This document shows, piece by piece, positions 1 to 64,000 of a stretch of DNA of 64,000 nt. Below the pieces are notes generated by a model. It did no database searches. It was not told where the DNA came from and was given only the letters and a program-made list of their open reading frames with translations. The stretch's first letter is position 1. Each line of letters begins with the position of its first letter. The DNA is from Plastoroseomonas hellenica. Lineage in GTDB: Bacteria > Pseudomonadota > Alphaproteobacteria > Acetobacterales > Acetobacteraceae. Made by a program: the position numbers and the translations under genes. The DNA lies in NCBI RefSeq assembly GCF_018129085.1, contig NZ_JAAGBB010000013.1, positions 1 through 64,000 on the forward strand. The letters are read 5' to 3'.

Positions 1-1295
1 CGCGCGATGCCGCGGCCCAGGCGCCGGCGCCCGCGCCCGCCGCGCCGGCGCGGCCGATCCACGCCAAGCTCGACGAGGCCGCCCGCGCCGTGGAAGCCCG
101 GATGATCGGCTGGCGCCGCGACATCCACCAGAACCCGGAGCTCGGCAACCAGGAACGGCGCACTGCCGGGCTGGCGGCGGCGCATCTGAAGCGCCTCGGC
201 TACGAGGTGCGGGAGGGTGTCGCCGTCACCGGCGTCATCGGCGTGCTGCGCGGTGGCGCCGGGCCTGGACCGGTGCTGGCGCTCCGCGCCGACATGGACG
301 CGCTGCCGGTGACCGAGGAGGTCGATCTGCCCTTCGCCTCTCGCGTGCGGACGCGCTGGGGCGGGCAGGAGGTGGGCGTGATGCATGCCTGCGGCCATGA
401 CTGCCATGTCGCGATCCTGATGGCGGCCGCCGAAGTGCTGGCCGCGCAGCGCGCTGAGCTCCGCGGCACCGTGAAGCTGCTGTTCCAGCCGGCCGAGGAG
501 GGCCTGCCGAATGGTGAGATCGGCGGCGCCCGGCGGATGCTGGACGAAGGCGCCTTCGATGATCCGAAGCCGGAGGCCGTCTTCGGCCTGCATGTCGGCA
601 GCGCCCGCGCGGTCGGCACCCTCGGCTATCGCCCGGGCCCGGCGATGGCGAGCTCGGACGGCTTCCGCATCACCGTCGAGGGGCGGCAGACCCATGGCGC
701 GCGGCCCTGGAGCGGGGTCGACCCGATCGTCATCGGCGCGCAGATCGTCACCGCGCTGCAGACCATCCAGAGCCGCCAGGTCGACGCCAACGACCCCTCG
801 GTGCTGACCATCGGCAGCTTCCAGGCGGGCAACCGCGGCAACATCATCCCCGACCGCGCCGTCATGGTCGGCACGCTCCGCACCTTCGACGAGGGGCGGC
901 GCAGCTATATGCAGCGGCGCGTCACTGAGATCGCGGAGGGGATCGCGCGCGGCATGGACGGCAACGCCGTCGTGCGGTGGGAAGCGAACGGCTATGCCAC
1001 CGTGGTCAACGACCCCACGCTCGCCGATCGCATGGCGCCGACCTTGGCGCGGGTCGCGGGCCCCGGAAAGCTCGGCATCAATCCGCGCGCCACCGCCTCC
1101 GAGGATTTCTCCTTCTTCGCCCAGCGGGTACCCGGCTTCTTCTTCACCATCGGCATCACCGCGCCCGGCGAGGATCTTGCCACGGCGGCGCCCAATCATT
1201 CCCCACGCTTCCGGGTGGACGAGGCCGGGCTGCTGCCCGGCCTCCGCGCCATGCTGCATCTGGTCGCGGACTACACCGGCAGCGGGAGCGTCTGA
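1..1295 (+). CDS. M20 family amidohydrolase, 5' end outside the window
   Basis: Metal-dependent amidohydrolase of the M20D group (hippurate or N-acyl-amino-acid hydrolase type), which releases an acyl group from an amide. The frame is open from base 3 with no stop, so the gene begins upstream. The first visible codons encode an Ala/Pro-rich stretch that could follow a signal peptide; the GTG at 90 is not needed as a start. The metal-site motifs are complete: RADMDALP, MHACGHDCH, PAEEG, a His in FGLHVG, and ASEDFSFF near the C-terminus. A second M20D enzyme lies at 10653. The substrate is not predictable from sequence. Confidence 0.93.
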   Translation, partial: RDAAAQAPAPAPAAPARPIHAKLDEAARAVEARMIGWRRDIHQNPELGNQERRTAGLAAAHLKRLGYEVREGVAVTGVIGVLRGGAGPGPVLALRADMDALPVTEEVDLPFASRVRTRWGGQEVGVMHACGHDCHVAILMAAAEVLAAQRAELRGTVKLLFQPAEEGLPNGEIGGARRMLDEGAFDDPKPEAVFGLHVGSARAVGTLGYRPGPAMASSDGFRITVEGRQTHGARPWSGVDPIVIGAQIVTALQTIQSRQVDANDPSVLTIGSFQAGNRGNIIPDRAVMVGTLRTFDEGRRSYMQRRVTEIAEGIARGMDGNAVVRWEANGYATVVNDPTLADRMAPTLARVAGPGKLGINPRATASEDFSFFAQRVPGFFFTIGITAPGEDLATAAPNHSPRFRVDEAGLLPGLRAMLHLVADYTGSGSV

Positions 1296-1313
1296 CCTGG
1301 CGCCCGCCAGTCC

Positions 1314-1898
1314 TCAGCCGGCGTAGCCGCCCGCGTCCAGATAGCGCTGCTCCTCCGCGCGCATGGCGCGGCCGAGGATGGGGTTGCGGTGCGGGAAGCG
1401 GGCGAAGCGGCGGATGATGTCGCGGTGGCGCCGCGCGCGCGTGAGGTTCGGCTCGCCCAGATGCGCCACCAGCGCGACCGACCGGTCCTGGTCGGCCAGG
1501 TCCTCCGAATGCGCGAAGGGCAGGTAGAGGAAGAGCCGGAGCGCCGTCTCGACGCCCTGGTCGTGCCCGGCGGCGATGGCCGCCGCCGCCGCCGCCCGCG
1601 CCGTCGCATCGGTCGCATACATGCGCCGCGTGCCGCGGAAGGCGTTGCGCGGGAACTGGTCCAGCAGCAGCACCAGGCCGAGCGCGCCCTCGGGCGTCGC
1701 CAGCCAACCGGCGCCGTCGCTGCGTGCCGCCGCCTCGTGCGCGGCCAGGAAGCCGCGGCGGAAACGATCGTCGAAACCCGGGTCCTTGGCGAACCAGAGG
1801 CCCGGCCCCGCCGCCCGCCAGAAATCGACCACCGCCCGGGCGGAATCCAGGCCGCCGGCCTCTACCAGGCTCTCCATCGCGCGCATCGCTGTCTCCAT
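1314..1898 (-). CDS. DUF924 family protein
   Basis: Protein of about 194 residues of the DUF924 family, an all-helical TPR-like fold of unknown function. The hallmark is LVLLLDQFPRNAFRGT in the first half, followed by a helical C-terminal part with YLPFAHSEDLADQ. The ATG at 1898 (METAMRAMESL) is chosen because the upstream extension would run into the coding start of the divergent LysR gene. The gap to that gene is 63 bp, so the two promoters overlap and LysR control is plausible. No catalytic function is claimed. Confidence 0.85.
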   Translation of the reverse strand: METAMRAMESLVEAGGLDSARAVVDFWRAAGPGLWFAKDPGFDDRFRRGFLAAHEAAARSDGAGWLATPEGALGLVLLLDQFPRNAFRGTRRMYATDATARAAAAAAIAAGHDQGVETALRLFLYLPFAHSEDLADQDRSVALVAHLGEPNLTRARRHRDIIRRFARFPHRNPILGRAMRAEEQRYLDAGGYAG

Positions 1899-1961
1899 TC
1901 TGCTTGCGGGGCGAAACTGGCGCTGGGGCGATACTGAATCCAATGATACGATTTCAACGAT

Positions 1962-2951
1962 ATGCTGCACGAAATCGACCTTTCCCGTGCCGACCTCAAC
2001 CTGCTGGTCCTGTTCGAGGCCGTGCTGCGGGAGGGCCATGTCGGGCGCGCCGCGGCGCGGCTGAACCTCTCTGCGTCAGCGGTCAGCCACGGGCTCGGGC
2101 GGCTCCGGCGGCTGCTGAACGACCCGGTCTTCCTGCGCACGCCGAAGGGCGTGGTGCCGACGGCCCGCGCCCTCGACCTCGCGGGGCCGATCGGCCTGGT
2201 GCTGGCCGGTGCCCGCGGCGTCATCGCCACCGCCCGGCCTTTCGACCCCGCGCGCTCGGCGCGGCAATTCGTGATCGGCGCGCCGGACGGGGTCTCGGCA
2301 CTGTTCCTGCAGCCGCTGCTCGCGGTGCTGCGGCGCGATGCGCCCGGCGTCGACATCCGCCTCCGCCAATTGCTGCCGCCGGCCGCCGCGCGGGTGGGCG
2401 CCACCGCCTGGGAGCCGGCGCTGGCCGAGCTCGAAGCCCGTACCCTCGACATCGCGGTCGCCCCCTTCGAGGGCGTGCCGGCACGGTTCGCCGCGCAGGT
2501 GCTGCGGGAGGAGGATTTCGTCATCCTGGCGCGGGCCGGCCATCCCTTCGCCGCGGCGCCCACGCTGCCGCATTATTGCGCCGCCAGCCACCTGGTCGTG
2601 TCGATGACCGGCGATGCCAATGGCTTCGTCGATGATGCACTGGCCGAGCGCGGCCTCTCGCGCCGGGTCGCGCTGACGGTGCCGAGCTTCTTCATGGCGC
2701 TCGCGGTGGTGGCGGAGACCGACCTGATCGCGGCGGTTCCGCGCGGCTTCGCCGCCGCCTATGCGCCGCGGTCCGGCGTCACCTCCAGCGAGGCGCCGCT
2801 GCCGCTGCCCCGCTTCCGGATCCAGGCGGTCGCGTCGAAGGCCGCGCTGCAGGATGCCGGCATCGCCTGGCTCGGCGATGCGCTGCTGGCTGCCGGTACG
2901 CCGGCTGACGCGGTATCGCCGTCATCGTGCGATGCGCGTCCTGTTCCCTGA
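1962..2951 (+). CDS. LysR family transcriptional regulator
   Basis: A 329-residue LysR-type regulator. The N-terminal winged helix (residues 8-65) carries the typical sequence RADLNLLVLFEAV, then GRAAARLNLSASAVSHGLGR, then DPVFLRTPKGVVPTARA. A periplasmic-binding-like effector domain follows. The N-terminus resembles the NodD/NahR/LinR type that starts with LSRADLNLL. It is divergent from the DUF924 gene, its most likely target. A small DUF1127 gene follows on the same strand after about 80 bp. The effector is unknown. Confidence 0.93.
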   Translation: MLHEIDLSRADLNLLVLFEAVLREGHVGRAAARLNLSASAVSHGLGRLRRLLNDPVFLRTPKGVVPTARALDLAGPIGLVLAGARGVIATARPFDPARSARQFVIGAPDGVSALFLQPLLAVLRRDAPGVDIRLRQLLPPAAARVGATAWEPALAELEARTLDIAVAPFEGVPARFAAQVLREEDFVILARAGHPFAAAPTLPHYCAASHLVVSMTGDANGFVDDALAERGLSRRVALTVPSFFMALAVVAETDLIAAVPRGFAAAYAPRSGVTSSEAPLPLPRFRIQAVASKAALQDAGIAWLGDALLAAGTPADAVSPSSCDARPVP

Positions 2952-3028
2952 GGAACAGCCGTTACGGCGGCGCTGCGGCATGTGTCCGCCTGCAAAAGGC
3001 AATCAAGCCGTCACACGGGAAAAGACAC

Positions 3029-3253
3029 ATGACCTCTCAGATGTTCGACACCGAGACCATGATCCACCTGCATGCGCGGGCCGCTGAAGCCGTGCCGCAG
3101 CCGGCATCGCGCAGCCCCTTCGGCGCGATCTCGCGCTGGTGGCGCGCCCGGCGCGACGCGCAGCAACTCGATGCCCTGAGCAACGAGACGCGGAAGGATA
3201 TCGGCCTGCCGCCGCGCAACGCCTACACGACGATGCCGGACTGGCCGCGCTGA
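3029..3253 (+). CDS. DUF1127 (YjiS-like) small protein
   Basis: Small basic protein of 74 residues. The C-terminal half, FGAISRWWRARRDAQQLDAL followed by SNETRKDIGLP, is a DUF1127 domain: an Arg/Trp-rich helix, then the conserved KDIGL-type motif. The ATG at 3029 is preceded by a purine-rich GGGAAAAG and gives the family's usual length; an upstream in-frame ATG would add an unrelated tail. Known DUF1127 proteins in alphaproteobacteria affect RNA turnover, phosphate or carbon metabolism. The role here is inference only. Confidence 0.8.
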   Translation: MTSQMFDTETMIHLHARAAEAVPQPASRSPFGAISRWWRARRDAQQLDALSNETRKDIGLPPRNAYTTMPDWPR

Positions 3254-3354
3254 CGCGCTGGCCGCGGCGACCGCACCCTCGGCGCCGGTCGCCGCGCACC
3301 GGAGCGTGAGCTTCACGCGGCGAAGCCCACACCCGCATCCACACACCGCGCCTC

Positions 3355-3496
3355 ATACCAACGGACCGGTCGCTTGGCCGGTCCGAGGCCGCGAATGCGG
3401 CCCGCCGCAAGTGCGGCGAAAGCCAAGCCGCACGGATGTGCGGCGCGTCACGCCGAAGGCGTGCCTTCGGCACGACGCCTTTGAGGGCGCTGGTAT
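3355..3496. repeat. Multi-hairpin non-coding element with inverted ends
   Basis: The 375-bp gap before the molybdenum hydroxylase operon holds a compact element. Its ends are ATACCAACG (3355-3363) and CGCTGGTAT (3488-3496), inverted copies matching 8 of 9. Between them lie six tandem perfect hairpins: 3363-3384 (7-bp stem), 3387-3402 (6 bp, loop GAAT), 3403-3418 (6 bp, loop AAGT), 3427-3444 (7 bp, loop GGAT), 3449-3463 (6 bp, loop GAA) and 3461-3473 (5 bp, loop TTC). The last two overlap and compete. A further 6-bp hairpin sits outside at 3503-3519. I see no open frame with coding character. It looks like a MITE or REP-like repeat. Confidence 0.75.
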
Positions 3497-3628
3497 AACT
3501 TCCGGCATGGGCTATGCCGATCCGGATTGCCGGCCTAACCTTCCCACTCCCGATGCATCCAGTGCGTCCGCCCAGCAACAAGATGACGTCCAAGACCGGC
3601 GGGCCGCGAAGGGAGTGGAAGATCGACA

Positions 3629-4498
3629 ATGACGGATACCCGATACCTCGCGCCGCAGACGCTGGATGAGGCGGTCGGCGCCTTCGCGGCGGCCGCGGGC
3701 GCGGCCCGCATCCTGGCGGGCGGCACCGACCTGCTGGTGCAGATGCGCGCCGGCCTGCTGCGGCCAGGCCTGATCATCGATATCAAGAAGATCGAGGAGA
3801 TGACGGCGATCGTGGAGGAGCCCGATGGCGGCTTCCGCGTCGGCGCCGCCGTCTCCGGCGCGGCACTCGCCGAGCATCCGCGCTTCGGCCAGGTCTGGCC
3901 GGGCGTGCTGGAGGCGGTGAACCTGATCGGCTCCACCCAGGTGCAGGGCCGCGCCTCCCCGGGCGGCAATCTCTGCAACGCCTCGCCCGCCGGCGACAGC
4001 GTGCCGGCGATGATCGCGGCCGGTGCGGTGGTCACCGTGCAGGGCCCGAACGGGCGCCGGCAGATGCCGGTGGAGGCTGTACCGGCCGGCCCCGGCCGCA
4101 CCAACCTCACGCCGGGCGAGATCCTGGTCAGCTTCGCGCTGCCGGCCCGGCCGAAGGGCTCGGGCGATGCCTATCTGCGCATGATCCCGCGTACGGAGAT
4201 GGACATCGCGGTGGTCGGGGTCGGCGTCAGCCTGACGATCCAGGGCGGCACCGTCACCGCGGCGCGTGTCGGCCTCGGCGCCGTGGCGCCGACCGTGCTG
4301 CTGGTCGCGGATGCCGCCGATGCGCTGATCGGATCGAAGCTCGACGACGCGGCGCTGGAGGCGGCGGCCGCCGCCTGCCGCGCCGCCTGCCGCCCGATCG
4401 ACGACAAGCGCGGCACCATCGTCTACCGCACCAAGGTCGCCGGCGTGCTGCTGAAGCGCACCGTCGCGATCGCCGCCGAACGCGCCGGGAGGGCCTGA
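3629..4498 (+). CDS. Molybdenum hydroxylase FAD-binding (medium) subunit
   Basis: FAD subunit of a xanthine dehydrogenase/CO dehydrogenase-type molybdenum hydroxylase, 289 residues. It passes electrons from the Fe-S subunit to the acceptor. The FAD-binding motif AGGTDLLVQMR is at residues 30-40. The second motif is GRASPGGNLCNASPAGDS near residue 115, a variant of the usual TIGGNL. The CoxM-type C-terminal domain is present. It is the first gene of a three-gene operon, followed after 4 bp by the Fe-S subunit. The substrate is unknown; candidates are N-heterocycles, aldehydes or aromatic CoA esters. Confidence 0.93.
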   Translation: MTDTRYLAPQTLDEAVGAFAAAAGAARILAGGTDLLVQMRAGLLRPGLIIDIKKIEEMTAIVEEPDGGFRVGAAVSGAALAEHPRFGQVWPGVLEAVNLIGSTQVQGRASPGGNLCNASPAGDSVPAMIAAGAVVTVQGPNGRRQMPVEAVPAGPGRTNLTPGEILVSFALPARPKGSGDAYLRMIPRTEMDIAVVGVGVSLTIQGGTVTAARVGLGAVAPTVLLVADAADALIGSKLDDAALEAAAAACRAACRPIDDKRGTIVYRTKVAGVLLKRTVAIAAERAGRA

Positions 4499-4502
4499 GA
4501 CC

Positions 4503-4985
4503 ATGGCGAAACTGCATGTCGCGACCACCATCAACGGCGAGCCGATGGAGTTCCTCTGCGATCCCGGGCAGAGCCTGCTCGACGCGCTGCGCGGGACGCT
4601 CGGCCTGACCGGCACCAAGGAAGGCTGCGGCACCGGCGATTGCGGCGCCTGCTCCATCACGCTGGACGGCCGGCTCGTCTGCTCCTGCCTGATGCTGGCC
4701 GCCGAGGCCGAGGGCCGCGAGATCGCGACCATCGAAGGCATGGCGGCGGGCGAGGATCTGCACCCGCTGCAGCAGAAGTTCCTGGAGATGGCGGCGCTGC
4801 AATGCGGGATCTGTACGCCCGGCATGCTGATCGCCGCCAGGAACCTGCTGGAGCGCAACCCCGATCCGACCGAGACCGAGGTGCGCTTCTGGCTGGCGGG
4901 CAATCTCTGCCGCTGCACCGGCTATGACAAGATCGTCCGCGCGGTGATGGAAACCGCCGAGGAGATGAGGGGGGCCGCGCGATGA
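4503..4985 (+). CDS. Molybdenum hydroxylase [2Fe-2S] (small) subunit
   Basis: 160-residue electron-transfer subunit with two [2Fe-2S] clusters. The plant-type ferredoxin cluster uses Cys42, Cys47, Cys50 and Cys60 (GCGTGDCGAC then VCSC). The all-helical cluster uses Cys101, Cys104, Cys136 and Cys138 (CGICTPG and LCRCTGY). All eight ligands are present and the length is normal. Its stop overlaps the ATG of the large subunit in an ATGA, which indicates translational coupling. Confidence 0.96.
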   Translation: MAKLHVATTINGEPMEFLCDPGQSLLDALRGTLGLTGTKEGCGTGDCGACSITLDGRLVCSCLMLAAEAEGREIATIEGMAAGEDLHPLQQKFLEMAALQCGICTPGMLIAARNLLERNPDPTETEVRFWLAGNLCRCTGYDKIVRAVMETAEEMRGAAR

Positions 4986-7219
4986 ACGTCATCAGCAACA
5001 AGTGGATCGGCCAGCGCACCATCCGCCCGGATGGCGCGGACAAGGTGACGGGCCGCGCCGCCTATGGCGCCGATACTGTCATGCCCGGGATGATCTGGGC
5101 CCGCGTCCTGCGCAGCCCGCACGCGCATGCGCGCATCCTCCGGATCGACACCAGCAAGGCCGAGGCACTGCCGGGCGTGAAGGCTGTCATGACGGCCAAG
5201 GACGTCGTCGAGTTCCCGCTCGACAAATCCGTCATGCTCGGCATCCAGGACATGCGCTGGATGTGCCGCAACGTGATGGCGCGGGAGAAGGCGCTGTTCC
5301 ACGGCCATCCCGTCGCTGCCGTCGCCGCGACGACCGAGGCGATCGCCGCCGAGGCCTGCGCCCTGATCGAGGTCGAGTACGAGGTGCTGCCCTGGGTCAT
5401 CGAGATCGAGGACGCGATCAAGCCCGACGCGCCGATCCTGCACGACTTCATCAAGCTGGACGGCAAGCCCTCCAATATCGCGGGCAAGCTCGAGCACAAG
5501 CTCGGCGATGTCGATGCCGGCTTCGCCCAGGCCGATGTGGTGATCGAGCGCGAGTTCAAGACGCGCCCTGTCCACCAGGGCTATATCGAATCGCACGCCT
5601 GCCTGGTCAGCGTCTCGCCCGATGGCAAGGCGACGATCTGGAGCTCGAGCCAGGGCCAGTTCATGGTGCGCGCGATGAGCGCCTACCTGACGGGCATCCC
5701 GCAGAGCGACATCCGCGCCATCCCGGCCGAGATCGGCGGCGGCTTCGGCGGCAAGACCATCATCTACCTGGAGCCGCTGGCGCTGATCCTGGCGCGGAAA
5801 TCCGGCCGCCCCGTGAAGATGATCATGTCGCGGGAGGAGGTGTTCCGCGCCTCCGGCCCGACCTCGGGCTCCATGAGCAAGGTGAAGATCGGCGCCACCA
5901 AGGATGGCAAGATCGTCGCGGCGCAGGGCACCTTCTACCTGCAGGCGGGCGCGCTGCCGGGGTCGCCGATCCGGGGCGCCGCCGGCTGCGCCTTCGCGCC
6001 CTACGACATCCCGAACGTGCATTCGCTCGGGTTCGACGTGGTCTCCAACCGCTCCAAGGTCGCGGCCTATCGCGCGCCGGGCGCGCCGATCGGCGCCTAT
6101 GCGGTCGAATGCGTGGTGGATGAGATCGCCGAAGCGCTGAAGATGGATCCCCTGGAGCTCCGCCTGAAGAACGCGGCGAAGCAGGGGACCAAGGCGGCGC
6201 ATGGCCCGGTCTATCCGCGCATCGGCTTCGTGGAGACGATCGAGGCGGCGCTCGCGCATCCGCACTACAAGGCGCCGCTCGGCAAGCATCAGGGCCGCGG
6301 CGTCGCCAGCGGCTTCTGGTTCAACGCCGGCGGGGAATCGAGCGCCCAGGTCAACGTCACCGAGGACGGCAATGTGGTTGTCACCACCGGCCATCCGGAT
6401 ATCGGCGGGTCCCGCGCATCGACCGCCAACATCACGGCGGAGCTACTCGGCATCGACTACAAGCGCGTCTCGGTGCTGATCGGTGACACCGCGACGATCG
6501 GCTACAGCAACCTCACCGGCGGCAGCCGCGTCACCTTCGCGTCCGCCATGGTGGTCACGCAGTCGACCGAGAAGGTGATCACCACCTTGCGGGAGCGCGC
6601 GGCCAAGATCTGGAAGATCGACCCGGAGGCGGTCACCTGGGATGATGGGGAGGCGCGGCCCGCCGGCGACAATGCCGGCAAGTTCCCGGCGCTGACCTTG
6701 GCCGAGATCGCGGCGAAGGCGAGCGAGACGGGCGGGCCGATCGGCGCCGGCGTGCAGCTCAACACCGCCGGGGCGGAAGGCGGCTTCGCGACCCATGTCT
6801 GCGATGTCGAGGTCGACCTCGACCTCGGGATCGTGCGCGTGCTGCGCTACACCTCCTTCCAGGATGTCGGGCGTGCCATCCACCCGAGCTATGTGGAAGG
6901 CCAGATGCAGGGCGGCGCCGCGCAGGGCATCGGTTGGGCGCTGAGCGAGGAGTATATCTACGACAAGAAGGGGCGCGTCGATAACGCCAGCTTCCTCGAC
7001 TACCGGATGCCGGTCTGCTCCGACCTGCCGATGCTCGACACCGTGATCATCGAGGTGCCGAACCCGAAGCATCCGCAAGGGGTGCGCGGTGTCGGCGAGG
7101 TGCCGCTGGTACCGCCGCTCGCGGCGGTCTCCAACGCCGTTTACAACGCACTCGGCCGCCGCTTCTACAGCCTGCCGATGTCCCCGCCCCGCGTGCTGGA
7201 GGTGCTGGAGGGCGCGTGA
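4982..7219 (+). CDS. Molybdenum hydroxylase catalytic (large) subunit
   Basis: 745-residue molybdopterin-cytosine-dinucleotide subunit that hydroxylates its substrate with water. The N-terminal aldehyde oxidase a/b hammerhead domain is followed by the Mo-binding domain. The cofactor loop is EIGGGFGGK at about residue 250, an AYRAPG motif sits near 361, and the likely catalytic Glu is in GVRGVGEVP near 702. AYRAPG, rather than the AYxCSFR of form I CO dehydrogenase, argues against CO oxidation. It favours a hydroxylase of the nicotinate/4-hydroxybenzoyl-CoA/aldehyde type. No maturation genes (XdhC or CoxDEF type) are adjacent, so cofactor insertion must come from elsewhere. Confidence 0.94.
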   Translation: MNVISNKWIGQRTIRPDGADKVTGRAAYGADTVMPGMIWARVLRSPHAHARILRIDTSKAEALPGVKAVMTAKDVVEFPLDKSVMLGIQDMRWMCRNVMAREKALFHGHPVAAVAATTEAIAAEACALIEVEYEVLPWVIEIEDAIKPDAPILHDFIKLDGKPSNIAGKLEHKLGDVDAGFAQADVVIEREFKTRPVHQGYIESHACLVSVSPDGKATIWSSSQGQFMVRAMSAYLTGIPQSDIRAIPAEIGGGFGGKTIIYLEPLALILARKSGRPVKMIMSREEVFRASGPTSGSMSKVKIGATKDGKIVAAQGTFYLQAGALPGSPIRGAAGCAFAPYDIPNVHSLGFDVVSNRSKVAAYRAPGAPIGAYAVECVVDEIAEALKMDPLELRLKNAAKQGTKAAHGPVYPRIGFVETIEAALAHPHYKAPLGKHQGRGVASGFWFNAGGESSAQVNVTEDGNVVVTTGHPDIGGSRASTANITAELLGIDYKRVSVLIGDTATIGYSNLTGGSRVTFASAMVVTQSTEKVITTLRERAAKIWKIDPEAVTWDDGEARPAGDNAGKFPALTLAEIAAKASETGGPIGAGVQLNTAGAEGGFATHVCDVEVDLDLGIVRVLRYTSFQDVGRAIHPSYVEGQMQGGAAQGIGWALSEEYIYDKKGRVDNASFLDYRMPVCSDLPMLDTVIIEVPNPKHPQGVRGVGEVPLVPPLAAVSNAVYNALGRRFYSLPMSPPRVLEVLEGA

Positions 7220-7291
7220 CTTCGGCGTCATGATGTGACCCGCGAGGGGCTGCGCCATCGCCAGGTGCGGCCCCTTTCGCTATCCAGGGGC

Positions 7292-7774
7292 ATGCTCCGT
7301 CCGTGGCACCTGATCCTCACGCTTCTGCCGCTTGCAGCCGCCTTGCCGTCGCTTGCACAGGATGCGGGGCCGGCGCCCGGCACCTACGGGTCCTGGCGGG
7401 ACGCGCATTGTCAGCGGCCGGATGAAGACCATGACGAATGGCGCTGCGGCCCGCCGCAGGCATTGCTGGGCGCAGTGATCGCGCCGCGTCCCGGCCACCG
7501 GGCGCGGGTCCGCGTGCAGATCTGGGGCGCCGATCGCGGCTGCCAGTTCGACGGCGACGGCGAATGGCAGGGCGCCGCGCTCATCGCGCGGGAGGATCCG
7601 GATGGCGGGTCCGGCCCGCGCTGCGAGATCCGCGTGACCCGCGGCGCTGGTGGCATCGATATCGCGGCACCGGACATCGTGGCCTGCGGCTGCGGCGACT
7701 GGATCAACATGCGGGGCCTGCCCCGGATCTCCGCCGCAACCGCGATCCCGCCGGTCGCGCCGCGCCGGCGTTAG
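7292..7774 (+). CDS. Secreted Cys-rich protein of unknown function
   Basis: I do not recognise this 160-residue protein. The ATG at 7292 follows CCAGGGG and gives a clear signal peptide: MLRPWHLILTLLPLAAALP, then SLAQ and likely cleavage. The mature part has six cysteines (HC, RC, GC, RC, ACGC), a number that fits three disulphides in the periplasm, and several Trp and Asp residues. An upstream in-frame ATG at 7235 would place charged residues before the hydrophobic core and is rejected. It stands alone between the hydroxylase operon and an orphan TctC gene. Confidence 0.6.
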   Translation: MLRPWHLILTLLPLAAALPSLAQDAGPAPGTYGSWRDAHCQRPDEDHDEWRCGPPQALLGAVIAPRPGHRARVRVQIWGADRGCQFDGDGEWQGAALIAREDPDGGSGPRCEIRVTRGAGGIDIAAPDIVACGCGDWINMRGLPRISAATAIPPVAPRRR

Positions 7775-7857
7775 ATCGGGTTTCCTTTCCGTCAGTGGCC
7801 CGCCATAGGATCGCTCCGGCGACTGGATAATCGCCAGCGCCACAGGGGAGGATCAGT

Positions 7858-8841
7858 ATGGCGAAAACTTCGCGGCGGCCGCTGCTCGGCGGCCTGGCCG
7901 GCCTGCTCGCGTCACCCGGCCTCGCGCGGCCGGCGCTCGCCCAGGGCAGCGCTGCGGCGCGCCCCGTCACCATCATCGTCCCCTTCGCGCCCGGCGGCAG
8001 CACCGATGTCGTCAGCCGGCTGATGGCCGAGCGGATGACCGCCAGCCTCGGCCAGCCGGTGCAGGTCGAGAACCGGCCCGGCGGCAACACCATCGTCGGC
8101 GCCGAATATGTCGCGCGCGCCCGGCCCGATGGCCAGACGCTGCTGATGGCGGCCGGCACCACGCTGACCATCAATCCGGTGATCCAGCCGAACCTGCCCT
8201 ATGCGGTGGAGGATTTCGCGCCGGTGATGCTGGCGACGACCTTCCCCTTCGGCATCATCACGCGGCTGGAGGGCGGGCCTGTGGATGTGCCGGCCTGGGT
8301 CGCGGCGGCACGCGCGCGGCCGGGGCAGATGACCTACGGCACCAACGGGCCGACGACGCTCACCAATGTCGCCATGCTGATGGTGCTGGAGCGGCTCGGC
8401 ATCACCATGCAGGACGTGACCTATCGCGGTGATTCCGTGCAGCTCTCGGCCTTCCTCGCCGGCGATATCGACATGCTGATCGTGGCCGGCGGCACCGCGC
8501 AGCCGGTGCACCGCAACCGCCAGGGCCGCATGATCGCCTGGACCAGCGGGCGTCGCGTGGAATCGACGCCGGAGGTGCCCTCGATCGCCGAATTCGCGCC
8601 GGGGCTGGAGGTGCTGAGCTGGTTCGGCCTGCTGGCGCCGGCGCGCACGCCGGCGGAGCTGGTGCAGCGGCTGAACGCGGCGGCGAACCAGGCGCTGCAG
8701 GATCCCCGCCTGCGCGAGCGGCTGGTGACCGAAGGCCAGTTCCTCGCCGGCGGCACGCCGCAGGATTTTTCGGAGTTCCTGCGCCGGTCGGATGCGCAGT
8801 GGCGGCCGATCCTCAGTCGGCTGAACGTGCCGCGGAACTGA
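7858..8841 (+). CDS. Bug/TctC family periplasmic binding protein, orphan
   Basis: 327-residue solute receptor of the tripartite tricarboxylate transporter (TTT) family. The SRRPLLGG N-terminus and hydrophobic stretch ending PALAQ form a Tat-like signal peptide. The two carboxylate-clamp motifs are intact: FAPGGSTDVVSRL near residue 43 and VENRPGGNTIVGAEYVARA near 70. A GGGAGG ribosome site precedes the ATG. No TctA or TctB gene is next to it, so it either serves the TctAB set at 47966 or another one elsewhere, or acts as a sensor. The ligand is probably an organic acid. Confidence 0.93.
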   Translation: MAKTSRRPLLGGLAGLLASPGLARPALAQGSAAARPVTIIVPFAPGGSTDVVSRLMAERMTASLGQPVQVENRPGGNTIVGAEYVARARPDGQTLLMAAGTTLTINPVIQPNLPYAVEDFAPVMLATTFPFGIITRLEGGPVDVPAWVAAARARPGQMTYGTNGPTTLTNVAMLMVLERLGITMQDVTYRGDSVQLSAFLAGDIDMLIVAGGTAQPVHRNRQGRMIAWTSGRRVESTPEVPSIAEFAPGLEVLSWFGLLAPARTPAELVQRLNAAANQALQDPRLRERLVTEGQFLAGGTPQDFSEFLRRSDAQWRPILSRLNVPRN

Positions 8842-8904
8842 CGCTGGATTTGACCGGCATCGGGGCGCGACTAAGCTCTTCGGTTCACGGCTCCGGAGAT
8901 CCGC

Positions 8905-9465
8905 ATGGCCCGCGTCCGCGACATTCCCTCGAGCGAGCTGCCGCCCGACCTCGCCGCGATCTATGAGCGTTTCGCCGCCGATTACGGCCCCTTCCGCAAC
9001 CAGGTCGCGGTCTTCGCGCATGTGCCGGCGGCGCTGCGCCATCTGATGGCGATGCTGATGGAGCTGCGCGAGGCGAAGACGCTGCCCAAGCGCTATCTGG
9101 AGATTGCGATCATCGTGGTCTCCAAGCTGAACGAATGCCACTACTGCGTCGCGCACCACACGCCCTTCCTGACGGTCGAGGGCATCTCGCCCGCCGGCAT
9201 CGACCGCATCCTCGACTACCGGGACCATCCGGAGCTCGACGAGGTCGACCGCGTCGTCGTCGAATGGGCGATCGCCGCCTGGGAGACGCCGAACCGCATC
9301 CGCGATGCGCTCTACCAGCGCCTGCGCGCGCATTTCTCCGAGGCGCAGGTGGTCGAGCTGGCCCTGCGGACGACGCTCTGCGGCTTCTTCAACCGCTTCA
9401 ACGACGCGCTGCAGATCGAGGAGGAGCAGGAAGCGCAGGCGCGCCTCGCCGCCGCCGGCGGCTGA
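8905..9465 (+). CDS. AhpD-like (carboxymuconolactone decarboxylase family) protein
   Basis: 186-residue helical protein with the AhpD-type redox motif LNECHYCVAHH around residue 74, i.e. ExxCxxCxxxH in effect. This motif acts in peroxidase or disulphide chemistry in the alkylhydroperoxidase family. The length and the second helical half (EVDRVVVEWAIAAWE) match the peroxidase-related or CMD-like subgroup. True carboxymuconolactone decarboxylases lack the CxxC pair. The gene stands alone and is convergent with the SnoaL-like gene. Confidence 0.85.
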   Translation: MARVRDIPSSELPPDLAAIYERFAADYGPFRNQVAVFAHVPAALRHLMAMLMELREAKTLPKRYLEIAIIVVSKLNECHYCVAHHTPFLTVEGISPAGIDRILDYRDHPELDEVDRVVVEWAIAAWETPNRIRDALYQRLRAHFSEAQVVELALRTTLCGFFNRFNDALQIEEEQEAQARLAAAGG

Positions 9466-9495
9466 CGCGGTGCGACGACGAGGCGCAGCTCCTGC

Positions 9496-9948
9496 TCAGG
9501 CAGCGGGCCTGATGAAGCCGAGCTGGGTGAGCGCGGTGACGCCATCATCGAGGCCGATCTCCTCGGCGATGCGGCCGTCCTTCACGCGCAGCACCGTGGT
9601 GCCGGTGAAGTGCATCTTCCGCCCGGTCGCGGCCGGCAGCCGGCCTGCCAGGAAGTCATCGAAGGCGGGGCCGGTATGGGTGCCGCCGCCTTCCCATTGG
9701 CCGACGACGTAATCGCCCTCCGCGATCAGCTCCGCCGTGCCCCAGAATTTCAGGTCGGGGAAGGCGCTCCGGAAGCCGGTCATGAAGGCCTTGATGTCGG
9801 CATGGCCCCGGCGCGGCGCGTGCAGCGAGTATTTCAGCAGCATGTCCGGTGCGGCGATATCGTCGATGACCGAGAGATTGCAGGTCTCGCCCCAGAATTC
9901 GGTGAACCAGCGGCCGACCACGGCCTTGTTGTCGTCCAGTCTGCTCAT
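9496..9948 (-). CDS. SnoaL-like polyketide cyclase family protein
   Basis: 150-residue protein of the SnoaL/NTF2-like alpha+beta barrel fold. Typical features are VGRWFTEFW near the start, ADIKAFMTGFRSAFPDLKF in the middle, GDYVVGQWEGGGTHTG, then GRKMHFTGTTVLRVKDGRIA. The start at 9948 follows an AAAGGG and removes a basic tail of 33 residues that has no homologous character. Members are epoxide hydrolases, cyclases or proteins of unknown function, so the reaction is not predictable. Confidence 0.85.
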   Translation of the reverse strand: MSRLDDNKAVVGRWFTEFWGETCNLSVIDDIAAPDMLLKYSLHAPRRGHADIKAFMTGFRSAFPDLKFWGTAELIAEGDYVVGQWEGGGTHTGPAFDDFLAGRLPAATGRKMHFTGTTVLRVKDGRIAEEIGLDDGVTALTQLGFIRPAA

Positions 9949-10059
9949 GCGAAAGCCCTTTCCTCTGGCATTGGTGTGCCGAGGATGGGCTCTGGTCCGC
10001 ATGGGCGCCTTCCGCTTCTTGCCCTCGCATCGGGCGCCGGTCTTCACCTCCGGGATGGT

Positions 10060-10326
10060 TCAGGGATTGCCGCCCTCCCGCGTCTTGCGGTCGCGGAGCG
10101 GCGCGACATCGGCGGGGCCGCCGCGCGTCTGCCCCTGTTCGGCCAGGCTGCCGGCCTGGGCCTCGCCCGGCGCCACGGGATGCTCGGGCATACCGGCCGC
10201 GGGATCCTCGCCGCGCTCCGTGCCCTTGCGGCCTTCGGCCTGGCGCCGGGTCGCGGGGTTCTGCCGGATGGGGGCGGGCTGGGCGCCCGGTTGCCTCGGG
10301 TCGGTGCTTGATGGCTTGCTGGTCAT
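10060..10326 (-). CDS. Small, disordered hydrophilic protein
   Basis: I do not recognise this 88-residue protein. It is built of Pro, Gln, Arg, Gly, Ala and Glu, with no Trp, Tyr, Phe or Cys, so it is predicted to be disordered. What supports it as a gene is a strong ribosome site, GAAGGAGG, five bases before the ATG. A second small gene on the same strand ends 24 bp upstream, so the two may be co-transcribed. Confidence 0.55.
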   Translation of the reverse strand: MTSKPSSTDPRQPGAQPAPIRQNPATRRQAEGRKGTERGEDPAAGMPEHPVAPGEAQAGSLAEQGQTRGGPADVAPLRDRKTREGGNP

Positions 10327-10350
10327 GGCGTCCTCCTTCGTCCCTGGTCG

Positions 10351-10497
10351 TCAGGAACGCGGCGGGTCATCCGGGGGCCGGGGCGCCTTCGGATCCGCCG
10401 CGCGGCGCCACCGACGCGGCACCACGCTCACGAATTCCAGCCAGTGCAGCAGCGCCAGGATCAGCACCAGCGCGACCACGGCCGCCAGCCATCCCAT
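10351..10497 (-). CDS. 48-residue single-span membrane protein
   Basis: This short frame begins MGWLAAVVALVLILALLHWL, one hydrophobic helix of about 20 residues. A basic stretch (VPRRWRRAADPK) and a Pro-rich tail follow, a layout that predicts an N-out or N-in single-span protein with a cytoplasmic basic tail. The ATG has a good ribosome site, GGAGGG, six bases upstream. It lies just upstream of the disordered 88-residue gene on the same strand. I know no family for it. Small membrane proteins of this kind often regulate a larger membrane partner, but that is conjecture here. Confidence 0.55.
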   Translation of the reverse strand: MGWLAAVVALVLILALLHWLEFVSVVPRRWRRAADPKAPRPPDDPPRS

Positions 10498-10652
10498 TCC
10501 GGACCCTCCGCGTCACCGGAAGGCAATGCATGGCGCCGGGCCGGCGTTGCATCACGCCGCGGATGCGCATCCGTCCTCGGGCGATCCCGGCTTTCGCAGC
10601 TTGGCCGTGAGGGGCAGGATGAGCCTTTCCCCGGCAAGGAGCCGCCGCCCGC

Positions 10653-11816
10653 ATGTCCGCCCTCGACAAGATCCGCCAGTACCACCCCGAGCTGACCGCG
10701 CTGCGCCGCGACCTGCATGCCCATCCCGAGCTCGGCATGGGCGAGCATCGCACGGCGGAGATCGTGGCCCGGCAGCTCGAAGCCATGGGCGTCGAGGTGC
10801 ATCGCGGCGTCGGCGGCACCGGCGTGGTCGGCGTGCTGCGGGGACGCCCGGGCAACCGCGCCATCGGGCTCCGCGCCGACATGGATGCGCTGCCGATTGA
10901 GGAACAGAACGACGTGCCGTATCGCAGCGGCACCAAGGGCGTGATGCATGCCTGCGGCCATGACGGGCACACGACGATGCTGCTGGGGGCGGCGAAGTAC
11001 CTGGCGGAGACGCGGAACTTCGACGGCACCGTGCACCTGATCTTCCAGCCCGGGGAGGAAGGCTGCGGCGGCGCGCTCGCGATGCTGGAAGACGGGCTGT
11101 TCGACCGCTTCCCCTGCGACGTGGTGTTCGGCATGCACAACCGCCCGGGCATGCCGGTCGGCGAATACGCGATCAGCGAAGGCCCGGCCATGGCGGGCGG
11201 CGCCTTCTTCGACGTAACCGTGCGCGGCAAGGGCGCGCATGGCGCGCATCCGGAAGCGGGCATCGATCCCGTCATCGCCGCCTGCCACATCGCGACCGCG
11301 GCGCAGACCATCGTCTCCCGCGTCGTGAACCCGGCCGACCCCGCGGTGATCAGCATCACCAAGATCGCCGGTGGTGATGCCTACAACGTCATCCCGGAGA
11401 CCGCGACGCTCGCCGGCACTGCGCGCTTCTTCAGCCGCAAGGTCGGCGCGCAGATCGAGGAAGGGCTGAAGCGCGTGGTCGAAGGCGTCGCCGCCGGCCT
11501 CGGCTGCGAGGCAAGCCTCGACTACCGGCTGATCTTCGCGCCGACGCTCAACGCCGCGGACCCGACCGACGCCTATGTGGCCGCGGCGACGGAGCTGGTG
11601 GGGGAGGCGAAGGTGACGCGCGGCAAGCCGCCCTCGATGGGGTCGGAGGATTTCTCCTTCATGATGGAGAAGGTGCCGGGCGCCTATATCCTGGTCGGCA
11701 ATGGCGAGGGCGCGATGCCGCACAACCCCCGCTACATGTTCAACGACGAGGCGATCCCCTTCGGCGCCGCGCTCTATGCCCGCATCGTCGAGCGCGGGCT
11801 GAAGCAGGAGGGCTGA
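10653..11816 (+). CDS. M20 family amidohydrolase (hippurate hydrolase type)
   Basis: 387-residue cytoplasmic M20D peptidase/amidohydrolase. Motifs in order are RRDLHAHPELGMGEHRTAE at residues 17-35, GLRADMDALP near 75, MHACGHDGHTTMLLGAAKY near 100, QPGEEGCGGALAML near 134, FGMHNRPGMPVG near 156 and SEDFSFMMEKVPGAY near 330. All metal ligands are present and there is no signal peptide. It likely removes an acyl or aroyl group from an amino acid. It ends before a hairpin and the GntR operon, and may belong to that regulon because a half-operator sits in the intergenic gap. Confidence 0.94.
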   Translation: MSALDKIRQYHPELTALRRDLHAHPELGMGEHRTAEIVARQLEAMGVEVHRGVGGTGVVGVLRGRPGNRAIGLRADMDALPIEEQNDVPYRSGTKGVMHACGHDGHTTMLLGAAKYLAETRNFDGTVHLIFQPGEEGCGGALAMLEDGLFDRFPCDVVFGMHNRPGMPVGEYAISEGPAMAGGAFFDVTVRGKGAHGAHPEAGIDPVIAACHIATAAQTIVSRVVNPADPAVISITKIAGGDAYNVIPETATLAGTARFFSRKVGAQIEEGLKRVVEGVAAGLGCEASLDYRLIFAPTLNAADPTDAYVAAATELVGEAKVTRGKPPSMGSEDFSFMMEKVPGAYILVGNGEGAMPHNPRYMFNDEAIPFGAALYARIVERGLKQEG

Positions 11817-11856
11817 CAGCGCGCCGTCCGCCGCCTTCCCCTGGATCCTGAAGGCC

Positions 11857-11877
11857 AACCGGGCGCGATGCCCGGTT
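11857..11877 (+). terminator. Hairpin after the amidohydrolase gene
   Basis: AACCGGGC, loop GCGAT, GCCCGGTT: a perfect 8-bp stem 40 bases after the amidohydrolase stop. There is no T-run, so it is a weak or Rho-assisted terminator, or simply an mRNA 3' end stabiliser. Confidence 0.5.
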
Positions 11878-11896
11878 GCGCGTGCATGGGCTCGTA

Positions 11897-12012
11897 AAAC
11901 ATACCAACCTGATCGCCGGGCCCAGGGCGCTGAGCTGACAGGTATGGACGGTTGGTAAGCTGTCACGGAGACATCAAGCAACCGACGCCCGACAGAAATG
12001 GTTGGTATGTTT
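11897..12012. promoter_or_regulatory. GntR operator: two 13-bp inverted copies plus a third half-site
   Basis: AAACATACCAACC (11897-11909) and its exact reverse complement GGTTGGTATGTTT (12000-12012) flank the promoter region of the GntR gene. A third, shorter copy GGTTGGTA lies at 11950-11957. The right copy ends 11 bases before the regulator ATG. Three spaced copies suggest cooperative binding or a repression loop, with autorepression the simplest reading. Confidence 0.75.
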
Positions 12013-12023
12013 CTGTCGTTCTC

Positions 12024-12779
12024 ATGGACGCCATCCTTGGATCCGGCCGATCGCCCCTCTGGGCGCGCGTCGCCGACGACCTCCGCCGCGCCATCCTGGG
12101 CGGCACCTATCCTCCCGGGTCCCAGCTCCCGAATGAGCAGGGGCTCATGCAGCTCTACCGCGTCAGCCGGAACACGCTCCGCCGCGCGGTGGCGGAGCTG
12201 GAGCTGCGCGGGTTGCTGCGTACCGAGCAGGGGCGGGGATCCTTCGTGCAGGAACGGCTCGACTATGCGCTGGGCGCGCGGACCCGCCTGACGGATAACC
12301 TGCTCGGCACGGGCCTCACCGCGAAGCGACGGCTGCGCGAGATGTGGCAGGTGCCGGCGTCACCCGAAGCGGCGGAGGCGCTCGGCATTCCCCTCGGCGA
12401 TCCGGCCTGGCGCGTCGTCTCGCTGCAATGTGTCGACGGCGCCGAGATCAACATCGCCACCTCCTGGTATTCCGCGCGCCGCTTCCCCGATTTCGACCAG
12501 CGCCGGCAGCAGGAGGAGAGCGTGACCAGGCTCTTCCGGAGCTACGGCATCCCCGACTATGTGCGCGCCTGGACGCGCCTCTTCGCCCGCCGTGCGACGG
12601 AGGCGGAGGCGCGCGCGCTGCGCCAGCCCGCCGCTTCCCCGGTGCTTGAGATCCACAAGCTTGATGCCGCGCCGGATGGCACGCCGCTCGCCTATGGCAG
12701 CGGCGTCTGGGCGGCGGACCGCGTCCAGCTCGTGGTGCCGGGGCCGGGTGGGACCATGATGGGGGAGGATCGCCGATGA
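12024..12779 (+). CDS. GntR family regulator with UTRA domain (HutC/PhnF type)
   Basis: 251-residue repressor. The winged helix lies at residues 12-76, with LPNEQGLMQLYRVSRNTLRR and the wing LLRTEQGRGSFV. A UTRA ligand-binding domain follows (EMWQVPASPEAAEALGIP and later SPVLEIHKLDA). The start at 12024 is chosen because upstream in-frame residues have no family character. No ribosome site is visible, so the mRNA may be leaderless or nearly so. The stop overlaps the next ATG by 4 bp. UTRA regulators respond to small metabolites such as histidine intermediates, sugars or phosphonates. Confidence 0.92.
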   Translation: MDAILGSGRSPLWARVADDLRRAILGGTYPPGSQLPNEQGLMQLYRVSRNTLRRAVAELELRGLLRTEQGRGSFVQERLDYALGARTRLTDNLLGTGLTAKRRLREMWQVPASPEAAEALGIPLGDPAWRVVSLQCVDGAEINIATSWYSARRFPDFDQRRQQEESVTRLFRSYGIPDYVRAWTRLFARRATEAEARALRQPAASPVLEIHKLDAAPDGTPLAYGSGVWAADRVQLVVPGPGGTMMGEDRR

Positions 12780-14314
12780 CCGGGATCACGCGCCGCACCG
12801 CGCTGGCGGCGGCCGCACTTACGCCGCTGTCCGGCTCTGCGCGCGCCCAGCCATCCGCGCCATCGGGTCTCATCATCGCCATGCCGACGCATCCCGAAGT
12901 GCTGGAGCCGGTGCTCGGCAACAACCTGCCGAAACTGCGCAGCCTGCCCAACCTCTTCGATGGGCTGCTCGCGATCGATGCGCGGGATGGCGTGCGCATC
13001 CGCCCCGCGCTCGCCGAGCGCTGGCGCCGCGTGGATGCGCGGGTGCTGGAATTCGATCTGCGCCGCGACGTCGTCTTCCATGACGGCAGCCCGATGACGG
13101 CGGAGGATGTCGTCTTCAGCCTGGGGCCGGAGCGCGGGCGCGGCCCGGGTGGCGCCGGCCGCACCGTGACGCCGCAGTACCTCTCGACCATCGAGCGCGT
13201 GGAGACGACCGGCCCGCATGCGGTGCGGGTGACGACCCGCGCGCCCGACCCGCTGATCGAGCAGCGTCTGGCGGGCTGGAGCGCGGAAATCGTCAGCCAG
13301 CGCGCCTTCCGCGCGGCGAGCGACTGGGATCGCTGGGCCGCGGCGCCGGTCGGCACTGGGCCCTATCGCATGGCGGAGAGCCGCACCGATGTCCGGCTGC
13401 TTCTGCGCCGCCATGACCGACATTGGGCCGGGCCGGCGCCCTATGAGAGCCTCGATTTCCGCATCGTGCCTGAGCTCGCGGCGCGCGTCGCCGGGCTACG
13501 CACCGGCGATTTCGACATCATCGTCGACGTCTCCCCCGACCTGATCCCGGAGGTCGAGCGCGACCGCCGCTTCCTGGTCGCCGGCGGCTCGATTCCCAAT
13601 GTGCGCTTCGTCAACTGCGACATCGGCCATCCGCTGCTCGCCGACGCCCGGATCCGCCGCGCCCTATCCTTCGCGGTGGACCGGGAGGCGATCGTCGCCG
13701 GCCTCTGGGTCGGGCGCACCGACATCCCGCGTGGCTTCCAGAGCCCGGCCTTCGGCGCCATGTACATCGAGGATTTCCCTTACCCGCGCCATGATCCGGA
13801 GGCGGCGCGGCGGCTGCTGCGCGAGGCCGGCTATGGTGGCGCGCCGATCCCCTACCGGGTGATGCCGAACTACTACCCGCTCGAGGTGCAGACGGCGCAG
13901 GTGCTGGTCGAGATGTGGCGCGCCGTCGGCATCGCGGTGCGCATCGAGGCAGTCGAAGGGCTGAGCCAGGCGCGGCGCCTGCCGATCCACGCCATGTGGA
14001 ACGAGAGCACCCTGATGTTCTACCCGGACCCGCTCAGCATGGCGTCGCGCAGCCACGGGCCGGGCGGGGTGTTCCAGCGCGCGCTGACCCGCTGGGCCAA
14101 TCCCGAGTTCAACGGGATCGCCGCCGCGCTGGAGACGGAAGGCGACCTGGCGCCGCGCCGCCGCCTGCACCGGCGCGCGCTGGAAATCCTCGATCACGAT
14201 GATCCGCCCTGTGTGATCCTGCACAACAACGCGGTGCTCTACGGCTTTCGGCGCGACATCTCCTGGCGTCCGGGCAGTAGCGTCGCCCTCGATTTCCGGA
14301 GACCAGCCGCATGA
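12776..14314 (+). CDS. ABC-type peptide/opine-like binding protein (SBP family 5), orphan
   Basis: 512-residue family 5 solute-binding protein (DppA/OppA-like). The signal peptide is Tat-like: MTGITRRTALAAAALTPLSG, then SARAQ. Family landmarks are PNLFDGLLAID, VFHDGSPMTAEDVVFSL near residue 105, GTGPYRMAES near 190, DFDIIVDVSPDLIPEV and ALSFAVDREAIVAG near 300. The gene lacks dppBCDF-type partners nearby. It overlaps both neighbours by 4 bp (GntR before, phosphoesterase after), so it is firmly in their operon. The ligand could be a peptide or another amphiphilic compound. Confidence 0.93.
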   Translation: MTGITRRTALAAAALTPLSGSARAQPSAPSGLIIAMPTHPEVLEPVLGNNLPKLRSLPNLFDGLLAIDARDGVRIRPALAERWRRVDARVLEFDLRRDVVFHDGSPMTAEDVVFSLGPERGRGPGGAGRTVTPQYLSTIERVETTGPHAVRVTTRAPDPLIEQRLAGWSAEIVSQRAFRAASDWDRWAAAPVGTGPYRMAESRTDVRLLLRRHDRHWAGPAPYESLDFRIVPELAARVAGLRTGDFDIIVDVSPDLIPEVERDRRFLVAGGSIPNVRFVNCDIGHPLLADARIRRALSFAVDREAIVAGLWVGRTDIPRGFQSPAFGAMYIEDFPYPRHDPEAARRLLREAGYGGAPIPYRVMPNYYPLEVQTAQVLVEMWRAVGIAVRIEAVEGLSQARRLPIHAMWNESTLMFYPDPLSMASRSHGPGGVFQRALTRWANPEFNGIAAALETEGDLAPRRRLHRRALEILDHDDPPCVILHNNAVLYGFRRDISWRPGSSVALDFRRPAA

Positions 14315-15192
14315 GCATCCCCATTGCCCGCGCGTATCCGCGCATCCTGCAGATCACCGACACGCATTTGGGGCAGGGCGATACCCAGGGCGCCGCGAAC
14401 TGGGCGATCATGGCTGCGCTGATCCGCAGGCTGAGCCCCGACCTTGTCGTGCATACCGGCGATCTGATGCTGAGCGATCCAGGCTCTGTCAGCGACCGCG
14501 CCACCGGCCATGCGGCGCTGGCGGCACTCGGCCTGCCCTTCCGCGTGACACCCGGCAATCACGACGTCGGCGACACGCCTTCCCCCAACGCCATCTTCGG
14601 CCAGGTGGTGAACCACGACTGGATTGCCGCCTGGTCTGGAACCTTCGGATCGGATCGCTGGGCGCTGGAGCTCGGCGTGTGGACGCTCGCCGGCCTCAAT
14701 GCGCAGCTCTTCGGCACCGGTTGGGTGGAGGAGGAAGCGCAGTGGGACTGGCTGGCGCGGCTGCTCGCGGAAGTCGCGCCGCGGCCGGTCGCGCTGTTCA
14801 TGCATAAGCCGCCCTATCTGGTGCAGTTCGGGGAAGAGCGCGACCAGGACCCGATGACCATCCCGGCCGTGGCGCGCGCCCGGCTGCGGCACCTCGCCAC
14901 CGGCAGCACGCTGCGGCTGATCGCCTGCGGCCATCGGCACGAGCATCGCGTCTATCTCGGCAGTGCGGAGGAACCCGCGGTGCTCTGGGCACCGCCGGTC
15001 TCCTTCGTCGGCCAGTATTCGGCGCCGGTGCCGGATGTCGGCGGCCATCCCGGCTGCGTCCTGCACACGCTGCTCGGGGACCGCATCCTGTCGCAGGTGC
15101 TGAGCCCGCCCGGGCTGTCGCGCTTCGATTCCAGCTTCCTGCACCGCATGCTGGAAGCGCAGCGCGCCGGGGCGCAGCATGCGGCGGCGTAG
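14311..15192 (+). CDS. Calcineurin-like metallophosphoesterase
   Basis: 293-residue dinuclear metal phosphoesterase, related to the CpdA/GpdQ class III cyclic-nucleotide or glycerophosphodiester phosphodiesterases. The signature is complete: ITDTHL (Asp17, His19), HTGDLM (Asp51), TPGNHD (Asn83, His84), the His in FMHKPPY near 167, and CGHRHEH near 208. It has no signal peptide and so acts in the cytoplasm. Its place between a binding protein and a TctC gene suggests intracellular cleavage of an imported phosphodiester, which is inference. Confidence 0.9.
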   Translation: MSIPIARAYPRILQITDTHLGQGDTQGAANWAIMAALIRRLSPDLVVHTGDLMLSDPGSVSDRATGHAALAALGLPFRVTPGNHDVGDTPSPNAIFGQVVNHDWIAAWSGTFGSDRWALELGVWTLAGLNAQLFGTGWVEEEAQWDWLARLLAEVAPRPVALFMHKPPYLVQFGEERDQDPMTIPAVARARLRHLATGSTLRLIACGHRHEHRVYLGSAEEPAVLWAPPVSFVGQYSAPVPDVGGHPGCVLHTLLGDRILSQVLSPPGLSRFDSSFLHRMLEAQRAGAQHAAA

Positions 15193-16144
15193 CCTGCTGG
15201 CGGCGCCGCTCGCCGCCATTCCGGCGGCGCGTGCCGCGGCGGAGCCCTGGCCCGGCCGCCCGATCCGCATCATCGTACCCTTCCCGCCAGCGAGCGGCGT
15301 CGACGCCACCGCGCGGTTGATCGCGGAGCCGCTGCGCGCCCTGCTCGGCCAGCCGGTGCTGGTCGAGAACCGCAGCGGTGCCGGGGGCAATATCGGCGGC
15401 GCGGCGGTGGCCGCAGCGGCGCCGGACGGCCATACCCTGCTGATCTCCTCGCCGGGGCCGCTCGCGGTCAACCAATTCGTCTACCGGCAGATGCCCTACG
15501 AGACCGACACGGCTTTCGCGCCGATCATCCTGCTGGCGCACAATCCGATGGTCATCCTGACCGCGCGGGAGCGGCCGGAGCGCAGCTTCGCGGATCTTGC
15601 CGCCGCCGCCCGGGTCGCCGCTGCGCCGTTGCGCTACGGCACCGCCGGTGCCGGCGGTGGCGGCCACCTGACCATGGCGCTGCTCTGCGCGCAGCAAGGG
15701 CTGGTGCTGGAACACGTGCCGTTCCGTGGCGGAGCACAGGCGCTGCTGGCGCTGGCCGCCGGGCAAATCGAATTCGCGATCGACGCGATCTCGGCCGCCT
15801 GGCCGCAGATCTCCTCCGGCCTGGTATGGCCGGTCGCGGTCACCGGCCCGTCGCGCTGGCCGCCGCTGCCGGAGGTCCCGACGGTCGACGAAAGCGGCGC
15901 GCCGGGCTTCGCTATGGCCGCCTGGACCGTACTCGCTTTCCCCGCCGCGACGCCGCCCGCGATCGTGGCGCGCATGAACCAGGCGGTGAATGCCGTGATC
16001 GCGGCGCCGGGGCTGCGCGCACAGCTTGCGCAGGGCGGCACGCTGGCGGGCGGCGGGACGCCGCAGCAGGCCGAAGCCTTCCTGCGGGCGGAGCGCATCC
16101 GCTGGCGCCGCGCCGTCGAGATCTCTGGCGCGACGGCAGATTAG
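15179..16144 (+). CDS. Bug/TctC family periplasmic binding protein
   Basis: 321-residue TTT receptor with the signal peptide MRRRSLLAAPLAAIPAARAA. The second clamp motif (VENRSGAGGNIGGAAVAAA) is normal. The first reads FPPASGVDATARL, with the family's Gly-Gly replaced by Ser-Gly, so ligand contacts may differ. It overlaps the phosphoesterase end by 14 bp and is the last gene of the GntR operon. No TctAB partner is nearby. Confidence 0.92.
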   Translation: MRRRSLLAAPLAAIPAARAAAEPWPGRPIRIIVPFPPASGVDATARLIAEPLRALLGQPVLVENRSGAGGNIGGAAVAAAAPDGHTLLISSPGPLAVNQFVYRQMPYETDTAFAPIILLAHNPMVILTARERPERSFADLAAAARVAAAPLRYGTAGAGGGGHLTMALLCAQQGLVLEHVPFRGGAQALLALAAGQIEFAIDAISAAWPQISSGLVWPVAVTGPSRWPPLPEVPTVDESGAPGFAMAAWTVLAFPAATPPAIVARMNQAVNAVIAAPGLRAQLAQGGTLAGGGTPQQAEAFLRAERIRWRRAVEISGATAD

Positions 16145-16157
16145 AGTTTGTTCCGAC

Positions 16158-16204
16158 GAGCAGATCCACGTCTCCGGCCGATGCCGCCCTCCGACGATCT
16201 GCTC
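16158..16204. repeat. Inverted repeat at a convergent gene boundary
   Basis: GAGCAGATC (16158-16166) and GATCTGCTC (16196-16204) are exact inverted copies, 29 bases apart, between the TctC stop and the stop of the HdrB-like gene on the other strand. The right arm runs into that stop codon. The same ATCTGCTCTAG word ends the DctM gene at 40684-40694. It may be a bidirectional terminator or a repeat remnant. Confidence 0.5.
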
Positions 16205-17043
16205 TAGATGGTCGGCTTCTTGCGCAGCTCCGCATCCAGGAAGCGCTCATAGGCGAGCTCGCCAACCGCCGCGATCCCGGCCTCGCCGATCGCGGCGCGC
16301 GGATCCGCGGCGTTGCGCCAGGCCTTGTAGCCATCCTCGGCCGGCCAGCCGAGGCTCTCGGCCAGCAGATGGATCCAGTTGGCGACGCCGACGCCCTGCC
16401 GTTCCAGACTCACGCTCTCCCGGTGGCAGGAATGGAAGATGGTGCAGAGCGTGTCGGCGCCGGTCTCCGCCATCGCCGCAAGCGTCGCGCGCTGCGCATC
16501 GGCCAGCGCGCCGGGCACCGCTGATATCGCGGAGCACATGTGCCCGGGCGCGCGATAGGGATGCTCGACGACCTCGAGGCCCGGGATCATCAGCAGGATC
16601 TCCGGGATCATGGCGTTGACCGGCACGCGCCCGTTGAAGCCGAGATGCGCGTGCAGCAGCACCCGCCGCTCGACGCGGCCTTTCAGCAGCGGCCGCAGCT
16701 TGTCCCGCCTGGCATGCAGCACTTCGCTGACATGCACGGTCTCGAAATTGGTTGGCGTCACCGGCGCCATGCTGTCCTGCATATTCATGTGGCAGGACGG
16801 GCACCAGGTGACGAGCGTCTCGCGACCCGTCGCGTTGAAGCCCTCGATGGTACGTTTCGCCATGCCTTCGTTGATGCGGGCGCTGGCATCCTTCGGGCTG
16901 CCGCAGCAATGCGCGGGGCCGCCGGAGGGCGCCGCATCCATGCCCACCGCCTCCAGCAGGCGCGTGGTGGTGCGGATGACCTCGCCATGGCGGGTCATGT
17001 TGCAGCCATACCAGAAGACCGCGCTGTCGGGCGTCACAGCCAT
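16204..17043 (-). CDS. HdrB-like CCG-domain protein with a degenerate second domain
   Basis: 279-residue protein of the heterodisulfide reductase B/cysteine-rich CCG family, usually a thiol-disulphide or lactate/glycolate electron-transfer subunit. The first CCG motif is complete: Cys14, Cys46-Cys47 and CPSC at 81-84. The second is broken: His131/His133 where the first Cys is expected, a single Cys170 in place of Cys-Cys, and Cys200/Cys206 spaced too far apart. So probably only one special [4Fe-4S] site remains. The ATG at 17043 overlaps the HdrC-like gene by 10 bp. It is third in a RidA-HdrC-HdrB operon. Confidence 0.85.
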   Translation of the reverse strand: MAVTPDSAVFWYGCNMTRHGEVIRTTTRLLEAVGMDAAPSGGPAHCCGSPKDASARINEGMAKRTIEGFNATGRETLVTWCPSCHMNMQDSMAPVTPTNFETVHVSEVLHARRDKLRPLLKGRVERRVLLHAHLGFNGRVPVNAMIPEILLMIPGLEVVEHPYRAPGHMCSAISAVPGALADAQRATLAAMAETGADTLCTIFHSCHRESVSLERQGVGVANWIHLLAESLGWPAEDGYKAWRNAADPRAAIGEAGIAAVGELAYERFLDAELRKKPTI

Positions 17044-17441
17044 TGCGCCTGCTCCTCCTCGGTCAGGGTCAGCCGCGCGAAGGCCTTCACCTTCGGCGAA
17101 TACTGCGTGTCCTCCTTCACCGGGATCTTCGGCGCCTCGCCGAGCGCGCCCTTGGCCCGCCAGGTCGCCAGCCGCATCATGAAGGCGGCGTCGAGCTGCT
17201 CGGGGCAGGCGGCGCTGCAGACGCCGCTGCGGGTGCAGGCGGCGATCCAGGCCAGCGCCGCCGGCGTGCCCGGCCCGTCGCGCAGCACGTCGCGCATGCC
17301 GGTGGCGACCGCGCCCGGCCCGGCTTCGGCGACGCCGGCGGCATAGGGCGTCATCGGGCAGGCGCTCACGCAGGCGCCGCAGGCGGTGCAGAGCGAAGCG
17401 AGCCGTGCGGACTCGCCGCGGATATGCTCGACCAGAGTCAT
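17034..17441 (-). CDS. HdrC-like ferredoxin with one altered cluster
   Basis: 135-residue Fe-S protein that would pass electrons to the HdrB-like partner. The first cluster motif is complete: Cys18, Cys21, Cys24 and Cys28 followed by Pro (CTACGACVSACP). The second reads CTRSGVCSAACP, with Ser72 at the place of the second Cys, so it may hold a [3Fe-4S] or Ser-ligated cluster. The start at 17441 overlaps the RidA-like stop in ATGA. No HdrA, GlcD or LutC-like flavoprotein is next to it. Confidence 0.88.
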   Translation of the reverse strand: MTLVEHIRGESARLASLCTACGACVSACPMTPYAAGVAEAGPGAVATGMRDVLRDGPGTPAALAWIAACTRSGVCSAACPEQLDAAFMMRLATWRAKGALGEAPKIPVKEDTQYSPKVKAFARLTLTEEEQAQWL

Positions 17442-17815
17442 GACGTGGCGCCCGGCAGCACCGCGATGCCCTCGATCTCGACGCGGCAATCGGGGGTCGT
17501 GAATTGCGCGCCACCGAGGCAGGTGCTGGCGGGCGGCGCCTCCAGCGCGGCGAAGGCGGCCTGCCGCGCCTGGTTGAAGCCGTCATAGTCGCGCATGTCA
17601 CTGAGCCAGGTGGTGATCTTGAGGAGGTGCGAGAGATCGGCGCCTTCCTGCGCCAGGGCGCGCTCCAGCCGGGCGAAGCATTCCCGCGCCTGCTCCAGCA
17701 CCGGCCGTCCCGCGGCCTCGCTGCCGCGGGCGGTGACGCCCGAGCAGAAGATCAGCTTGGCGCCGCCACCGAGCGGGACGGTGCGTGACGGCGGAAACAG
17801 GGGTCGCTGCGACAT
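17438..17815 (-). CDS. RidA family protein
   Basis: 125-residue member of the Rid (YjgF/YER057c/UK114) family, which deaminates reactive enamines/imines from amino acid metabolism. Typical parts are KLIFCSGVTARG, then QARECFARLERALAQEGADL, LLKITTWLSDMRDYDGFN and the C-terminal VEIEGIAVLPG. The catalytic Arg of RidA proper in the final strand region (CRVEIEG) is present. It leads the operon of HdrC- and HdrB-like genes, which suggests that an imine product of a linked redox step is handled here. Confidence 0.9.
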   Translation of the reverse strand: MSQRPLFPPSRTVPLGGGAKLIFCSGVTARGSEAAGRPVLEQARECFARLERALAQEGADLSHLLKITTWLSDMRDYDGFNQARQAAFAALEAPPASTCLGGAQFTTPDCRVEIEGIAVLPGATS

Positions 17816-17872
17816 CGCCAGCCCTCCTGTCGGGAGCCTCGCGCGCTACCGCATCCAGGGCAAGCGGGGCAG

Positions 17873-19102
17873 TCAGCGCCGCATCAAGGCCTCGGTGGCG
17901 GCAACCGCCGTCGCCAGCCCGTCCTCGGCCTGCATCCTGGCGCCGAGCGCGCGTGCGCGGGCCCGCGTCTCCGGCCGTTCAGCGAAGGCGATGCCTTGCG
18001 CGAGCGCCGCTGCCGTCAGGCGCTTTGCCGGTACGGGACGTCCGGCGACGCCAAGCCGCATGAGGCGGTCGGCCCAGAAGGGCTGGTCGCCCGCGAAGGG
18101 CACGACGACCGAAGGGATGCCGGCCCGCGCCGCGGAATGGGTGGTGCCGGAGCCGCCATGGTGGATCGCGAGCGACACGCGCGGGAACAGCCAGCCATGC
18201 GGCACGTCCCCGATCGGCAGGATATTCGCCGGCAGCGCCGCGGCATCGATGCCGCTCCATCCCGGATGGAACAGCGCGCGGCGGCCGGCGACCGCGGCGA
18301 TCACCGCCGACAGCAGGGCCGCGCGATCGAAGCCGGTCATGCTCCCGAAGCCGACATAGAGCGGTGGCTCGCCCGCCAGGACATCCGCGAGCGCCAGCGG
18401 CGGCGACCATGCCGGCGCCGGCAGCACCCATTGCCCGCAGAGGCGGGCATTCTCCGGCCAGTCCCTCGGCACCGGCACCAGGCTCGGCGACAGGCCATAG
18501 AGCATGGGATGGCTGGTCCAGCCGCGCCGCCGCGGCGGCAGCCCGCAGACGCTGCGGCGCGCGGCATTGGTCGCGCTGCGGAAGGCGCGCCACAGCATCA
18601 CGTTGACGAGATGGTGGCTCGCCCGGTTGAGGATGCGCGGCACCAGCGCCGGTGGCAGGAAGGGCGAAGGGAATGCCGCGGTCGGCGTGATCGGGATCAG
18701 GCCGGCGCCGATCGCGGGGATACCGAGATGCTCGGCGGCGGAGAGGCCGATGAAGGCTGCCAGGCCCGAGAGGATGATGGCGTCCGAGCCGCGCCCCGCC
18801 TCGACCGCCGCGCGCAGCCAGGCCTCGGCATGCGCATCGGCGATCCGGGCCAGGGTCTTGGCAGTGCCGGCGGCACCGCTGCCGCCTGCGACGACGCCGG
18901 AGATCGCCGCATCCGGCCGCAGCGCGCCCCTGATGTCGCCGGCGAGCGCCGCGGCGGGCACGCCGAGGGCGTGGGCGGTACCCAGCGTCGCGCCATCCGC
19001 GAGCAGCAACGCCTCATGGCCGGCATCCATCAGGGCGCGGCAGAGCGCCGCCAGCGGGCGCGCATCGCCTTCCGTCCCATAGGTCACGACGAGGAACTTC
19101 AC
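17873..19102 (-). CDS. GT1 (UGT/MGT-like) glycosyltransferase
   Basis: 409-residue glycosyltransferase of the GT-B fold that moves a sugar from a nucleotide donor to a lipid, macrolide or other small molecule. The N-terminal domain starts with KFLVVTYGTEGDARPLAALC, typical for the MGT/sterol-type branch. The donor site in the C-terminal half reads SLAIHHGGSGTTHSAARAG, then VVVPFAGDQPFWADRL. It is divergent from the cecR-ybhGFSR operon and shares a 61-bp gap with a 16-bp palindrome. The acceptor is unknown; drug or lipid glycosylation is the best guess. Confidence 0.92.
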   Translation of the reverse strand: MKFLVVTYGTEGDARPLAALCRALMDAGHEALLLADGATLGTAHALGVPAAALAGDIRGALRPDAAISGVVAGGSGAAGTAKTLARIADAHAEAWLRAAVEAGRGSDAIILSGLAAFIGLSAAEHLGIPAIGAGLIPITPTAAFPSPFLPPALVPRILNRASHHLVNVMLWRAFRSATNAARRSVCGLPPRRRGWTSHPMLYGLSPSLVPVPRDWPENARLCGQWVLPAPAWSPPLALADVLAGEPPLYVGFGSMTGFDRAALLSAVIAAVAGRRALFHPGWSGIDAAALPANILPIGDVPHGWLFPRVSLAIHHGGSGTTHSAARAGIPSVVVPFAGDQPFWADRLMRLGVAGRPVPAKRLTAAALAQGIAFAERPETRARARALGARMQAEDGLATAVAATEALMRR

Positions 19103-19135
19103 GGTTGCGTTCCACCTCGATTGCGACGTTGCTTT

Positions 19136-19151
19136 GTTCGTTCGAACGAAC
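19136..19151. promoter_or_regulatory. 16-bp palindromic TetR operator
   Basis: GTTCGTTCGAACGAAC is a perfect palindrome in the gap between the glycosyltransferase (start 19102) and the TetR gene (start 19164). Its flanks extend the symmetry with TTT and TAA. Its centre placement lets one TetR dimer control both directions. Confidence 0.8.
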
Positions 19152-19163
19152 TAAATATCGCTC

Positions 19164-19817
19164 ATGAGCGACGCCCGGTCAACCGCCCCCATTGACGACC
19201 GCCTGCTCGTCACCGCGATCGACCTCTTCGGTCGCAAGGGCCTTGAAGGCGTCAGCACGCGCGCCATTGCTGCCGCGGCCGGCACCGCCATGTCCTCGAT
19301 CACTTATCACTATGGCGGCAAGGACGGGCTCTACCTCGCGGCCGCGCGCCATATCGCGGACCGGATCGGGACGGCGATGGCCGCATCCCTCACCGATGCC
19401 GCCGATATCGAAGGCATGAGTGCGGCGCAGGCGCTGGATGCGGTCCACGCCATGACCGACGCCTTCCTGCGCCTGATGCTGAGCCCGGAGAGCGCGGCCT
19501 GGGCGCGCTTCATCGTGCGCGAGCAGATGGAGCCGACCGAGGCCTTCGAGATCCTCTACCGCGACATCATGAGCAGGGCCTCGGGTTGCCTCATCCGGCT
19601 GATCGCGCATATCGGCGGCGGCCGCTGGGACGCGGAGGAGGTGCGGCTCAAGACACTCGCGATCATCGGCCAGGTGCTGGTCTTCCGCGTCGCGCGCGCG
19701 ACCGTGCAACGCCTCACCGGATGGGAGGAGATCGACGCCGGCCGTGCGGCGGCGATCGCGCGCAGCGTGCGCGCGCATTGCCGCGCCATCCTGCTGGTCG
19801 GGGAGGACGGATCATGA
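19164..19817 (+). CDS. cecR: CecR-like TetR family repressor
   Basis: 217-residue TetR regulator. The helix-turn-helix lies at residues 27-52 (GVSTRAIAAAAGTAMSSITY, then HYGGKDGLY). The C-terminal domain resembles the CecR/YbiH group (DUF1956-type): WARFIVREQMEPTEAFEILY. In E. coli, cecR heads the ybhGFSR export operon, and the same gene order is seen here, which supports the assignment. Its stop overlaps the ybhG start by 4 bp. It most likely binds the palindrome 13 bp upstream of its own start. Confidence 0.85.
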   Translation: MSDARSTAPIDDRLLVTAIDLFGRKGLEGVSTRAIAAAAGTAMSSITYHYGGKDGLYLAAARHIADRIGTAMAASLTDAADIEGMSAAQALDAVHAMTDAFLRLMLSPESAAWARFIVREQMEPTEAFEILYRDIMSRASGCLIRLIAHIGGGRWDAEEVRLKTLAIIGQVLVFRVARATVQRLTGWEEIDAGRAAAIARSVRAHCRAILLVGEDGS

Positions 19818-20818
19818 AGCGGCGGATGATCATCCTTGCCGGCCTCGCCATCGTCGCGGCCGCCGCCTTCCTGACCAGGGGCTTCGGCCTGCTGGAGGGT
19901 GAGGACCGGCGCGCGCTGACGCTCTACGGGAATGTCGATATCCGCGCCGTCGATCTCGGCTTCCGCGTCGCCGGCCGGATCGCGGCAATGCCGGTCGAGG
20001 AAGGGGCGCGAGTCGCGGCGGGGACCGTGCTCGCCCGGCTCGACACGCGGCCGCTCACCGACAGCCTCAACCTCGCCGAAGCGCAGGTCCGGTCGGCGAC
20101 GGCGGAGCTCGAGAAGCGCCGCAACGGCAACCGGCCGCAGGACATCGCACAGGCCGTGGCGGTGGTGGCGGAGCGCCGCGCGGCCCTCGCTCAGGCGCGG
20201 GAGGATTACGAGCGCCGTGCCCGGCTGGTGCAGACCGGCGCCGTCAGCCGCGCTGCCTTCGACGCCGCGCAGGCGACCCATGATGCCGCCCAGGCCCAGC
20301 TCGAAGCCGCCGAACAGGCGCTCTCCCTGCAGCGGGAGGGCACAAGGCCGGAGGATATCGAAGCCGCGGCGGCGCAGCACGCCGTCGCCATCGCGCAGCG
20401 CGACCGCGCACGGACCGACCTCGCGGACGCGACCATCCTGGCACCGGAGGCCGGCACCATCCTGACCCGCGCGCGGGAGCCCGGGGCGGTGGTGCAGGCG
20501 GGCGAGACGGTCTTCACCCTGACCATCGAACGCCCGCTCCGGGTGCGCGCCTATGTCGCGGAACCCGATCTCGGCCGCATCGCGCCCGGCATGCCTGTGC
20601 TGGTGCAGAGCGACGGCAATCCGCGGCGCTATGCCGGCACCATCGGCTTCATCGCGCCGACCGCCGAGTTCACGCCGAAGACCGTGCAGACCGAAAGCCT
20701 GCGCGCCGACCTCGTCTACCGGCTGCGCATCATCATCCCCGACGCCGATGACGCGCTGCGCCAGGGCCAGCCGGTGACGATCAGCGTGCCAGATGCGCGG
20801 CCGGCCGCAAGCCGCTGA
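19814..20818 (+). CDS. ybhG: HlyD-type membrane fusion protein (YbhG-like)
   Basis: 334-residue periplasmic adaptor anchored by one N-terminal helix (MKRRMIILAGLAIVAAAAFL). It bridges an ABC exporter to an outer-membrane channel. The biotinyl-lipoyl domain begins GNVDIRAVDLGFRVAGRIAA. A long alpha-helical hairpin with LARLDTRPLTDSLNLAEAQV and AALAQAREDYERRARLVQTG follows. The barrel region has TILAPEAGTILTRAREPG. The ATG at 19814 overlaps the TetR stop. Length and layout match YbhG. Confidence 0.9.
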   Translation: MKRRMIILAGLAIVAAAAFLTRGFGLLEGEDRRALTLYGNVDIRAVDLGFRVAGRIAAMPVEEGARVAAGTVLARLDTRPLTDSLNLAEAQVRSATAELEKRRNGNRPQDIAQAVAVVAERRAALAQAREDYERRARLVQTGAVSRAAFDAAQATHDAAQAQLEAAEQALSLQREGTRPEDIEAAAAQHAVAIAQRDRARTDLADATILAPEAGTILTRAREPGAVVQAGETVFTLTIERPLRVRAYVAEPDLGRIAPGMPVLVQSDGNPRRYAGTIGFIAPTAEFTPKTVQTESLRADLVYRLRIIIPDADDALRQGQPVTISVPDARPAASR

Positions 20819-20819
20819 G

Positions 20820-22547
20820 ATGGCGGGGCCGGTCGCCATCGCGCACGCCGTCACCAAGCGCTTCGCACCCGGCGGGCCGGCGGCACTCGACGGCGTCAGC
20901 ATCGAGATCGAGCCCGGCCGCATGACCGGCCTGGTCGGGCCCGACGGCGCGGGCAAGACCACGCTGATCCGGCTGCTCACAGGCCTGCTCGATCCCGATG
21001 CGGGAACGGTGGAGGTCATGGGCAAGGCCGCGGCCGAGGCCGATCGTGCGGTGATCGGCTACATGCCGCAGCGCTTCGGCCTCTATGAGGATCTCAGCGT
21101 CATCGAGAACCTCTCGCTCTATGCCGATCTGCGTGGCCTCGATGCCGGTGAGCGCGATGCACGGTTCCGGCGGCTGCTCGACTTCACCGACCTCGAGCGC
21201 TTCCGCACGCGCCTCGCCGGCAAGCTCTCCGGTGGCATGAAGCAGAAGCTCGGCCTCGCCTGCGCGATGGTCAAGGCGCCGGCCCTGCTGGTGCTCGACG
21301 AGCCCGGCGTCGGCGTCGACCCGGTGTCTCGCCGGGAGCTCTGGGCGATGGTGCGGGAACTGGCGGGCGAGGGCATCGGTGTCCTCTGGTCGACGGCCTA
21401 TCTCGACGAAGCCGAGAAATGCGACACCGTCTTCCTGCTGAGCGAGGGCCGGCTGCTGCATGCCGGACCACCCGCTGACCTGACCGGGCAGGTCGAAGGG
21501 CGGGTGTTCCGGATGGCGACCGGCGCCGAGGGGCGCCGCTTGCTGCTGGCGCGGGCGCTGAACCGCGATGACGTCACCGACGGGACGATCCAGGGCGCCT
21601 CGCTCCGGCTGGTCATGAAGCCGGGCATCGCGCCCCCGGCGCCGGACGCGCTCGGGGCACCGGCATCGAGCCAGGTCGCCCCGGCAGTGCCGCGATTCGA
21701 AGACGCCTTCGTCGATATCCTGGGCGGCGGCCCGCCCGGCACCAGCGCCCTCGCCGCGGCCTATCGCGCGGTGCCGGAACGGCAGGAACCGGCGATCCTC
21801 GCCGAGCGGCTCACCAAGCGCTTCGGCGATTTCACTGCGGCCGATGACATCAGCTTCGCGATTCCCCGCGGGCAGATCTTCGGGCTGCTCGGGCCCAACG
21901 GCGCCGGCAAGTCGACCACCTTCAAGATGCTCTGCGGGTTGCTGACGCCGACATCAGGAAATGGCCGGGTGGCCGGGCATGACCTCCGGACCGCGCGCGC
22001 CGATGCGCGGCAATCCCTCGGCTACATGGCGCAGAAATTCTCGCTTTATGGGGATCTCAGCGTGCGGCAGAACCTGAACTTCTTCTCGGGCGTCTATGGC
22101 CTCACCGGTCGCGCGCAGCGGCAGGCGATCGAGCGCGTGGTCGAGGTGTTCCGGCTCGGCGACTATCTACCGGTGAACAGCGGGTCGATGCCGCTCGGCT
22201 TCAAGCAGCGCCTGGCACTCGCCTGCGCGGTCATGCACCAGCCGCCGGTACTGTTCCTCGACGAACCGACCTCGGGCGTGGATCCGATCGTCCGCCGCGA
22301 ATTCTGGACCCATATCAACGGCCTGGTCGAGAAAGGCGTCACCGTCCTGGTGACCACGCACTTCATGGACGAGGCGGAGTATTGCGACCGCATTGCGCTG
22401 ATCTACCGCGCCCAGCAGATCGCGATCGGGACGCCCGATGCGCTGAAGGCGCAAGCCGCAACCGAGGCCGGCCTGCATGACCTGACGCTCGAAGACGCCT
22501 TCATCGCGCTGATCGAGGCCTCGGACCGGAAGCGGGAGGCGGCATGA
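20820..22547 (+). CDS. ybhF: Two-domain ABC exporter ATPase (YbhF-like)
   Basis: 575-residue fusion of two ABC ATPases. Domain 1 has GPDGAGKTT (Walker A), LSGGMKQKLGLA (signature) and LLVLDEPGVGVDP (Walker B). Domain 2 has GPNGAGKSTT, MPLGFKQRLALACAV and VLFLDEPTSGVDP. The second signature, PLGFKQ in place of LSGGQ, is also my recollection of the YbhF form. It energises the YbhS/YbhR pair. The ATG at 20820 is 1 bp after the ybhG stop and overlaps ybhS by 4 bp at its end. Confidence 0.93.
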   Translation: MAGPVAIAHAVTKRFAPGGPAALDGVSIEIEPGRMTGLVGPDGAGKTTLIRLLTGLLDPDAGTVEVMGKAAAEADRAVIGYMPQRFGLYEDLSVIENLSLYADLRGLDAGERDARFRRLLDFTDLERFRTRLAGKLSGGMKQKLGLACAMVKAPALLVLDEPGVGVDPVSRRELWAMVRELAGEGIGVLWSTAYLDEAEKCDTVFLLSEGRLLHAGPPADLTGQVEGRVFRMATGAEGRRLLLARALNRDDVTDGTIQGASLRLVMKPGIAPPAPDALGAPASSQVAPAVPRFEDAFVDILGGGPPGTSALAAAYRAVPERQEPAILAERLTKRFGDFTAADDISFAIPRGQIFGLLGPNGAGKSTTFKMLCGLLTPTSGNGRVAGHDLRTARADARQSLGYMAQKFSLYGDLSVRQNLNFFSGVYGLTGRAQRQAIERVVEVFRLGDYLPVNSGSMPLGFKQRLALACAVMHQPPVLFLDEPTSGVDPIVRREFWTHINGLVEKGVTVLVTTHFMDEAEYCDRIALIYRAQQIAIGTPDALKAQAATEAGLHDLTLEDAFIALIEASDRKREAA

Positions 22548-23674
22548 GCCAGGCCTTCTCCGCGCAGCGCTTCCGCGCCATGCTGGTCAAGGAGACGCTG
22601 CAGATCCTGCGCGATCCCTCGACCCTCCTGATCGCCTTCGTGCTGCCGCTGATCCTGCTCTTCCTCTTCGGCTATGGCGTCTCGCTCGACACCACGCGGA
22701 TCAGGGTCGGCCTCGCGCTGCAGGACATGAGCGCGCCGGCGCAGAGCCTGGCGACCGCCTATGAGCGCTCCCGCTGGTTCGAGGTCACGGGGCGGCGGGA
22801 TGTCGAGGGCTTGAAGCCGGAGCTGGTCGCCGGCCGCATCCGCGGCATCATCGTGATCCCCGCCGATTTCGGCCGCCGCCTCGCCGGCACCGGCGAGCCC
22901 GCCGCCATCCAGGTCATCACCGACGGCTCGCTGCCGAACACCGCCGGCTTCGTCGCTGCCTATGCGGAAGGCGTGCGCGCGAGCTGGGCGGCGGGGCAGG
23001 CGGAGGAACGCGGCGCCAGGCCGCAGCCGCCGATCACCCTGTTGCAGCGCTTCTGGTTTAACCCGGAGCTCGCCAGCCGCTTCTTCCTGATCCCGGGCTC
23101 GATCGCGATCGTCATGACCATGGTCGGCACCCTGCTGACCGCGCTCGTCGTCGCGCGGGAATGGGAGAGGGGGACCATGGAGGCCATCATGGCGACGCCG
23201 ATCGGCATGGCGGAGTTCCTGGCGACCAAGGTCATCCCCTACTTCATCCTCGGCCTCGGCTCGATGACGCTCTGCACCCTGGTCGCGATCTTCGCCTTCG
23301 GCGTGCCCTTCCGCGGCTCGCCGCTCGCGCTGCTGGCGATCGCGACCGCCTTCTTGATGCCCGCACTCGGCCAGGGGCTTTTGATCTCGGCCGCGACCAA
23401 GAACCAGTTCGTCGCCAGCCAGGTCGCGCTGCTCTCGGCCTTCCTGCCGGCCATGCTGCTCTCGGGCTTCCTCTTCGAGATCGCGTCGATGCCGAAGATC
23501 ATCCAGGCGATCACCTACCTGGTCCCGGCGCGCTACGTCATCCCGCCGCTGCAGACCGTCTTCGTCGTCGGCGATCTCTGGGACCTCTTCCTGCGCAACA
23601 TCGCTGTCATGCTCGGCTTCGGTGCGCTGTTCTTCCTGCTCGCTATACGGGCGACGCGGCGGAGGATCGCCTGA
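22544..23674 (+). CDS. ybhS: ABC exporter permease (YbhS-like)
   Basis: 376-residue ABC-2 permease. The N-terminal cytoplasmic helix (RAMLVKETLQILRDPSTLLI) leads into the first membrane span, followed by a large periplasmic loop of about 140 residues. A cluster of five membrane spans begins around GSIAIVMTMVGTLLTALVV. The EWERGTMEAIMATPIG motif is typical of ABC-2 drug exporters. It pairs with the next gene to form a heterodimeric channel; the two share a TGATG junction. Confidence 0.92.
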   Translation: MSQAFSAQRFRAMLVKETLQILRDPSTLLIAFVLPLILLFLFGYGVSLDTTRIRVGLALQDMSAPAQSLATAYERSRWFEVTGRRDVEGLKPELVAGRIRGIIVIPADFGRRLAGTGEPAAIQVITDGSLPNTAGFVAAYAEGVRASWAAGQAEERGARPQPPITLLQRFWFNPELASRFFLIPGSIAIVMTMVGTLLTALVVAREWERGTMEAIMATPIGMAEFLATKVIPYFILGLGSMTLCTLVAIFAFGVPFRGSPLALLAIATAFLMPALGQGLLISAATKNQFVASQVALLSAFLPAMLLSGFLFEIASMPKIIQAITYLVPARYVIPPLQTVFVVGDLWDLFLRNIAVMLGFGALFFLLAIRATRRRIA

Positions 23675-24777
23675 TGTGGGGCAGGCTCCGCGCCATCATC
23701 GTCAAGGAGATCTGGGCGATCCTGCGCGATCCGCGCGCCCGGCTGATCCTGGTCGTCCCGCCGCTCATCCAGCTCTTTGTCCTCGGCTTCGCATCGACGC
23801 TCGAGGTCAAGAACATCGATGTCGGCGTCTACAACCGCGACGACGGCGCCTGGAGCCGGGAATTCGTCCAGCGCCTGGCGGGCAGCCCCAATATCCGCCG
23901 CATCGTCCGGATCGACCATCCGGCGGCACTGCGGGAGGCGATCGACGACCAGCGGGTGATCGCGGCCGTCGTGCTCGACCAGCGCTTCAGCGCCGATGTG
24001 GCGGCGCGGCGGCCGGCGGTCATCCAAGCGATCTTCGACGGCCGCCGCTCCAATGCGGCGCAGATCGTCTCCGGCTATCTGGAGCGGATCGCGGGCGAAC
24101 TCGGCGCGGAGATCGCGCCTCAGGCGGCCCGGCCGCGCTCGCAATCGGCCGTGGTCCACTGGTTCAACCCCAATCTGGACTATCTCTGGTTCACCATGCC
24201 GGCGCTGGTGGTGATCATCAGCACCCTCGCCGGCCTCGGTGTCACCGCGCTCTCGGTCGCGCGCGAGCGGGAGCTCGGGACCTTCGACCAGCTCATGGTC
24301 TCGCCGCTCCGCGTGCAGGAGATCCTGGTCGGCAAGATGGTGCCGCCGATCCTGGTCGGCCTCTTCAATGGCAGCCTCTATCTGCTGCTGATCCCGACGG
24401 TCTTCGGCGTGCCGCTGACCGGCTCCATCCCCCTCTTCTACCTGGCGCTGTTCTTCTACCTGCTGGCGCTGGTCGGCATCGGCATGTTCGTCTCCTCGCT
24501 GGCGAAGACGCAGCAGCAGGCCTTCCTCGGCGCCTTCCTGGTCACCGTGCCGGCGACCCTGCTCTCCGGTTATGCAACGCCGGTCGACAACATGCCTGCC
24601 TGGCTGCAGGTGTTGGCCGAGGCGAATCCGCCGAAGCATTTCCTGATCGTGAGCGAGGGCGTCTTCCTGAAGGCGATGCCCGCGGCCGAGGTCGCCGCCA
24701 ATACCTGGCCGCTCGCGGTGATCGCGCTCGGCACCCTCACCGCCTCGGCACTCCTGTTTCGCGCACGCATGGAGTGA
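23674..24777 (+). CDS. ybhR: ABC exporter permease (YbhR-like)
   Basis: 367-residue ABC-2 permease, partner of YbhS. It starts MWGRLRAIIVKEIWAILRDP, has a long periplasmic loop, then spans from LWFTMPALVVIISTLAGLG onward. The ERELGTFDQLMVSPL motif corresponds to the coupling helix of this family, and QQAFLGAFLVTVPATLLSGY is the classic ABC-2 motif. The start at 23674 shares TGATG with the ybhS stop. It is the last gene of the operon. The E. coli homologues affect tolerance to cephalosporins and chloramphenicol; the substrate here is unknown. Confidence 0.92.
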   Translation: MWGRLRAIIVKEIWAILRDPRARLILVVPPLIQLFVLGFASTLEVKNIDVGVYNRDDGAWSREFVQRLAGSPNIRRIVRIDHPAALREAIDDQRVIAAVVLDQRFSADVAARRPAVIQAIFDGRRSNAAQIVSGYLERIAGELGAEIAPQAARPRSQSAVVHWFNPNLDYLWFTMPALVVIISTLAGLGVTALSVARERELGTFDQLMVSPLRVQEILVGKMVPPILVGLFNGSLYLLLIPTVFGVPLTGSIPLFYLALFFYLLALVGIGMFVSSLAKTQQQAFLGAFLVTVPATLLSGYATPVDNMPAWLQVLAEANPPKHFLIVSEGVFLKAMPAAEVAANTWPLAVIALGTLTASALLFRARME

Positions 24778-24793
24778 GGCCGCGACGCCGCGG

Positions 24794-25693
24794 TCATGCC
24801 GTGAAGAGGGGCACCAGCTCGGCCGCCAGCTCCTCCACCACCTCGGCGGCGGGGCGGCGGCCCCGCGCCGGGTTGAGCATCAGGTGGTCCACACCGATCG
24901 ACTGCAAATCCAGGATGTGGCGCGTCAGCGCGTGGCGGCCGAGCCGCAGGCCGAATTCGGCGGCAGTGCTCGGCGCGGCGGGATCGTCCTGGAGGTCGAT
25001 GTTCAGCGCCTGCGCGAAGGGCTTTGGGTCACCATCGCCGCGCTCCGCGACGTAGCGCCGCCACAGCCCGACAATGTCGCGCTGGGAGGCGAGGTCGCGC
25101 GCATAGGACAGCCAGCCATCGGCATTGGCCGCCAGCCATTGCACCGTCTGCCCGCCGCTGCCGACCGCGAGCAGCGGCGGCGGCTGCACCGCCGGCGTCA
25201 GCAGCGCGCCGTCCGGGGCGTGGGCGGTGCCGAGTGCGGCACGGATGCTGGCGAAGCCGTCGCGGAACAGCACCGCCCGGTCGCCGCGGTTGACGCCGAA
25301 AGCGGCGTATTCCGGCGGCCGGTCGCCGGAGGCGAGCCCGAGCAGCAGCCGGCCGCCCGAGAGCGCCTGCAGGCTGGCCGCCGCCTTGGCGACATGCAGC
25401 GGGTGGCGCAGCGGCAGCACGGCGCCGGCGGTGCCGAGCGCGATCCGTGACGTCCGGGCGGCGAGCGCGCCCAGCCAGACGAAGGGATCGAGGAAGGGGC
25501 CGCGATCCGGATAATCCGGGTGGATCAGCGGCACGTCCCGGGTCCAGAGCGCGGCGAAGCCGTCATCCTCGGCGATCGTGGCCATGCGCAGCATGGCCTC
25601 GGCCGACAGCAGCTCGCCCGAAGGCGTCGCCGTCGGGACCATGAGGCCAAGGCTGATCCCTCCTGCCCGCAGCAACGGCGATGGCGGCATCAT
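24794..25693 (-). CDS. Luciferase-like (LLM class) oxidoreductase
   Basis: About 299 residues of the bacterial luciferase-like monooxygenase family, a TIM barrel using F420 or FMN. Landmarks are GLMVPTAT near the start, AEDDGFAALWTRD, LDPFVWLGALAARTSRIALG, RHPLHVAKAAASLQALSGGR and LLGLASGDRPPEYAAFG. The ATGs at 25693/25690 have a GGAG eight bases upstream; the ATG at 25720 is possible. It is convergent with the ybhR end and follows a TctC gene on the same strand across a strong hairpin. Confidence 0.88.
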   Translation of the reverse strand: MMPPSPLLRAGGISLGLMVPTATPSGELLSAEAMLRMATIAEDDGFAALWTRDVPLIHPDYPDRGPFLDPFVWLGALAARTSRIALGTAGAVLPLRHPLHVAKAAASLQALSGGRLLLGLASGDRPPEYAAFGVNRGDRAVLFRDGFASIRAALGTAHAPDGALLTPAVQPPPLLAVGSGGQTVQWLAANADGWLSYARDLASQRDIVGLWRRYVAERGDGDPKPFAQALNIDLQDDPAAPSTAAEFGLRLGRHALTRHILDLQSIGVDHLMLNPARGRRPAAEVVEELAAELVPLFTA

Positions 25694-25764
25694 CCGCGCG
25701 ACTCCGCGCTGGGCTCGCATACGAAGCCCATCGACATCCCCGGCCTCGGTTCGCTGTGGCGATC

Positions 25765-25786
25765 ATCGGCGGCGGACGCCGCCGAT
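25765..25786 (-). terminator. Strong GC hairpin between TctC and LLM genes
   Basis: ATCGGCGGCG, GA, CGCCGCCGAT: a perfect 10-bp inverted repeat 68 bases after the TctC stop and 72 before the LLM start. There is no T-run. It may separate the two minus-strand genes. Confidence 0.5.
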
Positions 25787-25853
25787 GCCGACCTATCTGG
25801 GGCGGGATGGCGCCGCGCGCAGCGGCCCGGGCCATGCGCCGGCCCCGACGCGG

Positions 25854-26825
25854 CTATTCCAGCCGGACATTGTTGGCGCGGATGATCCGGCCATAGGCCT
25901 CGGTCTGCTGCGCGAGGCGGGTTCGGAAGGCGGCACCGCCATCGGCCTGCACCTCGCCGCCCAGCTCGCCGATGCGCGCCTTGACCGCCGGCTCGTTCAG
26001 GACCGCGGCTATTTCGCGCTCCAGCCGGGCGAGGGTGGCGGGCGGGGTCTGGCCCTGCGCCAGGATGCCTTGCCAGGTGCCGGCATCCGGCTCCGGCCAG
26101 CCCAGCTCACGGAAGGTCGGCAGGTTGGGCAGGGTCGGCAGGCGATGCGGCCCGGTTACCGCGATGCCGCGCATCTGGCCCTGGGTGACGAAGGGCATGG
26201 ATTGGGTGGTGCCCGCCATGGTCAGGTTGGCCTCGTTGGTCACCAGGGACATCAGGGCGGGGGCGCCGCCGCGATAGGGTACCGAGACCATCTCCGTCCC
26301 CCAGGACGAGGCGAGTGCCAGCGCAACCAGGTGGGACAGCGTGCCGGTTCCCGCATTCGCGGCGTTCACGCGGCCGGGATTGCGGCGCGCATACTCCACC
26401 AGCCCCGCCGCGTCCTGCACCGGCAGGGTGTTGTTCACCGCCAGGATATAGGGCGCGTAGATCACCATCTGGACCGGCGCCAGGTCGCGCACCGTGTCGA
26501 AGGGCATGCGCTGGAACAGGAAGGGGTTGGTCGCGAGCACGGAGACGTCGAGCAGCAGCATGGTGTGCCCGTCCGGCCGGCTCTTGGCGACGACATCGGC
26601 GCCGATATTGCCACCGGCCCCGGCCCGGTTCTCCACCACCACGTTCTGGCCGACCCGCTGCGAGAGCGACGGCGCGATCAGGCGCGCCAGGATGTCGCTG
26701 GTGCCACCCGGCGCATTCGGCACGATGATGCGCAGCGGCTGGGTGAACTCCTGCGCGCGCAGCGCCGGGGCGGCGAGGAGCGCTGCGGCGCCGGCGGAGG
26801 CCTGCAGTAGCGTGCGTCGTTGCAT
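25854..26825 (-). CDS. Bug/TctC family periplasmic binding protein, orphan
   Basis: 323-residue TTT receptor with signal peptide MQRRTLLQASAGAAALLAAP, then ALRAQ. The clamp motifs NAPGGTSDILARL near residue 42 and VENRAGAGGNIGADVVAKS near 72 are intact. The longer open frame upstream is Arg/Pro-rich without family character and is rejected. It is divergent from the TTC38-like gene. No TctAB genes are nearby. Confidence 0.93.
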   Translation of the reverse strand: MQRRTLLQASAGAAALLAAPALRAQEFTQPLRIIVPNAPGGTSDILARLIAPSLSQRVGQNVVVENRAGAGGNIGADVVAKSRPDGHTMLLLDVSVLATNPFLFQRMPFDTVRDLAPVQMVIYAPYILAVNNTLPVQDAAGLVEYARRNPGRVNAANAGTGTLSHLVALALASSWGTEMVSVPYRGGAPALMSLVTNEANLTMAGTTQSMPFVTQGQMRGIAVTGPHRLPTLPNLPTFRELGWPEPDAGTWQGILAQGQTPPATLARLEREIAAVLNEPAVKARIGELGGEVQADGGAAFRTRLAQQTEAYGRIIRANNVRLE

Positions 26826-26914
26826 CCTGAACTTTCTCCCTATCGGCCTGCGGGTTCGTCCGCCTGCCCTTCCCTGCGACAGACTATACTCGAAACGCCG
26901 GAGGGAACCGCCCC

Positions 26915-28198
26915 ATGACGCATCGCGACCGCTACGGCCTGGAATTGTCGACGGCTTCCGACGCCGCGGCCGCCCTCTACCGGGAGGGCAGCGACCTCCT
27001 GCTCGCGACCTGGCCTGGCGCGGCCGAGGCCTTCGACGCAGCGATCGCTGATGATCCCGACTTCGCCCTGGCCCGCGCCTCCCGTGCCCGGCTGCATGCC
27101 ATCCGCGGCGAGGCGGGGCAGGCCAGGGCCGCGATCGCGGCGGCCCGGGCGCTTGCCGAACGCCACGGCACGGAGCGGGAGAGGGGCCAGGTCGCGATCC
27201 TGGCGCTCGCCATCGAAGGCCACCCGGCGCAGGCGCTGCGGCAGGCACTGGCGCATCTCGATACCTGGCCACGGGACGCACTGGTGCTGTCGCTGCCGCT
27301 CGGCGCCTTCGGGCTTTTCGCCTTCTCCGGCATGGCCGATCACGACCAGGCCCGCGTCGACCTTTGTGAGCGCCATGCCCGCCATTACGGCGACGACTGG
27401 TGGTTCCTGACCTACCGGGGCTGGTCGCATGTCGAGAACGGCGATCCCGGCGCCGGCCGGGCGCTGGTGCAGCGCGCCTTCGCGCTCAGGCGGCACAATG
27501 CCAATGCCGTCCACGCCCTGGCGCATGCCATGTTCGAGGAGGGCTCAGGCCAGGAGGCCGAGGCGCTGGTGGCAGGCTGGCTGCCGGAATACGGCCGCAC
27601 CGGGCTGCTCTACAGCCATATCTCCTGGCATCAGGCGCTGGTGGCACTCGATGACGGCGATGCGGCGCGCGCTCTCTCGATTTACACGGACCGCGTGCAG
27701 CCGCAGGCCACGCTGGCGACGCCCATCAACATCGTGACCGACGGCGCCTCCTTCCTGTGGCGGCTCCATGCCTATGGCCATGCGGTCCCGAAGCCACTCT
27801 GGGAGGAGGCCGCCGCCTATGCGGACCGTGCCTTCCCCAAGGGCGGCAATGCCTTCGTCGAGGTGCATCTGGCCATGCTCGCGGCGGCGACCGGCGACCG
27901 GGCCCGCGCCGAGGCGGGCGCGACGGCCGCCGGCCCCGTGGTGCCGGCGATCCATCGCGCGCTGCTGGCCTTCGCCGATGGGGATTATGGCGGCTGCGCG
28001 CGGATCCTGGCGCCGGTCGCGGCCGAGGTGGTGCGCATCGGCGGCAGCCACGCCCAGCGCGAGGTGATCGAGGACACGCTTCTCATTGCGCTCATGCGGA
28101 GCGGCGCGGCCGCGCAGGCCCGCGCCCTGCTCGATGATCGCCTGCATCGCCGCCCGTCGCGGCGGGACAGTGACTGGCGCACCCTGCTGGCGGCGTGA
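26915..28198 (+). CDS. TTC38-like tetratricopeptide protein
   Basis: 427-residue helical repeat protein resembling tetratricopeptide repeat protein 38. Early TPR-like helices include AAEAFDAAIADDPDFALARA and GQARAAIAAARALAE. A middle segment carries the HALAHAMFEEG and YSHISWHQALVALDDGD motifs typical of this family. A GGAGGG site precedes the ATG. It has no signal peptide. The function of the family in bacteria is unknown; a scaffold role is the usual guess for TPR proteins. It lies just before a carbamoylase-type hydrolase on the same strand. Confidence 0.85.
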   Translation: MTHRDRYGLELSTASDAAAALYREGSDLLLATWPGAAEAFDAAIADDPDFALARASRARLHAIRGEAGQARAAIAAARALAERHGTERERGQVAILALAIEGHPAQALRQALAHLDTWPRDALVLSLPLGAFGLFAFSGMADHDQARVDLCERHARHYGDDWWFLTYRGWSHVENGDPGAGRALVQRAFALRRHNANAVHALAHAMFEEGSGQEAEALVAGWLPEYGRTGLLYSHISWHQALVALDDGDAARALSIYTDRVQPQATLATPINIVTDGASFLWRLHAYGHAVPKPLWEEAAAYADRAFPKGGNAFVEVHLAMLAAATGDRARAEAGATAAGPVVPAIHRALLAFADGDYGGCARILAPVAAEVVRIGGSHAQREVIEDTLLIALMRSGAAAQARALLDDRLHRRPSRRDSDWRTLLAA

Positions 28199-28270
28199 GC
28201 CTGCCGCGAGGGTTGGGATGCGCAAGCCCGCCCACGTCGGTCATAGTGTCCGCAGGCAAGGAGAACAGGC

Positions 28271-29530
28271 ATGGCATTCGACGCGGCCCTGCAGGAGATC
28301 GCGGAACAGGCCTGGGAAGTGATGGAAGCGATCGGCCGCCGCACCGGTACCCCGGACACCGGCATCACCCGCGCCTGCTATGGCGAGGGCGAGCAGATCG
28401 CGGCGGAAGCGGTGACGGAATTCGCCGCTGGCCTCGGGCTGACGCTGGAGCCCGACCGCTACGGCAACCTGCATGTCCTGGTCCCGGGCGCCGAGCCCGA
28501 TGCCAAGGTGATCATGACCGGGTCGCACCTCGATTCCGTGCCCGGCGGCGGCAATTACGACGGGCTCGCCGGCGCCATGGCCGCGCTCTCGGTCGCGGCG
28601 GCGGCGCGGCGCACGGGCGGGCATCAGCGGGGGATCCGTGCGGTTGCGATGCGCGGCGAGGAAAGCCCGTGGTTCGGCACCGCCTATGTCGGCAGCCGCC
28701 TGATGCTCGGCCATTCGACGCTGGAGGAGATCGGCGCGCTCAGACGCATCGACAGCGGCGTCACGCTGCGCGAGCATCTCGATGCGCTCGGCTATGCCGA
28801 TGCACCGGTGCTGCCGATCTCACGCGGTACGGTGGCGGGTTTTTTCGAACTGCATATCGAGCAAGGGCCGCTGCTGATCGCGAACAACCTCCCGGTCGCG
28901 GTGGCCACCGATTGCCGCGGCAATATCCGCTACCCAGAAGCGCGCTGCCTCGGCGAATACGGCCATTCCGCCGCCCTGCCGCGCGCCTTCCGCCATGACG
29001 CGGTGATGGCGGTCGCCGAGCTCGCCTTGGAATTCGAGCGCTTCTGGGAGGAGGTCGAGAGGCGTGATCCCTCCGCCGTCTTCACGATGGGGAAGCTCGG
29101 CACCGACCCCGCCGCGCATGCCATGACCAAGGTGCCGGGCGAAGCCCGCTTCAGCTTCAATTTCGGCTCGATCCGGGAAGATGTGCTGGCGGAGGCCGAT
29201 GCCCTGCTGACCCGCCTGCTCGCGACCATCGGGCAGCGCCGCGGCGTGCGGTTCGAGATGGGGCCGCGCTTCGGCTCCGCGCCGTCCCATCTCGATCCCG
29301 GCCTGGCGGCGGCGGTGGAGGGGGCGGCGCAAGCGCTCGGCATCGGGGCCATGCGGCTCGCGACGGTCGGGCATGATGCGGCGATGTTCCACTTGGCCGG
29401 TATCCCGGCCTCGGTGATGCTCGTACGCAACGCGCATGGCAGCCACAACCCGCAGGAAGCGATGGAGCGTGCCGATTTCCTGCTCGGCACCCGTGTGCTC
29501 GGGGGGGCGGTGATGCGCGCCGCGGCCTGA
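28271..29530 (+). CDS. M20 Zn-dependent hydrolase (N-carbamoylase/allantoate amidohydrolase type)
   Basis: 419-residue M20 family amidase/carbamoylase that cleaves N-carbamoyl or ureido groups. Motifs are GSHLDSVPGGGNYDGLAGAM near residue 80 (His and Asp metal ligands), RGEESPWFGTAYVGSR near 127 (Glu pair), FFELHIEQGPLLI near 194, GHDAAMFHLAGIPASVML near 370 and the final His in AHGSHNPQEAM. An AAGGAG ribosome site is six bases before the ATG. The exact substrate (allantoate, beta-ureidopropionate or N-carbamoyl amino acid) cannot be told apart by eye. Confidence 0.93.
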   Translation: MAFDAALQEIAEQAWEVMEAIGRRTGTPDTGITRACYGEGEQIAAEAVTEFAAGLGLTLEPDRYGNLHVLVPGAEPDAKVIMTGSHLDSVPGGGNYDGLAGAMAALSVAAAARRTGGHQRGIRAVAMRGEESPWFGTAYVGSRLMLGHSTLEEIGALRRIDSGVTLREHLDALGYADAPVLPISRGTVAGFFELHIEQGPLLIANNLPVAVATDCRGNIRYPEARCLGEYGHSAALPRAFRHDAVMAVAELALEFERFWEEVERRDPSAVFTMGKLGTDPAAHAMTKVPGEARFSFNFGSIREDVLAEADALLTRLLATIGQRRGVRFEMGPRFGSAPSHLDPGLAAAVEGAAQALGIGAMRLATVGHDAAMFHLAGIPASVMLVRNAHGSHNPQEAMERADFLLGTRVLGGAVMRAAA

Positions 29531-29542
29531 TCAGGATTCTCG

Positions 29543-30745
29543 CTAACGCCCGAGATTGCAGCCGCCTTCCTCAAGCGGCCGCGCCGCGTCGGCGGCCGGG
29601 ATGGTGGCGACCAGGCGATACAGGTCCCAGGGCCCGCGGCTTTCGGCCGGCGCCTTCACCTCAAACAGATAGAAGTCGCGCAGCACGCGCCCATCCTCGC
29701 GGATGCGGCCGTCGCGCGTCATGAAATCATTGATCGGCGTCGCGCGCATCACCTCGGCCACGCGCTCGGCATTGTCGGTGCCGGCGGCCTGCACGGCGCG
29801 CAGGTAGTGCATGGTCGCGGTGTAGACGCCGGCCTGCGGCATGGTCGGCATTCGCCCGCGCACGGCGAAGAAGCGTTGCGACCAGGCGCGCGCCTCGTCA
29901 TTCATGTCCCAGTAGAAGCTCTCGGTCAGGCGCAGCCCCTGCGCGGTCTGCAGGCCGATCGCGTGGATATCCGTGAGGAAGGCCATCACGGCGGTGGGCG
30001 TCATGGTCCGGAACAGCCCGAATTCGGCGGCCTGCTTGATGCTGTTGGAGAGATCGCCGCCGGCATTGGCGAAAGCGAGCACCTGCGCGCGGCTGGCCTG
30101 CGCCTGCAGCAGGAAGGAAGAGAAGTCGGGCGTGTTCAGCGGGTGCCGCACGCCGCCTGCGACGCGCCCGCCATTGGCCGCCACCACCTGGCCGACATCC
30201 CGCTCGAAGGTGTGGCCGAGCGCGTAGTCGACGGTCAGGAAGAACCAGGACCGGCCGCCGGCGCGCGCAATCGCCGTCGCGGTGGAGCGCGCCAGCGCGT
30301 AGCTGTCGAAGGTCCAGTGGATGCCGTAGGGCGAACAGGCGCGGCCGGTGAGGTCTGAGACCGCCGCCGAGGAGTAGATCACCAGGCGGCGCCGTTCCCG
30401 GGCGACACCCTGCACGGCCAACGCCACGCCGCTGTTGGGGATGTCCATGATGACATCCACGCGGTCGTTGTCGTACCAGCGACGTGCCAGGGCGGAGCCG
30501 ACATCGGGCCGGTTCTGGTGGTCGCCGGCCACCACCTCGATGGGATGGCCGAGCACGGTGCCGCCGAAATCGGCGACCGCCATCCGCGCCGCCTCGACCG
30601 AGCCGGGGCCGGCCAGGTCGGCGAACAGCCCGCTCTGGTCGTTCAGTATCCCGATGCGCAGCACATTGTCCGACAGTTGCGCGGCGGCCGGCTGTGCGAC
30701 CGCCAACGCGCCGCCCAACAGGGCGGCCATCCAGGAACGCTTCAT
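29543..30745 (-). CDS. Branched-chain amino acid-type ABC binding protein, orphan
   Basis: 400-residue LivK-type (Peripla_BP_6) receptor. The signal peptide is MKRSWMAALLGGALAVAQPA, then AAQL. The N-lobe begins LRIGILNDQSGLFADLAGPG, typical of family members that bind aromatic or aliphatic acids. The longer upstream frame would take in the intergenic region and is rejected. It is on the strand of the HpaB-like gene, 107 bp downstream of it, so an aromatic-acid ligand is a reasonable guess. No livHMGF partners are nearby. Confidence 0.92.
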   Translation of the reverse strand: MKRSWMAALLGGALAVAQPAAAQLSDNVLRIGILNDQSGLFADLAGPGSVEAARMAVADFGGTVLGHPIEVVAGDHQNRPDVGSALARRWYDNDRVDVIMDIPNSGVALAVQGVARERRRLVIYSSAAVSDLTGRACSPYGIHWTFDSYALARSTATAIARAGGRSWFFLTVDYALGHTFERDVGQVVAANGGRVAGGVRHPLNTPDFSSFLLQAQASRAQVLAFANAGGDLSNSIKQAAEFGLFRTMTPTAVMAFLTDIHAIGLQTAQGLRLTESFYWDMNDEARAWSQRFFAVRGRMPTMPQAGVYTATMHYLRAVQAAGTDNAERVAEVMRATPINDFMTRDGRIREDGRVLRDFYLFEVKAPAESRGPWDLYRLVATIPAADAARPLEEGGCNLGR

Positions 30746-30851
30746 CTCACATCGTCTCCTTGTTCGGTTCGCGGTCTGGCGCCGCGTGCCTGGCGTTGGT
30801 GCGCTCCTTGTCGGGGCATGGTGTGCCTCCTGGAGCGTGCTCGTCGCGGTG

Positions 30852-32339
30852 CTATGCCGCGGCGGTGGGGGGCAGGGCCCCGGCGGGATCGGGCGTCTCG
30901 GCCAGGATGCGATCCACGGCGGTGGCGGCGCGCGCCCAGTCGAAGGTCCGGAAGGCATGGCCGCGCGTGACGAACTGCGCGCCGGCATAGAACTTCTCAT
31001 ACTGCACGTGCCGGGAGCCGAACTCGCTGCCGACCGCATCCCAGGCCAGCTTGAAGAACTTCACTCGCTCCAGCGGCGCGGCGGCGGGGCTCGATTGCGT
31101 GTGCCGGATATCCTCGGCCACCACCGGATCCGACAGGTCGCGGAAGGAGGAGGGCAGCATGATCATGCCCCCGCCCGCGAGCTCCCGCAGCGCATCGATG
31201 AAGCGGGGGTAGAGCTGCTGCGTCAGCACCTGGGCGGCATAGAGCAGGGCGCGATCGGGGACGAAGAAGCCGTGCTCCAGGCGGCCGCGCGCCTCCATGC
31301 CGGCCAGCATCCCCTCGACCATGCCGACCTCGGCCGCGAGCTGCCCGAGCGTCTCGCGCACCGGGGCCATGGCGATGGTGCCGTTCACCTCGGCCGTGCG
31401 CCGGGCGAGGCCGGCGAGGAAACGGAGCTTCACCGCGAGCCGCGCCTGGCACTGGTGGTTCTGCAGCACATGCGCCGGCGTCTCATGCCACATGGCCTGC
31501 ATGATCCGGGTGTCGCGCAGCGCGAAGACGCGCGCCCACGGTACCTTCACATCATCGAACCAGGCCACCGCGTCGTTCTCGTCGAAGCGCGAGGCGAGCG
31601 GGTTGTCCCAGGGCGAGACGGCGGCGGCCTCATAGGATTTGCGCGAGAGCAGCCTGAGGCCCTTGGCATCGAGCGGGATGGCGAAGCAGGCCGCGTATTT
31701 CTCGTCGCCGGGACCGAGCGGCTGGATCAGCGACACCAGCATCTCGTTCGCCATGATGGCGGAGGTCGCGAGCATCTTGCCGCCGCGCACCGTGATGCCC
31801 TCATGATCCTCGTCCACCACCGCCATGGCCTCGTAGCCGGCGGCCTGCTGGCTCACCTGCTTCGACCGGTCGGCCTGCGGGTTGATGATCACATAGGTCA
31901 GGAACAGGTCCTGCGCGCGGGCGAAGGCCAGGTAGTCGCGGAGCGCCGCGGCCCGCTTCGGGTCGTAGGCCTCGAAGGTCCCGATCCCTATCCCGAAGCC
32001 GGTGAGGCAGGAGGCGACGTGATCGGGGGAGCGGCCGATGAAGCCCGCATGGCCCTCCGCCCAGGCCTCCATCGCGAGGCGCCGGTCGCGCAGCTCCTCG
32101 AAGGAACGCGGCGCCTGCCAGGCGCGGTTGGCGCGCCTTCCGTTGCCGCCGGGAATCGCGAAGGTCAGGCGCTCCACCGCATCCGGATGCGCCTGCGCGT
32201 CATAGAGCGCGGCCGCAGAGGCGACGGCCCCGCGGAAGGCGATGTCGGTCGTGACATCGGCCACCTGCCTGCCGTCGATGCGCACGTCGCGCCCGTCGCG
32301 CAGGGCCGAGAGGTGGTCGCTGCCGGTCTTGACGTCCAT
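30852..32339 (-). CDS. HpaB-type FADH2-dependent aromatic monooxygenase
   Basis: 495-residue oxygenase component of the 4-hydroxyphenylacetate 3-monooxygenase family, which hydroxylates phenols with FADH2 from a separate reductase. It shows the three-part layout of the family: LRDGRDVRIDGRQVADVTTD at the N-terminus, the central FLTYVIINPQADRSKQVSQQ, then GGKMLATSAIMANEML, and the helical C-terminal region with YPRFIDALRELAGGGMIMLP. The reductase is divergently encoded at 32935, and a MarR gene sits between. The true phenolic substrate is not certain. Confidence 0.92.
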   Translation of the reverse strand: MDVKTGSDHLSALRDGRDVRIDGRQVADVTTDIAFRGAVASAAALYDAQAHPDAVERLTFAIPGGNGRRANRAWQAPRSFEELRDRRLAMEAWAEGHAGFIGRSPDHVASCLTGFGIGIGTFEAYDPKRAAALRDYLAFARAQDLFLTYVIINPQADRSKQVSQQAAGYEAMAVVDEDHEGITVRGGKMLATSAIMANEMLVSLIQPLGPGDEKYAACFAIPLDAKGLRLLSRKSYEAAAVSPWDNPLASRFDENDAVAWFDDVKVPWARVFALRDTRIMQAMWHETPAHVLQNHQCQARLAVKLRFLAGLARRTAEVNGTIAMAPVRETLGQLAAEVGMVEGMLAGMEARGRLEHGFFVPDRALLYAAQVLTQQLYPRFIDALRELAGGGMIMLPSSFRDLSDPVVAEDIRHTQSSPAAAPLERVKFFKLAWDAVGSEFGSRHVQYEKFYAGAQFVTRGHAFRTFDWARAATAVDRILAETPDPAGALPPTAAA

Positions 32340-32348
32340 GGGTCCTCC

Positions 32349-32873
32349 TCAGGCCGATTTGCGGTGGCGGTGCAGATCGAGGATCGCCAGCGCGTCGTCG
32401 GCACAGCCCACCAGGTCGTGCATGGCTTCGGCAAAGCGCCGGAAGCCGGGGCCATCCAGCGCGCCGAACAGCGCATCATTGGCCTCGGCCTGGACCGGCG
32501 CCAGGCGCGCCAGCATCTGCTCCGCCCGCTGCGTCGCGCGCAGCAGCACGCGGCGGCCGTCGGCGGGGTCGCCGCGCTTCTCCAAGAGGCCGAGCTTCAC
32601 GAGGCGGTTGGCCTCGACCGTCACGGCGGAACCGGTGAGATGCAGGTGCTCCGCCACCGCAGACACGCCCACGCCATCCCGCCCCTGCCGGTGCAGCACG
32701 GTCATGAGGAGCGTGTAGCCGGAAGCGGGCAGACCCAGCAGCTCCCCGAAGGCCGCGCGGATCTCCTGGATGCGTGCGGCGAAGGCCAGCGTGTCATGGA
32801 CCATCGCGCGGAAGGCGGCGTCGGTGCCGTCGGGCATCAGCTCGGGACGGGAGACGGTGAGGGGGCGCTTCAT
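32349..32873 (-). CDS. MarR family regulator (HpaR-like)
   Basis: 174-residue MarR regulator with a winged helix at about residues 60-120: LLMTVLHRQGRDGVGVSAVA, then EHLHLTGSAVTVEANRLVKL and LLEKRGDPADGRRVLL. Long dimer helices frame it. It is 9 bp upstream of the hpaB-like gene and divergent from the hpaC-like gene, the usual place of a regulator that responds to the phenolic substrate. An inverted repeat lies next to its start. Confidence 0.92.
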   Translation of the reverse strand: MKRPLTVSRPELMPDGTDAAFRAMVHDTLAFAARIQEIRAAFGELLGLPASGYTLLMTVLHRQGRDGVGVSAVAEHLHLTGSAVTVEANRLVKLGLLEKRGDPADGRRVLLRATQRAEQMLARLAPVQAEANDALFGALDGPGFRRFAEAMHDLVGCADDALAILDLHRHRKSA

Positions 32874-32886
32874 GGAGCGAATTTGT

Positions 32887-32909
32887 CTTGATCAAATGGC
32901 TAAATCAAG
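32887..32909. promoter_or_regulatory. Candidate MarR operator
   Basis: CTTGAT (32887-32892) and ATCAAG (32904-32909) form a 23-bp inverted repeat; the left arm also holds the palindrome TTGATCAA. This AT-rich site in the 61-bp divergent gap is unusual against the GC-rich surroundings and has the size typical for a MarR dimer. Confidence 0.65.
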
Positions 32910-32934
32910 AAGATAAATGATGCAGGAGATTCGG

Positions 32935-33420
32935 ATGCCCCCAAGCCTGTTCCGGGATGCGATGGCAAGGCTCGGCGCCGCCGTCGCCGTGGTCACCAGC
33001 GATGGCCCGGCCGGGCGCTGCGGCCTCACGGCCTCCGCGCTCTGCTCGGTCACCGACGCGCCGCCGACCGTGCTGGTCTGCGTCAATCGCGGCAGCGCGC
33101 TGAACCCGGTGATGCGGGCGAATGGCGTTATCGGCATCAACCTGCTCGGCGCCGGGGACGCCGCCTTGTCCGACACCTTCGCCGGCCGCACCGGCCTGCC
33201 CATGGCGGATCGCTTCGATGCCCGCTGGGGCCGGGGCGAGACCGGCGTGCCCCTGCTGCGCGGCGCCGCCGCGGCGCTGGAAGGGCGCATCGCGGATGTC
33301 GTGGAGCGGGGGACGCACAGCCTGCTGCTGGTCGAGCTGTCCCGGATCGAGCTCGGCCCCGGCGAGGTCGGGGGCCTGGTCTGGTTCAGCCGGGCCTATC
33401 ACGGGCTGCGCGCGGCATGA
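32935..33420 (+). CDS. Flavin reductase (HpaC-like)
   Basis: 161-residue flavin reductase of the HpaC/RutF type that supplies reduced flavin to the monooxygenase. Typical parts are LGAAVAVVTSDGPAGRCGLT, ASALCSVTDAPPTVLVCVN and GVIGINLLGAGDAALSD. ATGs also occur at 32917 and 32920, but AGGAG at 32924-32928 sits six bases before the ATG at 32935, which decides that start. It is divergent from the MarR/HpaB pair. Confidence 0.9.
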   Translation: MPPSLFRDAMARLGAAVAVVTSDGPAGRCGLTASALCSVTDAPPTVLVCVNRGSALNPVMRANGVIGINLLGAGDAALSDTFAGRTGLPMADRFDARWGRGETGVPLLRGAAAALEGRIADVVERGTHSLLLVELSRIELGPGEVGGLVWFSRAYHGLRAA

Positions 33421-33543
33421 ACGGTCGTCCCACGGCGACGGCGAAGCTTCCGCCTGGGCGGGCATCGATCGCACCGCGTAATCTTGGCTGCTCACGCGAA
33501 GATGCGCGGGCGACAACCGGGCGGCGTCCGTGCCAGATAGGCC

Positions 33544-33942
33544 ATGACCAAGGACGACCATCGCCAGGGCCGGGCCCGCATCCTGGGCATCGCCGGCGCA
33601 TTGGGCCTCAGCGCCGCCGCGCTGATCGCCTGCACCACCCATGAGGCGACCCGGCTGGCGGACGGCACGCTCGTCTACCGGATCAGTTGCAGCGGGACGC
33701 GGCGGCCGATGGTGAACTGCCTCGAGCAGGGGGACACGCTGTGCCGGTCGCAGGGCTACCGGATCCTCGGGCGCCGCGGCGAGGAGATCTCGCTCACCGA
33801 GCTGATGATCGCCGAACGCATCGCCGAGGAGATGGGCCTCGGCTCCGACCGGGCCATCGCCATCGTGTGCGAACCGGCACCGACAGCGGAGGCGAGGCAG
33901 GGCAGAAGGAACGGCGTTGTCCGGCACCCCGGCGATTGGTGA
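33544..33942 (+). CDS. Putative lipoprotein of unknown function
   Basis: 132-residue protein with a basic N-terminus and a hydrophobic segment ILGIAGALGLSAAALIAC. This ends in a lipobox with Cys30, so it is likely a membrane-anchored lipoprotein. The outside part has three more cysteines (ISCSG, VNCLE, LCRSQG) and a charged C-terminus. I know no family by sight. Third-position GC is normal for the region, which supports coding. It is not clearly linked to a neighbour. Confidence 0.65.
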   Translation: MTKDDHRQGRARILGIAGALGLSAAALIACTTHEATRLADGTLVYRISCSGTRRPMVNCLEQGDTLCRSQGYRILGRRGEEISLTELMIAERIAEEMGLGSDRAIAIVCEPAPTAEARQGRRNGVVRHPGDW

Positions 33943-34066
33943 GCCGTTAAGGCGCCTGCCTCACTGTGTCGGGATCGAGGCGGTGGTGACCGCCTTGTTG
34001 CCCGAGGCCGGTGCGATCCTGGCGCTTCGCCGACGCCGAGGGTGACGGTGATCAGGGTCAACCCGC

Positions 34067-34462
34067 ATGCCGTTCGATGTCGCCGAGACGCCCCTGCCGC
34101 TCCACGTGCGAATGCCCGTGGCCGTCATGGCATTCCTCGGCCACCTGTCCCGCTTGATTCCGTCGGTCCGCATCGCAGTGGATGGGCCGGACCGCGCCGG
34201 CGCCTGCTGGATCGACCTCACGCTGGGTGAGTTGTCGCCTGCCGTCGAATGGCAGGCGGAGACCGGCTTCGGGATCTATGGGCCGGGTCCGATCCTGCCC
34301 GAGCGGCCGAAGCTGCTGCTCGCCTGCCCGCAGGCGGCGGCGCTCAGGCTGTCCCGGATGCTCCGATCCTGGGGCGGCGCGCAGCGGCCGGGCGGCGATC
34401 GCGCGGTCTCGCCGGCGCCGGCATCAGGCGGTGCCGGCGCCGATCATACCGAGCTTCCGTAA
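34067..34462 (+). CDS. Hypothetical protein, 131 residues
   Basis: I do not recognise this protein. It has a mixed alpha/beta character (PLHVRMPVAVMAFLGHLSRL, SVRIAVDGPDRAGACWIDLT), then ends with a low-complexity Ala/Gly/Pro tail. Codons are GC-rich at the third base, as in real genes here. The tail overlaps, on the other strand, a stretch that looks like the end of a lost gene, so the present stop at 34460 may be secondary. It is convergent with the MFS gene. Confidence 0.5.
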   Translation: MPFDVAETPLPLHVRMPVAVMAFLGHLSRLIPSVRIAVDGPDRAGACWIDLTLGELSPAVEWQAETGFGIYGPGPILPERPKLLLACPQAAALRLSRMLRSWGGAQRPGGDRAVSPAPASGGAGADHTELP

Positions 34463-34499
34463 CGCGTCGATCTGCTCCTCCGACAGGCTGGTGCGCGCG

Positions 34500-35726
34500 T
34501 TACCCGGGCTGCCGCGCCGCCAGCATCGGCCGCGCGCGCAGGCGCAGCACCAGCCAGGTGGCGATCGCGAGGTTCACCAGGTTCCAGCCGATGCCGTTGA
34601 CCACGGCCATCTGGTAGCTGGCCGTGGCGTCGAAGATGACGCCGGAGAGCCAGCCGCCCAGCGCCATGCCGGCCAAGGTCGCGGAGAGCACCAGGCTGAC
34701 CCTGAGCCCGGCCTCCGCCGGCGGGAAGAATTGCCGCGCCATGATCGCGTAGCTCAGCACGATGCCGCCCTGGAACAGGCCGAAGACGATGGAGAGGATG
34801 TAGAGCGAGCCGAGGCTGTCGAAGCGCAGGAACAGCGCCAGCGCCAGGCATTGCAGGGCGGAGCCCAGCAGCAGCGTGGCCGGTGCGCCGATGCGGTCGG
34901 CGATGACGCCGGAAATCAGGCGGCTGATCACGCCGAAGCCGAGCATGAGCGACAGCATTTCCGCCCCACGCGCCGGGCCGTAGCCGAGGTCGACACAATA
35001 GGCGACGATATGCACCTGCGGCATCGCCATGGCGACGCAGCAGGCGATGCCGGCGACCATCAGCAGCACCTGCAGCGCATTCGACGACAGCCCGAGCCGC
35101 GCCAGCCCGTCACCGGCCGCCATCGCCGCCTCGGCCGCCTGGATCGGGGGCGGGCGGCGCAGCGCGAGCATCAAGGGCAGCATGGTGACGACACAGAAGG
35201 CGCCGATGCCGATATGCGTCGCCCGCCAGCCGTGATCCGCCATCAGTTGCTGCAGGATCGGCGGCCAGACAGTGCCCGCGAAGTAGTTGCCGCTGGCGCA
35301 GAGCGCCACCGCGATGCCGCGCCGGCGGGTGAACCAGAGCGAGGTGTCGGCGACCAGCGGCCCGAACACCGCGCAACTCCCGAAACCGCCGACGAACACC
35401 GCATAGAGCACCGCGAATTGCCAGAGATCGCGGGCGAAGGCGGTGGCGACATAGCCGATGCCGAGCGCGAGCGTGCCGATCAGCACCGGCAGGATCACGC
35501 CGAAGCGATCAGCCAGCCTGCCCATCAGCACGCCGCCCATCATGAAAGCCAGCATGGTCAGGGTATAGGGCAGGGAGGCGCCGGCCCGCGCCACGTCGAA
35601 CTCGGCCTGCACCGCCGGCAGCGCGACGACGATGGACCACAGCCCGACGCCGCCGATGGTCGACAGCAGCACCGCCGCCAGCAGGCGCCACCAGGCATAG
35701 GTGGAATCGACCGTGCTTGCCGTCAT
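34500..35726 (-). CDS. MFS transporter
   Basis: 408-residue major facilitator with about 12 membrane spans. The first begins AWWRLLAAVLLSTIGGVGLW, and the loop 2-3 motif is GVLMGRLADRFGVILPVLIG (the G-x-L-x-D-R-x-G type). The middle region includes VLLMVAGIACCVAMAMPQVH. The pattern is close to the monocarboxylate/oxalate-formate antiporter type with FGLFQGGIVLSYAIMARQFF. Its ATG overlaps the stop of a truncated acyl-CoA dehydrogenase remnant by 4 bp, so it once followed that gene in an operon. Confidence 0.9.
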   Translation of the reverse strand: MTASTVDSTYAWWRLLAAVLLSTIGGVGLWSIVVALPAVQAEFDVARAGASLPYTLTMLAFMMGGVLMGRLADRFGVILPVLIGTLALGIGYVATAFARDLWQFAVLYAVFVGGFGSCAVFGPLVADTSLWFTRRRGIAVALCASGNYFAGTVWPPILQQLMADHGWRATHIGIGAFCVVTMLPLMLALRRPPPIQAAEAAMAAGDGLARLGLSSNALQVLLMVAGIACCVAMAMPQVHIVAYCVDLGYGPARGAEMLSLMLGFGVISRLISGVIADRIGAPATLLLGSALQCLALALFLRFDSLGSLYILSIVFGLFQGGIVLSYAIMARQFFPPAEAGLRVSLVLSATLAGMALGGWLSGVIFDATASYQMAVVNGIGWNLVNLAIATWLVLRLRARPMLAARQPG

Positions 35727-35869
35727 TCGGATGGGCCGCGGTTCATGGAGCCGTCGCGGGTATGCGGCAGCTTCCAGCCCAGGGTTTTCGATGCGACCTG
35801 GCTGCGCAGGACTTGTGCCGTGCCGCCGCCGATCGTGAACATGCGGAGCTCCCGCGCCCTACGCTCCAT
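35723..35869 (-). pseudogene. C-terminal remnant of an acyl-CoA dehydrogenase
   Basis: About 48 codons ending in a TGA that overlaps the MFS start. The translated piece has ELRMFTIGGGTAQVLRSQVA and then SKTLGWKLPHTRDG, the closing helix pattern of acyl-CoA dehydrogenases (the family form is RxFTIGGGT followed by a ILGxKLP-type tail). The rest of the gene, at least 300 residues, is absent: the FAD dehydrogenase stop lies only 35 bp upstream. A deletion or exchange therefore removed the body of the gene. Confidence 0.8.
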
Positions 35870-35903
35870 CGCTTCCCCCCCGGTGGTGTCGCTGGATCGT
35901 CGT

Positions 35904-37562
35904 TCAGCGAGCGTTCTTGTCCGCCCGGATGATCCCATCCGGACGCGATCCACTCCAGACACCGTGCGGCAGCCCTGCCATGTCGCGCGCGGCGATCAGC
36001 CCGAAGGTCATGCCGGAGGCGAGCGAATAGCCGGTCTGATAGCCTGCGCCGGTCTCGGTGCGGGCGGCGGCATTGCCGACGGCGTAGAGGCCGGGCATCG
36101 GGTGGCCACGCACGTGCAACACCCGGGCGCTGCTATCGGCCAGCAGCCCGGCGGAAGCGAGCGCGGTCGGATGCAGGCGGATGCCGAAGAAGGGCGCCTG
36201 CTCGATCGGGCCGAGCGTTGCCGCCGGGCCCAGCCTGGCCAGGCCCCAGGGCGTCTCGCCGCGGTGGTGCTCGCTGTCCCGGCCCCGGCCGGCATCGGCG
36301 TTGAAGCGCCGCGCCGTCGCCTCCAGCCCTTCGGCGTCGATGCCGAGCTGCGCCGCCAGATCCGCCAGCGAGGAGGCACGGCACACCCAGGGCGGGATCG
36401 GCGCACCGGGTGGGCGGCCCGCGAAGGATTGCCGTGCGCCATACTGCGCGTCGAAGATCAGGAAGCAGGGCAGGTTGGGCTGCTCGCCGCGCCGGACGTC
36501 GAAGGCGCGCAGATGCGGTGCCACGGCCTGGAAGAAGCTTTCATCGGCGAAGCGGCGGCCTTCGCGGTTCACCACCATCGTGTGCGGCGCCGTCAGCTCC
36601 GCCGTGCCGGACAGCCGGCACGGGGCGGTGCCGCCGGGCGCCTCGTCCGGGTTGCGGAAGCCCAGGAAGACGGAGAGGTTGTTGCCGACGACGTGCAGCG
36701 CGGCGCCGTGCTCCGTCGCCATCACCAACCCATCGCCGCGGAGGCTTTCGGGGAACATGGATTGCCAGCCCGGCAGCGCTTCGAACCGGTCCACCAGCGC
36801 GGGGTTGGATTCGTAGCCGCCGCAGGCCAGCACCACGCCACGCCTTGCGGCGAATTGTGCACCATCGGCGGTCACCACGCCGGTGACGCGTCCGGCGTCC
36901 ACCAGCAGCCGCGCCGCCGCCGCCTTCGTGCGGATGCCGACGCCGTGCCGCAGCGCGGCGGCGACGAGCCAGGTCATGAGGCCGGCGCCGGCGCCGCGCT
37001 GGCCGGGCCGCTCTCGTTCCACGGCCGCAGCCGCCTCCCAGGTGGCGACGTTGTTGGCGCCACCGAGGCGGACGGCCTCGCTGCCGCCCAGGCGATACAG
37101 CGGGCCCGCCGGCGTCGCGATACGGTCATGCCACTCGCCCAGCACCGCGGCGTCGAGCGGCGGCGTGTCCAGGATGCGCCCGCCGGCCATCGCTCCGGGC
37201 GCCAGCCCGTGGTGGTCGATGCGCGGGCTCAGCCGGAAGGGGATGCCGGCGGCTTCGAAGGCGCGCAGTGCCTCCGGCGCCATGGCCGCGAAAGCCTCCA
37301 TCCGCGCGGGGTCGGCGCCGCCGCCGGCGACATGCGCCAGATAGGCCCGCACCGCCTCCGGCGTATCGGCGCTGCCGGCTTCCGCGTGCAGGTGATTGCC
37401 GCCCACCCAGAGGAAGCCGCTCGAGATCGCGGTGCCGCCGCCGAGCTGCGGCGCCGCTTCCAGCACCAGGCAGTCCATGCCCAGCGCGCCGGCGGCGATC
37501 GCGGTGAAGAGGCCGGCGCAGCCCCCACCCAGCACGATGACGTCATGCGTGCCGCCGCTCAT
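35904..37562 (-). CDS. FAD-dependent fumarate reductase/ketosteroid-dehydrogenase-like flavoprotein
   Basis: 552-residue flavoprotein of the FAD-binding 2 family. The dinucleotide fold is HDVIVLGGGCAGLFTAIAAG at the N-terminus, followed by EAAPQLGGGTAISSGFLWVG. A capping domain then leads to GVVLACGGYESNPALVDRF, and the C-terminal FAD contact is PGLYAVGNAAARTETGAGYQ. It lacks a heme domain. It likely oxidises or reduces a C=C bond in an acid or steroid-like compound. It follows a TctC gene with a 4-bp overlap. Confidence 0.9.
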   Translation of the reverse strand: MSGGTHDVIVLGGGCAGLFTAIAAGALGMDCLVLEAAPQLGGGTAISSGFLWVGGNHLHAEAGSADTPEAVRAYLAHVAGGGADPARMEAFAAMAPEALRAFEAAGIPFRLSPRIDHHGLAPGAMAGGRILDTPPLDAAVLGEWHDRIATPAGPLYRLGGSEAVRLGGANNVATWEAAAAVERERPGQRGAGAGLMTWLVAAALRHGVGIRTKAAAARLLVDAGRVTGVVTADGAQFAARRGVVLACGGYESNPALVDRFEALPGWQSMFPESLRGDGLVMATEHGAALHVVGNNLSVFLGFRNPDEAPGGTAPCRLSGTAELTAPHTMVVNREGRRFADESFFQAVAPHLRAFDVRRGEQPNLPCFLIFDAQYGARQSFAGRPPGAPIPPWVCRASSLADLAAQLGIDAEGLEATARRFNADAGRGRDSEHHRGETPWGLARLGPAATLGPIEQAPFFGIRLHPTALASAGLLADSSARVLHVRGHPMPGLYAVGNAAARTETGAGYQTGYSLASGMTFGLIAARDMAGLPHGVWSGSRPDGIIRADKNAR

Positions 37563-38527
37563 TGCGGGCGGATGCCCGCCAGCGCCACCACCTGGCGCCA
37601 GCGCTGGGTGTCCTCCGCCAGCAGCCGCTCGGCCTCGGCCGGGGGCATGCCGCCGGGCAGGCTGGCGATGCTGGCGAGGAAGGCGACCATGTCGGGCGCC
37701 GCCAGCGCCTTCGCGGCTTCGGCATGCAGGCGCTCGACGATCGGCATCGGCGTGGCGCGCGGCACGGCGAGGCCCGACCAATGCATGATGGCGTAGTCTG
37801 GCAGGCCGGCCTCGGCGAAGGTCGGCACCTCCGGCAGCGCCGCCAGCCGACCGGGGCCGCTGATGGCGAGCGGCCGCAGCACGGCCGCCGAGCCGCCCAT
37901 CATTGCCGCGCTGGGGGAGGCAAAGACCGTGTCCACCTGCCCGGCCATCAGCGCGCTCACGGCTTCGCCACCGCCGCGATAGGGCACATGGAGCAGCCGC
38001 ACCCCGGCCGCGAGCTCGTAGGCGACCGTCGCGAACTGCACGGAGCTGCCGACGCCGCCGCTGCCATAGGTGAGGGCCTCCGGCCGGCGCCGCGCGGCCT
38101 CCGTCAGGTCCCGCAGCGTTGTGTAGGGGGCGTCGCGCCGCACGGCCGCCACCACCGGGGTGAAGGCGCTGATGGTGATGAGGCGGAAGGCTTCGGTATG
38201 ATTGAAAGGGAGGCCGTTCACCAGGAAGGGCATCATGCCATAGGTGCTGTCGAGCGCGAGCAGCGTGTGGCCATCCGGCACGGCGCGCGCCACCTCGGCC
38301 GCGCCGATGCTGCCGGAGGCGCCGGATCGGTTCTCGACGAAGACGGTCTGGCCCAGGGCCTCCGTCAACTTCTGCGCCAGCCGCCGCGCGATGGTGTCGA
38401 TCGCACCGGTCGGCGCCCAGGCCACCACCAGGCGCAGCGGTCGCGACGGGAAGCCGGGCTGGGCCGAGGCGGTGCCGGCCGTGGCCACGGCAGTCGCGGC
38501 CAGCAGGCCGCGGCGCGGGATGCGCAT
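37559..38527 (-). CDS. Bug/TctC family periplasmic binding protein
   Basis: 322-residue TTT receptor with the twin-Arg signal peptide MRIPRRGLLAATAVATAGTA, then SAQ. The start at 38527 has GAGG in position, while the ATG at 38542 does not. The first clamp motif is unusual: AWAPTGAIDTIARRL, with Thr-Gly where the family has Gly-Gly. The second, VENRSGASGSIGAAEVARA, is normal. It overlaps the FAD dehydrogenase start by 4 bp, so its ligand is probably that enzyme's substrate. Confidence 0.92.
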   Translation of the reverse strand: MRIPRRGLLAATAVATAGTASAQPGFPSRPLRLVVAWAPTGAIDTIARRLAQKLTEALGQTVFVENRSGASGSIGAAEVARAVPDGHTLLALDSTYGMMPFLVNGLPFNHTEAFRLITISAFTPVVAAVRRDAPYTTLRDLTEAARRRPEALTYGSGGVGSSVQFATVAYELAAGVRLLHVPYRGGGEAVSALMAGQVDTVFASPSAAMMGGSAAVLRPLAISGPGRLAALPEVPTFAEAGLPDYAIMHWSGLAVPRATPMPIVERLHAEAAKALAAPDMVAFLASIASLPGGMPPAEAERLLAEDTQRWRQVVALAGIRPQ

Positions 38528-38669
38528 CGGAGGTTTCCTCATGTCTTGCTTGGCCGCAGCGACGCAAGGGCTGAAGCCTAACGCGGGATGGTGCGCGACG
38601 CCATGCATTGCCCCGACAGCCGAAACCACCGAGCATCGACCCAGGTGAGGCAGCGGCAGGAAGGGCCCG

Positions 38670-39104
38670 ATGACGACAATCCTGGTGATCCACGGCGCCG
38701 GCATGGACATGCGCGGCAAGACGCAGGTCGAGGTCTTCGGCCCGATGACGCTACCCGAATACGATGCGGCGATCCGCGGTTATGCGGAAGCGCTCGACGT
38801 CGAGGTGGAGATCTTCCATTCCAATATCGAGGGCGAGGTGATCAATCGCCTGCACGCCGCCCACAACGCGCCCGGGATCGACGCCGCGATCATCAACCCG
38901 GCAGGCTTCACCCGCGGCTATCCGGCGCTGCTCGGCGCGCTCAACGCCATGCGCTTCCCGGTGATCGAGGTGCATATCTCCAATCCCGCGAAGCGCGGCC
39001 TGGTCTCCGAGGTCGCGGGGGCGAGCCGCGGCGCCGTCGCCGGCTTCGGCGTCGCGGGCTACAAGGTCGCGATGCAAGGCCTGCTCGAGATCCTGGGGAA
39101 ATAG
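38670..39104 (+). CDS. AroQ-like (type II dehydroquinase fold) protein without key catalytic residues
   Basis: 144-residue flavodoxin-like protein clearly related to type II 3-dehydroquinate dehydratase. ILVIHGAGMDMRGKTQVEVF matches the VINGPNL start, FHSNIEGEVINRLHAA matches the QSNxEGxLIDxIH helix, and VIEVHISN holds the conserved His102. But the catalytic Tyr is Phe23, the lid Arg is Thr18, and the His of the THTSV loop is Arg82. It is therefore unlikely to dehydrate dehydroquinate in the usual way. It is alone on its strand, divergent from the TctC gene. Confidence 0.82.
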   Translation: MTTILVIHGAGMDMRGKTQVEVFGPMTLPEYDAAIRGYAEALDVEVEIFHSNIEGEVINRLHAAHNAPGIDAAIINPAGFTRGYPALLGALNAMRFPVIEVHISNPAKRGLVSEVAGASRGAVAGFGVAGYKVAMQGLLEILGK

Positions 39105-39108
39105 CGCC

Positions 39109-40632
39109 TCAGCCGCGCGGCGGCAGCACCCAGCGTGTCTCCGGATCGATCGGCAGCATCGGCCGCTGCAGCTTCGTCCAGGCGAAGCGGGTGAGGATGG
39201 GGGAGGTGAGGCCGGGCGCGTCGACCTCGACGATCTGGTCGTGGCCGAAGAACTCGTCGAAGCCGCCGCGGAAATGCCCGCGCGACTTCACGACGACCGC
39301 GCGTGCGGCACCGATGTCGAGCCCGAGATGCTCGAAGAAGGCCGGATCGGCGCATTGGGCGCGGATCGAGACCACGACGACGGTGATGCCGCCGAGGCGG
39401 AGCGCCGCGGTCGGCCCGAGCGTCATCGCGGTGCCGCCATAGATCCCCCGCCGGCCGGTGACACGGCCATCGGACAGCGCGACCACCTCCGCCTCCGCCG
39501 CGAAGGGATGGCTGAAGGCATCATCGGCCGAGAGCGTGCCCTGCGGGCGGTTGAAGCGCGCTGTGAAGCGGGCGCCGCGGCCCAGGCGATGCGCCTCCTC
39601 CGCCAGCAGCGGGTCGTGGATGATGCCGACCAGGCACTCCGCGATGCCGGCCGCATGGAAGGCTTCCAGGATGAACATGGTATTGCCGCGGCCGCCGCCG
39701 CCGGGATTGTCCGCGACATCGGCGAAGGCCAGCGGCACCGCGCTCTGCCTCGCGCGCCGCACCGCTTCCTCGAGTGGCGTCAGCTTTGCCACGAAGCGGT
39801 CCCGCCGTTCCCAGGCGGCCAGCGCCAGCCGGTCCGCCAGCGCTTCCGCCGCATTCTGCTCGGTCGCCGTCACCACCACCGCCATGCCGTTGAACGGCGT
39901 ATCGCCATAGGCGAAGCCACCCATGACCGAGACGTTCAGGATGCGCGCATCCTCGGCGGCCCAGGCCTGGCCGAGATCGATCACCTCGGCATAGGGCCCC
40001 TGGGCGGTCAGCAGGGAGACGGTCGGCGCCACGATCGGCAACCGGCGCAGCGCGCGGTGGGCCTTGGTGCCGGTCAGCAGCCGGCGCAGGATCTGCGCGC
40101 TTTCCGCACCCCTCTCGCGCATGTCCAGATGCGGGTTGGTGCGGTAGCCGATGAAGGCGTCGCAGTCGCGGACCATGGCGTCGGAGACATTGCCGTGCAG
40201 GTCGTAGCTGCAGACCAGCGGCATGTCGGGGCCCAGCACCTCCCGCACCAGCGCCTGCAGCGCGCCTTCGGGGTCGTCCAGCTCGGTGGTCAGGCCGGCG
40301 CCGTGCAGCACGCAGTAGACGCCGTCGACGCGCCCGCGCAGCGCCTCCAGCCCGTCCTGCCAGATCGCCATCATGCGGGTGAAGGCGGCGTGTTCCACCG
40401 GCCCGTTCGGCTCCGCCATCGCCAGCAGGATGCCGTGCGGTTCCCAGGGGCCGGCGGCGTCCATGTCGGCGACGAAGCCCGGCATCTCGCCGAGCGCTTT
40501 GGGCGAGGCCGCGCGCGCATCCGTCACCACCTCCTGACCCATGACCCAGCAGCGCGTGTCAAAGTCGCGCTGCGTCGCCGGGGGTGCGAAGCGGTTGCAC
40601 TCGATCGAGAAGCCAAGCAGCGCGATGCGCAT
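39109..40632 (-). CDS. M81 family (MlrC-like) metallopeptidase
   Basis: 507-residue protein of the microcystinase C family. The start at 40632 gives MRIALLGFSIECNRFAPPAT. The metal region carries CSYDLHGNVSDAMVRDCDAF and YRTNPHLDMRERG. The C-terminal domain has FADVADNPGGGGRGNTMFIL, the DxADNPGGG motif, with Asn after the Gly where many members have Asp. These enzymes cleave small or linear peptides, though most soil members have unknown substrates. It is convergent with the AroQ-like gene, 4 bp apart. Confidence 0.92.
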   Translation of the reverse strand: MRIALLGFSIECNRFAPPATQRDFDTRCWVMGQEVVTDARAASPKALGEMPGFVADMDAAGPWEPHGILLAMAEPNGPVEHAAFTRMMAIWQDGLEALRGRVDGVYCVLHGAGLTTELDDPEGALQALVREVLGPDMPLVCSYDLHGNVSDAMVRDCDAFIGYRTNPHLDMRERGAESAQILRRLLTGTKAHRALRRLPIVAPTVSLLTAQGPYAEVIDLGQAWAAEDARILNVSVMGGFAYGDTPFNGMAVVVTATEQNAAEALADRLALAAWERRDRFVAKLTPLEEAVRRARQSAVPLAFADVADNPGGGGRGNTMFILEAFHAAGIAECLVGIIHDPLLAEEAHRLGRGARFTARFNRPQGTLSADDAFSHPFAAEAEVVALSDGRVTGRRGIYGGTAMTLGPTAALRLGGITVVVVSIRAQCADPAFFEHLGLDIGAARAVVVKSRGHFRGGFDEFFGHDQIVEVDAPGLTSPILTRFAWTKLQRPMLPIDPETRWVLPPRG

Positions 40633-40690
40633 CGGACCGGGATCTCCAGCAGCTCTCCGGTCACAGTATCCCACTGAAAGAGAATCTGCT

Positions 40691-41968
40691 CTAGCGCAGC
40701 CAGCGCAATGGCGCCGTCACCAGCTCCGGCCACAGCACCAGCAGCGCCAGCACGACAAGCTGCGAGATCAGGAAGGGCGTGACCGCGCGGGTGACGCGGC
40801 CGAGATCGACACCGGCGACCGCGGAGGCCACGTTCAGCACCGTGCCGACCGGCGGGGTGATCAGGCCGATCGCGTTGTTCATGATGAAGAGCACGCCGAA
40901 ATAGACCGGGTCGATCCCGGCCTCCCGCACCATCGGCATCAGGACCGGCGTCAGAATCAGGATGGTCGGGATGAAGTCGAGCGCAGTGCCGACCACCACC
41001 ACCAGCACCATCATCGCCGCCATCAGCAGGGCCGGGTGGCCGGTGAAGGGTTCCAGCAGCGGCCGGATCTGGCCCGGCACATCGGCGATGGTGATGAAAT
41101 AGGCGGTGACCGAGGCAGCCGCCACCAGGAACATCACGGCGGCGCTGGTGCGAAGCGCGGAGAGCAGCACGCCGGGCAGCATGGCGAAGGTGAGCTCGCG
41201 ATAGCCGAACATGCCGACCAGGATGGCATAGACCGCCGCGACGACGCCGGCCTCGGTCGGCGTGAAGAGGCCGAACTTCATCCCGAGCACGATCAGCGCC
41301 GGCAGCCCGAGCGCGAGCAGCCCGTCGCGCAATGCCGCCAAAGTCTCCCGCCAGCTCGCGCGCGGCATTGGCTGCACATCCTCTCGGCGCGCCACCAGCC
41401 ACCAGGTGGCGGCAAGGGCCGTCCCCATCAGCAGGCCCGGCACGATGCCGGCAAGAAAGAGCGAGGTGATCGAGACATTGGCGGCGACGCCGAAGACGAT
41501 GAAGCCGATGGAAGGCGGGATCACCGGGCCGATGGTGCCGCCCGCGGCCATCAGGCTGGCGGCGCGGCCGACGTCATAGCCCGCGCGCCGCATCATCGGC
41601 ACCAACACCGCCGCGAGCGCCGCGGTATCCGCGACCGCTGAGCCGGAGAGTGAGGAGAGCAGAATGGCGGCGATGACCGCGACATAGCCGAGGCCGCCGC
41701 GCACATGGCCGACGAGCGCCAGCGCGAAGCCGACCAGCCGCCGCGACAGGCCGCCGGCGGTCATCGCCTCCCCGGCCAGCAGGAAGAAGGGAATGGCGAG
41801 CAGGGCGAAGCTGTCCGCCGCGTTCAGCATCTGCAGCGCCATGGCCTGGGGATCCAAGGCATCGAGCTGCCACATCATGGCAAGCGCCGAGACCAGCAGG
41901 GCGAAGGCGATCGGCATGCCGAGCGCCATGGCGCCGAGCAGCGCGCCGATGAAGAGCAGCACCGTCAT
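40691..41968 (-). CDS. dctM: TRAP transporter large permease (DctM)
   Basis: 425-residue 12-span ion-coupled permease of a tripartite ATP-independent periplasmic transporter. Features are VLLFIGALLGAMALGMPIAF at the start, AIPFFLLAGEAMTAGGLSRR, GSAVADTAALAAVLVPMMRR with the typical helix-break motif, GTIGPVIPPSIGFIVFG and IGLITPPVGTVLNVASAVAG. It is the last gene of the TRAP operon and overlaps dctQ by 4 bp. Its stop lies in the word ATCTGCTCTAG that is also seen at 16197. Confidence 0.95.
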   Translation of the reverse strand: MTVLLFIGALLGAMALGMPIAFALLVSALAMMWQLDALDPQAMALQMLNAADSFALLAIPFFLLAGEAMTAGGLSRRLVGFALALVGHVRGGLGYVAVIAAILLSSLSGSAVADTAALAAVLVPMMRRAGYDVGRAASLMAAGGTIGPVIPPSIGFIVFGVAANVSITSLFLAGIVPGLLMGTALAATWWLVARREDVQPMPRASWRETLAALRDGLLALGLPALIVLGMKFGLFTPTEAGVVAAVYAILVGMFGYRELTFAMLPGVLLSALRTSAAVMFLVAAASVTAYFITIADVPGQIRPLLEPFTGHPALLMAAMMVLVVVVGTALDFIPTILILTPVLMPMVREAGIDPVYFGVLFIMNNAIGLITPPVGTVLNVASAVAGVDLGRVTRAVTPFLISQLVVLALLVLWPELVTAPLRWLR

Positions 41969-42474
41969 GCGCCGGGATCCTGGGTCTCGGGGGATGGCTC
42001 GGGTGGATCCCGGCCGCGGAGTGCCGCGACCAGGTCGGCGGCGATCAGCACGAGGAGACCCGCGGCCGACACGACAGCCGCAGCATAGGCCCAGCCGAGC
42101 GGCAAGCCGGAGACCGGCGCCGCATTGCCGAGGTTCAGCAGCGTCTGGCTCCAGGCGCCGCTGAGGAAGACCACGCAGCAGGCGAGCATCAGCAGGTCCG
42201 AGAGGATGCGGCAGGCCTGCCGCCCGGCGCGCGGCAGAGCGCGGACCAACAGGTCGAAGCCGAGATGCCCGCCCCGCCGCATCACCACTACGGCGCCGGC
42301 GAAGGTGATCCAGACGAAGAGGAAGCGCGACAGCTCCTCGGAGACGGTGATGCCGGAATCGAAGGCGTAGCGCAGCACCACATTGCCAAAGACCATGATC
42401 ACCATGGCGGCGAGGGCGAGCGCCAGCATCCACTCGACGCCGCGCAGCACGAGATCGGCTGCGCGTCCGATCAT
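41965..42474 (-). CDS. dctQ: TRAP transporter small permease (DctQ)
   Basis: 169-residue four-span membrane protein. Spans include GVEWMLALALAAMVIMVFGN and FLFVWITFAGAVVVMRRGGH, followed by LGFDLLVRALP, the typical DctQ pattern. It forms the membrane complex with DctM; both junctions of the gene are 4-bp ATGA overlaps. The C-terminus ends in an acidic, Pro-rich tail. Confidence 0.93.
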   Translation of the reverse strand: MIGRAADLVLRGVEWMLALALAAMVIMVFGNVVLRYAFDSGITVSEELSRFLFVWITFAGAVVVMRRGGHLGFDLLVRALPRAGRQACRILSDLLMLACCVVFLSGAWSQTLLNLGNAAPVSGLPLGWAYAAAVVSAAGLLVLIAADLVAALRGRDPPEPSPETQDPGA

Positions 42475-43379
42475 GGCGCCGGCAGCCGATAGGTCTCGGC
42501 CGCAGTGCCGGACAGGATGCGCCGCTGCGCGGCCTCCGGCAGATCGGCGATGATGATGCGCATGCCGTCCATGATCGCGTCATAGCTGGCGATCAGCCCG
42601 TCCACGGGAAAGTTGCTGGCGACCATGCAGCGCTCCGCGCCGAACAGGCGGACCGCCTCCAGCACGACCGGCGCCTGCAGCGCCGCCATCCAGAGCCGGC
42701 CCGGCACGCAGCAGCCCGACAGCTTCACCAGGACGTTCGGCGCGTCCGAAAGGCGCGCCATGGCGTCGCGCCAGCCGGTCAGGCCTTCGGCGCTGCGATC
42801 GGCGGGCAAGCCGAGATGGTTCAGGATGATGCGCGTGGCGGGAAAATCCCGCGCCAGCGCCAGCGCATCGCCGAGATGCCACCAGGGTGTCTGCAGCTCG
42901 AAATGTAGGCCGCTTTCGGCCAGCCAGCGATAGCCGGCGCGCCAGGTGGGGCAGCGCATCGAGCCCGGGATGCGGTGCCCGGCGTCGTAGTCCTGCGGCC
43001 GTGCGACGCCCTTCGGCTTGTGGCGCAGGCTGCGCACCAGGGGCATCGCCGCCTGAGCCTGGATGATCGCCGCCGCATCCGCACGGTCGAGGAAGACGGC
43101 GCCTGCCATCGCATTCGGCAGACCCTCCCGTGCCGCGATGTCATGCACCCAGCGCGTCTCACGCAGCGGGTCGGCGGGATCGTGCTCGGCCTCCATATAG
43201 ACGCTGGCGATGAGGTTCTGCCGCGCCGCGTCGTGGCGGAGGTCCGATGGCATGTAGTTCCGCCGCAGCGCCCGGTAATCCCCATAGCGGAAAGGGATGG
43301 GCGGCTCGTCCTGCAGCCAGGGATAGCGGTTGGCGTCGAGATCCCAGATATGGTGGTGCGCGTCGATGAGCGGCAGCAT
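42471..43379 (-). CDS. Amidohydrolase family 2 (TIM-barrel lactonase-like) enzyme
   Basis: 302-residue TIM-barrel metal hydrolase of the amidohydrolase 2 group, close in type to L-fuconolactonase and 2-pyrone-4,6-dicarboxylate lactonase. The metal motif at the start is PLIDAHHHIWDLDANRYPWL. The middle has ATRIILNHLGLPADRS (His) and the end has CMVASNFPVDGLIASYD (Asp equivalent region). It lies in a TRAP operon with a cyclase, so a lactone or cyclic ester is a plausible substrate. Confidence 0.9.
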   Translation of the reverse strand: MLPLIDAHHHIWDLDANRYPWLQDEPPIPFRYGDYRALRRNYMPSDLRHDAARQNLIASVYMEAEHDPADPLRETRWVHDIAAREGLPNAMAGAVFLDRADAAAIIQAQAAMPLVRSLRHKPKGVARPQDYDAGHRIPGSMRCPTWRAGYRWLAESGLHFELQTPWWHLGDALALARDFPATRIILNHLGLPADRSAEGLTGWRDAMARLSDAPNVLVKLSGCCVPGRLWMAALQAPVVLEAVRLFGAERCMVASNFPVDGLIASYDAIMDGMRIIIADLPEAAQRRILSGTAAETYRLPAP

Positions 43380-44050
43380 CAGGCGCCGAGATCCTCGATC
43401 GCGAAGACCCGGGCCGGCGCGCCATCGGCGCCGGGCACCAGTAGCGGTGCGGCGCAGAGGAAGCTGCGCGGGCCGGCCAGTGCAGTGGTGTTCACGAGAT
43501 ACTCGATCAGGGTGATGCCGCGCCGCAGCAGCACGTCATGCGTCACATGTTGTTCGAATGGCACCTCGATCTTGTCGAGCAGCAGCCGGATCGGGAAATC
43601 CTGCGGGAAGTCGAAGGCGACCGCCCTGGGTTCGCGCGCCAGCAGCCATTCCGCGGCGTCCCGTGTGAGCCAGGGCGCTTCCCGCCAGAATGCCGGCGTG
43701 TTCCAGTCGCGCTGACGGTCCCAGCCCGTGGAGAGCAGCAGGATCTCTCCCGCCGGGCCGCCGGGATCGGCGGCGGCCAGGCGTGCCGCGTCGATCGCCT
43801 GGTTCGCCGGTGCGTCGCGGAGGTTCAGCACCCGGCAGGGGCCCACGACGCGTTCGAGCGGCGTCGCCTCGATGGTCGGCGCATCGGCCAGGATATGCGC
43901 CGGCGCATCGACATGGCTGAAGCCATGGCAGGCGGCGTCCAGGCGGGAGATGCGGAACTGGTCCCCGGCCTTGATGTCGCCGGTGACCGAAAGCTGCGTG
44001 CGCCAGCGGAAATGCGGCGCGATCGGCATCGAGAGATCGATGATCCGCAT
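43379..44050 (-). CDS. Cyclase family (kynurenine formamidase-like) hydrolase
   Basis: 223-residue metal hydrolase of the cyclase/KynB fold. The start is RIIDLSMPIAPHFRW. The metal motif reads CHGFSHVDAPAHI, a variant of HxGTHxDAPxH with Phe-Ser for Gly-Thr. It also has LLLSTGWDRQ, the aromatic gate region and GITLIEYLVNTTALAG. It sits 2 bp from dctP and in TGATG contact with the amidohydrolase. Members open amide or lactone rings. Confidence 0.9.
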   Translation of the reverse strand: MRIIDLSMPIAPHFRWRTQLSVTGDIKAGDQFRISRLDAACHGFSHVDAPAHILADAPTIEATPLERVVGPCRVLNLRDAPANQAIDAARLAAADPGGPAGEILLLSTGWDRQRDWNTPAFWREAPWLTRDAAEWLLAREPRAVAFDFPQDFPIRLLLDKIEVPFEQHVTHDVLLRRGITLIEYLVNTTALAGPRSFLCAAPLLVPGADGAPARVFAIEDLGA

Positions 44051-44052
44051 GG

Positions 44053-45036
44053 TCAGGCGCCGGCGGCGTCGATCGCATCCGGCAGCGCGGTGCCGTGCCT
44101 TCCCGTGAAGTCGCGCCGCACCTCTTCCGTGACGATGCGGGCGAAGGCGGCGCGGTCCGGCTCCTCCAACGCCTGCATGCCCTTGGCCTTCAGCTCGGTG
44201 ACAGAGGCGGCCTCGGCATCCTCGTTCATCTGCCGCTGCTGCGGCGTCACCTCATTGGCGACCGTCTGCAACAGATCGCGCTGCGCCGGCGCCAGTGCTT
44301 CCCAGCGCTGCTTCGACATGGCGAGGATGCCGGCGGTATAGGCGTGGCGCGTCAGGCTCAGATGGCGCTGCACCTCGTAGAAGCGGGCATTGAGGATCAG
44401 CGTCGTCGGATTCTCCTGCCCATCCACGGTGCGGGTCTCGAGCGCGGTGAAGAGCTCCGTGAAGGGCATCGGCGACGGGTTCGCGCCGAGCAGCTGGAAG
44501 GCCTTGATATGCGCGGGGTTGGGCGTGGTGCGGATCTTGAGGCCGCGCAGATCGGCCGGCGCGGCGATGGCGCGGCGGGAATTGGTGATGTTGCGAAAGC
44601 CGATGTCCCAGAAGCCGAGGACGCGCAGATTGGCGCCGTCCAACTCCTGCCGGAGCTGGTCGCCGATGCGGCCATCCAGCACCGCCGCGACATGCCGGCG
44701 GTCGCGGAATAGGAAGGGCAGGTCGAGCACGTTCAGCTTCGGCGCCAGGCCGGTGAAGAAGGGGTTGCCGGTCAGCACGATGTCCAGCGTGCCGCCGCGG
44801 GCCGCGGCGATGGTGGTCGGATCGCTACCGAGCGCGCCATTGCCGAAGACCTGCACCTGCAGGGCGCCACTGCTGCGCTCGTTCACCAGTTGGGCGAAGA
44901 GCCGGGAGGCGCGGCTCCAGCTGTCGCTGTCCGGATGCGGATGCGCGAAGCGCAGCCGGGTCGCCTGGGCACGGGCGCTGCCGGTAAGGGCGGGCAGTGC
45001 AAGCGCGCCGAGGGCGGTGCGGCGGGATATCGTCAT
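44053..45036 (-). CDS. dctP: TRAP transporter binding protein (DctP)
   Basis: 327-residue periplasmic receptor of the TRAP family. The signal peptide is MTISRRTALGALALPALTGS, then ARAQ. The conserved RLRFAHPHPDSDSWSRASRL start is followed by a domain with GLKIRTTPNPAHIKAFQLLG, which contains the carboxylate-binding Arg (RTTPN; the family's RVxxN type). The ATG at 45036 is preceded by GGGAGGT. It is the second gene of the operon, after the PdxA-like gene. Confidence 0.94.
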   Translation of the reverse strand: MTISRRTALGALALPALTGSARAQATRLRFAHPHPDSDSWSRASRLFAQLVNERSSGALQVQVFGNGALGSDPTTIAAARGGTLDIVLTGNPFFTGLAPKLNVLDLPFLFRDRRHVAAVLDGRIGDQLRQELDGANLRVLGFWDIGFRNITNSRRAIAAPADLRGLKIRTTPNPAHIKAFQLLGANPSPMPFTELFTALETRTVDGQENPTTLILNARFYEVQRHLSLTRHAYTAGILAMSKQRWEALAPAQRDLLQTVANEVTPQQRQMNEDAEAASVTELKAKGMQALEEPDRAAFARIVTEEVRRDFTGRHGTALPDAIDAAGA

Positions 45037-45056
45037 GACGTACCTCCCTGGTTTCC

Positions 45057-46073
45057 TCAGCCCCGCGCGCGGCGGGCGCCCATGTCGCAAGCGAGATCGT
45101 AGGCAGCCTGCAAGGCGCCGACCCGGGCGATACCCTGGCCCTGGATGTCGAAGCCCGAGCCATGGGCGCAGGTGGTGATCGGCACCGGCAGCCCGCCCGC
45201 GACGGTGACGCCGCGCCAGAAGCCCATCAGCTTCATCGCGATCTGTCCCTGGTCGTGATACATGGTGACGATCGCATCCACCTCCTTGGCGCGCAGGAAA
45301 ATGGTGTCGGCCGGATACGGACCTTCCGCCGGCAGGCCGAGGCGCTTCGCCTCCTCGACCGCGGGGCCGATCACCTCGATCTCCTCGCGGCCGAAAGCGC
45401 CGTTGTCGCCATTATGCGGATTGAGCCCGCAGACTGCGATGCGGGGCTGGGCGAGACCCGCCTGCAGCAGGGCGCCATGGATCAGCCGAATGGCGCCGAT
45501 CACCGCCGGCTGCGTGATCTGCGCGGCCACGTCCTTCAGCGCGATATGACTGGTGACGCGGCAGGTCCAAAGCCCGTCGCAGACATTGAACTCGCTGGTC
45601 GCGCCGGTGTGGCCGAGCAGCTCGGCGAACCAGTGCAGCTCATCGCTGTGGCCCATGCCCGCGAGGTGCAGCGATGCCTTGTTCAGCGGCGCGAAGCAGA
45701 TCGCATCGACCTGGCCGCGCTGCGCCAGGTCCAGGCATTCCCGGAGCGTGCCGAGCGCATAGCGCCCGCCATTGGCGGTCACCTTGCGTCGCTCGAAGGG
45801 TTTGGCGGCACCGCCGAGGCGATCCCAGAGTGCGACATGGCCCGGCGTGGCCTGGGCAGGATCATTGACGGCGATGAAGGGCAACTCCACGCCCGCAATG
45901 CGCACGCCCTCCTGCAGCTCATCGCGGTCGGCGACCAGCAGGATCGCGGCTTTGCGCCGGTTCTCCGGCGCGGCCAGCAGCTTCGCGGTAATCTCGGGCC
46001 CGATGCCGGCAGGGTCGCCCAGCACCATGGCGATGCGCGGCGCTCGCCCGTCCGGCGGCGACGGATCGGACAT
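45057..46073 (-). CDS. PdxA family NAD-dependent dehydrogenase
   Basis: 338-residue oxidative decarboxylase of the PdxA fold. It has MVLGDPAGIGPEITAKLL at the start, NPHNGDNGAFGREE near residue 220, and MYHDQGQIAMKLMGF near 275 with its metal His. The family's DHGTALD motif is AHGSGFDIQGQG here. PdxA itself makes pyridoxal precursors, but paralogues act in threonate-phosphate or cis-dihydrodiol catabolism. The operon context with a TRAP transporter argues for a catabolic role. No DUF1537 kinase is nearby. Confidence 0.9.
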   Translation of the reverse strand: MSDPSPPDGRAPRIAMVLGDPAGIGPEITAKLLAAPENRRKAAILLVADRDELQEGVRIAGVELPFIAVNDPAQATPGHVALWDRLGGAAKPFERRKVTANGGRYALGTLRECLDLAQRGQVDAICFAPLNKASLHLAGMGHSDELHWFAELLGHTGATSEFNVCDGLWTCRVTSHIALKDVAAQITQPAVIGAIRLIHGALLQAGLAQPRIAVCGLNPHNGDNGAFGREEIEVIGPAVEEAKRLGLPAEGPYPADTIFLRAKEVDAIVTMYHDQGQIAMKLMGFWRGVTVAGGLPVPITTCAHGSGFDIQGQGIARVGALQAAYDLACDMGARRARG

Positions 46074-46144
46074 GCTCGAACGTCTCCTCTGGTCCGCGGT
46101 CTTCGCCGCTGGTGCCGACAGGCTGGCCAGCTTCCGTGCGGTCT

Positions 46145-46175
46145 GTCAACCGGTCCGGCCACCAGACCAGTTGAC
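46145..46175. promoter_or_regulatory. Candidate GntR operator (11-bp inverted repeat)
   Basis: GTCAACCGGTC (46145-46155) and GACCAGTTGAC (46165-46175) are inverted copies matching 10 of 11 around a 9-bp spacer. The site lies in the 143-bp gap between the PdxA-like gene and the GntR gene, 41 bases before the latter's ATG. It can serve both divergent operons. Confidence 0.75.
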
Positions 46176-46216
46176 GCAACCCCCGCCGGCATGGCTAGGC
46201 TGCCGCGGGAGAGACG

Positions 46217-46918
46217 ATGCTCGACACCATCGCGGAGCTTCGCGCCGGGCTATCGAAGCGCACGGTGCGGGCGCAGATCACCGACAAGCTTGCGGGCATG
46301 ATCGGCTCCGGCCTGCTGCGCCCGGGGGACGAACTGCCCTCCGAGCGTGACCTCGCCCAGGCGCTGGAGGTCAGCCGGGAGACGGTGCGCGGCGCGATCC
46401 AGGCGCTGGCGGCGCGCGGCATGGTCGGCGTGGCGCAGGGTGCGCCTTCCCGCGTGCTCGGGCCGGAAGGTTGGCTGGCGCCGCCACCGGCCTCTCCCAT
46501 CGCGCGGTTCACGCCGGAGGAGATCCACGCCACCCGCGCGCTTTTGGAAGTGGCGGCGGCACGGGAGGCCGCGACGCGGATCGAGGCGACGGCGCTCGTG
46601 CATCTCGAATTCCTGGTCGAGGCGCAAGGCCGCGCCATCAAGGATCCGGCGGCCTTCCATATCTGCGGCGCCGAGTTCCATGCCGGCATCCACCGCGCCG
46701 CGGGCAACCGGCTGCTCGCGAGCTTCCTTCTCGATGTCTATGGCCAGGCGCAGCAGCTCCGCCGCCCGGCACTGGGGGCGCCGGGTGCCACCAGGCGCAG
46801 TTGGCAGGACCACAAGCGCATCTTCGATGCCATCGCAGCGCGCGATCCGGATGCGGCCGCGGCCGCGATGGCCGCGCATCTGGGACGCATCCATCATCCG
46901 GGCCGACGAAAGGGCTGA
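46217..46918 (+). CDS. GntR family regulator (FCD domain)
   Basis: 233-residue FadR-type regulator. The winged helix at residues 12-75 has LPSERDLAQALEVSRETVRG and MVGVAQGAPSRVLG. The all-helical FCD domain follows, with FHICGAEFHAGIHRAAGNRL holding the metal His residues. These regulators bind organic acids via a metal. Position between the TRAP and TctCBA operons, next to a strong inverted repeat, suggests it controls both. Confidence 0.92.
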   Translation: MLDTIAELRAGLSKRTVRAQITDKLAGMIGSGLLRPGDELPSERDLAQALEVSRETVRGAIQALAARGMVGVAQGAPSRVLGPEGWLAPPPASPIARFTPEEIHATRALLEVAAAREAATRIEATALVHLEFLVEAQGRAIKDPAAFHICGAEFHAGIHRAAGNRLLASFLLDVYGQAQQLRRPALGAPGATRRSWQDHKRIFDAIAARDPDAAAAAMAAHLGRIHHPGRRKG

Positions 46919-46980
46919 GACGGAACGCCGCGGTCCGGGCTGTACTCCAAGCAACCAAGAATGACTGGGAGGGAAGAGCC

Positions 46981-47961
46981 ATGAAGCGCCGGAACCTGCT
47001 GACCGGAACATTGCTGGCGGGTGCTGCCCCCGCCATCCTCGCGGGCGGCCGCGCCCATGCCGCCTGGCCGGAGCGCCCGATCACCCTCATCGTCCCCTAT
47101 CCGGCCGGCGGCGGCACCGACATCGTCGCCCGCACCCTGGCGCCGCTGCTGGAGCGCGAGATCGGCGGCAGCATCAACGTGGTCAACCGCGCCGGCGGCG
47201 GCGGCATCACCGGGCATGAGGCGATCGCCCGCGCGGCGCCGGATGGCTACACGCTCGGGATGATCACCAATGACCTCTCCTTCTACGTCCCGCTCGGCCA
47301 ATCCCGTCTGACGCATCGCGACTTCGCCAAGATCGGCCAGACCAACGAGATCGCGGCGACCGTCACCGTCAAGCCGGACAGCCCACATGACACGCTGCCG
47401 AAGCTGCTCGAAGCGATCCGCGCCAATCCCGGGCGGCTGCGCGGCACCGGCGCGGCACCTGGGGTTTCCTGGCATGTCGCCTTCCTCGGCATGATGGACA
47501 GCCTCGGCCTTGATCTACGGAGCGTCATCTGGGTCCCCTCGCAGGGCGGCACGCTCGGCCATCAGGACGTCGCGGCCGGCGGCAGCGAGTTCTCCACCGC
47601 GTCGATCGGGGAAGCGCGGGCGCTGCTCGAAGCGAACCGGGTGAAGACCATCGCCATCATGGCCGATGCACGCGTCCCGCAATTCCCGGACATCCCGACG
47701 CTCAAGGAAGCCAGCGGCAGCGATTGGACCTTCAGCGTCGCGCATGGCGTCGGCGGACCGAAGGCGCTGCCCGCGCCGATCCTGGAGCGCATGACGGCGG
47801 CCGTCGCCAAGGTCCATGCCGGCGAGGAGTTCCAGACCCAGCTCCGCAACCGCCTGATCCGCGCCGTGCACCGCGCGCCCGCGGACTGGGACGCGGTGCT
47901 GGAGCGACAGCTCAGCGAATTCGCCCGCCTGCTGCGTGCTGCCGGCCTGGCGCGGGGCTGA
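46981..47961 (+). CDS. tctC: TTT transporter receptor (TctC)
   Basis: 326-residue Bug/TctC receptor with signal peptide MKRRNLLTGTLLAGAAPAIL, then AGGRAHA. The clamp motifs YPAGGGTDIVARTL and VNRAGGGGITGHEAIARA are present. Unlike the other five in the window it is followed by its membrane partners: TctB starts 4 bp after its stop. GGGAGGG precedes the ATG. The ligand is probably a di- or tricarboxylate. Confidence 0.94.
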   Translation: MKRRNLLTGTLLAGAAPAILAGGRAHAAWPERPITLIVPYPAGGGTDIVARTLAPLLEREIGGSINVVNRAGGGGITGHEAIARAAPDGYTLGMITNDLSFYVPLGQSRLTHRDFAKIGQTNEIAATVTVKPDSPHDTLPKLLEAIRANPGRLRGTGAAPGVSWHVAFLGMMDSLGLDLRSVIWVPSQGGTLGHQDVAAGGSEFSTASIGEARALLEANRVKTIAIMADARVPQFPDIPTLKEASGSDWTFSVAHGVGGPKALPAPILERMTAAVAKVHAGEEFQTQLRNRLIRAVHRAPADWDAVLERQLSEFARLLRAAGLARG

Positions 47962-47965
47962 GGCG

Positions 47966-48418
47966 ATGGTCGGGATCCGGCAGCGTCTGCCGGGCCTCGT
48001 GGTCGGCGCGCTCGGTGCTGCGGCGATCCTCGAAGCACGGAATTTTCCGACACCGCCAGGGCAGGTCTATGGCCCGGCGATGTTTCCGATGATCATAGGC
48101 TGCGGCCTGCTGCTCTGTGCCGTCGCGATCGCGCTGCGGCCGGTGCCGCCACCCGTGGCGGAGCCGGACGCGCCGGGCGGCAAGCTGGCGGCGGCGCTCT
48201 ATGCGCTGGCCCCGGCGCTGGTGCTGCTGCTGTTCGAACCGGTAGGCTGGCCACTGCTCTCGGCGCCGCTGGTGGCCGTTCTGCTCTGGCTGGTCGGCCT
48301 GCGAGTTCTGCCGGCGGCGTTGGTCGGCATCGGCATGGCGGCTTTCACCTGGGCGGCCTTCGCGATGGTGCTGCGGGTACCGCTGCCACGCGGCCCGCTC
48401 GCCTTCCTGCCCTACTGA
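47966..48418 (+). CDS. tctB: TTT transporter small permease (TctB)
   Basis: 150-residue four-span membrane protein of the TctB family. It opens with VGIRQRLPGLVVGALGAAAI and the PAMFPMIIGCGLLLCAVAIA helix. The two C-terminal spans include ALYALAPALVLLLFEPVGWP. The start at 47966 is 4 bp from the tctC stop. It pairs with TctA to form the channel. Confidence 0.9.
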   Translation: MVGIRQRLPGLVVGALGAAAILEARNFPTPPGQVYGPAMFPMIIGCGLLLCAVAIALRPVPPPVAEPDAPGGKLAAALYALAPALVLLLFEPVGWPLLSAPLVAVLLWLVGLRVLPAALVGIGMAAFTWAAFAMVLRVPLPRGPLAFLPY

Positions 48419-48429
48419 AAGGCGCGCCC

Positions 48430-49923
48430 ATGGATGCCTTCCTGCGCGCCCTGGCGCTGGTCGCCGATCCCACCGTGCTGCTGACGGTGCTCGCGGCCTC
48501 CATCTTCGGCCTTATGGTGGGGTGCATCCCCGGGCTCACGGCGACCATGGCGACAGCGCTGCTGGTGCCCTTCGCCATGTTCCTCGACCCGGTCTCCGCC
48601 ATCGCCTCCATCGTCGCGGCCACCGCCATGGCGATTTTTGCCGGCGACATCCCGGGGACGCTGCTCAGGCTCCCCGGCACGCCGGCCTCGGCCGCCTATG
48701 TGGATGAGAGCTACCGCCTGGCCAAGGCGGGCCGCGCCGGGGAGGTGCTGGGCCTGAACCTGGTCTTCTCCGCCGCCGGCGGCATCCTCGGCACGATCGT
48801 GCTGGTCGCCGCCGCCCCGCTCCTCGCGGATTACGCGCTGTCGCTGACCAGCTTCGAGTTCTTCTGGCTCTCGGTGCTCGGCCTCTCCTGCGCCGTCTTC
48901 ACGGTCGGCGACAATATCGCCAAGGGGGCGGCCAGCCTGCTGCTCGGCCTGCTGCTGGCGACGGTCGGGCGCGACTACACCAGCGGCTGGCCGCGCTTCA
49001 CCTTCGAGGAGCCGGACCTGCTGGACGGGCTGCCCTTTGTGCCCGCGCTGATCGGCCTTTTCGCGCTGCCGGAGATCCTGCGCACGGTGCGGGCGAGGCC
49101 CCAGGGCGATGTCGTCACCATGCGACAGGGCATGCGCATCTTCGCGGGGATGGGCCGGGCGCTGGTCCGCTGGTGGCCGAATTTCCTGCGCAGCGGCGCG
49201 ATCGGCACCTTCGTCGGCGCGCTGCCGGGCGGCGGTGCCGATACCGCGGCCTGGACCGCCTATGCCGTCTCCCGCCGTGTGACCCGGGACCCGGAGGCCT
49301 GGGGCAAGGGTGAGAGCCTGGAGGGCATCATCGATGCCACCAGCGCCAACAACGCGTCACTGGCCGGCGCCTGGATCCCGGCGCTGGTCTTCGCGATCCC
49401 GGGCGACACCATCACGGCGATCGCGATCGGCGTGCTCTACCTGAAGAACGTCACGCCCGGGCCGAGCATCTTCCTGGAGAACGCGCATATCCTCTACGCG
49501 GTCTTCATTACCTTCTTCCTCGCCAACCTGTTGATGATCCCGCTCGGTTGGCTCGCGATCCGCGCGGCGGTGCCGATCCTGCGCATCCCCCGCCGCCTGC
49601 TGATGGCACCGCTCCTGATGTTCGCCTGCCTCGGCGCCTTCTCGGTGGAGAACAGCCTGTTCGGCATCGGCGTGATGCTGGGCTGCGGCCTGATCGGCTA
49701 TTGGATGGAGGCGAACGGCTTTCCGGTCGGCCCCTGCGTGCTGGGGATGGTGATGGGGCGGCTGGTGGAGGAGAATCTAATGACCTCGCTCATCAAGGTG
49801 CAGGGCGACCTGACGCGGTTCTTCGAGCGGCCGGTCGCGACCGCGCTGGCCGTGGCGACGGTGCTGATCTGGCTGTGGCCCTTGCTGCAAAGGCTGCGGC
49901 GGCGGTGGGCCGCGGCGCAGTAG
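48430..49923 (+). CDS. tctA: TTT transporter large permease (TctA)
   Basis: 497-residue 12-span permease of the TctA family. Typical parts are GLMVGCIPGLTATMATALLV at span 1-2, the AGDIPGTLLRLPGTPASAAY loop, then GTFVGALPGGGADTAAWTAY near residue 258, the second half of the internal repeat. IPALVFAIPGDTITAIAIGV is also characteristic. It completes the only full TTT set in the window, and could also serve the orphan receptors. Confidence 0.95.
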   Translation: MDAFLRALALVADPTVLLTVLAASIFGLMVGCIPGLTATMATALLVPFAMFLDPVSAIASIVAATAMAIFAGDIPGTLLRLPGTPASAAYVDESYRLAKAGRAGEVLGLNLVFSAAGGILGTIVLVAAAPLLADYALSLTSFEFFWLSVLGLSCAVFTVGDNIAKGAASLLLGLLLATVGRDYTSGWPRFTFEEPDLLDGLPFVPALIGLFALPEILRTVRARPQGDVVTMRQGMRIFAGMGRALVRWWPNFLRSGAIGTFVGALPGGGADTAAWTAYAVSRRVTRDPEAWGKGESLEGIIDATSANNASLAGAWIPALVFAIPGDTITAIAIGVLYLKNVTPGPSIFLENAHILYAVFITFFLANLLMIPLGWLAIRAAVPILRIPRRLLMAPLLMFACLGAFSVENSLFGIGVMLGCGLIGYWMEANGFPVGPCVLGMVMGRLVEENLMTSLIKVQGDLTRFFERPVATALAVATVLIWLWPLLQRLRRRWAAAQ

Positions 49924-49937
49924 TCACCTCGCCTGTG

Positions 49938-51530
49938 CTATCGCGCCGGGCGCGCATCCTGCGGCCGGGTGCGCTCATCGGTGCGCGGCGTGTGCTCGAA
50001 GCCCGTCTGCATCGCCCAGACATTGCGCTGCAGATGGATCGGGATGATGGCCGCGTCCGCCATGGCGAGGCGCATCGCGCCCTGCAGCATCGCCTCGCGC
50101 CGGGCATCGTTCAGCTCGCGCACCGCGGCGCCGAGCTGCGCGTCGAAAGCCGGGTTGGCATAGCGCCCACGGTTCACCGACCCGGTGCCGAGCGCGCGGT
50201 CGAAGCTTGCCAGCACCGAGCGCATGCCGGCCGAGGGCTCGCCCGTCGAGCTCCCCCAGGAGACGAGGAAGGCCGAGAATTCCTGGCGGGAGGCGCGGCC
50301 GACGAAGCTCGCGAAGGGCGACACGTCGACCGTCGTGCGGATGCCAATGCGGGTCCACATCTGCGCCACCGCCTGGGTGATGCGGGCATCGTTCGGATAG
50401 CGGTCGTTCGGGCCGTGCAGCACCAGGCGGAAGCCGTCGGGGAAGCCGGCTTCCGCCAGCAGGCGGCGGGCCACGGCAATGTCGGGCGCCGGCGGCGGAT
50501 GCAGCTCCGGCGCATGGCCGAAGGTGCCGGGCGGCATGAACTGGTTGATGGCGGTCGCCTGCCCCTCCATCACCCGCGCGACGATCGCGTTGCGGTCGAC
50601 TGCCAGCGACAGCGCCTGCCGCACGCGCAGATCCTTCAGGGGATTGCGGTCCAGGGGCCGCCCGTCATTGTCCGTGATGAAGGGCGACGGCCCGGTGCGC
50701 ATATGGTCGAAATGGAGATAGACGAGGCGCAGGCTGTCGATCTCCGACAGGCGAAGCCGCGGATCGCGGCGGATGCGCTCCAGATCCGCGGTCGGCACCT
50801 GGTCGATGATGTCGACGTCGCCGGCGAGCAGTGCCGCGGTGCGCGCCGCCGGGCTGGTGATCATCCGGTAATCGACGCGCTGCCAGGCCGGCGGTCCGCC
50901 CCAATAGGCGTCATTGCGTTCCAGCGTCACGCGGCTGCCCGGCTGGCTCGCGACCAGGCGGAAGGGGCCGGTGCCGATGGCGGCGCGGCCGGCGTTGAAA
51001 TCCTCTGTCGTCGCATTGCCATGGATGCTGCGGCTGAGCATTGGCACCTGCGCCAGGTTCGGCGGCAGCAGCGGGTCCGGCCCGTTGGTGCGGAAGCGGA
51101 TGGTGCGGGCATCCACCACCTCCACCGACCGGATGGACTGCGTGTAGGTCTGGAAGGAGCCGGGGCTGTTCAGGACGGTCGGGATCCGCGCCAGCGTGAA
51201 GGCCACGTCATCGGCGGTGAAGGGCGTGCCGTCCTGGAAGCGCAGGCCTTCGCGCAGACGGAATTCCCAGACATCCTCGCCGACCGGCCGCCAGCTCTCG
51301 GCCAGCGCCGCGACGGGCCGGGAATTCGGATCCATCTCCAGCAGGTTGTCGAAGACCATCGACGCGAAGGCGTTGTTCGGAGAGATGTTGTGGAAATGTG
51401 GGTCGAGCGCGGTGACCTGCGCGCCGACGCCCATCCGCAGCACCTGCGCCGAAGCCCCGGCCGCACCGTCGAGGACGGGAAGGGCGAACGCCAGCAGGGC
51501 CGGGATCCAGCCGCGCGCGATGCTCGTCAT
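49938..51530 (-). CDS. ABC-type dipeptide/nickel-like binding protein (SBP family 5)
   Basis: 530-residue family 5 solute-binding protein. The signal peptide is IPALLAFALPVLDGAAGASA. Landmarks are VTALDPHFHNISPNNAFASM, FQDGTPFTADDVAFTLARIP near residue 105, GTGPFRLVASQPGSRVTLER near 190 and RQALSLAVDRNAIVARVMEG near 295. A GGGGAGG site precedes the ATG. It is the last gene of the TauD-FAH-Ldh operon and has no permease next to it. Confidence 0.93.
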   Translation of the reverse strand: MTSIARGWIPALLAFALPVLDGAAGASAQVLRMGVGAQVTALDPHFHNISPNNAFASMVFDNLLEMDPNSRPVAALAESWRPVGEDVWEFRLREGLRFQDGTPFTADDVAFTLARIPTVLNSPGSFQTYTQSIRSVEVVDARTIRFRTNGPDPLLPPNLAQVPMLSRSIHGNATTEDFNAGRAAIGTGPFRLVASQPGSRVTLERNDAYWGGPPAWQRVDYRMITSPAARTAALLAGDVDIIDQVPTADLERIRRDPRLRLSEIDSLRLVYLHFDHMRTGPSPFITDNDGRPLDRNPLKDLRVRQALSLAVDRNAIVARVMEGQATAINQFMPPGTFGHAPELHPPPAPDIAVARRLLAEAGFPDGFRLVLHGPNDRYPNDARITQAVAQMWTRIGIRTTVDVSPFASFVGRASRQEFSAFLVSWGSSTGEPSAGMRSVLASFDRALGTGSVNRGRYANPAFDAQLGAAVRELNDARREAMLQGAMRLAMADAAIIPIHLQRNVWAMQTGFEHTPRTDERTRPQDARPAR

Positions 51531-51565
51531 GCTCGCCTCCCCTAGTGTCGTTGCGTCGCGTCGTT

Positions 51566-52660
51566 TCAGCCGAGGCGGTAGGCGGCGCCGCAGCGGCCGC
51601 AGATGTCGCGGATATGCTGGGCGAGTGTCGCAGGAATCGGGATCCCTTCGCTGAGGCGGCGGATGCGTGCCGCCTCCTCCGGATCACCAGCGACCAGCAC
51701 CCTCTCACCGGGTTGTGCCGCGGGCGTCGCGTGCAGCACGTCGATCGCGTCGTCCAGGTCGTTCTCGAACGCCCCCTCGTCGCGAAAGGCGCGCGGATCG
51801 ATCGCCATGAAGAAATGGCCGATATCATCAGGCGCGCCGGGACGCTGCGTGCGATTGCGGATCGGCGAGAAGGAAGCGCCGACCAGCGTGCCGCCCAGGA
51901 TATGCACCATCATGGCCAGGCCATAGCCCTTGTGGCTGCCCATGGCGGCGGTGCCGCCGAGCGGCGTGATCCCGCCATCCGGCCGCGCCGCAACCTGCTG
52001 ATAGGCTTCATGCGGATCGGTGACGGCCCGGCCTGCGGCATCGACCACCCAGCCTTCCGGCACCGGCCGGTCGTTGAGGTGGTGGACCTTCACCTTGCCG
52101 GCCGCGACGGTCGTCGTCGCCATGTCCAGCACGAAGGGCAGGTTGCGCTTCGCGGGCGCGGCGAAGGCGAGCGGATTGGTGCCCAGCACCGGCTCGGCGC
52201 CACGCGTCGGCACCATGGTCACGCCGCGCGTCGCGCTGGTGACCAGGCCGATCGCACCCCGCCGCGCCGCGATGCGCGCATAGACGCCCGCCGCGCCGAA
52301 ATGGTGGGAGTTGCGGACGCCGACCACGGCGAGGCCGACCGCCAGCGCCTTGTCCACCGCCATGTTCATGGCGAGTGTGGAGACCGGATGACCCAGGCCC
52401 GCGCCGGCATCCAGCAATGCCATGCAGGGCGTTTCCCGCACCACCTTCGGCTCTGCGGTGACGTTCAGCGCGCCCTCGCGCCAGCGCGTCTCATAGGTCA
52501 TCAGCATCGAGATGCCGTGGGAGTCGACGCCGAGCAGATCGGTCTCGACCATCGCGTCCGTCGTCGTCTCGGCCAGCGCCGGCGTCATGCCCCAGGCGAG
52601 CAGGATGCCGAGGATCTGGGCGCGAACCGTCTCCGCGCTCACCAGCGAGACATCGGCCAT
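51566..52660 (-). CDS. Ldh family (malate/L-sulfolactate type) oxidoreductase
   Basis: 364-residue NAD(P)-dependent 2-hydroxyacid dehydrogenase of the malate/L-lactate dehydrogenase (type 2) family. Features are DLLGVDSHGISMLMTYETRW near residue 45, VVGVRNSHHFGAAGVYARIA near 115 (catalytic His), PVLGTNPLAFAAPAKRNLPF and GYGLAMMVHILGGTLVGASF. It lies between FAH and the binding protein in an IclR-linked operon, so it probably oxidises a hydroxy-acid product. Confidence 0.93.
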   Translation of the reverse strand: MADVSLVSAETVRAQILGILLAWGMTPALAETTTDAMVETDLLGVDSHGISMLMTYETRWREGALNVTAEPKVVRETPCMALLDAGAGLGHPVSTLAMNMAVDKALAVGLAVVGVRNSHHFGAAGVYARIAARRGAIGLVTSATRGVTMVPTRGAEPVLGTNPLAFAAPAKRNLPFVLDMATTTVAAGKVKVHHLNDRPVPEGWVVDAAGRAVTDPHEAYQQVAARPDGGITPLGGTAAMGSHKGYGLAMMVHILGGTLVGASFSPIRNRTQRPGAPDDIGHFFMAIDPRAFRDEGAFENDLDDAIDVLHATPAAQPGERVLVAGDPEEAARIRRLSEGIPIPATLAQHIRDICGRCGAAYRLG

Positions 52661-52663
52661 GGC

Positions 52664-53503
52664 TCAGCCCTCCTCGGCGACGACCGGGTTGCGGAGCGTG
52701 CCGATGCCGGAGATCTCGACTTCCACCACGTCGCCAGGCTTCAGCCAGCCCGGTGGATCGCGATAGGAAGCGACCCCTTCCGGGGTGCCGGTCGCGATGA
52801 CATCGCCCGGCGCCAGCGGCGTGATAGCGGAGACGTATTCGATCAAGGTCGGAATGTCGTAGATCAGGTCGCCCGTGCTGGCGCGCTGCACCTGCTGCCC
52901 ATTGACGCGGGTGGTCAGCGTCAGCGCCGCGGGATCGGGGATCTCGTCCGCCGTCACCATCCAGGGGCCGAAGGGGCCGCTCGCGAAGAAATTCTTGCCG
53001 GAGGTGGTGGTGTGCTTTTGCCAGTCGCGCACGCTGCCGTCATTGAAGCAGGCATAGCCCGCGACATGCGACAGCGCCGCGGCCTTCGAGATGTGCCGGC
53101 CCGGCTTGCCGATGATGACCGCGAGCTCCCCCTCATAGTCGAAATGCGTGGAGACGCGCGGCCGCACCATCGCTGCGTCATGGCCGAGCAGCGTGTCGTT
53201 CCAGCGCGAGAAGACGCGTGGGAAGGCCGGCGCCTCGCGGCCGGCGCCGCCCTCGCTCACATGCGAGCGGTAGTTCAGCCCGATGCCGATGATCTTCGCC
53301 GCATCCGGCACCACTGGCAGGAAGGTCACCGCGGTGAGTGCGTGATCCGGCGCCTCGCCGGCGAAGGACCTCGCCGTATCGACGCCCTGCGCCAGCAGGC
53401 CGCGCAAGGTGCCGCCGAGGCGACGGCCGAGGTCGATGACGCCCTGGCCGGAGACCATCCCGAAGGAGGGGCCGGCGGGCGTGCTGAAGCTCATCAGGCG
53501 CAT
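52664..53503 (-). CDS. Fumarylacetoacetate hydrolase (FAH) family protein
   Basis: 279-residue metal hydrolase of the FAH fold (fumarylpyruvate/acylpyruvate hydrolase or hydratase). The metal motif is FDYEGELAVIIGKPGR (Glu pair), followed by VAGYACFNDGSVRDWQ and later IATGTPEGVASYRDPPGWLK. The start at 53503 gives the usual MRLMSFSTP; the longer frame adds an unrelated tail. The stop is 3 bp before the Ldh start. It is likely part of an aromatic or hydroxy-acid degradation step. Confidence 0.92.
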   Translation of the reverse strand: MRLMSFSTPAGPSFGMVSGQGVIDLGRRLGGTLRGLLAQGVDTARSFAGEAPDHALTAVTFLPVVPDAAKIIGIGLNYRSHVSEGGAGREAPAFPRVFSRWNDTLLGHDAAMVRPRVSTHFDYEGELAVIIGKPGRHISKAAALSHVAGYACFNDGSVRDWQKHTTTSGKNFFASGPFGPWMVTADEIPDPAALTLTTRVNGQQVQRASTGDLIYDIPTLIEYVSAITPLAPGDVIATGTPEGVASYRDPPGWLKPGDVVEVEISGIGTLRNPVVAEEG

Positions 53504-53519
53504 CGGTGCGATCCCCTGC

Positions 53520-54431
53520 TCATTCGGCGGCCGCTTGCGGGTGCAGCACATCCTGTTGGAAGGCGGGGTCGAAGATGCGGTCGGCCAGCACCTGGCAGCG
53601 CTTCATCAGCCGGTGCTCGGTCGGGCCGTAGTCCGGGATCGCGTTGTGCAGCGTGCCGATATTGTCCCAGACCATCAGGTCGCGCTCGGCCCAGACATGG
53701 GTGTAGAGGAAGCGCGCCTCGAGCTGATGCGCGAAAAGGATCTCCAGCACCCGGTCGCTCTCGGCCGCGTCGAGCTCGTTGATGCGGATCGCGTAGCCGG
53801 GGTTGCAGTAGAGCACGGTGCGCCCGGTGATCGGATGGGTCAGGAAGACGGGGTGGACCGATGGCGGCCGCTGGCGCCGCTGCTCCTCGGTCAGCGGTGG
53901 CCGGCCGCTGCCCTTGGCGCGCATGCCGTCCCAGAACTTGTTGAAGTCATGGGTCGCCGTCGCACCCTTGAGACGCTGTTTCAGGCCTTCGTCCAGCGCC
54001 TCATAGGCGGCGTGCATATTGGCGAAGACGGTGTTGCCCAGCACGCGGCCATCGCGCCGCGGCACCTTGTGGGCGTTCAGCACGTTCACGAAGCCCATGG
54101 TGTCGCGATAGGACATGTCGGTGTGCCAGTCCTGCCCGGCATCGGCGATGCCGATCGGCTGCCCGTCCTCGACGATGTTGGAGAGGATGCCGACCTCGGG
54201 CACCTCCGGGTCGTGGAACTTCTTGCTGATCGAGGCCTGGATGCTGCCGAAGCGGCGGGAGAAGTCGCGCAGCGCCGCGGGCTCCAGCAACTGGTCCGGG
54301 AAGCGCAGCACGCCGTAACGGCCGAGCGCCTGCAGGATGGCGGCGAAGTCGCCGGGTGGGATGGGTTTCGCAAGGTCGAGGCCGGTGATGGTGGCGCCCA
54401 GCACCTGGCCGGTCGGTTCGATGGTCAGCAT
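53520..54431 (-). CDS. TauD/TfdA family Fe(II)/2-oxoglutarate dioxygenase
   Basis: 303-residue dioxygenase. Fe ligands are His and Asp in DWHTDMSYRDTM near residue 103, and the distal His in WDNIGTLHNAIPDY near 255. The 2-oxoglutarate Arg is in EHRLMKRCQV. The start at 54431 has GGAGG seven bases upstream. It is the first gene of the operon that also holds FAH, Ldh and a binding protein, divergent from IclR. TfdA-type enzymes cleave ethers such as aryloxyacetates, while TauD acts on sulfonates. Confidence 0.93.
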   Translation of the reverse strand: MLTIEPTGQVLGATITGLDLAKPIPPGDFAAILQALGRYGVLRFPDQLLEPAALRDFSRRFGSIQASISKKFHDPEVPEVGILSNIVEDGQPIGIADAGQDWHTDMSYRDTMGFVNVLNAHKVPRRDGRVLGNTVFANMHAAYEALDEGLKQRLKGATATHDFNKFWDGMRAKGSGRPPLTEEQRRQRPPSVHPVFLTHPITGRTVLYCNPGYAIRINELDAAESDRVLEILFAHQLEARFLYTHVWAERDLMVWDNIGTLHNAIPDYGPTEHRLMKRCQVLADRIFDPAFQQDVLHPQAAAE

Positions 54432-54523
54432 TGGCAGCCTCCTCGCGGGTCGGAGGCACGCCGGGCCGATCCGCGACGGGCGGATGCCAAGGGACCTTTC
54501 CTCCGACATGGGATTATTCAAAA

Positions 54524-54541
54524 TTCCCATATTGTGGGGAA
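54524..54541. promoter_or_regulatory. Candidate IclR operator
   Basis: TTCCC (54524-54528) and GGGAA (54537-54541) form an 18-bp inverted repeat in an AT-rich patch of the 158-bp gap between the divergent TauD and IclR genes. The site is 48 bases before the IclR start. Confidence 0.6.
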
Positions 54542-54589
54542 ATGCTAGAACGTGCCGCCTGTCCCCACAACCCCCGCCGAGGAGGCTCG

Positions 54590-55432
54590 ATGCCCGACGC
54601 CAGCCGGCCCGCCCTTTGGCCCAGCCCGTTCCGTGTCGCGGTCGAGGCCCCGCCGGCGTCGCCGCGCGGCGACGGCAGCATCACCCGGCTGCTCGACATC
54701 CTCGACCTCTTCTCGGTCGAGTGTCCGGTGGTGCGGGTGGACGATGTGCAGGCGCGGCTCGGCTACACCAAATCCACGGCCTACCGGTATGTGAAGGCGC
54801 TCTGCGATGCGGGGCTGCTCGCGCCGGCGGCGACCGGGGCCTATTCCCTCGGCCCGCGCATCGTGGAGCTGGACCGGCTGATGCGATTGGCCGATCCGCT
54901 GCTGCAGGCGGGGGAGGCGGTGCTGCCCGCGCTCGCCGCAGCCGTGCCCAACAGCATGGTGCTGATCTGCAGCCTCTATCGCGACAAGGTGCTCTGCGTG
55001 CACAAGGAAGGGCCGGAGGCCATCGCGACGGAGGGCGGCGCCATCCGCATCCTGCGTGCCCGCGGTCTGCCGCTGCCGCTGTTCCAGGGCGCGGCCTCGC
55101 TCGTGATCCTCGCGCATCTGCCGCAGCACCGCACGCGCTCGCTGTTCCTGGCGCGGCAGGCGGAGATCGCCGCGGCCGGGCTGGGCGATGACTGGCCGGG
55201 GGTGCGCAGCCGCCTCGCCGCCATACGGCGGGACGGGCATGTCACGACTGTCGGCCGCTTCAACCGCCACCTCGCCGCCCTGTCGGTGCCGATCATCGCG
55301 CGCGACGGTGAGCGTGTGGTCGGCAGCCTTACCCGCATCATGGCCGCGCCGGAGTTCCTCGCCCTCTCCCATGACGCCTTGCTGGCGCAGCTCCGCGACG
55401 GTGCCGTCTCGACCGCCGCGAAGCTGTCCTAG
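54590..55432 (+). CDS. IclR family transcriptional regulator
   Basis: 280-residue IclR-type regulator. The winged helix near residues 25-85 has ITRLLDILDLFSVECPVVRV and KSTAYRYVKALCDAGLL. The effector domain begins SLGPRIVELDRLMRLADPLL, then ALAAAVPNSMVLICSLYRDK. A perfect GAGGAGG stands five bases before the ATG at 54590; a further 16 in-frame residues upstream have no family character. It is divergent from the TauD operon, its most likely target. Confidence 0.92.
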   Translation: MPDASRPALWPSPFRVAVEAPPASPRGDGSITRLLDILDLFSVECPVVRVDDVQARLGYTKSTAYRYVKALCDAGLLAPAATGAYSLGPRIVELDRLMRLADPLLQAGEAVLPALAAAVPNSMVLICSLYRDKVLCVHKEGPEAIATEGGAIRILRARGLPLPLFQGAASLVILAHLPQHRTRSLFLARQAEIAAAGLGDDWPGVRSRLAAIRRDGHVTTVGRFNRHLAALSVPIIARDGERVVGSLTRIMAAPEFLALSHDALLAQLRDGAVSTAAKLS

Positions 55433-55467
55433 GGGGAATGGCTATCGGCACTGGCCGCGCACCTGCC

Positions 55468-56508
55468 TCAGCGGAACGGCGGGCCGTAATGCAGCCCGCC
55501 ATTGGAGACGACGTTGTTCTGGCCGCGCGGCAGGTTGATCGCGGTCGTCGGGCCGAAGTTCCGGTCATAGACCTCGCCATAGTTTCCGACCGCGGAGACG
55601 ACGCGCACCACCCAGTCCCGCGGCAGCCCCAGCATGCTCCCGAGATCGTCTTCGGCGCCGAGCAGCCGGCGCACCGCGGGGTCGGTCGCGGTCCGCGCCA
55701 CCTCCCGTGCATTGGCGGCGGTGACGCCGCGCTCCTCCGCCTCGAACAGCGCCCAGAGCGTCCAGCGCGCGATGGAGAACAGCTCCATGTCGCCGCGCGC
55801 GATCGCGGGGCCGTAGGGATCGCGGGAGATCACCTCCGGTAGCACCTGAAAGTCGCGGGGATTGGGCACCTGCACCGAGACCACGGCGGCAAGGTCGGAA
55901 GCACCGGCGGTGACGGCGTCGCAGCGGCCGGCCAGGAAGGCGTCGAGTGATTCCGCGAGGCGGTTGAAGAACAGCGGCCGGAAAGCCTTGCCGCGCGCCC
56001 GCAGATAATCGGCGACTTCCGGCATGTTGCTGCCGCCCTGGCTGCCGCAGATGGTGGCGCCGTCGAGCTGCTCCATCCGCTCGACGCCGGAGGCGCGGCG
56101 GACCATGACGCCGGTGCCGGTGTAGAAATTGACGCCGACGAAGACGATGCCGAGCGAGACGTCGCGGGAGAAGGTCATGACGCTGTCGCGGGCCAGCACA
56201 TCGACCTCGCCCGCTTGCAGCGCGGTGAAGCGGGTCGAGAGGCTGAGCACGGTGTAGCGGACCTTGTCGGGGTCGCCGAGGATCGCGGTCGCCAGCGCCC
56301 GGCAGTAATCGACATCGATCCCGTGCCAGACGCCGCGGCTGTCGGGCAGGGAGAAGCCGGCGAGCGAGCCGCCGACGCCGCAGCGCAGGATGCCGTCGCG
56401 GCGGATGCGGTCCAGCACCGGGCCGGCTTCGGCCGGCGCCAGGCTGCAAGCGAGCAGGCCCAGCGCCGCCAGAAGCGGCCGCCAGGATCTCCGGAATGCA
56501 AGGCGCAT
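55468..56508 (-). CDS. AapJ-like amino-acid ABC binding protein, orphan
   Basis: 346-residue family 3 solute-binding protein of the general L-amino-acid (AapJ/BztA) type. The signal peptide is PLLAALGLLACSLAPAEAGP. Landmarks are RIRRDGILRCGVGGSLAGFS, WHGIDVDYCRALATAILGDP, ARDSVMTFSRDVSLGIVFVG and NFGPTTAINLPRG at the end. No aapQMP permease or ATPase genes follow. It is downstream of the aminotransferase gene on the same strand, 80 bp apart. Confidence 0.92.
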   Translation of the reverse strand: MRLAFRRSWRPLLAALGLLACSLAPAEAGPVLDRIRRDGILRCGVGGSLAGFSLPDSRGVWHGIDVDYCRALATAILGDPDKVRYTVLSLSTRFTALQAGEVDVLARDSVMTFSRDVSLGIVFVGVNFYTGTGVMVRRASGVERMEQLDGATICGSQGGSNMPEVADYLRARGKAFRPLFFNRLAESLDAFLAGRCDAVTAGASDLAAVVSVQVPNPRDFQVLPEVISRDPYGPAIARGDMELFSIARWTLWALFEAEERGVTAANAREVARTATDPAVRRLLGAEDDLGSMLGLPRDWVVRVVSAVGNYGEVYDRNFGPTTAINLPRGQNNVVSNGGLHYGPPFR

Positions 56509-56588
56509 GGATCTTCGTCTCCTGAACGGTGCCGCGTTGTCCCTGTTGTGTGTCTTGGTCTTGGCGCCGGCCCGGCGGCCGGCGCAGG

Positions 56589-57935
56589 TCAGGCTGTGAC
56601 CTCTCGCACCACTTCCACCAGCCAGCCGGTGAGGAGATCGGTCTCCGCCGCGGTCATCGGCGTCGACAGCGCGCCGGAGGCGTTCGGCGTCAGCAGCGCG
56701 CCGCGCGCGAGCAGCGCCGCATGCACGGCGGCGATCGCGCCCTTCCCCGCCGGAATGGTGGCGACCGAGCGGTAGTCGCGGATCGGTGCGTCGGTCAGAT
56801 GCAGGCGGAACAGCGCGCCCATGCCGGCGAGCTGCGCCTTGAGGCCGGCGGCCCGGAAAGCCGCGTTGGTCGCCTGCCGGAAATCGTCGCCGAGGGAAGA
56901 GAGCCGCGCCACGGCCGCCGTGTCATAGGCGGCGAGCGTCGCCATGCCGGCCGCCATGGTCAGCGGATTGGCCGAGAAGGTGCCGCCGAGTGCCACGCCC
57001 GGCCGCCCGCCGGTGTGGTCGTAGATCGCCATGCGCGCCGCCGGCCCGGCGACCGCGCCGGCCGGCAGCCCGCCGCCGATGATCTTGCCAAGCGCCACCA
57101 AGTCGGGTGTCACGCCGAACAGCGTATGCGCGCCGGCGTGGTGCATGCGGAAGGCGATCACCTCGTCGAAGATCAGCAGGATGCCGTCGCGCGCGCAGGC
57201 CTCCTGCACCACCGCAAGTAGCTCCGGCGAGGCCGGCATCATGCCGATGCGCGACGCGAGCGGGTCGAGCACGATGCCGGCGAGCCGGGTGCCCTTGCGG
57301 CGCAGGATGTCGGCGCAGCGCGCAGGATCGCCATAGGGCAGGATGACGGTGTCCGCCGCGACCGCAGCCGGCGTGCCTCGTGCGTAGGGTGTGGAGGCCG
57401 GGTCGCCATCCGGCCCGTCCCAGGCGCCGGGCGCGGATTCGTACCCGATCTCCATATGGTCATAGGCGCCGTGATAGGCGCCCTCGAACTTGGCGATGGC
57501 GCTGCGGCCGGTGATGGCGCGCGCGCCCTTGATCGCGAACATCACCGCCTCGGTCCCGGAATTGCAGAAGCGGATCTGCTCCAGATGCGGCGCCCGCGCG
57601 ATGATCGCTTCCGCCAGGCCGTTCTCCTGCGGCGTCGGCAGGCCGAAGGCGGTGCCGAGCGCGGCTGCTTCCTGAATCGCTTTCACCACCGGCGGGAAGG
57701 CGTGGCCGTGGATCAACGAGAAGAAGTTGTTGGAGCAGTCCAGTAGTCGCCGGCCTTCCAAGTCGGTGACCCAGCAGCCCTCGCCCCGCGCCGCATAGGG
57801 CGGGTGCGGGGGAAACCAGCTCGAAGGTCGCATGCTGCCGCCGGGGATCACGGCCCGGGCCCGCTGGAATGCCGCGCCGGAGCGCGAGATCGGGGCGTCG
57901 AGCAGGCTGTCGTTGCGTCGGTCGGCGTCGGTCAT
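56589..57935 (-). CDS. Class III PLP aminotransferase (HemL-like)
   Basis: 448-residue pyridoxal-phosphate enzyme related to glutamate-1-semialdehyde aminomutase. Features are LLDCSNNFFSLIHGHAFPPV near residue 65, IRFCNSGTEAVMFAIKGARA near 120, ILLIFDEVIAFRMHHAGAHT near 240 (Asp pairing with the PLP ring) and VALGKIIGGGLPAGAVAGPA (the Lys). It is probably not HemL itself, since the tail and operon point to catabolism of an amino compound. It is divergent from an RpiR gene with a 15-bp operator repeat between. Confidence 0.92.
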   Translation of the reverse strand: MTDADRRNDSLLDAPISRSGAAFQRARAVIPGGSMRPSSWFPPHPPYAARGEGCWVTDLEGRRLLDCSNNFFSLIHGHAFPPVVKAIQEAAALGTAFGLPTPQENGLAEAIIARAPHLEQIRFCNSGTEAVMFAIKGARAITGRSAIAKFEGAYHGAYDHMEIGYESAPGAWDGPDGDPASTPYARGTPAAVAADTVILPYGDPARCADILRRKGTRLAGIVLDPLASRIGMMPASPELLAVVQEACARDGILLIFDEVIAFRMHHAGAHTLFGVTPDLVALGKIIGGGLPAGAVAGPAARMAIYDHTGGRPGVALGGTFSANPLTMAAGMATLAAYDTAAVARLSSLGDDFRQATNAAFRAAGLKAQLAGMGALFRLHLTDAPIRDYRSVATIPAGKGAIAAVHAALLARGALLTPNASGALSTPMTAAETDLLTGWLVEVVREVTA

Positions 57936-57962
57936 GGGGATCTCTCGCTGCGCGGGCAGACT

Positions 57963-58006
57963 GGATCATATGATTCATATATCCGCAATACTGAATCAAA
58001 TGATCC
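57963..58006. promoter_or_regulatory. Candidate RpiR operator: 15-bp inverted arms
   Basis: GGATCATATGATTCA (57963-57977) and TGAATCAAATGATCC (57992-58006) are inverted copies matching 14 of 15, with a 14-bp spacer. Each arm contains ATCA/TGAT half-sites. The patch is AT-rich in a GC-rich genome, and fills the gap between the aminotransferase and the regulator. Confidence 0.8.
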
Positions 58007-58016
58007 TGGCTGGCGC

Positions 58017-58958
58017 ATGCCGCCCAAGCCTGCGATGGCTAAGACGATGTCCCATCCCGCCGATGCCCTGACCGAGCTGCTGCCCGAGCTTAGCGGTCCG
58101 ACCGCCGCCGCCGCCCGCCACATCCTGGCCTTCCCGGAAGACGTCGCGGTCTTCTCGATGCGAGAGCTGGCGCGGCGCATGAAGGTGCCGCCGGTCACTC
58201 TGGTGCGGCTGGCGCAGCGCCTGGATTTCGCGGGTTACGACGCCTTCAAGCGCCGCTATGTGGAGATGGTGCGCCAGGCTGGCGCCGGCGGCGTGCGCGG
58301 CGTGGCGCATTCCCGCAACCTCGATGCGGCGCGCGCCGTGACCGCGGCGGCGGCGCAGCCGGCCGGTACCCAGGGTTTCGCCGCCGACGTGCTGGCCGCC
58401 GAGCAGGAGCTGCTGCGCCAGGTCTTCGCGGGGTTGTCGGCCACGGCGCTGGAGGAAGCGGCGGCGCTGCTCGCCGAAGCGCGCCGAGTCTTCGTGATCG
58501 GGCGGCGCACCGCCTTCGCACCGGCCTTCGCGCTCGCCTACGCGCTGCTCAAGGCACGGCCGGATGTGCTGCTGCTGCAGGACGTGGCCGGCGCGCCGGA
58601 GGCCGCGCTGGAAGATGCGGGCGAAGGCGATCTGCTGGTCGTCGTGACCTTCGCGCCGTTCAGCCGGCTGGCGCTCGGGCTTGCCAAGCAGGCGGCGGTG
58701 GGCGGCGCCCGCATCCTGGCGATCGCGGAGGCGCCGATCGCGCCGCTCCGCAAGCTGGCGGGACGGCTGGTCTTCGTGGCACCTAGCCGCAGCATCGCCT
58801 TCCCGGAATCGGCGACCGGCGCGCTCGCCATCGCCAATCTGCTGGTCGCGCTGACGGTGGCGCGGCTCGGCGAAGCCGCCACCCGACGCATCGCCGCCAA
58901 TGAGCGGCGGATCGTCGCCAGTGGCGAATACCTGCTCGCCGGACCAGCGCCGGGCTGA
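58017..58958 (+). CDS. MurR/RpiR family transcriptional regulator
   Basis: About 313 residues. The N-terminal HTH (residues 15-85) has VAVFSMRELARRMKVPPVTL and VRLAQRLDFAGYDAFKRRYV. The C-terminal SIS domain (about 125-270) has ARRVFVIGRRTAFAPAFALA and DLLVVVTFAPFSRLALGLAK. The ATG at 58017 is 10 bases from the operator; those at 58035 and 58047 are also possible, and no ribosome site is visible. SIS domains usually bind phosphosugars, but some members sense other ligands. The divergent aminotransferase is its likely target. Confidence 0.9.
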   Translation: MPPKPAMAKTMSHPADALTELLPELSGPTAAAARHILAFPEDVAVFSMRELARRMKVPPVTLVRLAQRLDFAGYDAFKRRYVEMVRQAGAGGVRGVAHSRNLDAARAVTAAAAQPAGTQGFAADVLAAEQELLRQVFAGLSATALEEAAALLAEARRVFVIGRRTAFAPAFALAYALLKARPDVLLLQDVAGAPEAALEDAGEGDLLVVVTFAPFSRLALGLAKQAAVGGARILAIAEAPIAPLRKLAGRLVFVAPSRSIAFPESATGALAIANLLVALTVARLGEAATRRIAANERRIVASGEYLLAGPAPG

Positions 58959-58977
58959 ACGGCGGCACCGGATCCGG

Positions 58978-60729
58978 TCAGCGCGTCTCCGCCAGGATGG
59001 CGTCGGAGATCTTCTCGGCCGTCATCAGGGTCGGGAAGTTGGTGTTGGCGCAAGGCACCACCGGGAAGATGGAGGCATCGACCACCCTGAGTCCCTCCAC
59101 CCCGCGCACGCGGCCAACCGGGTCGACCACGGCCATTGGATCATCCTCCGCGCCCATGCGGCAGGAGCAGGAGGCATGCCAGACACCGATCGTCGCCTTG
59201 CGCACGAAGGCCTCCAGCGCGTCGTCATCGGTCATCACCTGCTCGAATCGGAAGCCTTCGACCACGTAGCGGTCGATCAGCGCGCGCCGCAGCGCGGCAG
59301 GCCCGTCGAGAAGCTTGGAGAAGATCGCCGTCAGGATGCGGTTCTTCGTGTTCACGACGCCGATCTTTCGCACCCGGTCGCTGTAGCTCGCGGGAAAGAG
59401 GTCGCTGGTCACGGCGCGGAGCGGTTCGCTCATCTGGAAGGCAGCGGCCATGCGGAACCCGGTCATCAGCCGCTCGAGGTCGCGCCGGTCGGAGAGCAGG
59501 TTGAACTCCACCACCGGATGCTGCCGCCAGTCGCGGGAGGCGAGCCGGACCTGGCCGGCTTCCGAATGGGTCTTGTTCACCCAGGTCAGCATGGAGCCGA
59601 TCTGCTCGCCGACCGCGTGCCAGGCGGATTTGCTGATCGCCGCCATGAACATGTCGCCCGCGGGCGTCTCCGGCAGGCCGGAGGAATAGCGCAGCCCGAC
59701 CAGGATGTGCCGGCGCGTCTTGCGGTTGTCGAGCCGCGCCTGCGGCCGGACGAAGGAGGAGAGCGAGATGGAAGGATGGTCCATCAGCCGCTGCCCGACG
59801 CCCGCCAGATTGGCCAGCACCGGAATACCCAGCTCCTTCAGATGCGCCGCCGGCCCGATGCCGGCGCGCATGAGATGGGCGGGGCTGTGGATAGCGCCGG
59901 TCGAGAGGATGATCTCCCGGCCGCGGAACTCCTGCTCCTGGCCCTTCACCAGGGCCCGGACGCCGACGCAGCGCGTGCCTTCGAAGATCAGGGACGCCAC
60001 CTGGGTCTCGGTGGAGAGGGTGAGGTTGGCGCGCTGCCGCGTCTCGGGGTCGAGGTAGCCGATCGCGGCGGAAACGCGCTGATCCTCGCCATTGGAGATG
60101 GTGATCGGGAAATAGCCGTCGGCGAAAGCGCCATTCTGGTCGGGCAGATAGGTGTGGCCGGCCTGTCGGAAGGCTTCCGCCGCCGCGCGGGCGTGCTCGG
60201 GCCAGAGCTCCGGCTTCACGCGCCGCACTGGGATGCGGCCCTGCCTTCCGTGCCATTCATCATCGAAGTCGAGATCCCGCTCGACCTTCCGGAAATAGGG
60301 CAGCACCGCGTCCCAGCCCCATCCGGCGGCGCCGCGCGCTTCCCATTCCGCATAGTCGGTCGGCGCGCCGCGATTCGCGAGCTGGCCGTTGATGGAGGAG
60401 CCGCCGCCCAGCACGCGCGCCTGTTCGTATTTGCGCAGCGGCGGGCGGTCGGTGCCGGGGTTGTTGTGGGAGACGACCTGGGTATGGACCTTCAGCTCGG
60501 TCCAATGGAAGCGCGGGTCGAAATAGGCGGTGCCCGGATAGCTGTCGAGGATCTCGCCCGGCACCTGGCCCGCCGGCGTGTCCTGGCCGGCCTCGCAGAG
60601 CAGCACCTTGTTGGCGCCGCGCGCCGAGAGCCGATGCGCCAGCACGGAGCCGGCGGAACCGCCGCCCACGATGATGAAGTCGTACAAATCGGTTTCCCCC
60701 ACTCGGATCGATCGTTCTTGGCCCCGCAT
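58978..60729 (-). CDS. GMC family FAD oxidoreductase
   Basis: About 583 residues of the glucose-methanol-choline oxidoreductase family. The FAD fold is YDFIIVGGGSAGSVLAHRLS near the N-terminus. Further motifs are VLGGGSSINGQLANRG near 100, ILSTGAIHSPAHLMRAGIGP, and the active site GVWHASCSCRMGAEDDP with its catalytic His, ending NTNFPTLMTAEKISDAI with the Asn of the second catalytic pair. The start is unsure: ATG 60729 or GTG 60702, with no clear ribosome site. Two 16-bp palindromes lie around and above the start. It oxidises an alcohol such as choline or a polyol. Confidence 0.92.
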   Translation of the reverse strand: MRGQERSIRVGETDLYDFIIVGGGSAGSVLAHRLSARGANKVLLCEAGQDTPAGQVPGEILDSYPGTAYFDPRFHWTELKVHTQVVSHNNPGTDRPPLRKYEQARVLGGGSSINGQLANRGAPTDYAEWEARGAAGWGWDAVLPYFRKVERDLDFDDEWHGRQGRIPVRRVKPELWPEHARAAAEAFRQAGHTYLPDQNGAFADGYFPITISNGEDQRVSAAIGYLDPETRQRANLTLSTETQVASLIFEGTRCVGVRALVKGQEQEFRGREIILSTGAIHSPAHLMRAGIGPAAHLKELGIPVLANLAGVGQRLMDHPSISLSSFVRPQARLDNRKTRRHILVGLRYSSGLPETPAGDMFMAAISKSAWHAVGEQIGSMLTWVNKTHSEAGQVRLASRDWRQHPVVEFNLLSDRRDLERLMTGFRMAAAFQMSEPLRAVTSDLFPASYSDRVRKIGVVNTKNRILTAIFSKLLDGPAALRRALIDRYVVEGFRFEQVMTDDDALEAFVRKATIGVWHASCSCRMGAEDDPMAVVDPVGRVRGVEGLRVVDASIFPVVPCANTNFPTLMTAEKISDAILAETR

Positions 60730-60808
60730 GCGGGGCAGGTGCGACGATGCACGAAAACCGGCATCGCGGGCGTGGCCCAATGGCATTCGCGTGATGACGC
60801 GCGTCATC
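60721..60808. promoter_or_regulatory. Two 16-bp palindromes above the GMC gene
   Basis: GATGACGCGCGTCATC (60793-60808) and GCCCCGCATGCGGGGC (60721-60736) are both perfect palindromes. The first lies in the 102-bp gap between the CaiB stop and the GMC gene. The second overlaps the candidate ATG. The first looks like a dimer operator; the second could fold as a hairpin at the ribosome site. Confidence 0.55.
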
Positions 60809-60831
60809 CATCGCCACCGGTAACCGGGTCC

Positions 60832-61977
60832 CTATCCCCCCAGCCAGGCGCGGATCTCCGCGCTGTGCTCGTCGAGGTCGGGCGCCCTGCGGCGCAGCGC
60901 GGCCGGTGTCGCGCCGAGCCTGAGTGGCGATGCCAGGGTGCGGGTCGGCCCACGCCCGGCATCCGCGATTTCGGCTGTCACGCCGCGCGCCACGGCCTGG
61001 GGATGCGCGAGCGCCTCGTCATAGGCGAGCACCGGCTCCGCCGGGATGCCGGCCGCACCGAGGCGCTCCAGCCAATGTGCGCTGCTCTCCCGATCCAGCG
61101 CGGCCTGCAGCAGCGGCACCAGCGCGTCGTTGTTCCGTACGCGGTCGGCATTGGTGGCGAAGCGCGGATCGCCCGGCAGGTCGGGGCGGCCGATCACGTC
61201 GCACAGCATTCGCCAGAACGCATCCTTGTTGGCGCCGATGGTGATCCAGCCATCCCGGGTCCGGAATGCGCGATAGGGTGAATTCCCCCGGTGGAGCTGC
61301 CCCATCCGCTCGGGGCGCGTGCCCTGGCTGAGCACATGCGCGGCCTCGTAGACGCCGAGCGCGAGGCCTGCTTCGAACAGCGACTGGTCGATCTGCTGCC
61401 CTTCGCCGGTCTTCTCCCGCGCCAGCAGCGCGGCGAGTACCGCGCTCATGGTGAACATGCCGGCCGCGAGGTCGGTGATGGCGATCGGCAGCCGGTACGG
61501 CTCGCCATCCGGCGGGCCATTGCCGGCCATCAGCCCCGACATGCCCTGCGCCATCATGTCGAAGCCGCCATGCTGCGCCCAGGGTCCGGTCTGGCCGAAG
61601 CCGGAGATGGAGGCGAGGACGAGGCGCGGATTGGCGGCATGCAGCGCCGGCCATCCGAAGCCGGCCCGGGCCAGCGCGCCGGGGCGGAAATTCTCCACCA
61701 GCACATCGGCGCGGCCGACCAGGCGCCACAGTAGCGCCGCGTCGGCGGGGGACTTCAGGTCGAGCGCGATGCTGCGCTTGTTCCGGTTCCACAGCGCGAA
61801 GGGCTGGCTGCGCTCTTCCACGAAGGGCGGCATCCGGCGGGCCTCATCACCCTCCGGGCGCTCCACCTTGATCACCTCGGCGCCGAGGTCGCCCAGCATC
61901 ATCGTGCAGTAGGGGCCGGAGAGGAAGGTCGTCAGGTCGAGGACGAGCAGGCCGTCCAGGGCAAGCGGCGCGCTCAT
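60832..61977 (-). CDS. CaiB/BaiF family CoA-transferase
   Basis: 381-residue class III CoA-transferase that moves CoA between carboxylic acids. The N-terminus is LDGLLVLDLTTFLSGPYCTM, followed by LGDLGAEVIKVERPEGDEAR, RNKRSIALDLKSPADAALLW and AITDLAAGMFTMSAVLAALL with the catalytic Asp. The C-terminal DLDEHSAEIRAWLGG is typical. Its start is in ATGA overlap with the TctC gene, so the receptor's ligand is likely the acid it activates. Confidence 0.94.
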   Translation of the reverse strand: MSAPLALDGLLVLDLTTFLSGPYCTMMLGDLGAEVIKVERPEGDEARRMPPFVEERSQPFALWNRNKRSIALDLKSPADAALLWRLVGRADVLVENFRPGALARAGFGWPALHAANPRLVLASISGFGQTGPWAQHGGFDMMAQGMSGLMAGNGPPDGEPYRLPIAITDLAAGMFTMSAVLAALLAREKTGEGQQIDQSLFEAGLALGVYEAAHVLSQGTRPERMGQLHRGNSPYRAFRTRDGWITIGANKDAFWRMLCDVIGRPDLPGDPRFATNADRVRNNDALVPLLQAALDRESSAHWLERLGAAGIPAEPVLAYDEALAHPQAVARGVTAEIADAGRGPTRTLASPLRLGATPAALRRRAPDLDEHSAEIRAWLGG

Positions 61978-62951
61978 TCGGGGCGCAGCCCGGCATCAGC
62001 AGCGACGCGCGTCAACAGCGCCCGCTGGTCAGCGAGGAAGCGGGCGAATTCCACGCGCGGCAGGAAGGCCGCCTCCATGCCGAGCGTCGCGAGGCGCGCC
62101 TGGATGTCGGGCCGTGCCAGCGTGCGCGCCGTCGCGTCCTGCACGCGTTCCAGGATCGCAGGCGGCGTGCCGGCGGGTGCCCAGAGCCCGATCCATTCCA
62201 CCAGCTCGAAGCCCGGCAGCGCGGCTTCGGCGACCGTCGGCACATCCGGCAGTGCGGCCATGCGCGACGTGGAGGAAACGGCGAGCGCGCGGAGCTGCCG
62301 CCCCTGCACCAGCCCGACCGCGGATGGCGCGGTCGCGAAGTTGAATTGGGTATCGCCCGTCAGGACCGCCTGCGCGCCCTGGCTGCCGCCACGATAGGGC
62401 GCGTGCGTGGACTCGATCCCCGCCTGCTGGACGAAGAGGAAGCCCGAGAGATGGGAGGCAGTGCCGACGCCGGCGCTCGCCCAGGTGACGCGGCCGCCCT
62501 GGCCGCGCGCCCAGGCGATGAAGCGTGGAAGATCGGATGCGCCTTCATTGGCCGAGACCACCATGATGAGCGGCATCACCGACATGCGGGTGATCGGCGC
62601 GAAGTCGCGCTCATAGGCGAAGGGCAGGTTCCGCACCAGCACGTGGTTCAGCGCATGCGCGGACGGGTCGGCGAGCAGCGTGTAGCCGTCCGGGCGCGCC
62701 TGCGCGACGATCGCGGCGCCGATGGTGCCGGCGCCGCCGGTGCGGTTCTCGATTACGAAAGGCTGGCCGAGCAATTCGCCCATCGGCCCGGCCAGCACGC
62801 GCACCGTCGCATCCGTGCCGCCGCCCGGCGCATAGGGAATGACCAGGCGGATCGGCCGGTCCGGATAGGCCGGCGCCTGCGCTCGCGCCGGGACGCCAGT
62901 GCCGATGATCAGCGCGGCCCCGGCCAGGCCGTGAAGGAGTCTTCTTCTCAT
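61974..62951 (-). CDS. Bug/TctC family periplasmic binding protein
   Basis: 325-residue TTT receptor with signal peptide MRRRLLHGLAGAALIIGTGV, then PARAQ. The clamp motifs YAPGGGTDATVRVL and ENRTGGAGTIGAAIVAQA are intact. A GGGAGGG site precedes the ATG. Its stop overlaps the CaiB start by 4 bp. It lacks TctAB, so it would need a remote permease pair. Confidence 0.93.
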   Translation of the reverse strand: MRRRLLHGLAGAALIIGTGVPARAQAPAYPDRPIRLVIPYAPGGGTDATVRVLAGPMGELLGQPFVIENRTGGAGTIGAAIVAQARPDGYTLLADPSAHALNHVLVRNLPFAYERDFAPITRMSVMPLIMVVSANEGASDLPRFIAWARGQGGRVTWASAGVGTASHLSGFLFVQQAGIESTHAPYRGGSQGAQAVLTGDTQFNFATAPSAVGLVQGRQLRALAVSSTSRMAALPDVPTVAEAALPGFELVEWIGLWAPAGTPPAILERVQDATARTLARPDIQARLATLGMEAAFLPRVEFARFLADQRALLTRVAADAGLRPE

Positions 62952-62981
62952 TCTTGGTTCCCTCCCTTGTCGTGCCTGGCG

Positions 62982-63620
62982 TCAGGGTAGCCCGTTCCTG
63001 CCGTGGCGCAGATAGGCCGGCCGCTGCGACAGCCTGTCGAAGTAAGCGGCGACCGCCGGCAGCGCCGGCTTGTCGAAGCCCTGGACCGCAAACCAGCGAT
63101 TGACCACAAGGCCGAGCGGGATGTCGGCCAGCGTGAAGGTGTCGCCGCAGGCAAGGGCGCGGCCATCGGCCAGCTCCCCCTCTGCCAGCCGCATGCAATG
63201 CGTGAAGTCCTGTCGCCCCTGGGCGACGAACCAGGGGTTGTTCCACGGTGCCTCCTGCAGTTGCCCGCCGAGGAAGGCGCCGCGCATGGCGTGGGTGAGG
63301 TCGTAGGCGATCCAGTCCATCCACCGCTCCACCTGCACGCGCTGGGACGGCGGGGCCGGGTACAGCGCCTCGGCACCGTGCTTCAGGCAGAGGTAGCGCA
63401 GGATCGCGTGGGACTCGCGCAACACCAGGTCGCCATCCAGCACTACCGGGACCTGCGCCACAGGGTTGAGGCGCAGGAAATCGGGTGTCGTCGTCGGCCG
63501 GAAGCCGCGTCCCCAATCCTCTCGCGTGAAGGGGATGCCGAGCTCGTCGCAGAGCCAGAGCACCTTGCGGACATTGAAGGAATTGGCGCGGCCCAGGATG
63601 CGCAGCGGCTCATCGGCCAT
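62982..63620 (-). CDS. Glutathione S-transferase family protein
   Basis: 212-residue GST. The thioredoxin-like domain has RILGRANSFNVRKVLWLCDE (glutathione site Ser/Asn), NPVAQVPVVLDGDLVLRESH with the cis-Pro and ESxAI motif. The helical C-terminal domain begins VQVERWMDWIAYDLTHAMRG. The layout fits the theta-like or beta-type GSTs. It follows VOC and precedes TctC on the same strand, 30 bp from the latter's start. Its conjugation substrate is unknown. Confidence 0.92.
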   Translation of the reverse strand: MADEPLRILGRANSFNVRKVLWLCDELGIPFTREDWGRGFRPTTTPDFLRLNPVAQVPVVLDGDLVLRESHAILRYLCLKHGAEALYPAPPSQRVQVERWMDWIAYDLTHAMRGAFLGGQLQEAPWNNPWFVAQGRQDFTHCMRLAEGELADGRALACGDTFTLADIPLGLVVNRWFAVQGFDKPALPAVAAYFDRLSQRPAYLRHGRNGLP

Positions 63621-63709
63621 GGCAGGTCACCTCCCATTCTTATGTTCGTCGCGCACACCATAGGCGCGCGACGATCCCGGCCGAAGCCGGCGCTTCGCGC
63701 GGCCAAGGA

Positions 63710-64000
63710 TCAGGCGCGCTCGACGACATGCATCAGCACGCCGCCCATCGCGTCGGGATGGCAGAAGCCGATCTTCGCGCGGCGGGAGCCGGGCCGGCCC
63801 TTGCGATCGATCAGCGGCAGCCCCGCTTCGTGCAGATGCGCGAGCGTGCGGTCGATGTCGGGTGACCTGAAGGCGATGTGGTGCAGCCCGGCGCCGCGGG
63901 CGGCGATGAAGCGCGTGATGGCGCCCTGGTCCTGCCGCGTGTTCCCGGAAACGCCCTGGGTCACCTGGCCCGACTGGCCCGGATCGAAATTCTGCAGGAA
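63710..64000 (-). CDS. VOC (glyoxalase/methylmalonyl-CoA epimerase-like) protein, 5' end outside
   Basis: C-terminal part of a vicinal-oxygen-chelate fold protein; the frame is open to the window edge, so the ATG at 63964 is not taken as start. Visible motifs are AGLHHIAFRSPDIDRTLAHL, a metal-ligand region with His, and IGFCHPDAMGGVLMHVVER, whose Glu closes the metal site. This end pattern (HP..xGGVLMxxxE) is typical of methylmalonyl-CoA epimerases. The half-protein is too short to name the reaction with certainty. Confidence 0.85.
   Translation of the reverse strand, partial: FLQNFDPGQSGQVTQGVSGNTRQDQGAITRFIAARGAGLHHIAFRSPDIDRTLAHLHEAGLPLIDRKGRPGSRRAKIGFCHPDAMGGVLMHVVERA

Follow-up and report, generated by a model that had tools for sequence, protein, structure and literature searches.

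A hairpin-rich genomic repeat of Plastoroseomonas hellenica, very probably a MITE with ISAli3-like IS630 ends

Among bacterial MITEs, the Correia/NEMIS elements of Neisseria and the RUP elements of pneumococcus are related to IS630. Compared by description, they resemble the element reported here in being short, intergenic, present in many copies and associated with an IS630-type transposase, and differ from it in duplicating TA where the present element duplicates TNA; to our knowledge, neither contains such an array of separate hairpins. Duplication of TA, not TNA, is characteristic of IS630 elements, and IS5/IS1031 elements give a TNA duplication. Several palindromes between genes are also found in RIME/ABC and other intergenic mosaic elements of the Rhizobiales, to which our element can be likened, again by description, as a multi-palindromic intergenic sequence. 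The ISAli3-like IS630 elements of Azospirillum, Rhodovastum, Roseicella and others mostly have TACCA ends and a TNA duplication, like our element; unlike it, they measure ~1.16-1.18 kb (well-anchored copies) and carry a transposase, and an unsystematic look at them did not reveal the hairpin core. REPs tagged with GTAG or CGTC are, according to the available part of PMC3733652, likewise palindromic and located 3′ of genes in convergent and tandem gaps, but they are units of 20-40 bp with the tag at one end. In the literature searched, mostly titles and abstract openings, we found no published description of the element, nor ISAli3 by name, and the available part of a MITE review (PMC10969869) mentions neither IS630, Acetobacter nor Roseomonas. 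The repeat family, its TNA target and its shared covarying core are described here as new.

Anatomy of the window element

The window is the whole 64,000-nucleotide stretch of P. hellenica DNA that was analysed. The element proper occupies window positions 3356-3495 (140 bp) and is one copy of a genomic repeat family, type I. Its neighbours are a DUF1127 gene (3041-3253), whose stop codon is ~100 bp away, and the FAD subunit gene (3629-4498), the first gene of a molybdopterin dehydrogenase operon. Its parts are the following:

3353-3355, + strand: TCA, the TNA triplet on the left, presumably what remains of the target duplication, different from the TAA on the right
3356-3364, + strand: left terminal inverted repeat TACCAACGG, resembling the ends of ISAli3-type IS and of the copies in G036, a genome of the same family
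3362-3385, + strand: hairpin H1, a 10-pair stem including one G-T; helix 1 of the covariation alignment
3387-3402, + strand: hairpin H2, GGCCGC-GAAT-GCGGCC, also found in a second family, type II
3403-3418, + strand: hairpin H3, CGCCGC-AAGT-GCGGCG, from the fold and the pairing counts
3419-3427, + strand: conserved linker AAAGCCAAG, common to types I and II
3427-3444, + strand: hairpin H4, with a GGAT loop and a variable stem
3446-3477, + strand: optional module B, CGTC...GACG, a compound hairpin
3480-3487, + strand: conserved TTTGAGGG, the closing part of the core
3488-3495, + strand: right terminal inverted repeat CGCTGGTA; hairpin H5, which elsewhere lies between the core and this end, is missing
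3496-3498, + strand: right TNA triplet TAA, from the triplet reading of the copies

The initial annotation had described six perfect hairpins with 5-7 bp stems between inverted ends. Those ends, ATACCAACG (3355-3363) and CGCTGGTAT (3488-3496), are inverted at 8 of 9 positions, and the two overlapping hairpins, CACGCCGAAGGCGTG (3449-3463) and GTGCCTTCGGCAC (3461-3473), are present, as is the pair that encloses the last one, AAGGCGT (3456-3462) with ACGCCTT (3475-3481). The hairpin array is therefore real, but the H1 stem is longer than described and imperfect, and the last two hairpins and their enclosing pair form the single compound hairpin of module B, so that the minimum-energy fold consists of five hairpins plus weaker outer pairs. 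The RNA fold energy was -100.7 kcal/mol, whereas shuffled sequences averaged -73.7 kcal/mol (z -6.4), and the DNA fold gave a z of -5.4; in both cases, none of 200 shuffles was as low. The element had also been judged non-coding, and both open reading frames that cross it (108 aa on the + strand, 3306-3632, and 208 aa on the - strand, 3003-3629) were rejected by a codon-usage gene caller. The end motif alone is unremarkable, with 6 matches in the window at ≤1 mismatch against 3.4 expected. With its differing triplets and missing H5, the window copy looks old. Elsewhere in the window, an inverted pair ATACCAACC at 11901 and 12000 (11901-12008, ~100 bp apart) is perhaps an operator; it was set aside as a further copy, since it shows none of the hairpin core.

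Copies, terminal repeats and target site

Many copies were found in the same genome (7.28 Mb, 161 contigs) by BLAST, by a pattern for H2 and by a covariance model, and the single copy lacking conserved ends and covariation that would have spoken against a mobile repeat is not what we observed: copies, ends and covariation were all found. A BLAST search with 3340-3510 gave a match at each of the 40 candidates scored out of 254, in 52 aligned pieces. The H2 motif, with ≤2 mismatches, matched 257 times and its reversed control 10 times (types I and II together), and a core model built from 14 cores matched 116 of 150 scored candidates at E≤0.01, some of them type II or mixed copies. The type I sample is biased, as its members were found with the window sequence and with a model built from such copies. 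Compared side by side, they share a plan that runs from TACCAACGG through H1, H2, H3, AAGCCAAG and H4 to CCCGGCGTYTGAGGG, H5 and finally CGCTGGTA, many copies being without one part or another. Module B may occupy either of two sites, the second in the window copy; its exact pattern was present in 18 of 363 loci examined, always in or beside a copy of a type I or II element.

The clearest view of the ends came from G036, where the left-end pattern occurred at 40 places, 39 of them exact, and its reversed control at none. Thirty of these loci were read, of which 16 were complete, 12 were cut by contig ends and 2 had no right end. Identical TNA triplets flanked 15 of the 16 complete copies (shuffled mean 4.1, maximum 12), and in 6 of the 16 the duplicated triplet was, by the gene caller, the stop codon of the flanking gene. 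Most of the G036 copies are 157 bp long, and the 11 of this modal length are within 0-2 bases of the commonest sequence. In the P. hellenica genome, both ends are kept (≥7 of 9 bases) in 13 of 52 copies, with lengths of 83-192 bp, and the triplets are identical in 7 of the 13, which is not above chance (shuffled mean 5.2; reached by 2,577 of 20,000 shuffles); these copies look older. The search for a target duplication thus succeeded in G036 and not in the P. hellenica genome, the window copy with its TCA and TAA included. Thirty P. hellenica copies have a left-hand neighbour gene on the same strand, and in 11 of them the end of this gene is no more than one base from the TNA. We conclude that the element inserts at TNA and duplicates the triplet; where this triplet is a stop codon, as it sometimes is, the stop is restored and the gene is left whole.

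For the gene context, genes were called with a codon-usage caller made for this analysis, and three rows from L165 (two duplicates of L026 and one type II fragment) were removed before counting. The 52 type I copies lie in 18 convergent, 32 tandem and 2 divergent gaps, compared with 94, 491 and 93 among 678 sampled gene pairs and with 29, 99 and 60 among sampled gaps of ≥150 bp. None of the 52 is inside a called gene. Their location is mostly at gene 3′ ends, with no tie to the hydroxylase operon, and their orientation relative to tandem genes is weak (20 versus 12).

An autonomous element with similar ends was reached through the exact end TNATACCARCGG, which gave 22 matches in the P. hellenica genome and 14 in G026, against 0 for the reversed control. 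G026 is probably the same genome as Roseicella sp. DB1501 (G090), because the two share match coordinates. One of its loci, L330, is an element that measures 1,172 bp, is flanked by TTA on either side, has AGCCAAGGG beside one end and contains two overlapping frames, one encoding DDE_3 and the other helix-turn-helix domains. By tblastn, relatives were found in 376 plasmid records, and among the 30 listed most were annotated as IS630 family and some as ISAli3. We examined 17 IS copies, namely the G026 element and 16 plasmid relatives taken from those 30. Identical TNA triplets flank 12 of the 17; of the 5 with differing triplets, three represent a single insertion common to Roseomonas plasmids, and two are poorly anchored. 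As anchored, 11 of the 17 begin with TACCA. No ISAli3-type IS was found in ~1.06 Mb (overlaps included) of P. hellenica sequence. IS5/IS1031-type partners were rejected, as none of 2 PF01609 loci in the P. hellenica genome, and none of 11 PF13340 loci there and in G036 (one IS occurring in both sets), lies within inverted TACCA[AG]C ends. Around one IS5-type gene (L268:1405-2250), inverted repeats CTAGGGTCCGGACCC stand 846 bp apart and are unlike the MITE ends.

When a 13.5-kb stretch was compared with two congeners (G001 and G002), a type I copy and a type II fragment were each missing from the orthologous place in both, the alignment showing absence and not the exact junction, as the spacers have diverged. 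A second type I copy (L165, ~9543-9641) sits at a synteny break with both congeners and could not be scored. A 139-base consensus matched 14 of 80 genomes, P. hellenica included, at E≤0.001 (up to 10 candidates scored per genome); three of them, G054, G058 and G063, belong to other families of the class. The core model, with up to 150 candidates scored per genome, matched 11 of 18 named genomes: Roseicella sp. DB1501 (105 matches), Roseomonas sp. CECT 9278 (42), Roseicella aerolata (31), Neoroseomonas oryzicola (21), N. marina (21), N. alba (11), Siccirubricoccus sp. G192 (8), S. phaeus (2), Belnapia arida (1), Paracraurococcus ruber (5) and Paracraurococcus sp. LOR1-02 (5). It found no match in Roseococcus pinisoli, a Rubritepida MAG, a MAG labelled Asaia bogorensis, Reyranella massiliensis, Thalassobaculum fulvum, Nisaea denitrificans or one Bradyrhizobium. 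Because the model covers the core, a match to it does not by itself indicate IS630 ends.

The core outside the IS630 ends

The second family, type II, is ~155 bp long and has H2, AAGCCAAG, H4 and CCGGCGNYTGAGG in common with type I, without the TACCA ends or any other terminal repeats. All 150 scored candidates matched its model at E≤4.2e-12, a few of them also in the type I model list, and the genome holds about 150 copies or more. The context of 64 copies (L164:7862-8012, L163:16082-16239 and 62 others, from the upper part of the match list and from sampled contigs) was strand-specific: a gene 3′ end lies on one fixed side in 59 of the 64, at a median distance of 9 bp. Read in the direction of that gene, type II follows a T-rich octamer and a G. 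The octamers before type II average 4.64 T, against 1.24 at 2,044 random points after stop codons, and 51.6% of them have ≥5 T, against 0.6% at the random points. Several copies come after apparent intrinsic terminators, as judged by eye. No Y1 transposase was found in the P. hellenica genome, and no high-scoring type II was seen in 43 loci of other genomes, mostly chosen by type I matches. At L182, L195, L189 and L177, adjacent type II copies form opposite pairs in convergent-gene gaps, their GCGGCCGC ends facing each other, and at L170, L177, L198, L205 and L209 short partial copies (NCCTCARNCGCCGG... and a T-rich run) stand in tandem directly upstream of a full copy.

In G013, cores form tandem arrays (L168:1142-1650) that repeat every ~99 bp, the units being joined by a similar T-rich junction. 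Since the core also occurs without the IS630 ends, in type II and in these arrays, a MITE does not explain the whole of it. One could suppose that the core is an independent mobile structured element, that type II inserts strand-specifically behind a T-rich octamer and G, after stops and terminators, by means of neither a terminal-repeat DDE transposon nor a Y1/RAYT system, and that the window element is a core captured between IS630 ends; we put this forward tentatively, as an unlikely but serious proposal.

Pairing of the hairpins and competing explanations

The hairpins keep pairing through compensatory change. In an alignment that was fitted to the structure, and whose figures are therefore biased towards it, 97.8% of cells are paired (53 distinct aligned rows) and 26 of 32 pairs have changed on both sides, and all 500 shuffles scored lower on each of five measures; when partners are slid out of register, pairing falls to 29-43%. 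Such change, together with the rarity of divergent, promoter-bearing gaps among type I copies and the fixed gene 3′ end beside type II, which shares the core, would suit a structured RNA at mRNA 3′ ends, selected as a terminator, stabiliser or regulator. The initial annotation had offered a structured RNA preceding the hydroxylase operon; the tie to that operon fell away with copies mostly at gene 3′ ends elsewhere, and an additional role as RNA may still exist. A selected RNA function, which is compatible with a MITE, nevertheless seems to us rather improbable: type I is only weakly oriented to tandem genes, neither the window nor six additional 20-kb stretches gave an Rfam family at gathering score, other matches being sub-threshold, and most changes are full Watson-Crick swaps with few G-U, which palindrome repair at the DNA level or exchange of modules fits at least equally. 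Cells changed on both sides number 237 and G-U cells 22, about ten to one; the 22 G-U and 10 A-C among 1,605 cells gave a strand test of G-U against A-C too weak to decide. A symmetric count of H4 (types I and II together) found 102 hairpins in 103 segments, with 28 distinct stem sequences and only 4 of 631 pairs not Watson-Crick, 1 of them G-U, by a method that cuts stems back at terminal mismatches. The type II count of G-U and A-C, inflated by one doubtful model pair, and the H1 count, into which type II is mixed, were not used. So many different stems with so few mispairs are what template-switch correction of quasi-palindromes would leave, that is, events in DNA, not selection on a transcript, that keep the hairpins perfect. 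Strong selection, or copies trading entire hairpins, would give the same picture, though, and the H4 trimming and the use of counts without a reconstructed order of single changes weaken the case, so that we regard this explanation, also compatible with a MITE, as an appreciable possibility that falls short of even.

The other origin proposed at the outset, a REP-like repeat, did not hold up. A REP or BIME-type repeat, made of palindromes with a GTAG or CGTC tag and mobilised by a REP-associated tyrosine transposase, would account for a palindromic, intergenic sequence mostly 3′ of genes, as the available part of PMC3733652 has it for REPs, and CGTC and GACG do bound module B. However, PF01797, the Y1 transposase, was not found in the P. 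hellenica genome, and with it no RAYT partner as for GTAG (in the control, 5 of 14 known genomes gave a match). It is DDE transposons that have terminal repeats and duplicate TNA, and the element is 140 bp long with terminal repeats, not a tagged palindrome of 20-40 bp. CGTC families, in the same part of that paper, have A/T in the first two stem positions, an 8-9 bp stem and a CCA tail, and are missing in Acetobacteraceae; the hairpin beside the CGTC of module B (CACGCC-GAA-GGCGTG) is short-stemmed, with A-T then C-G after CGTC, and no CCA tail. We therefore consider a REP origin very improbable. That the hairpins are a chance cluster has next to no probability: short hairpins are common in so GC-rich a genome, but the fold energy (z -6.4), hundreds of copies and low reversed controls (10 versus 257 for H2; 0 versus 40 for the G036 end) already refute it.

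The element is very probably a non-autonomous DNA transposon, a MITE, with ISAli3-like IS630 ends, as one reading in the initial annotation had it. It is short and non-coding, with conserved terminal inverted repeats and many dispersed copies, near-identical in G036, as recent movement would leave them; to this are added the TNA duplication in G036, an autonomous IS with like ends and duplication and a copy absent in congeners. Counting against it are the P. hellenica copies, of which few keep both ends and whose triplets agree no more often than by chance, the differing triplets of the window copy and of 5 of the 17 IS copies, the search of ~1.06 Mb of P. hellenica sequence that gave no ISAli3-type IS, the TA duplication characteristic of IS630 and the occurrence of the core without these ends. 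An IS630 transposase supplied in trans would bind the TACCAAC/GTTGGTA ends and move the element into TNA, with duplication of the triplet. Because TGA and TAA are TNA triplets, insertion into either stop codon would regenerate the stop; copies on stop codons would do little harm and persist, and would therefore gather at gene 3′ ends, where their hairpins may affect mRNA ends.

These results connect a repeat that is abundant in Roseomonas-like Acetobacteraceae with one group of IS630 elements. That such elements can occupy stop codons has a simple explanation in the duplicated TNA triplet, which restores the stop. The placement of type II after T-rich octamers, on one strand, raises the question of how it spreads, and the covarying hairpins offer a testable case of palindromes that alter their sequence while remaining perfect.
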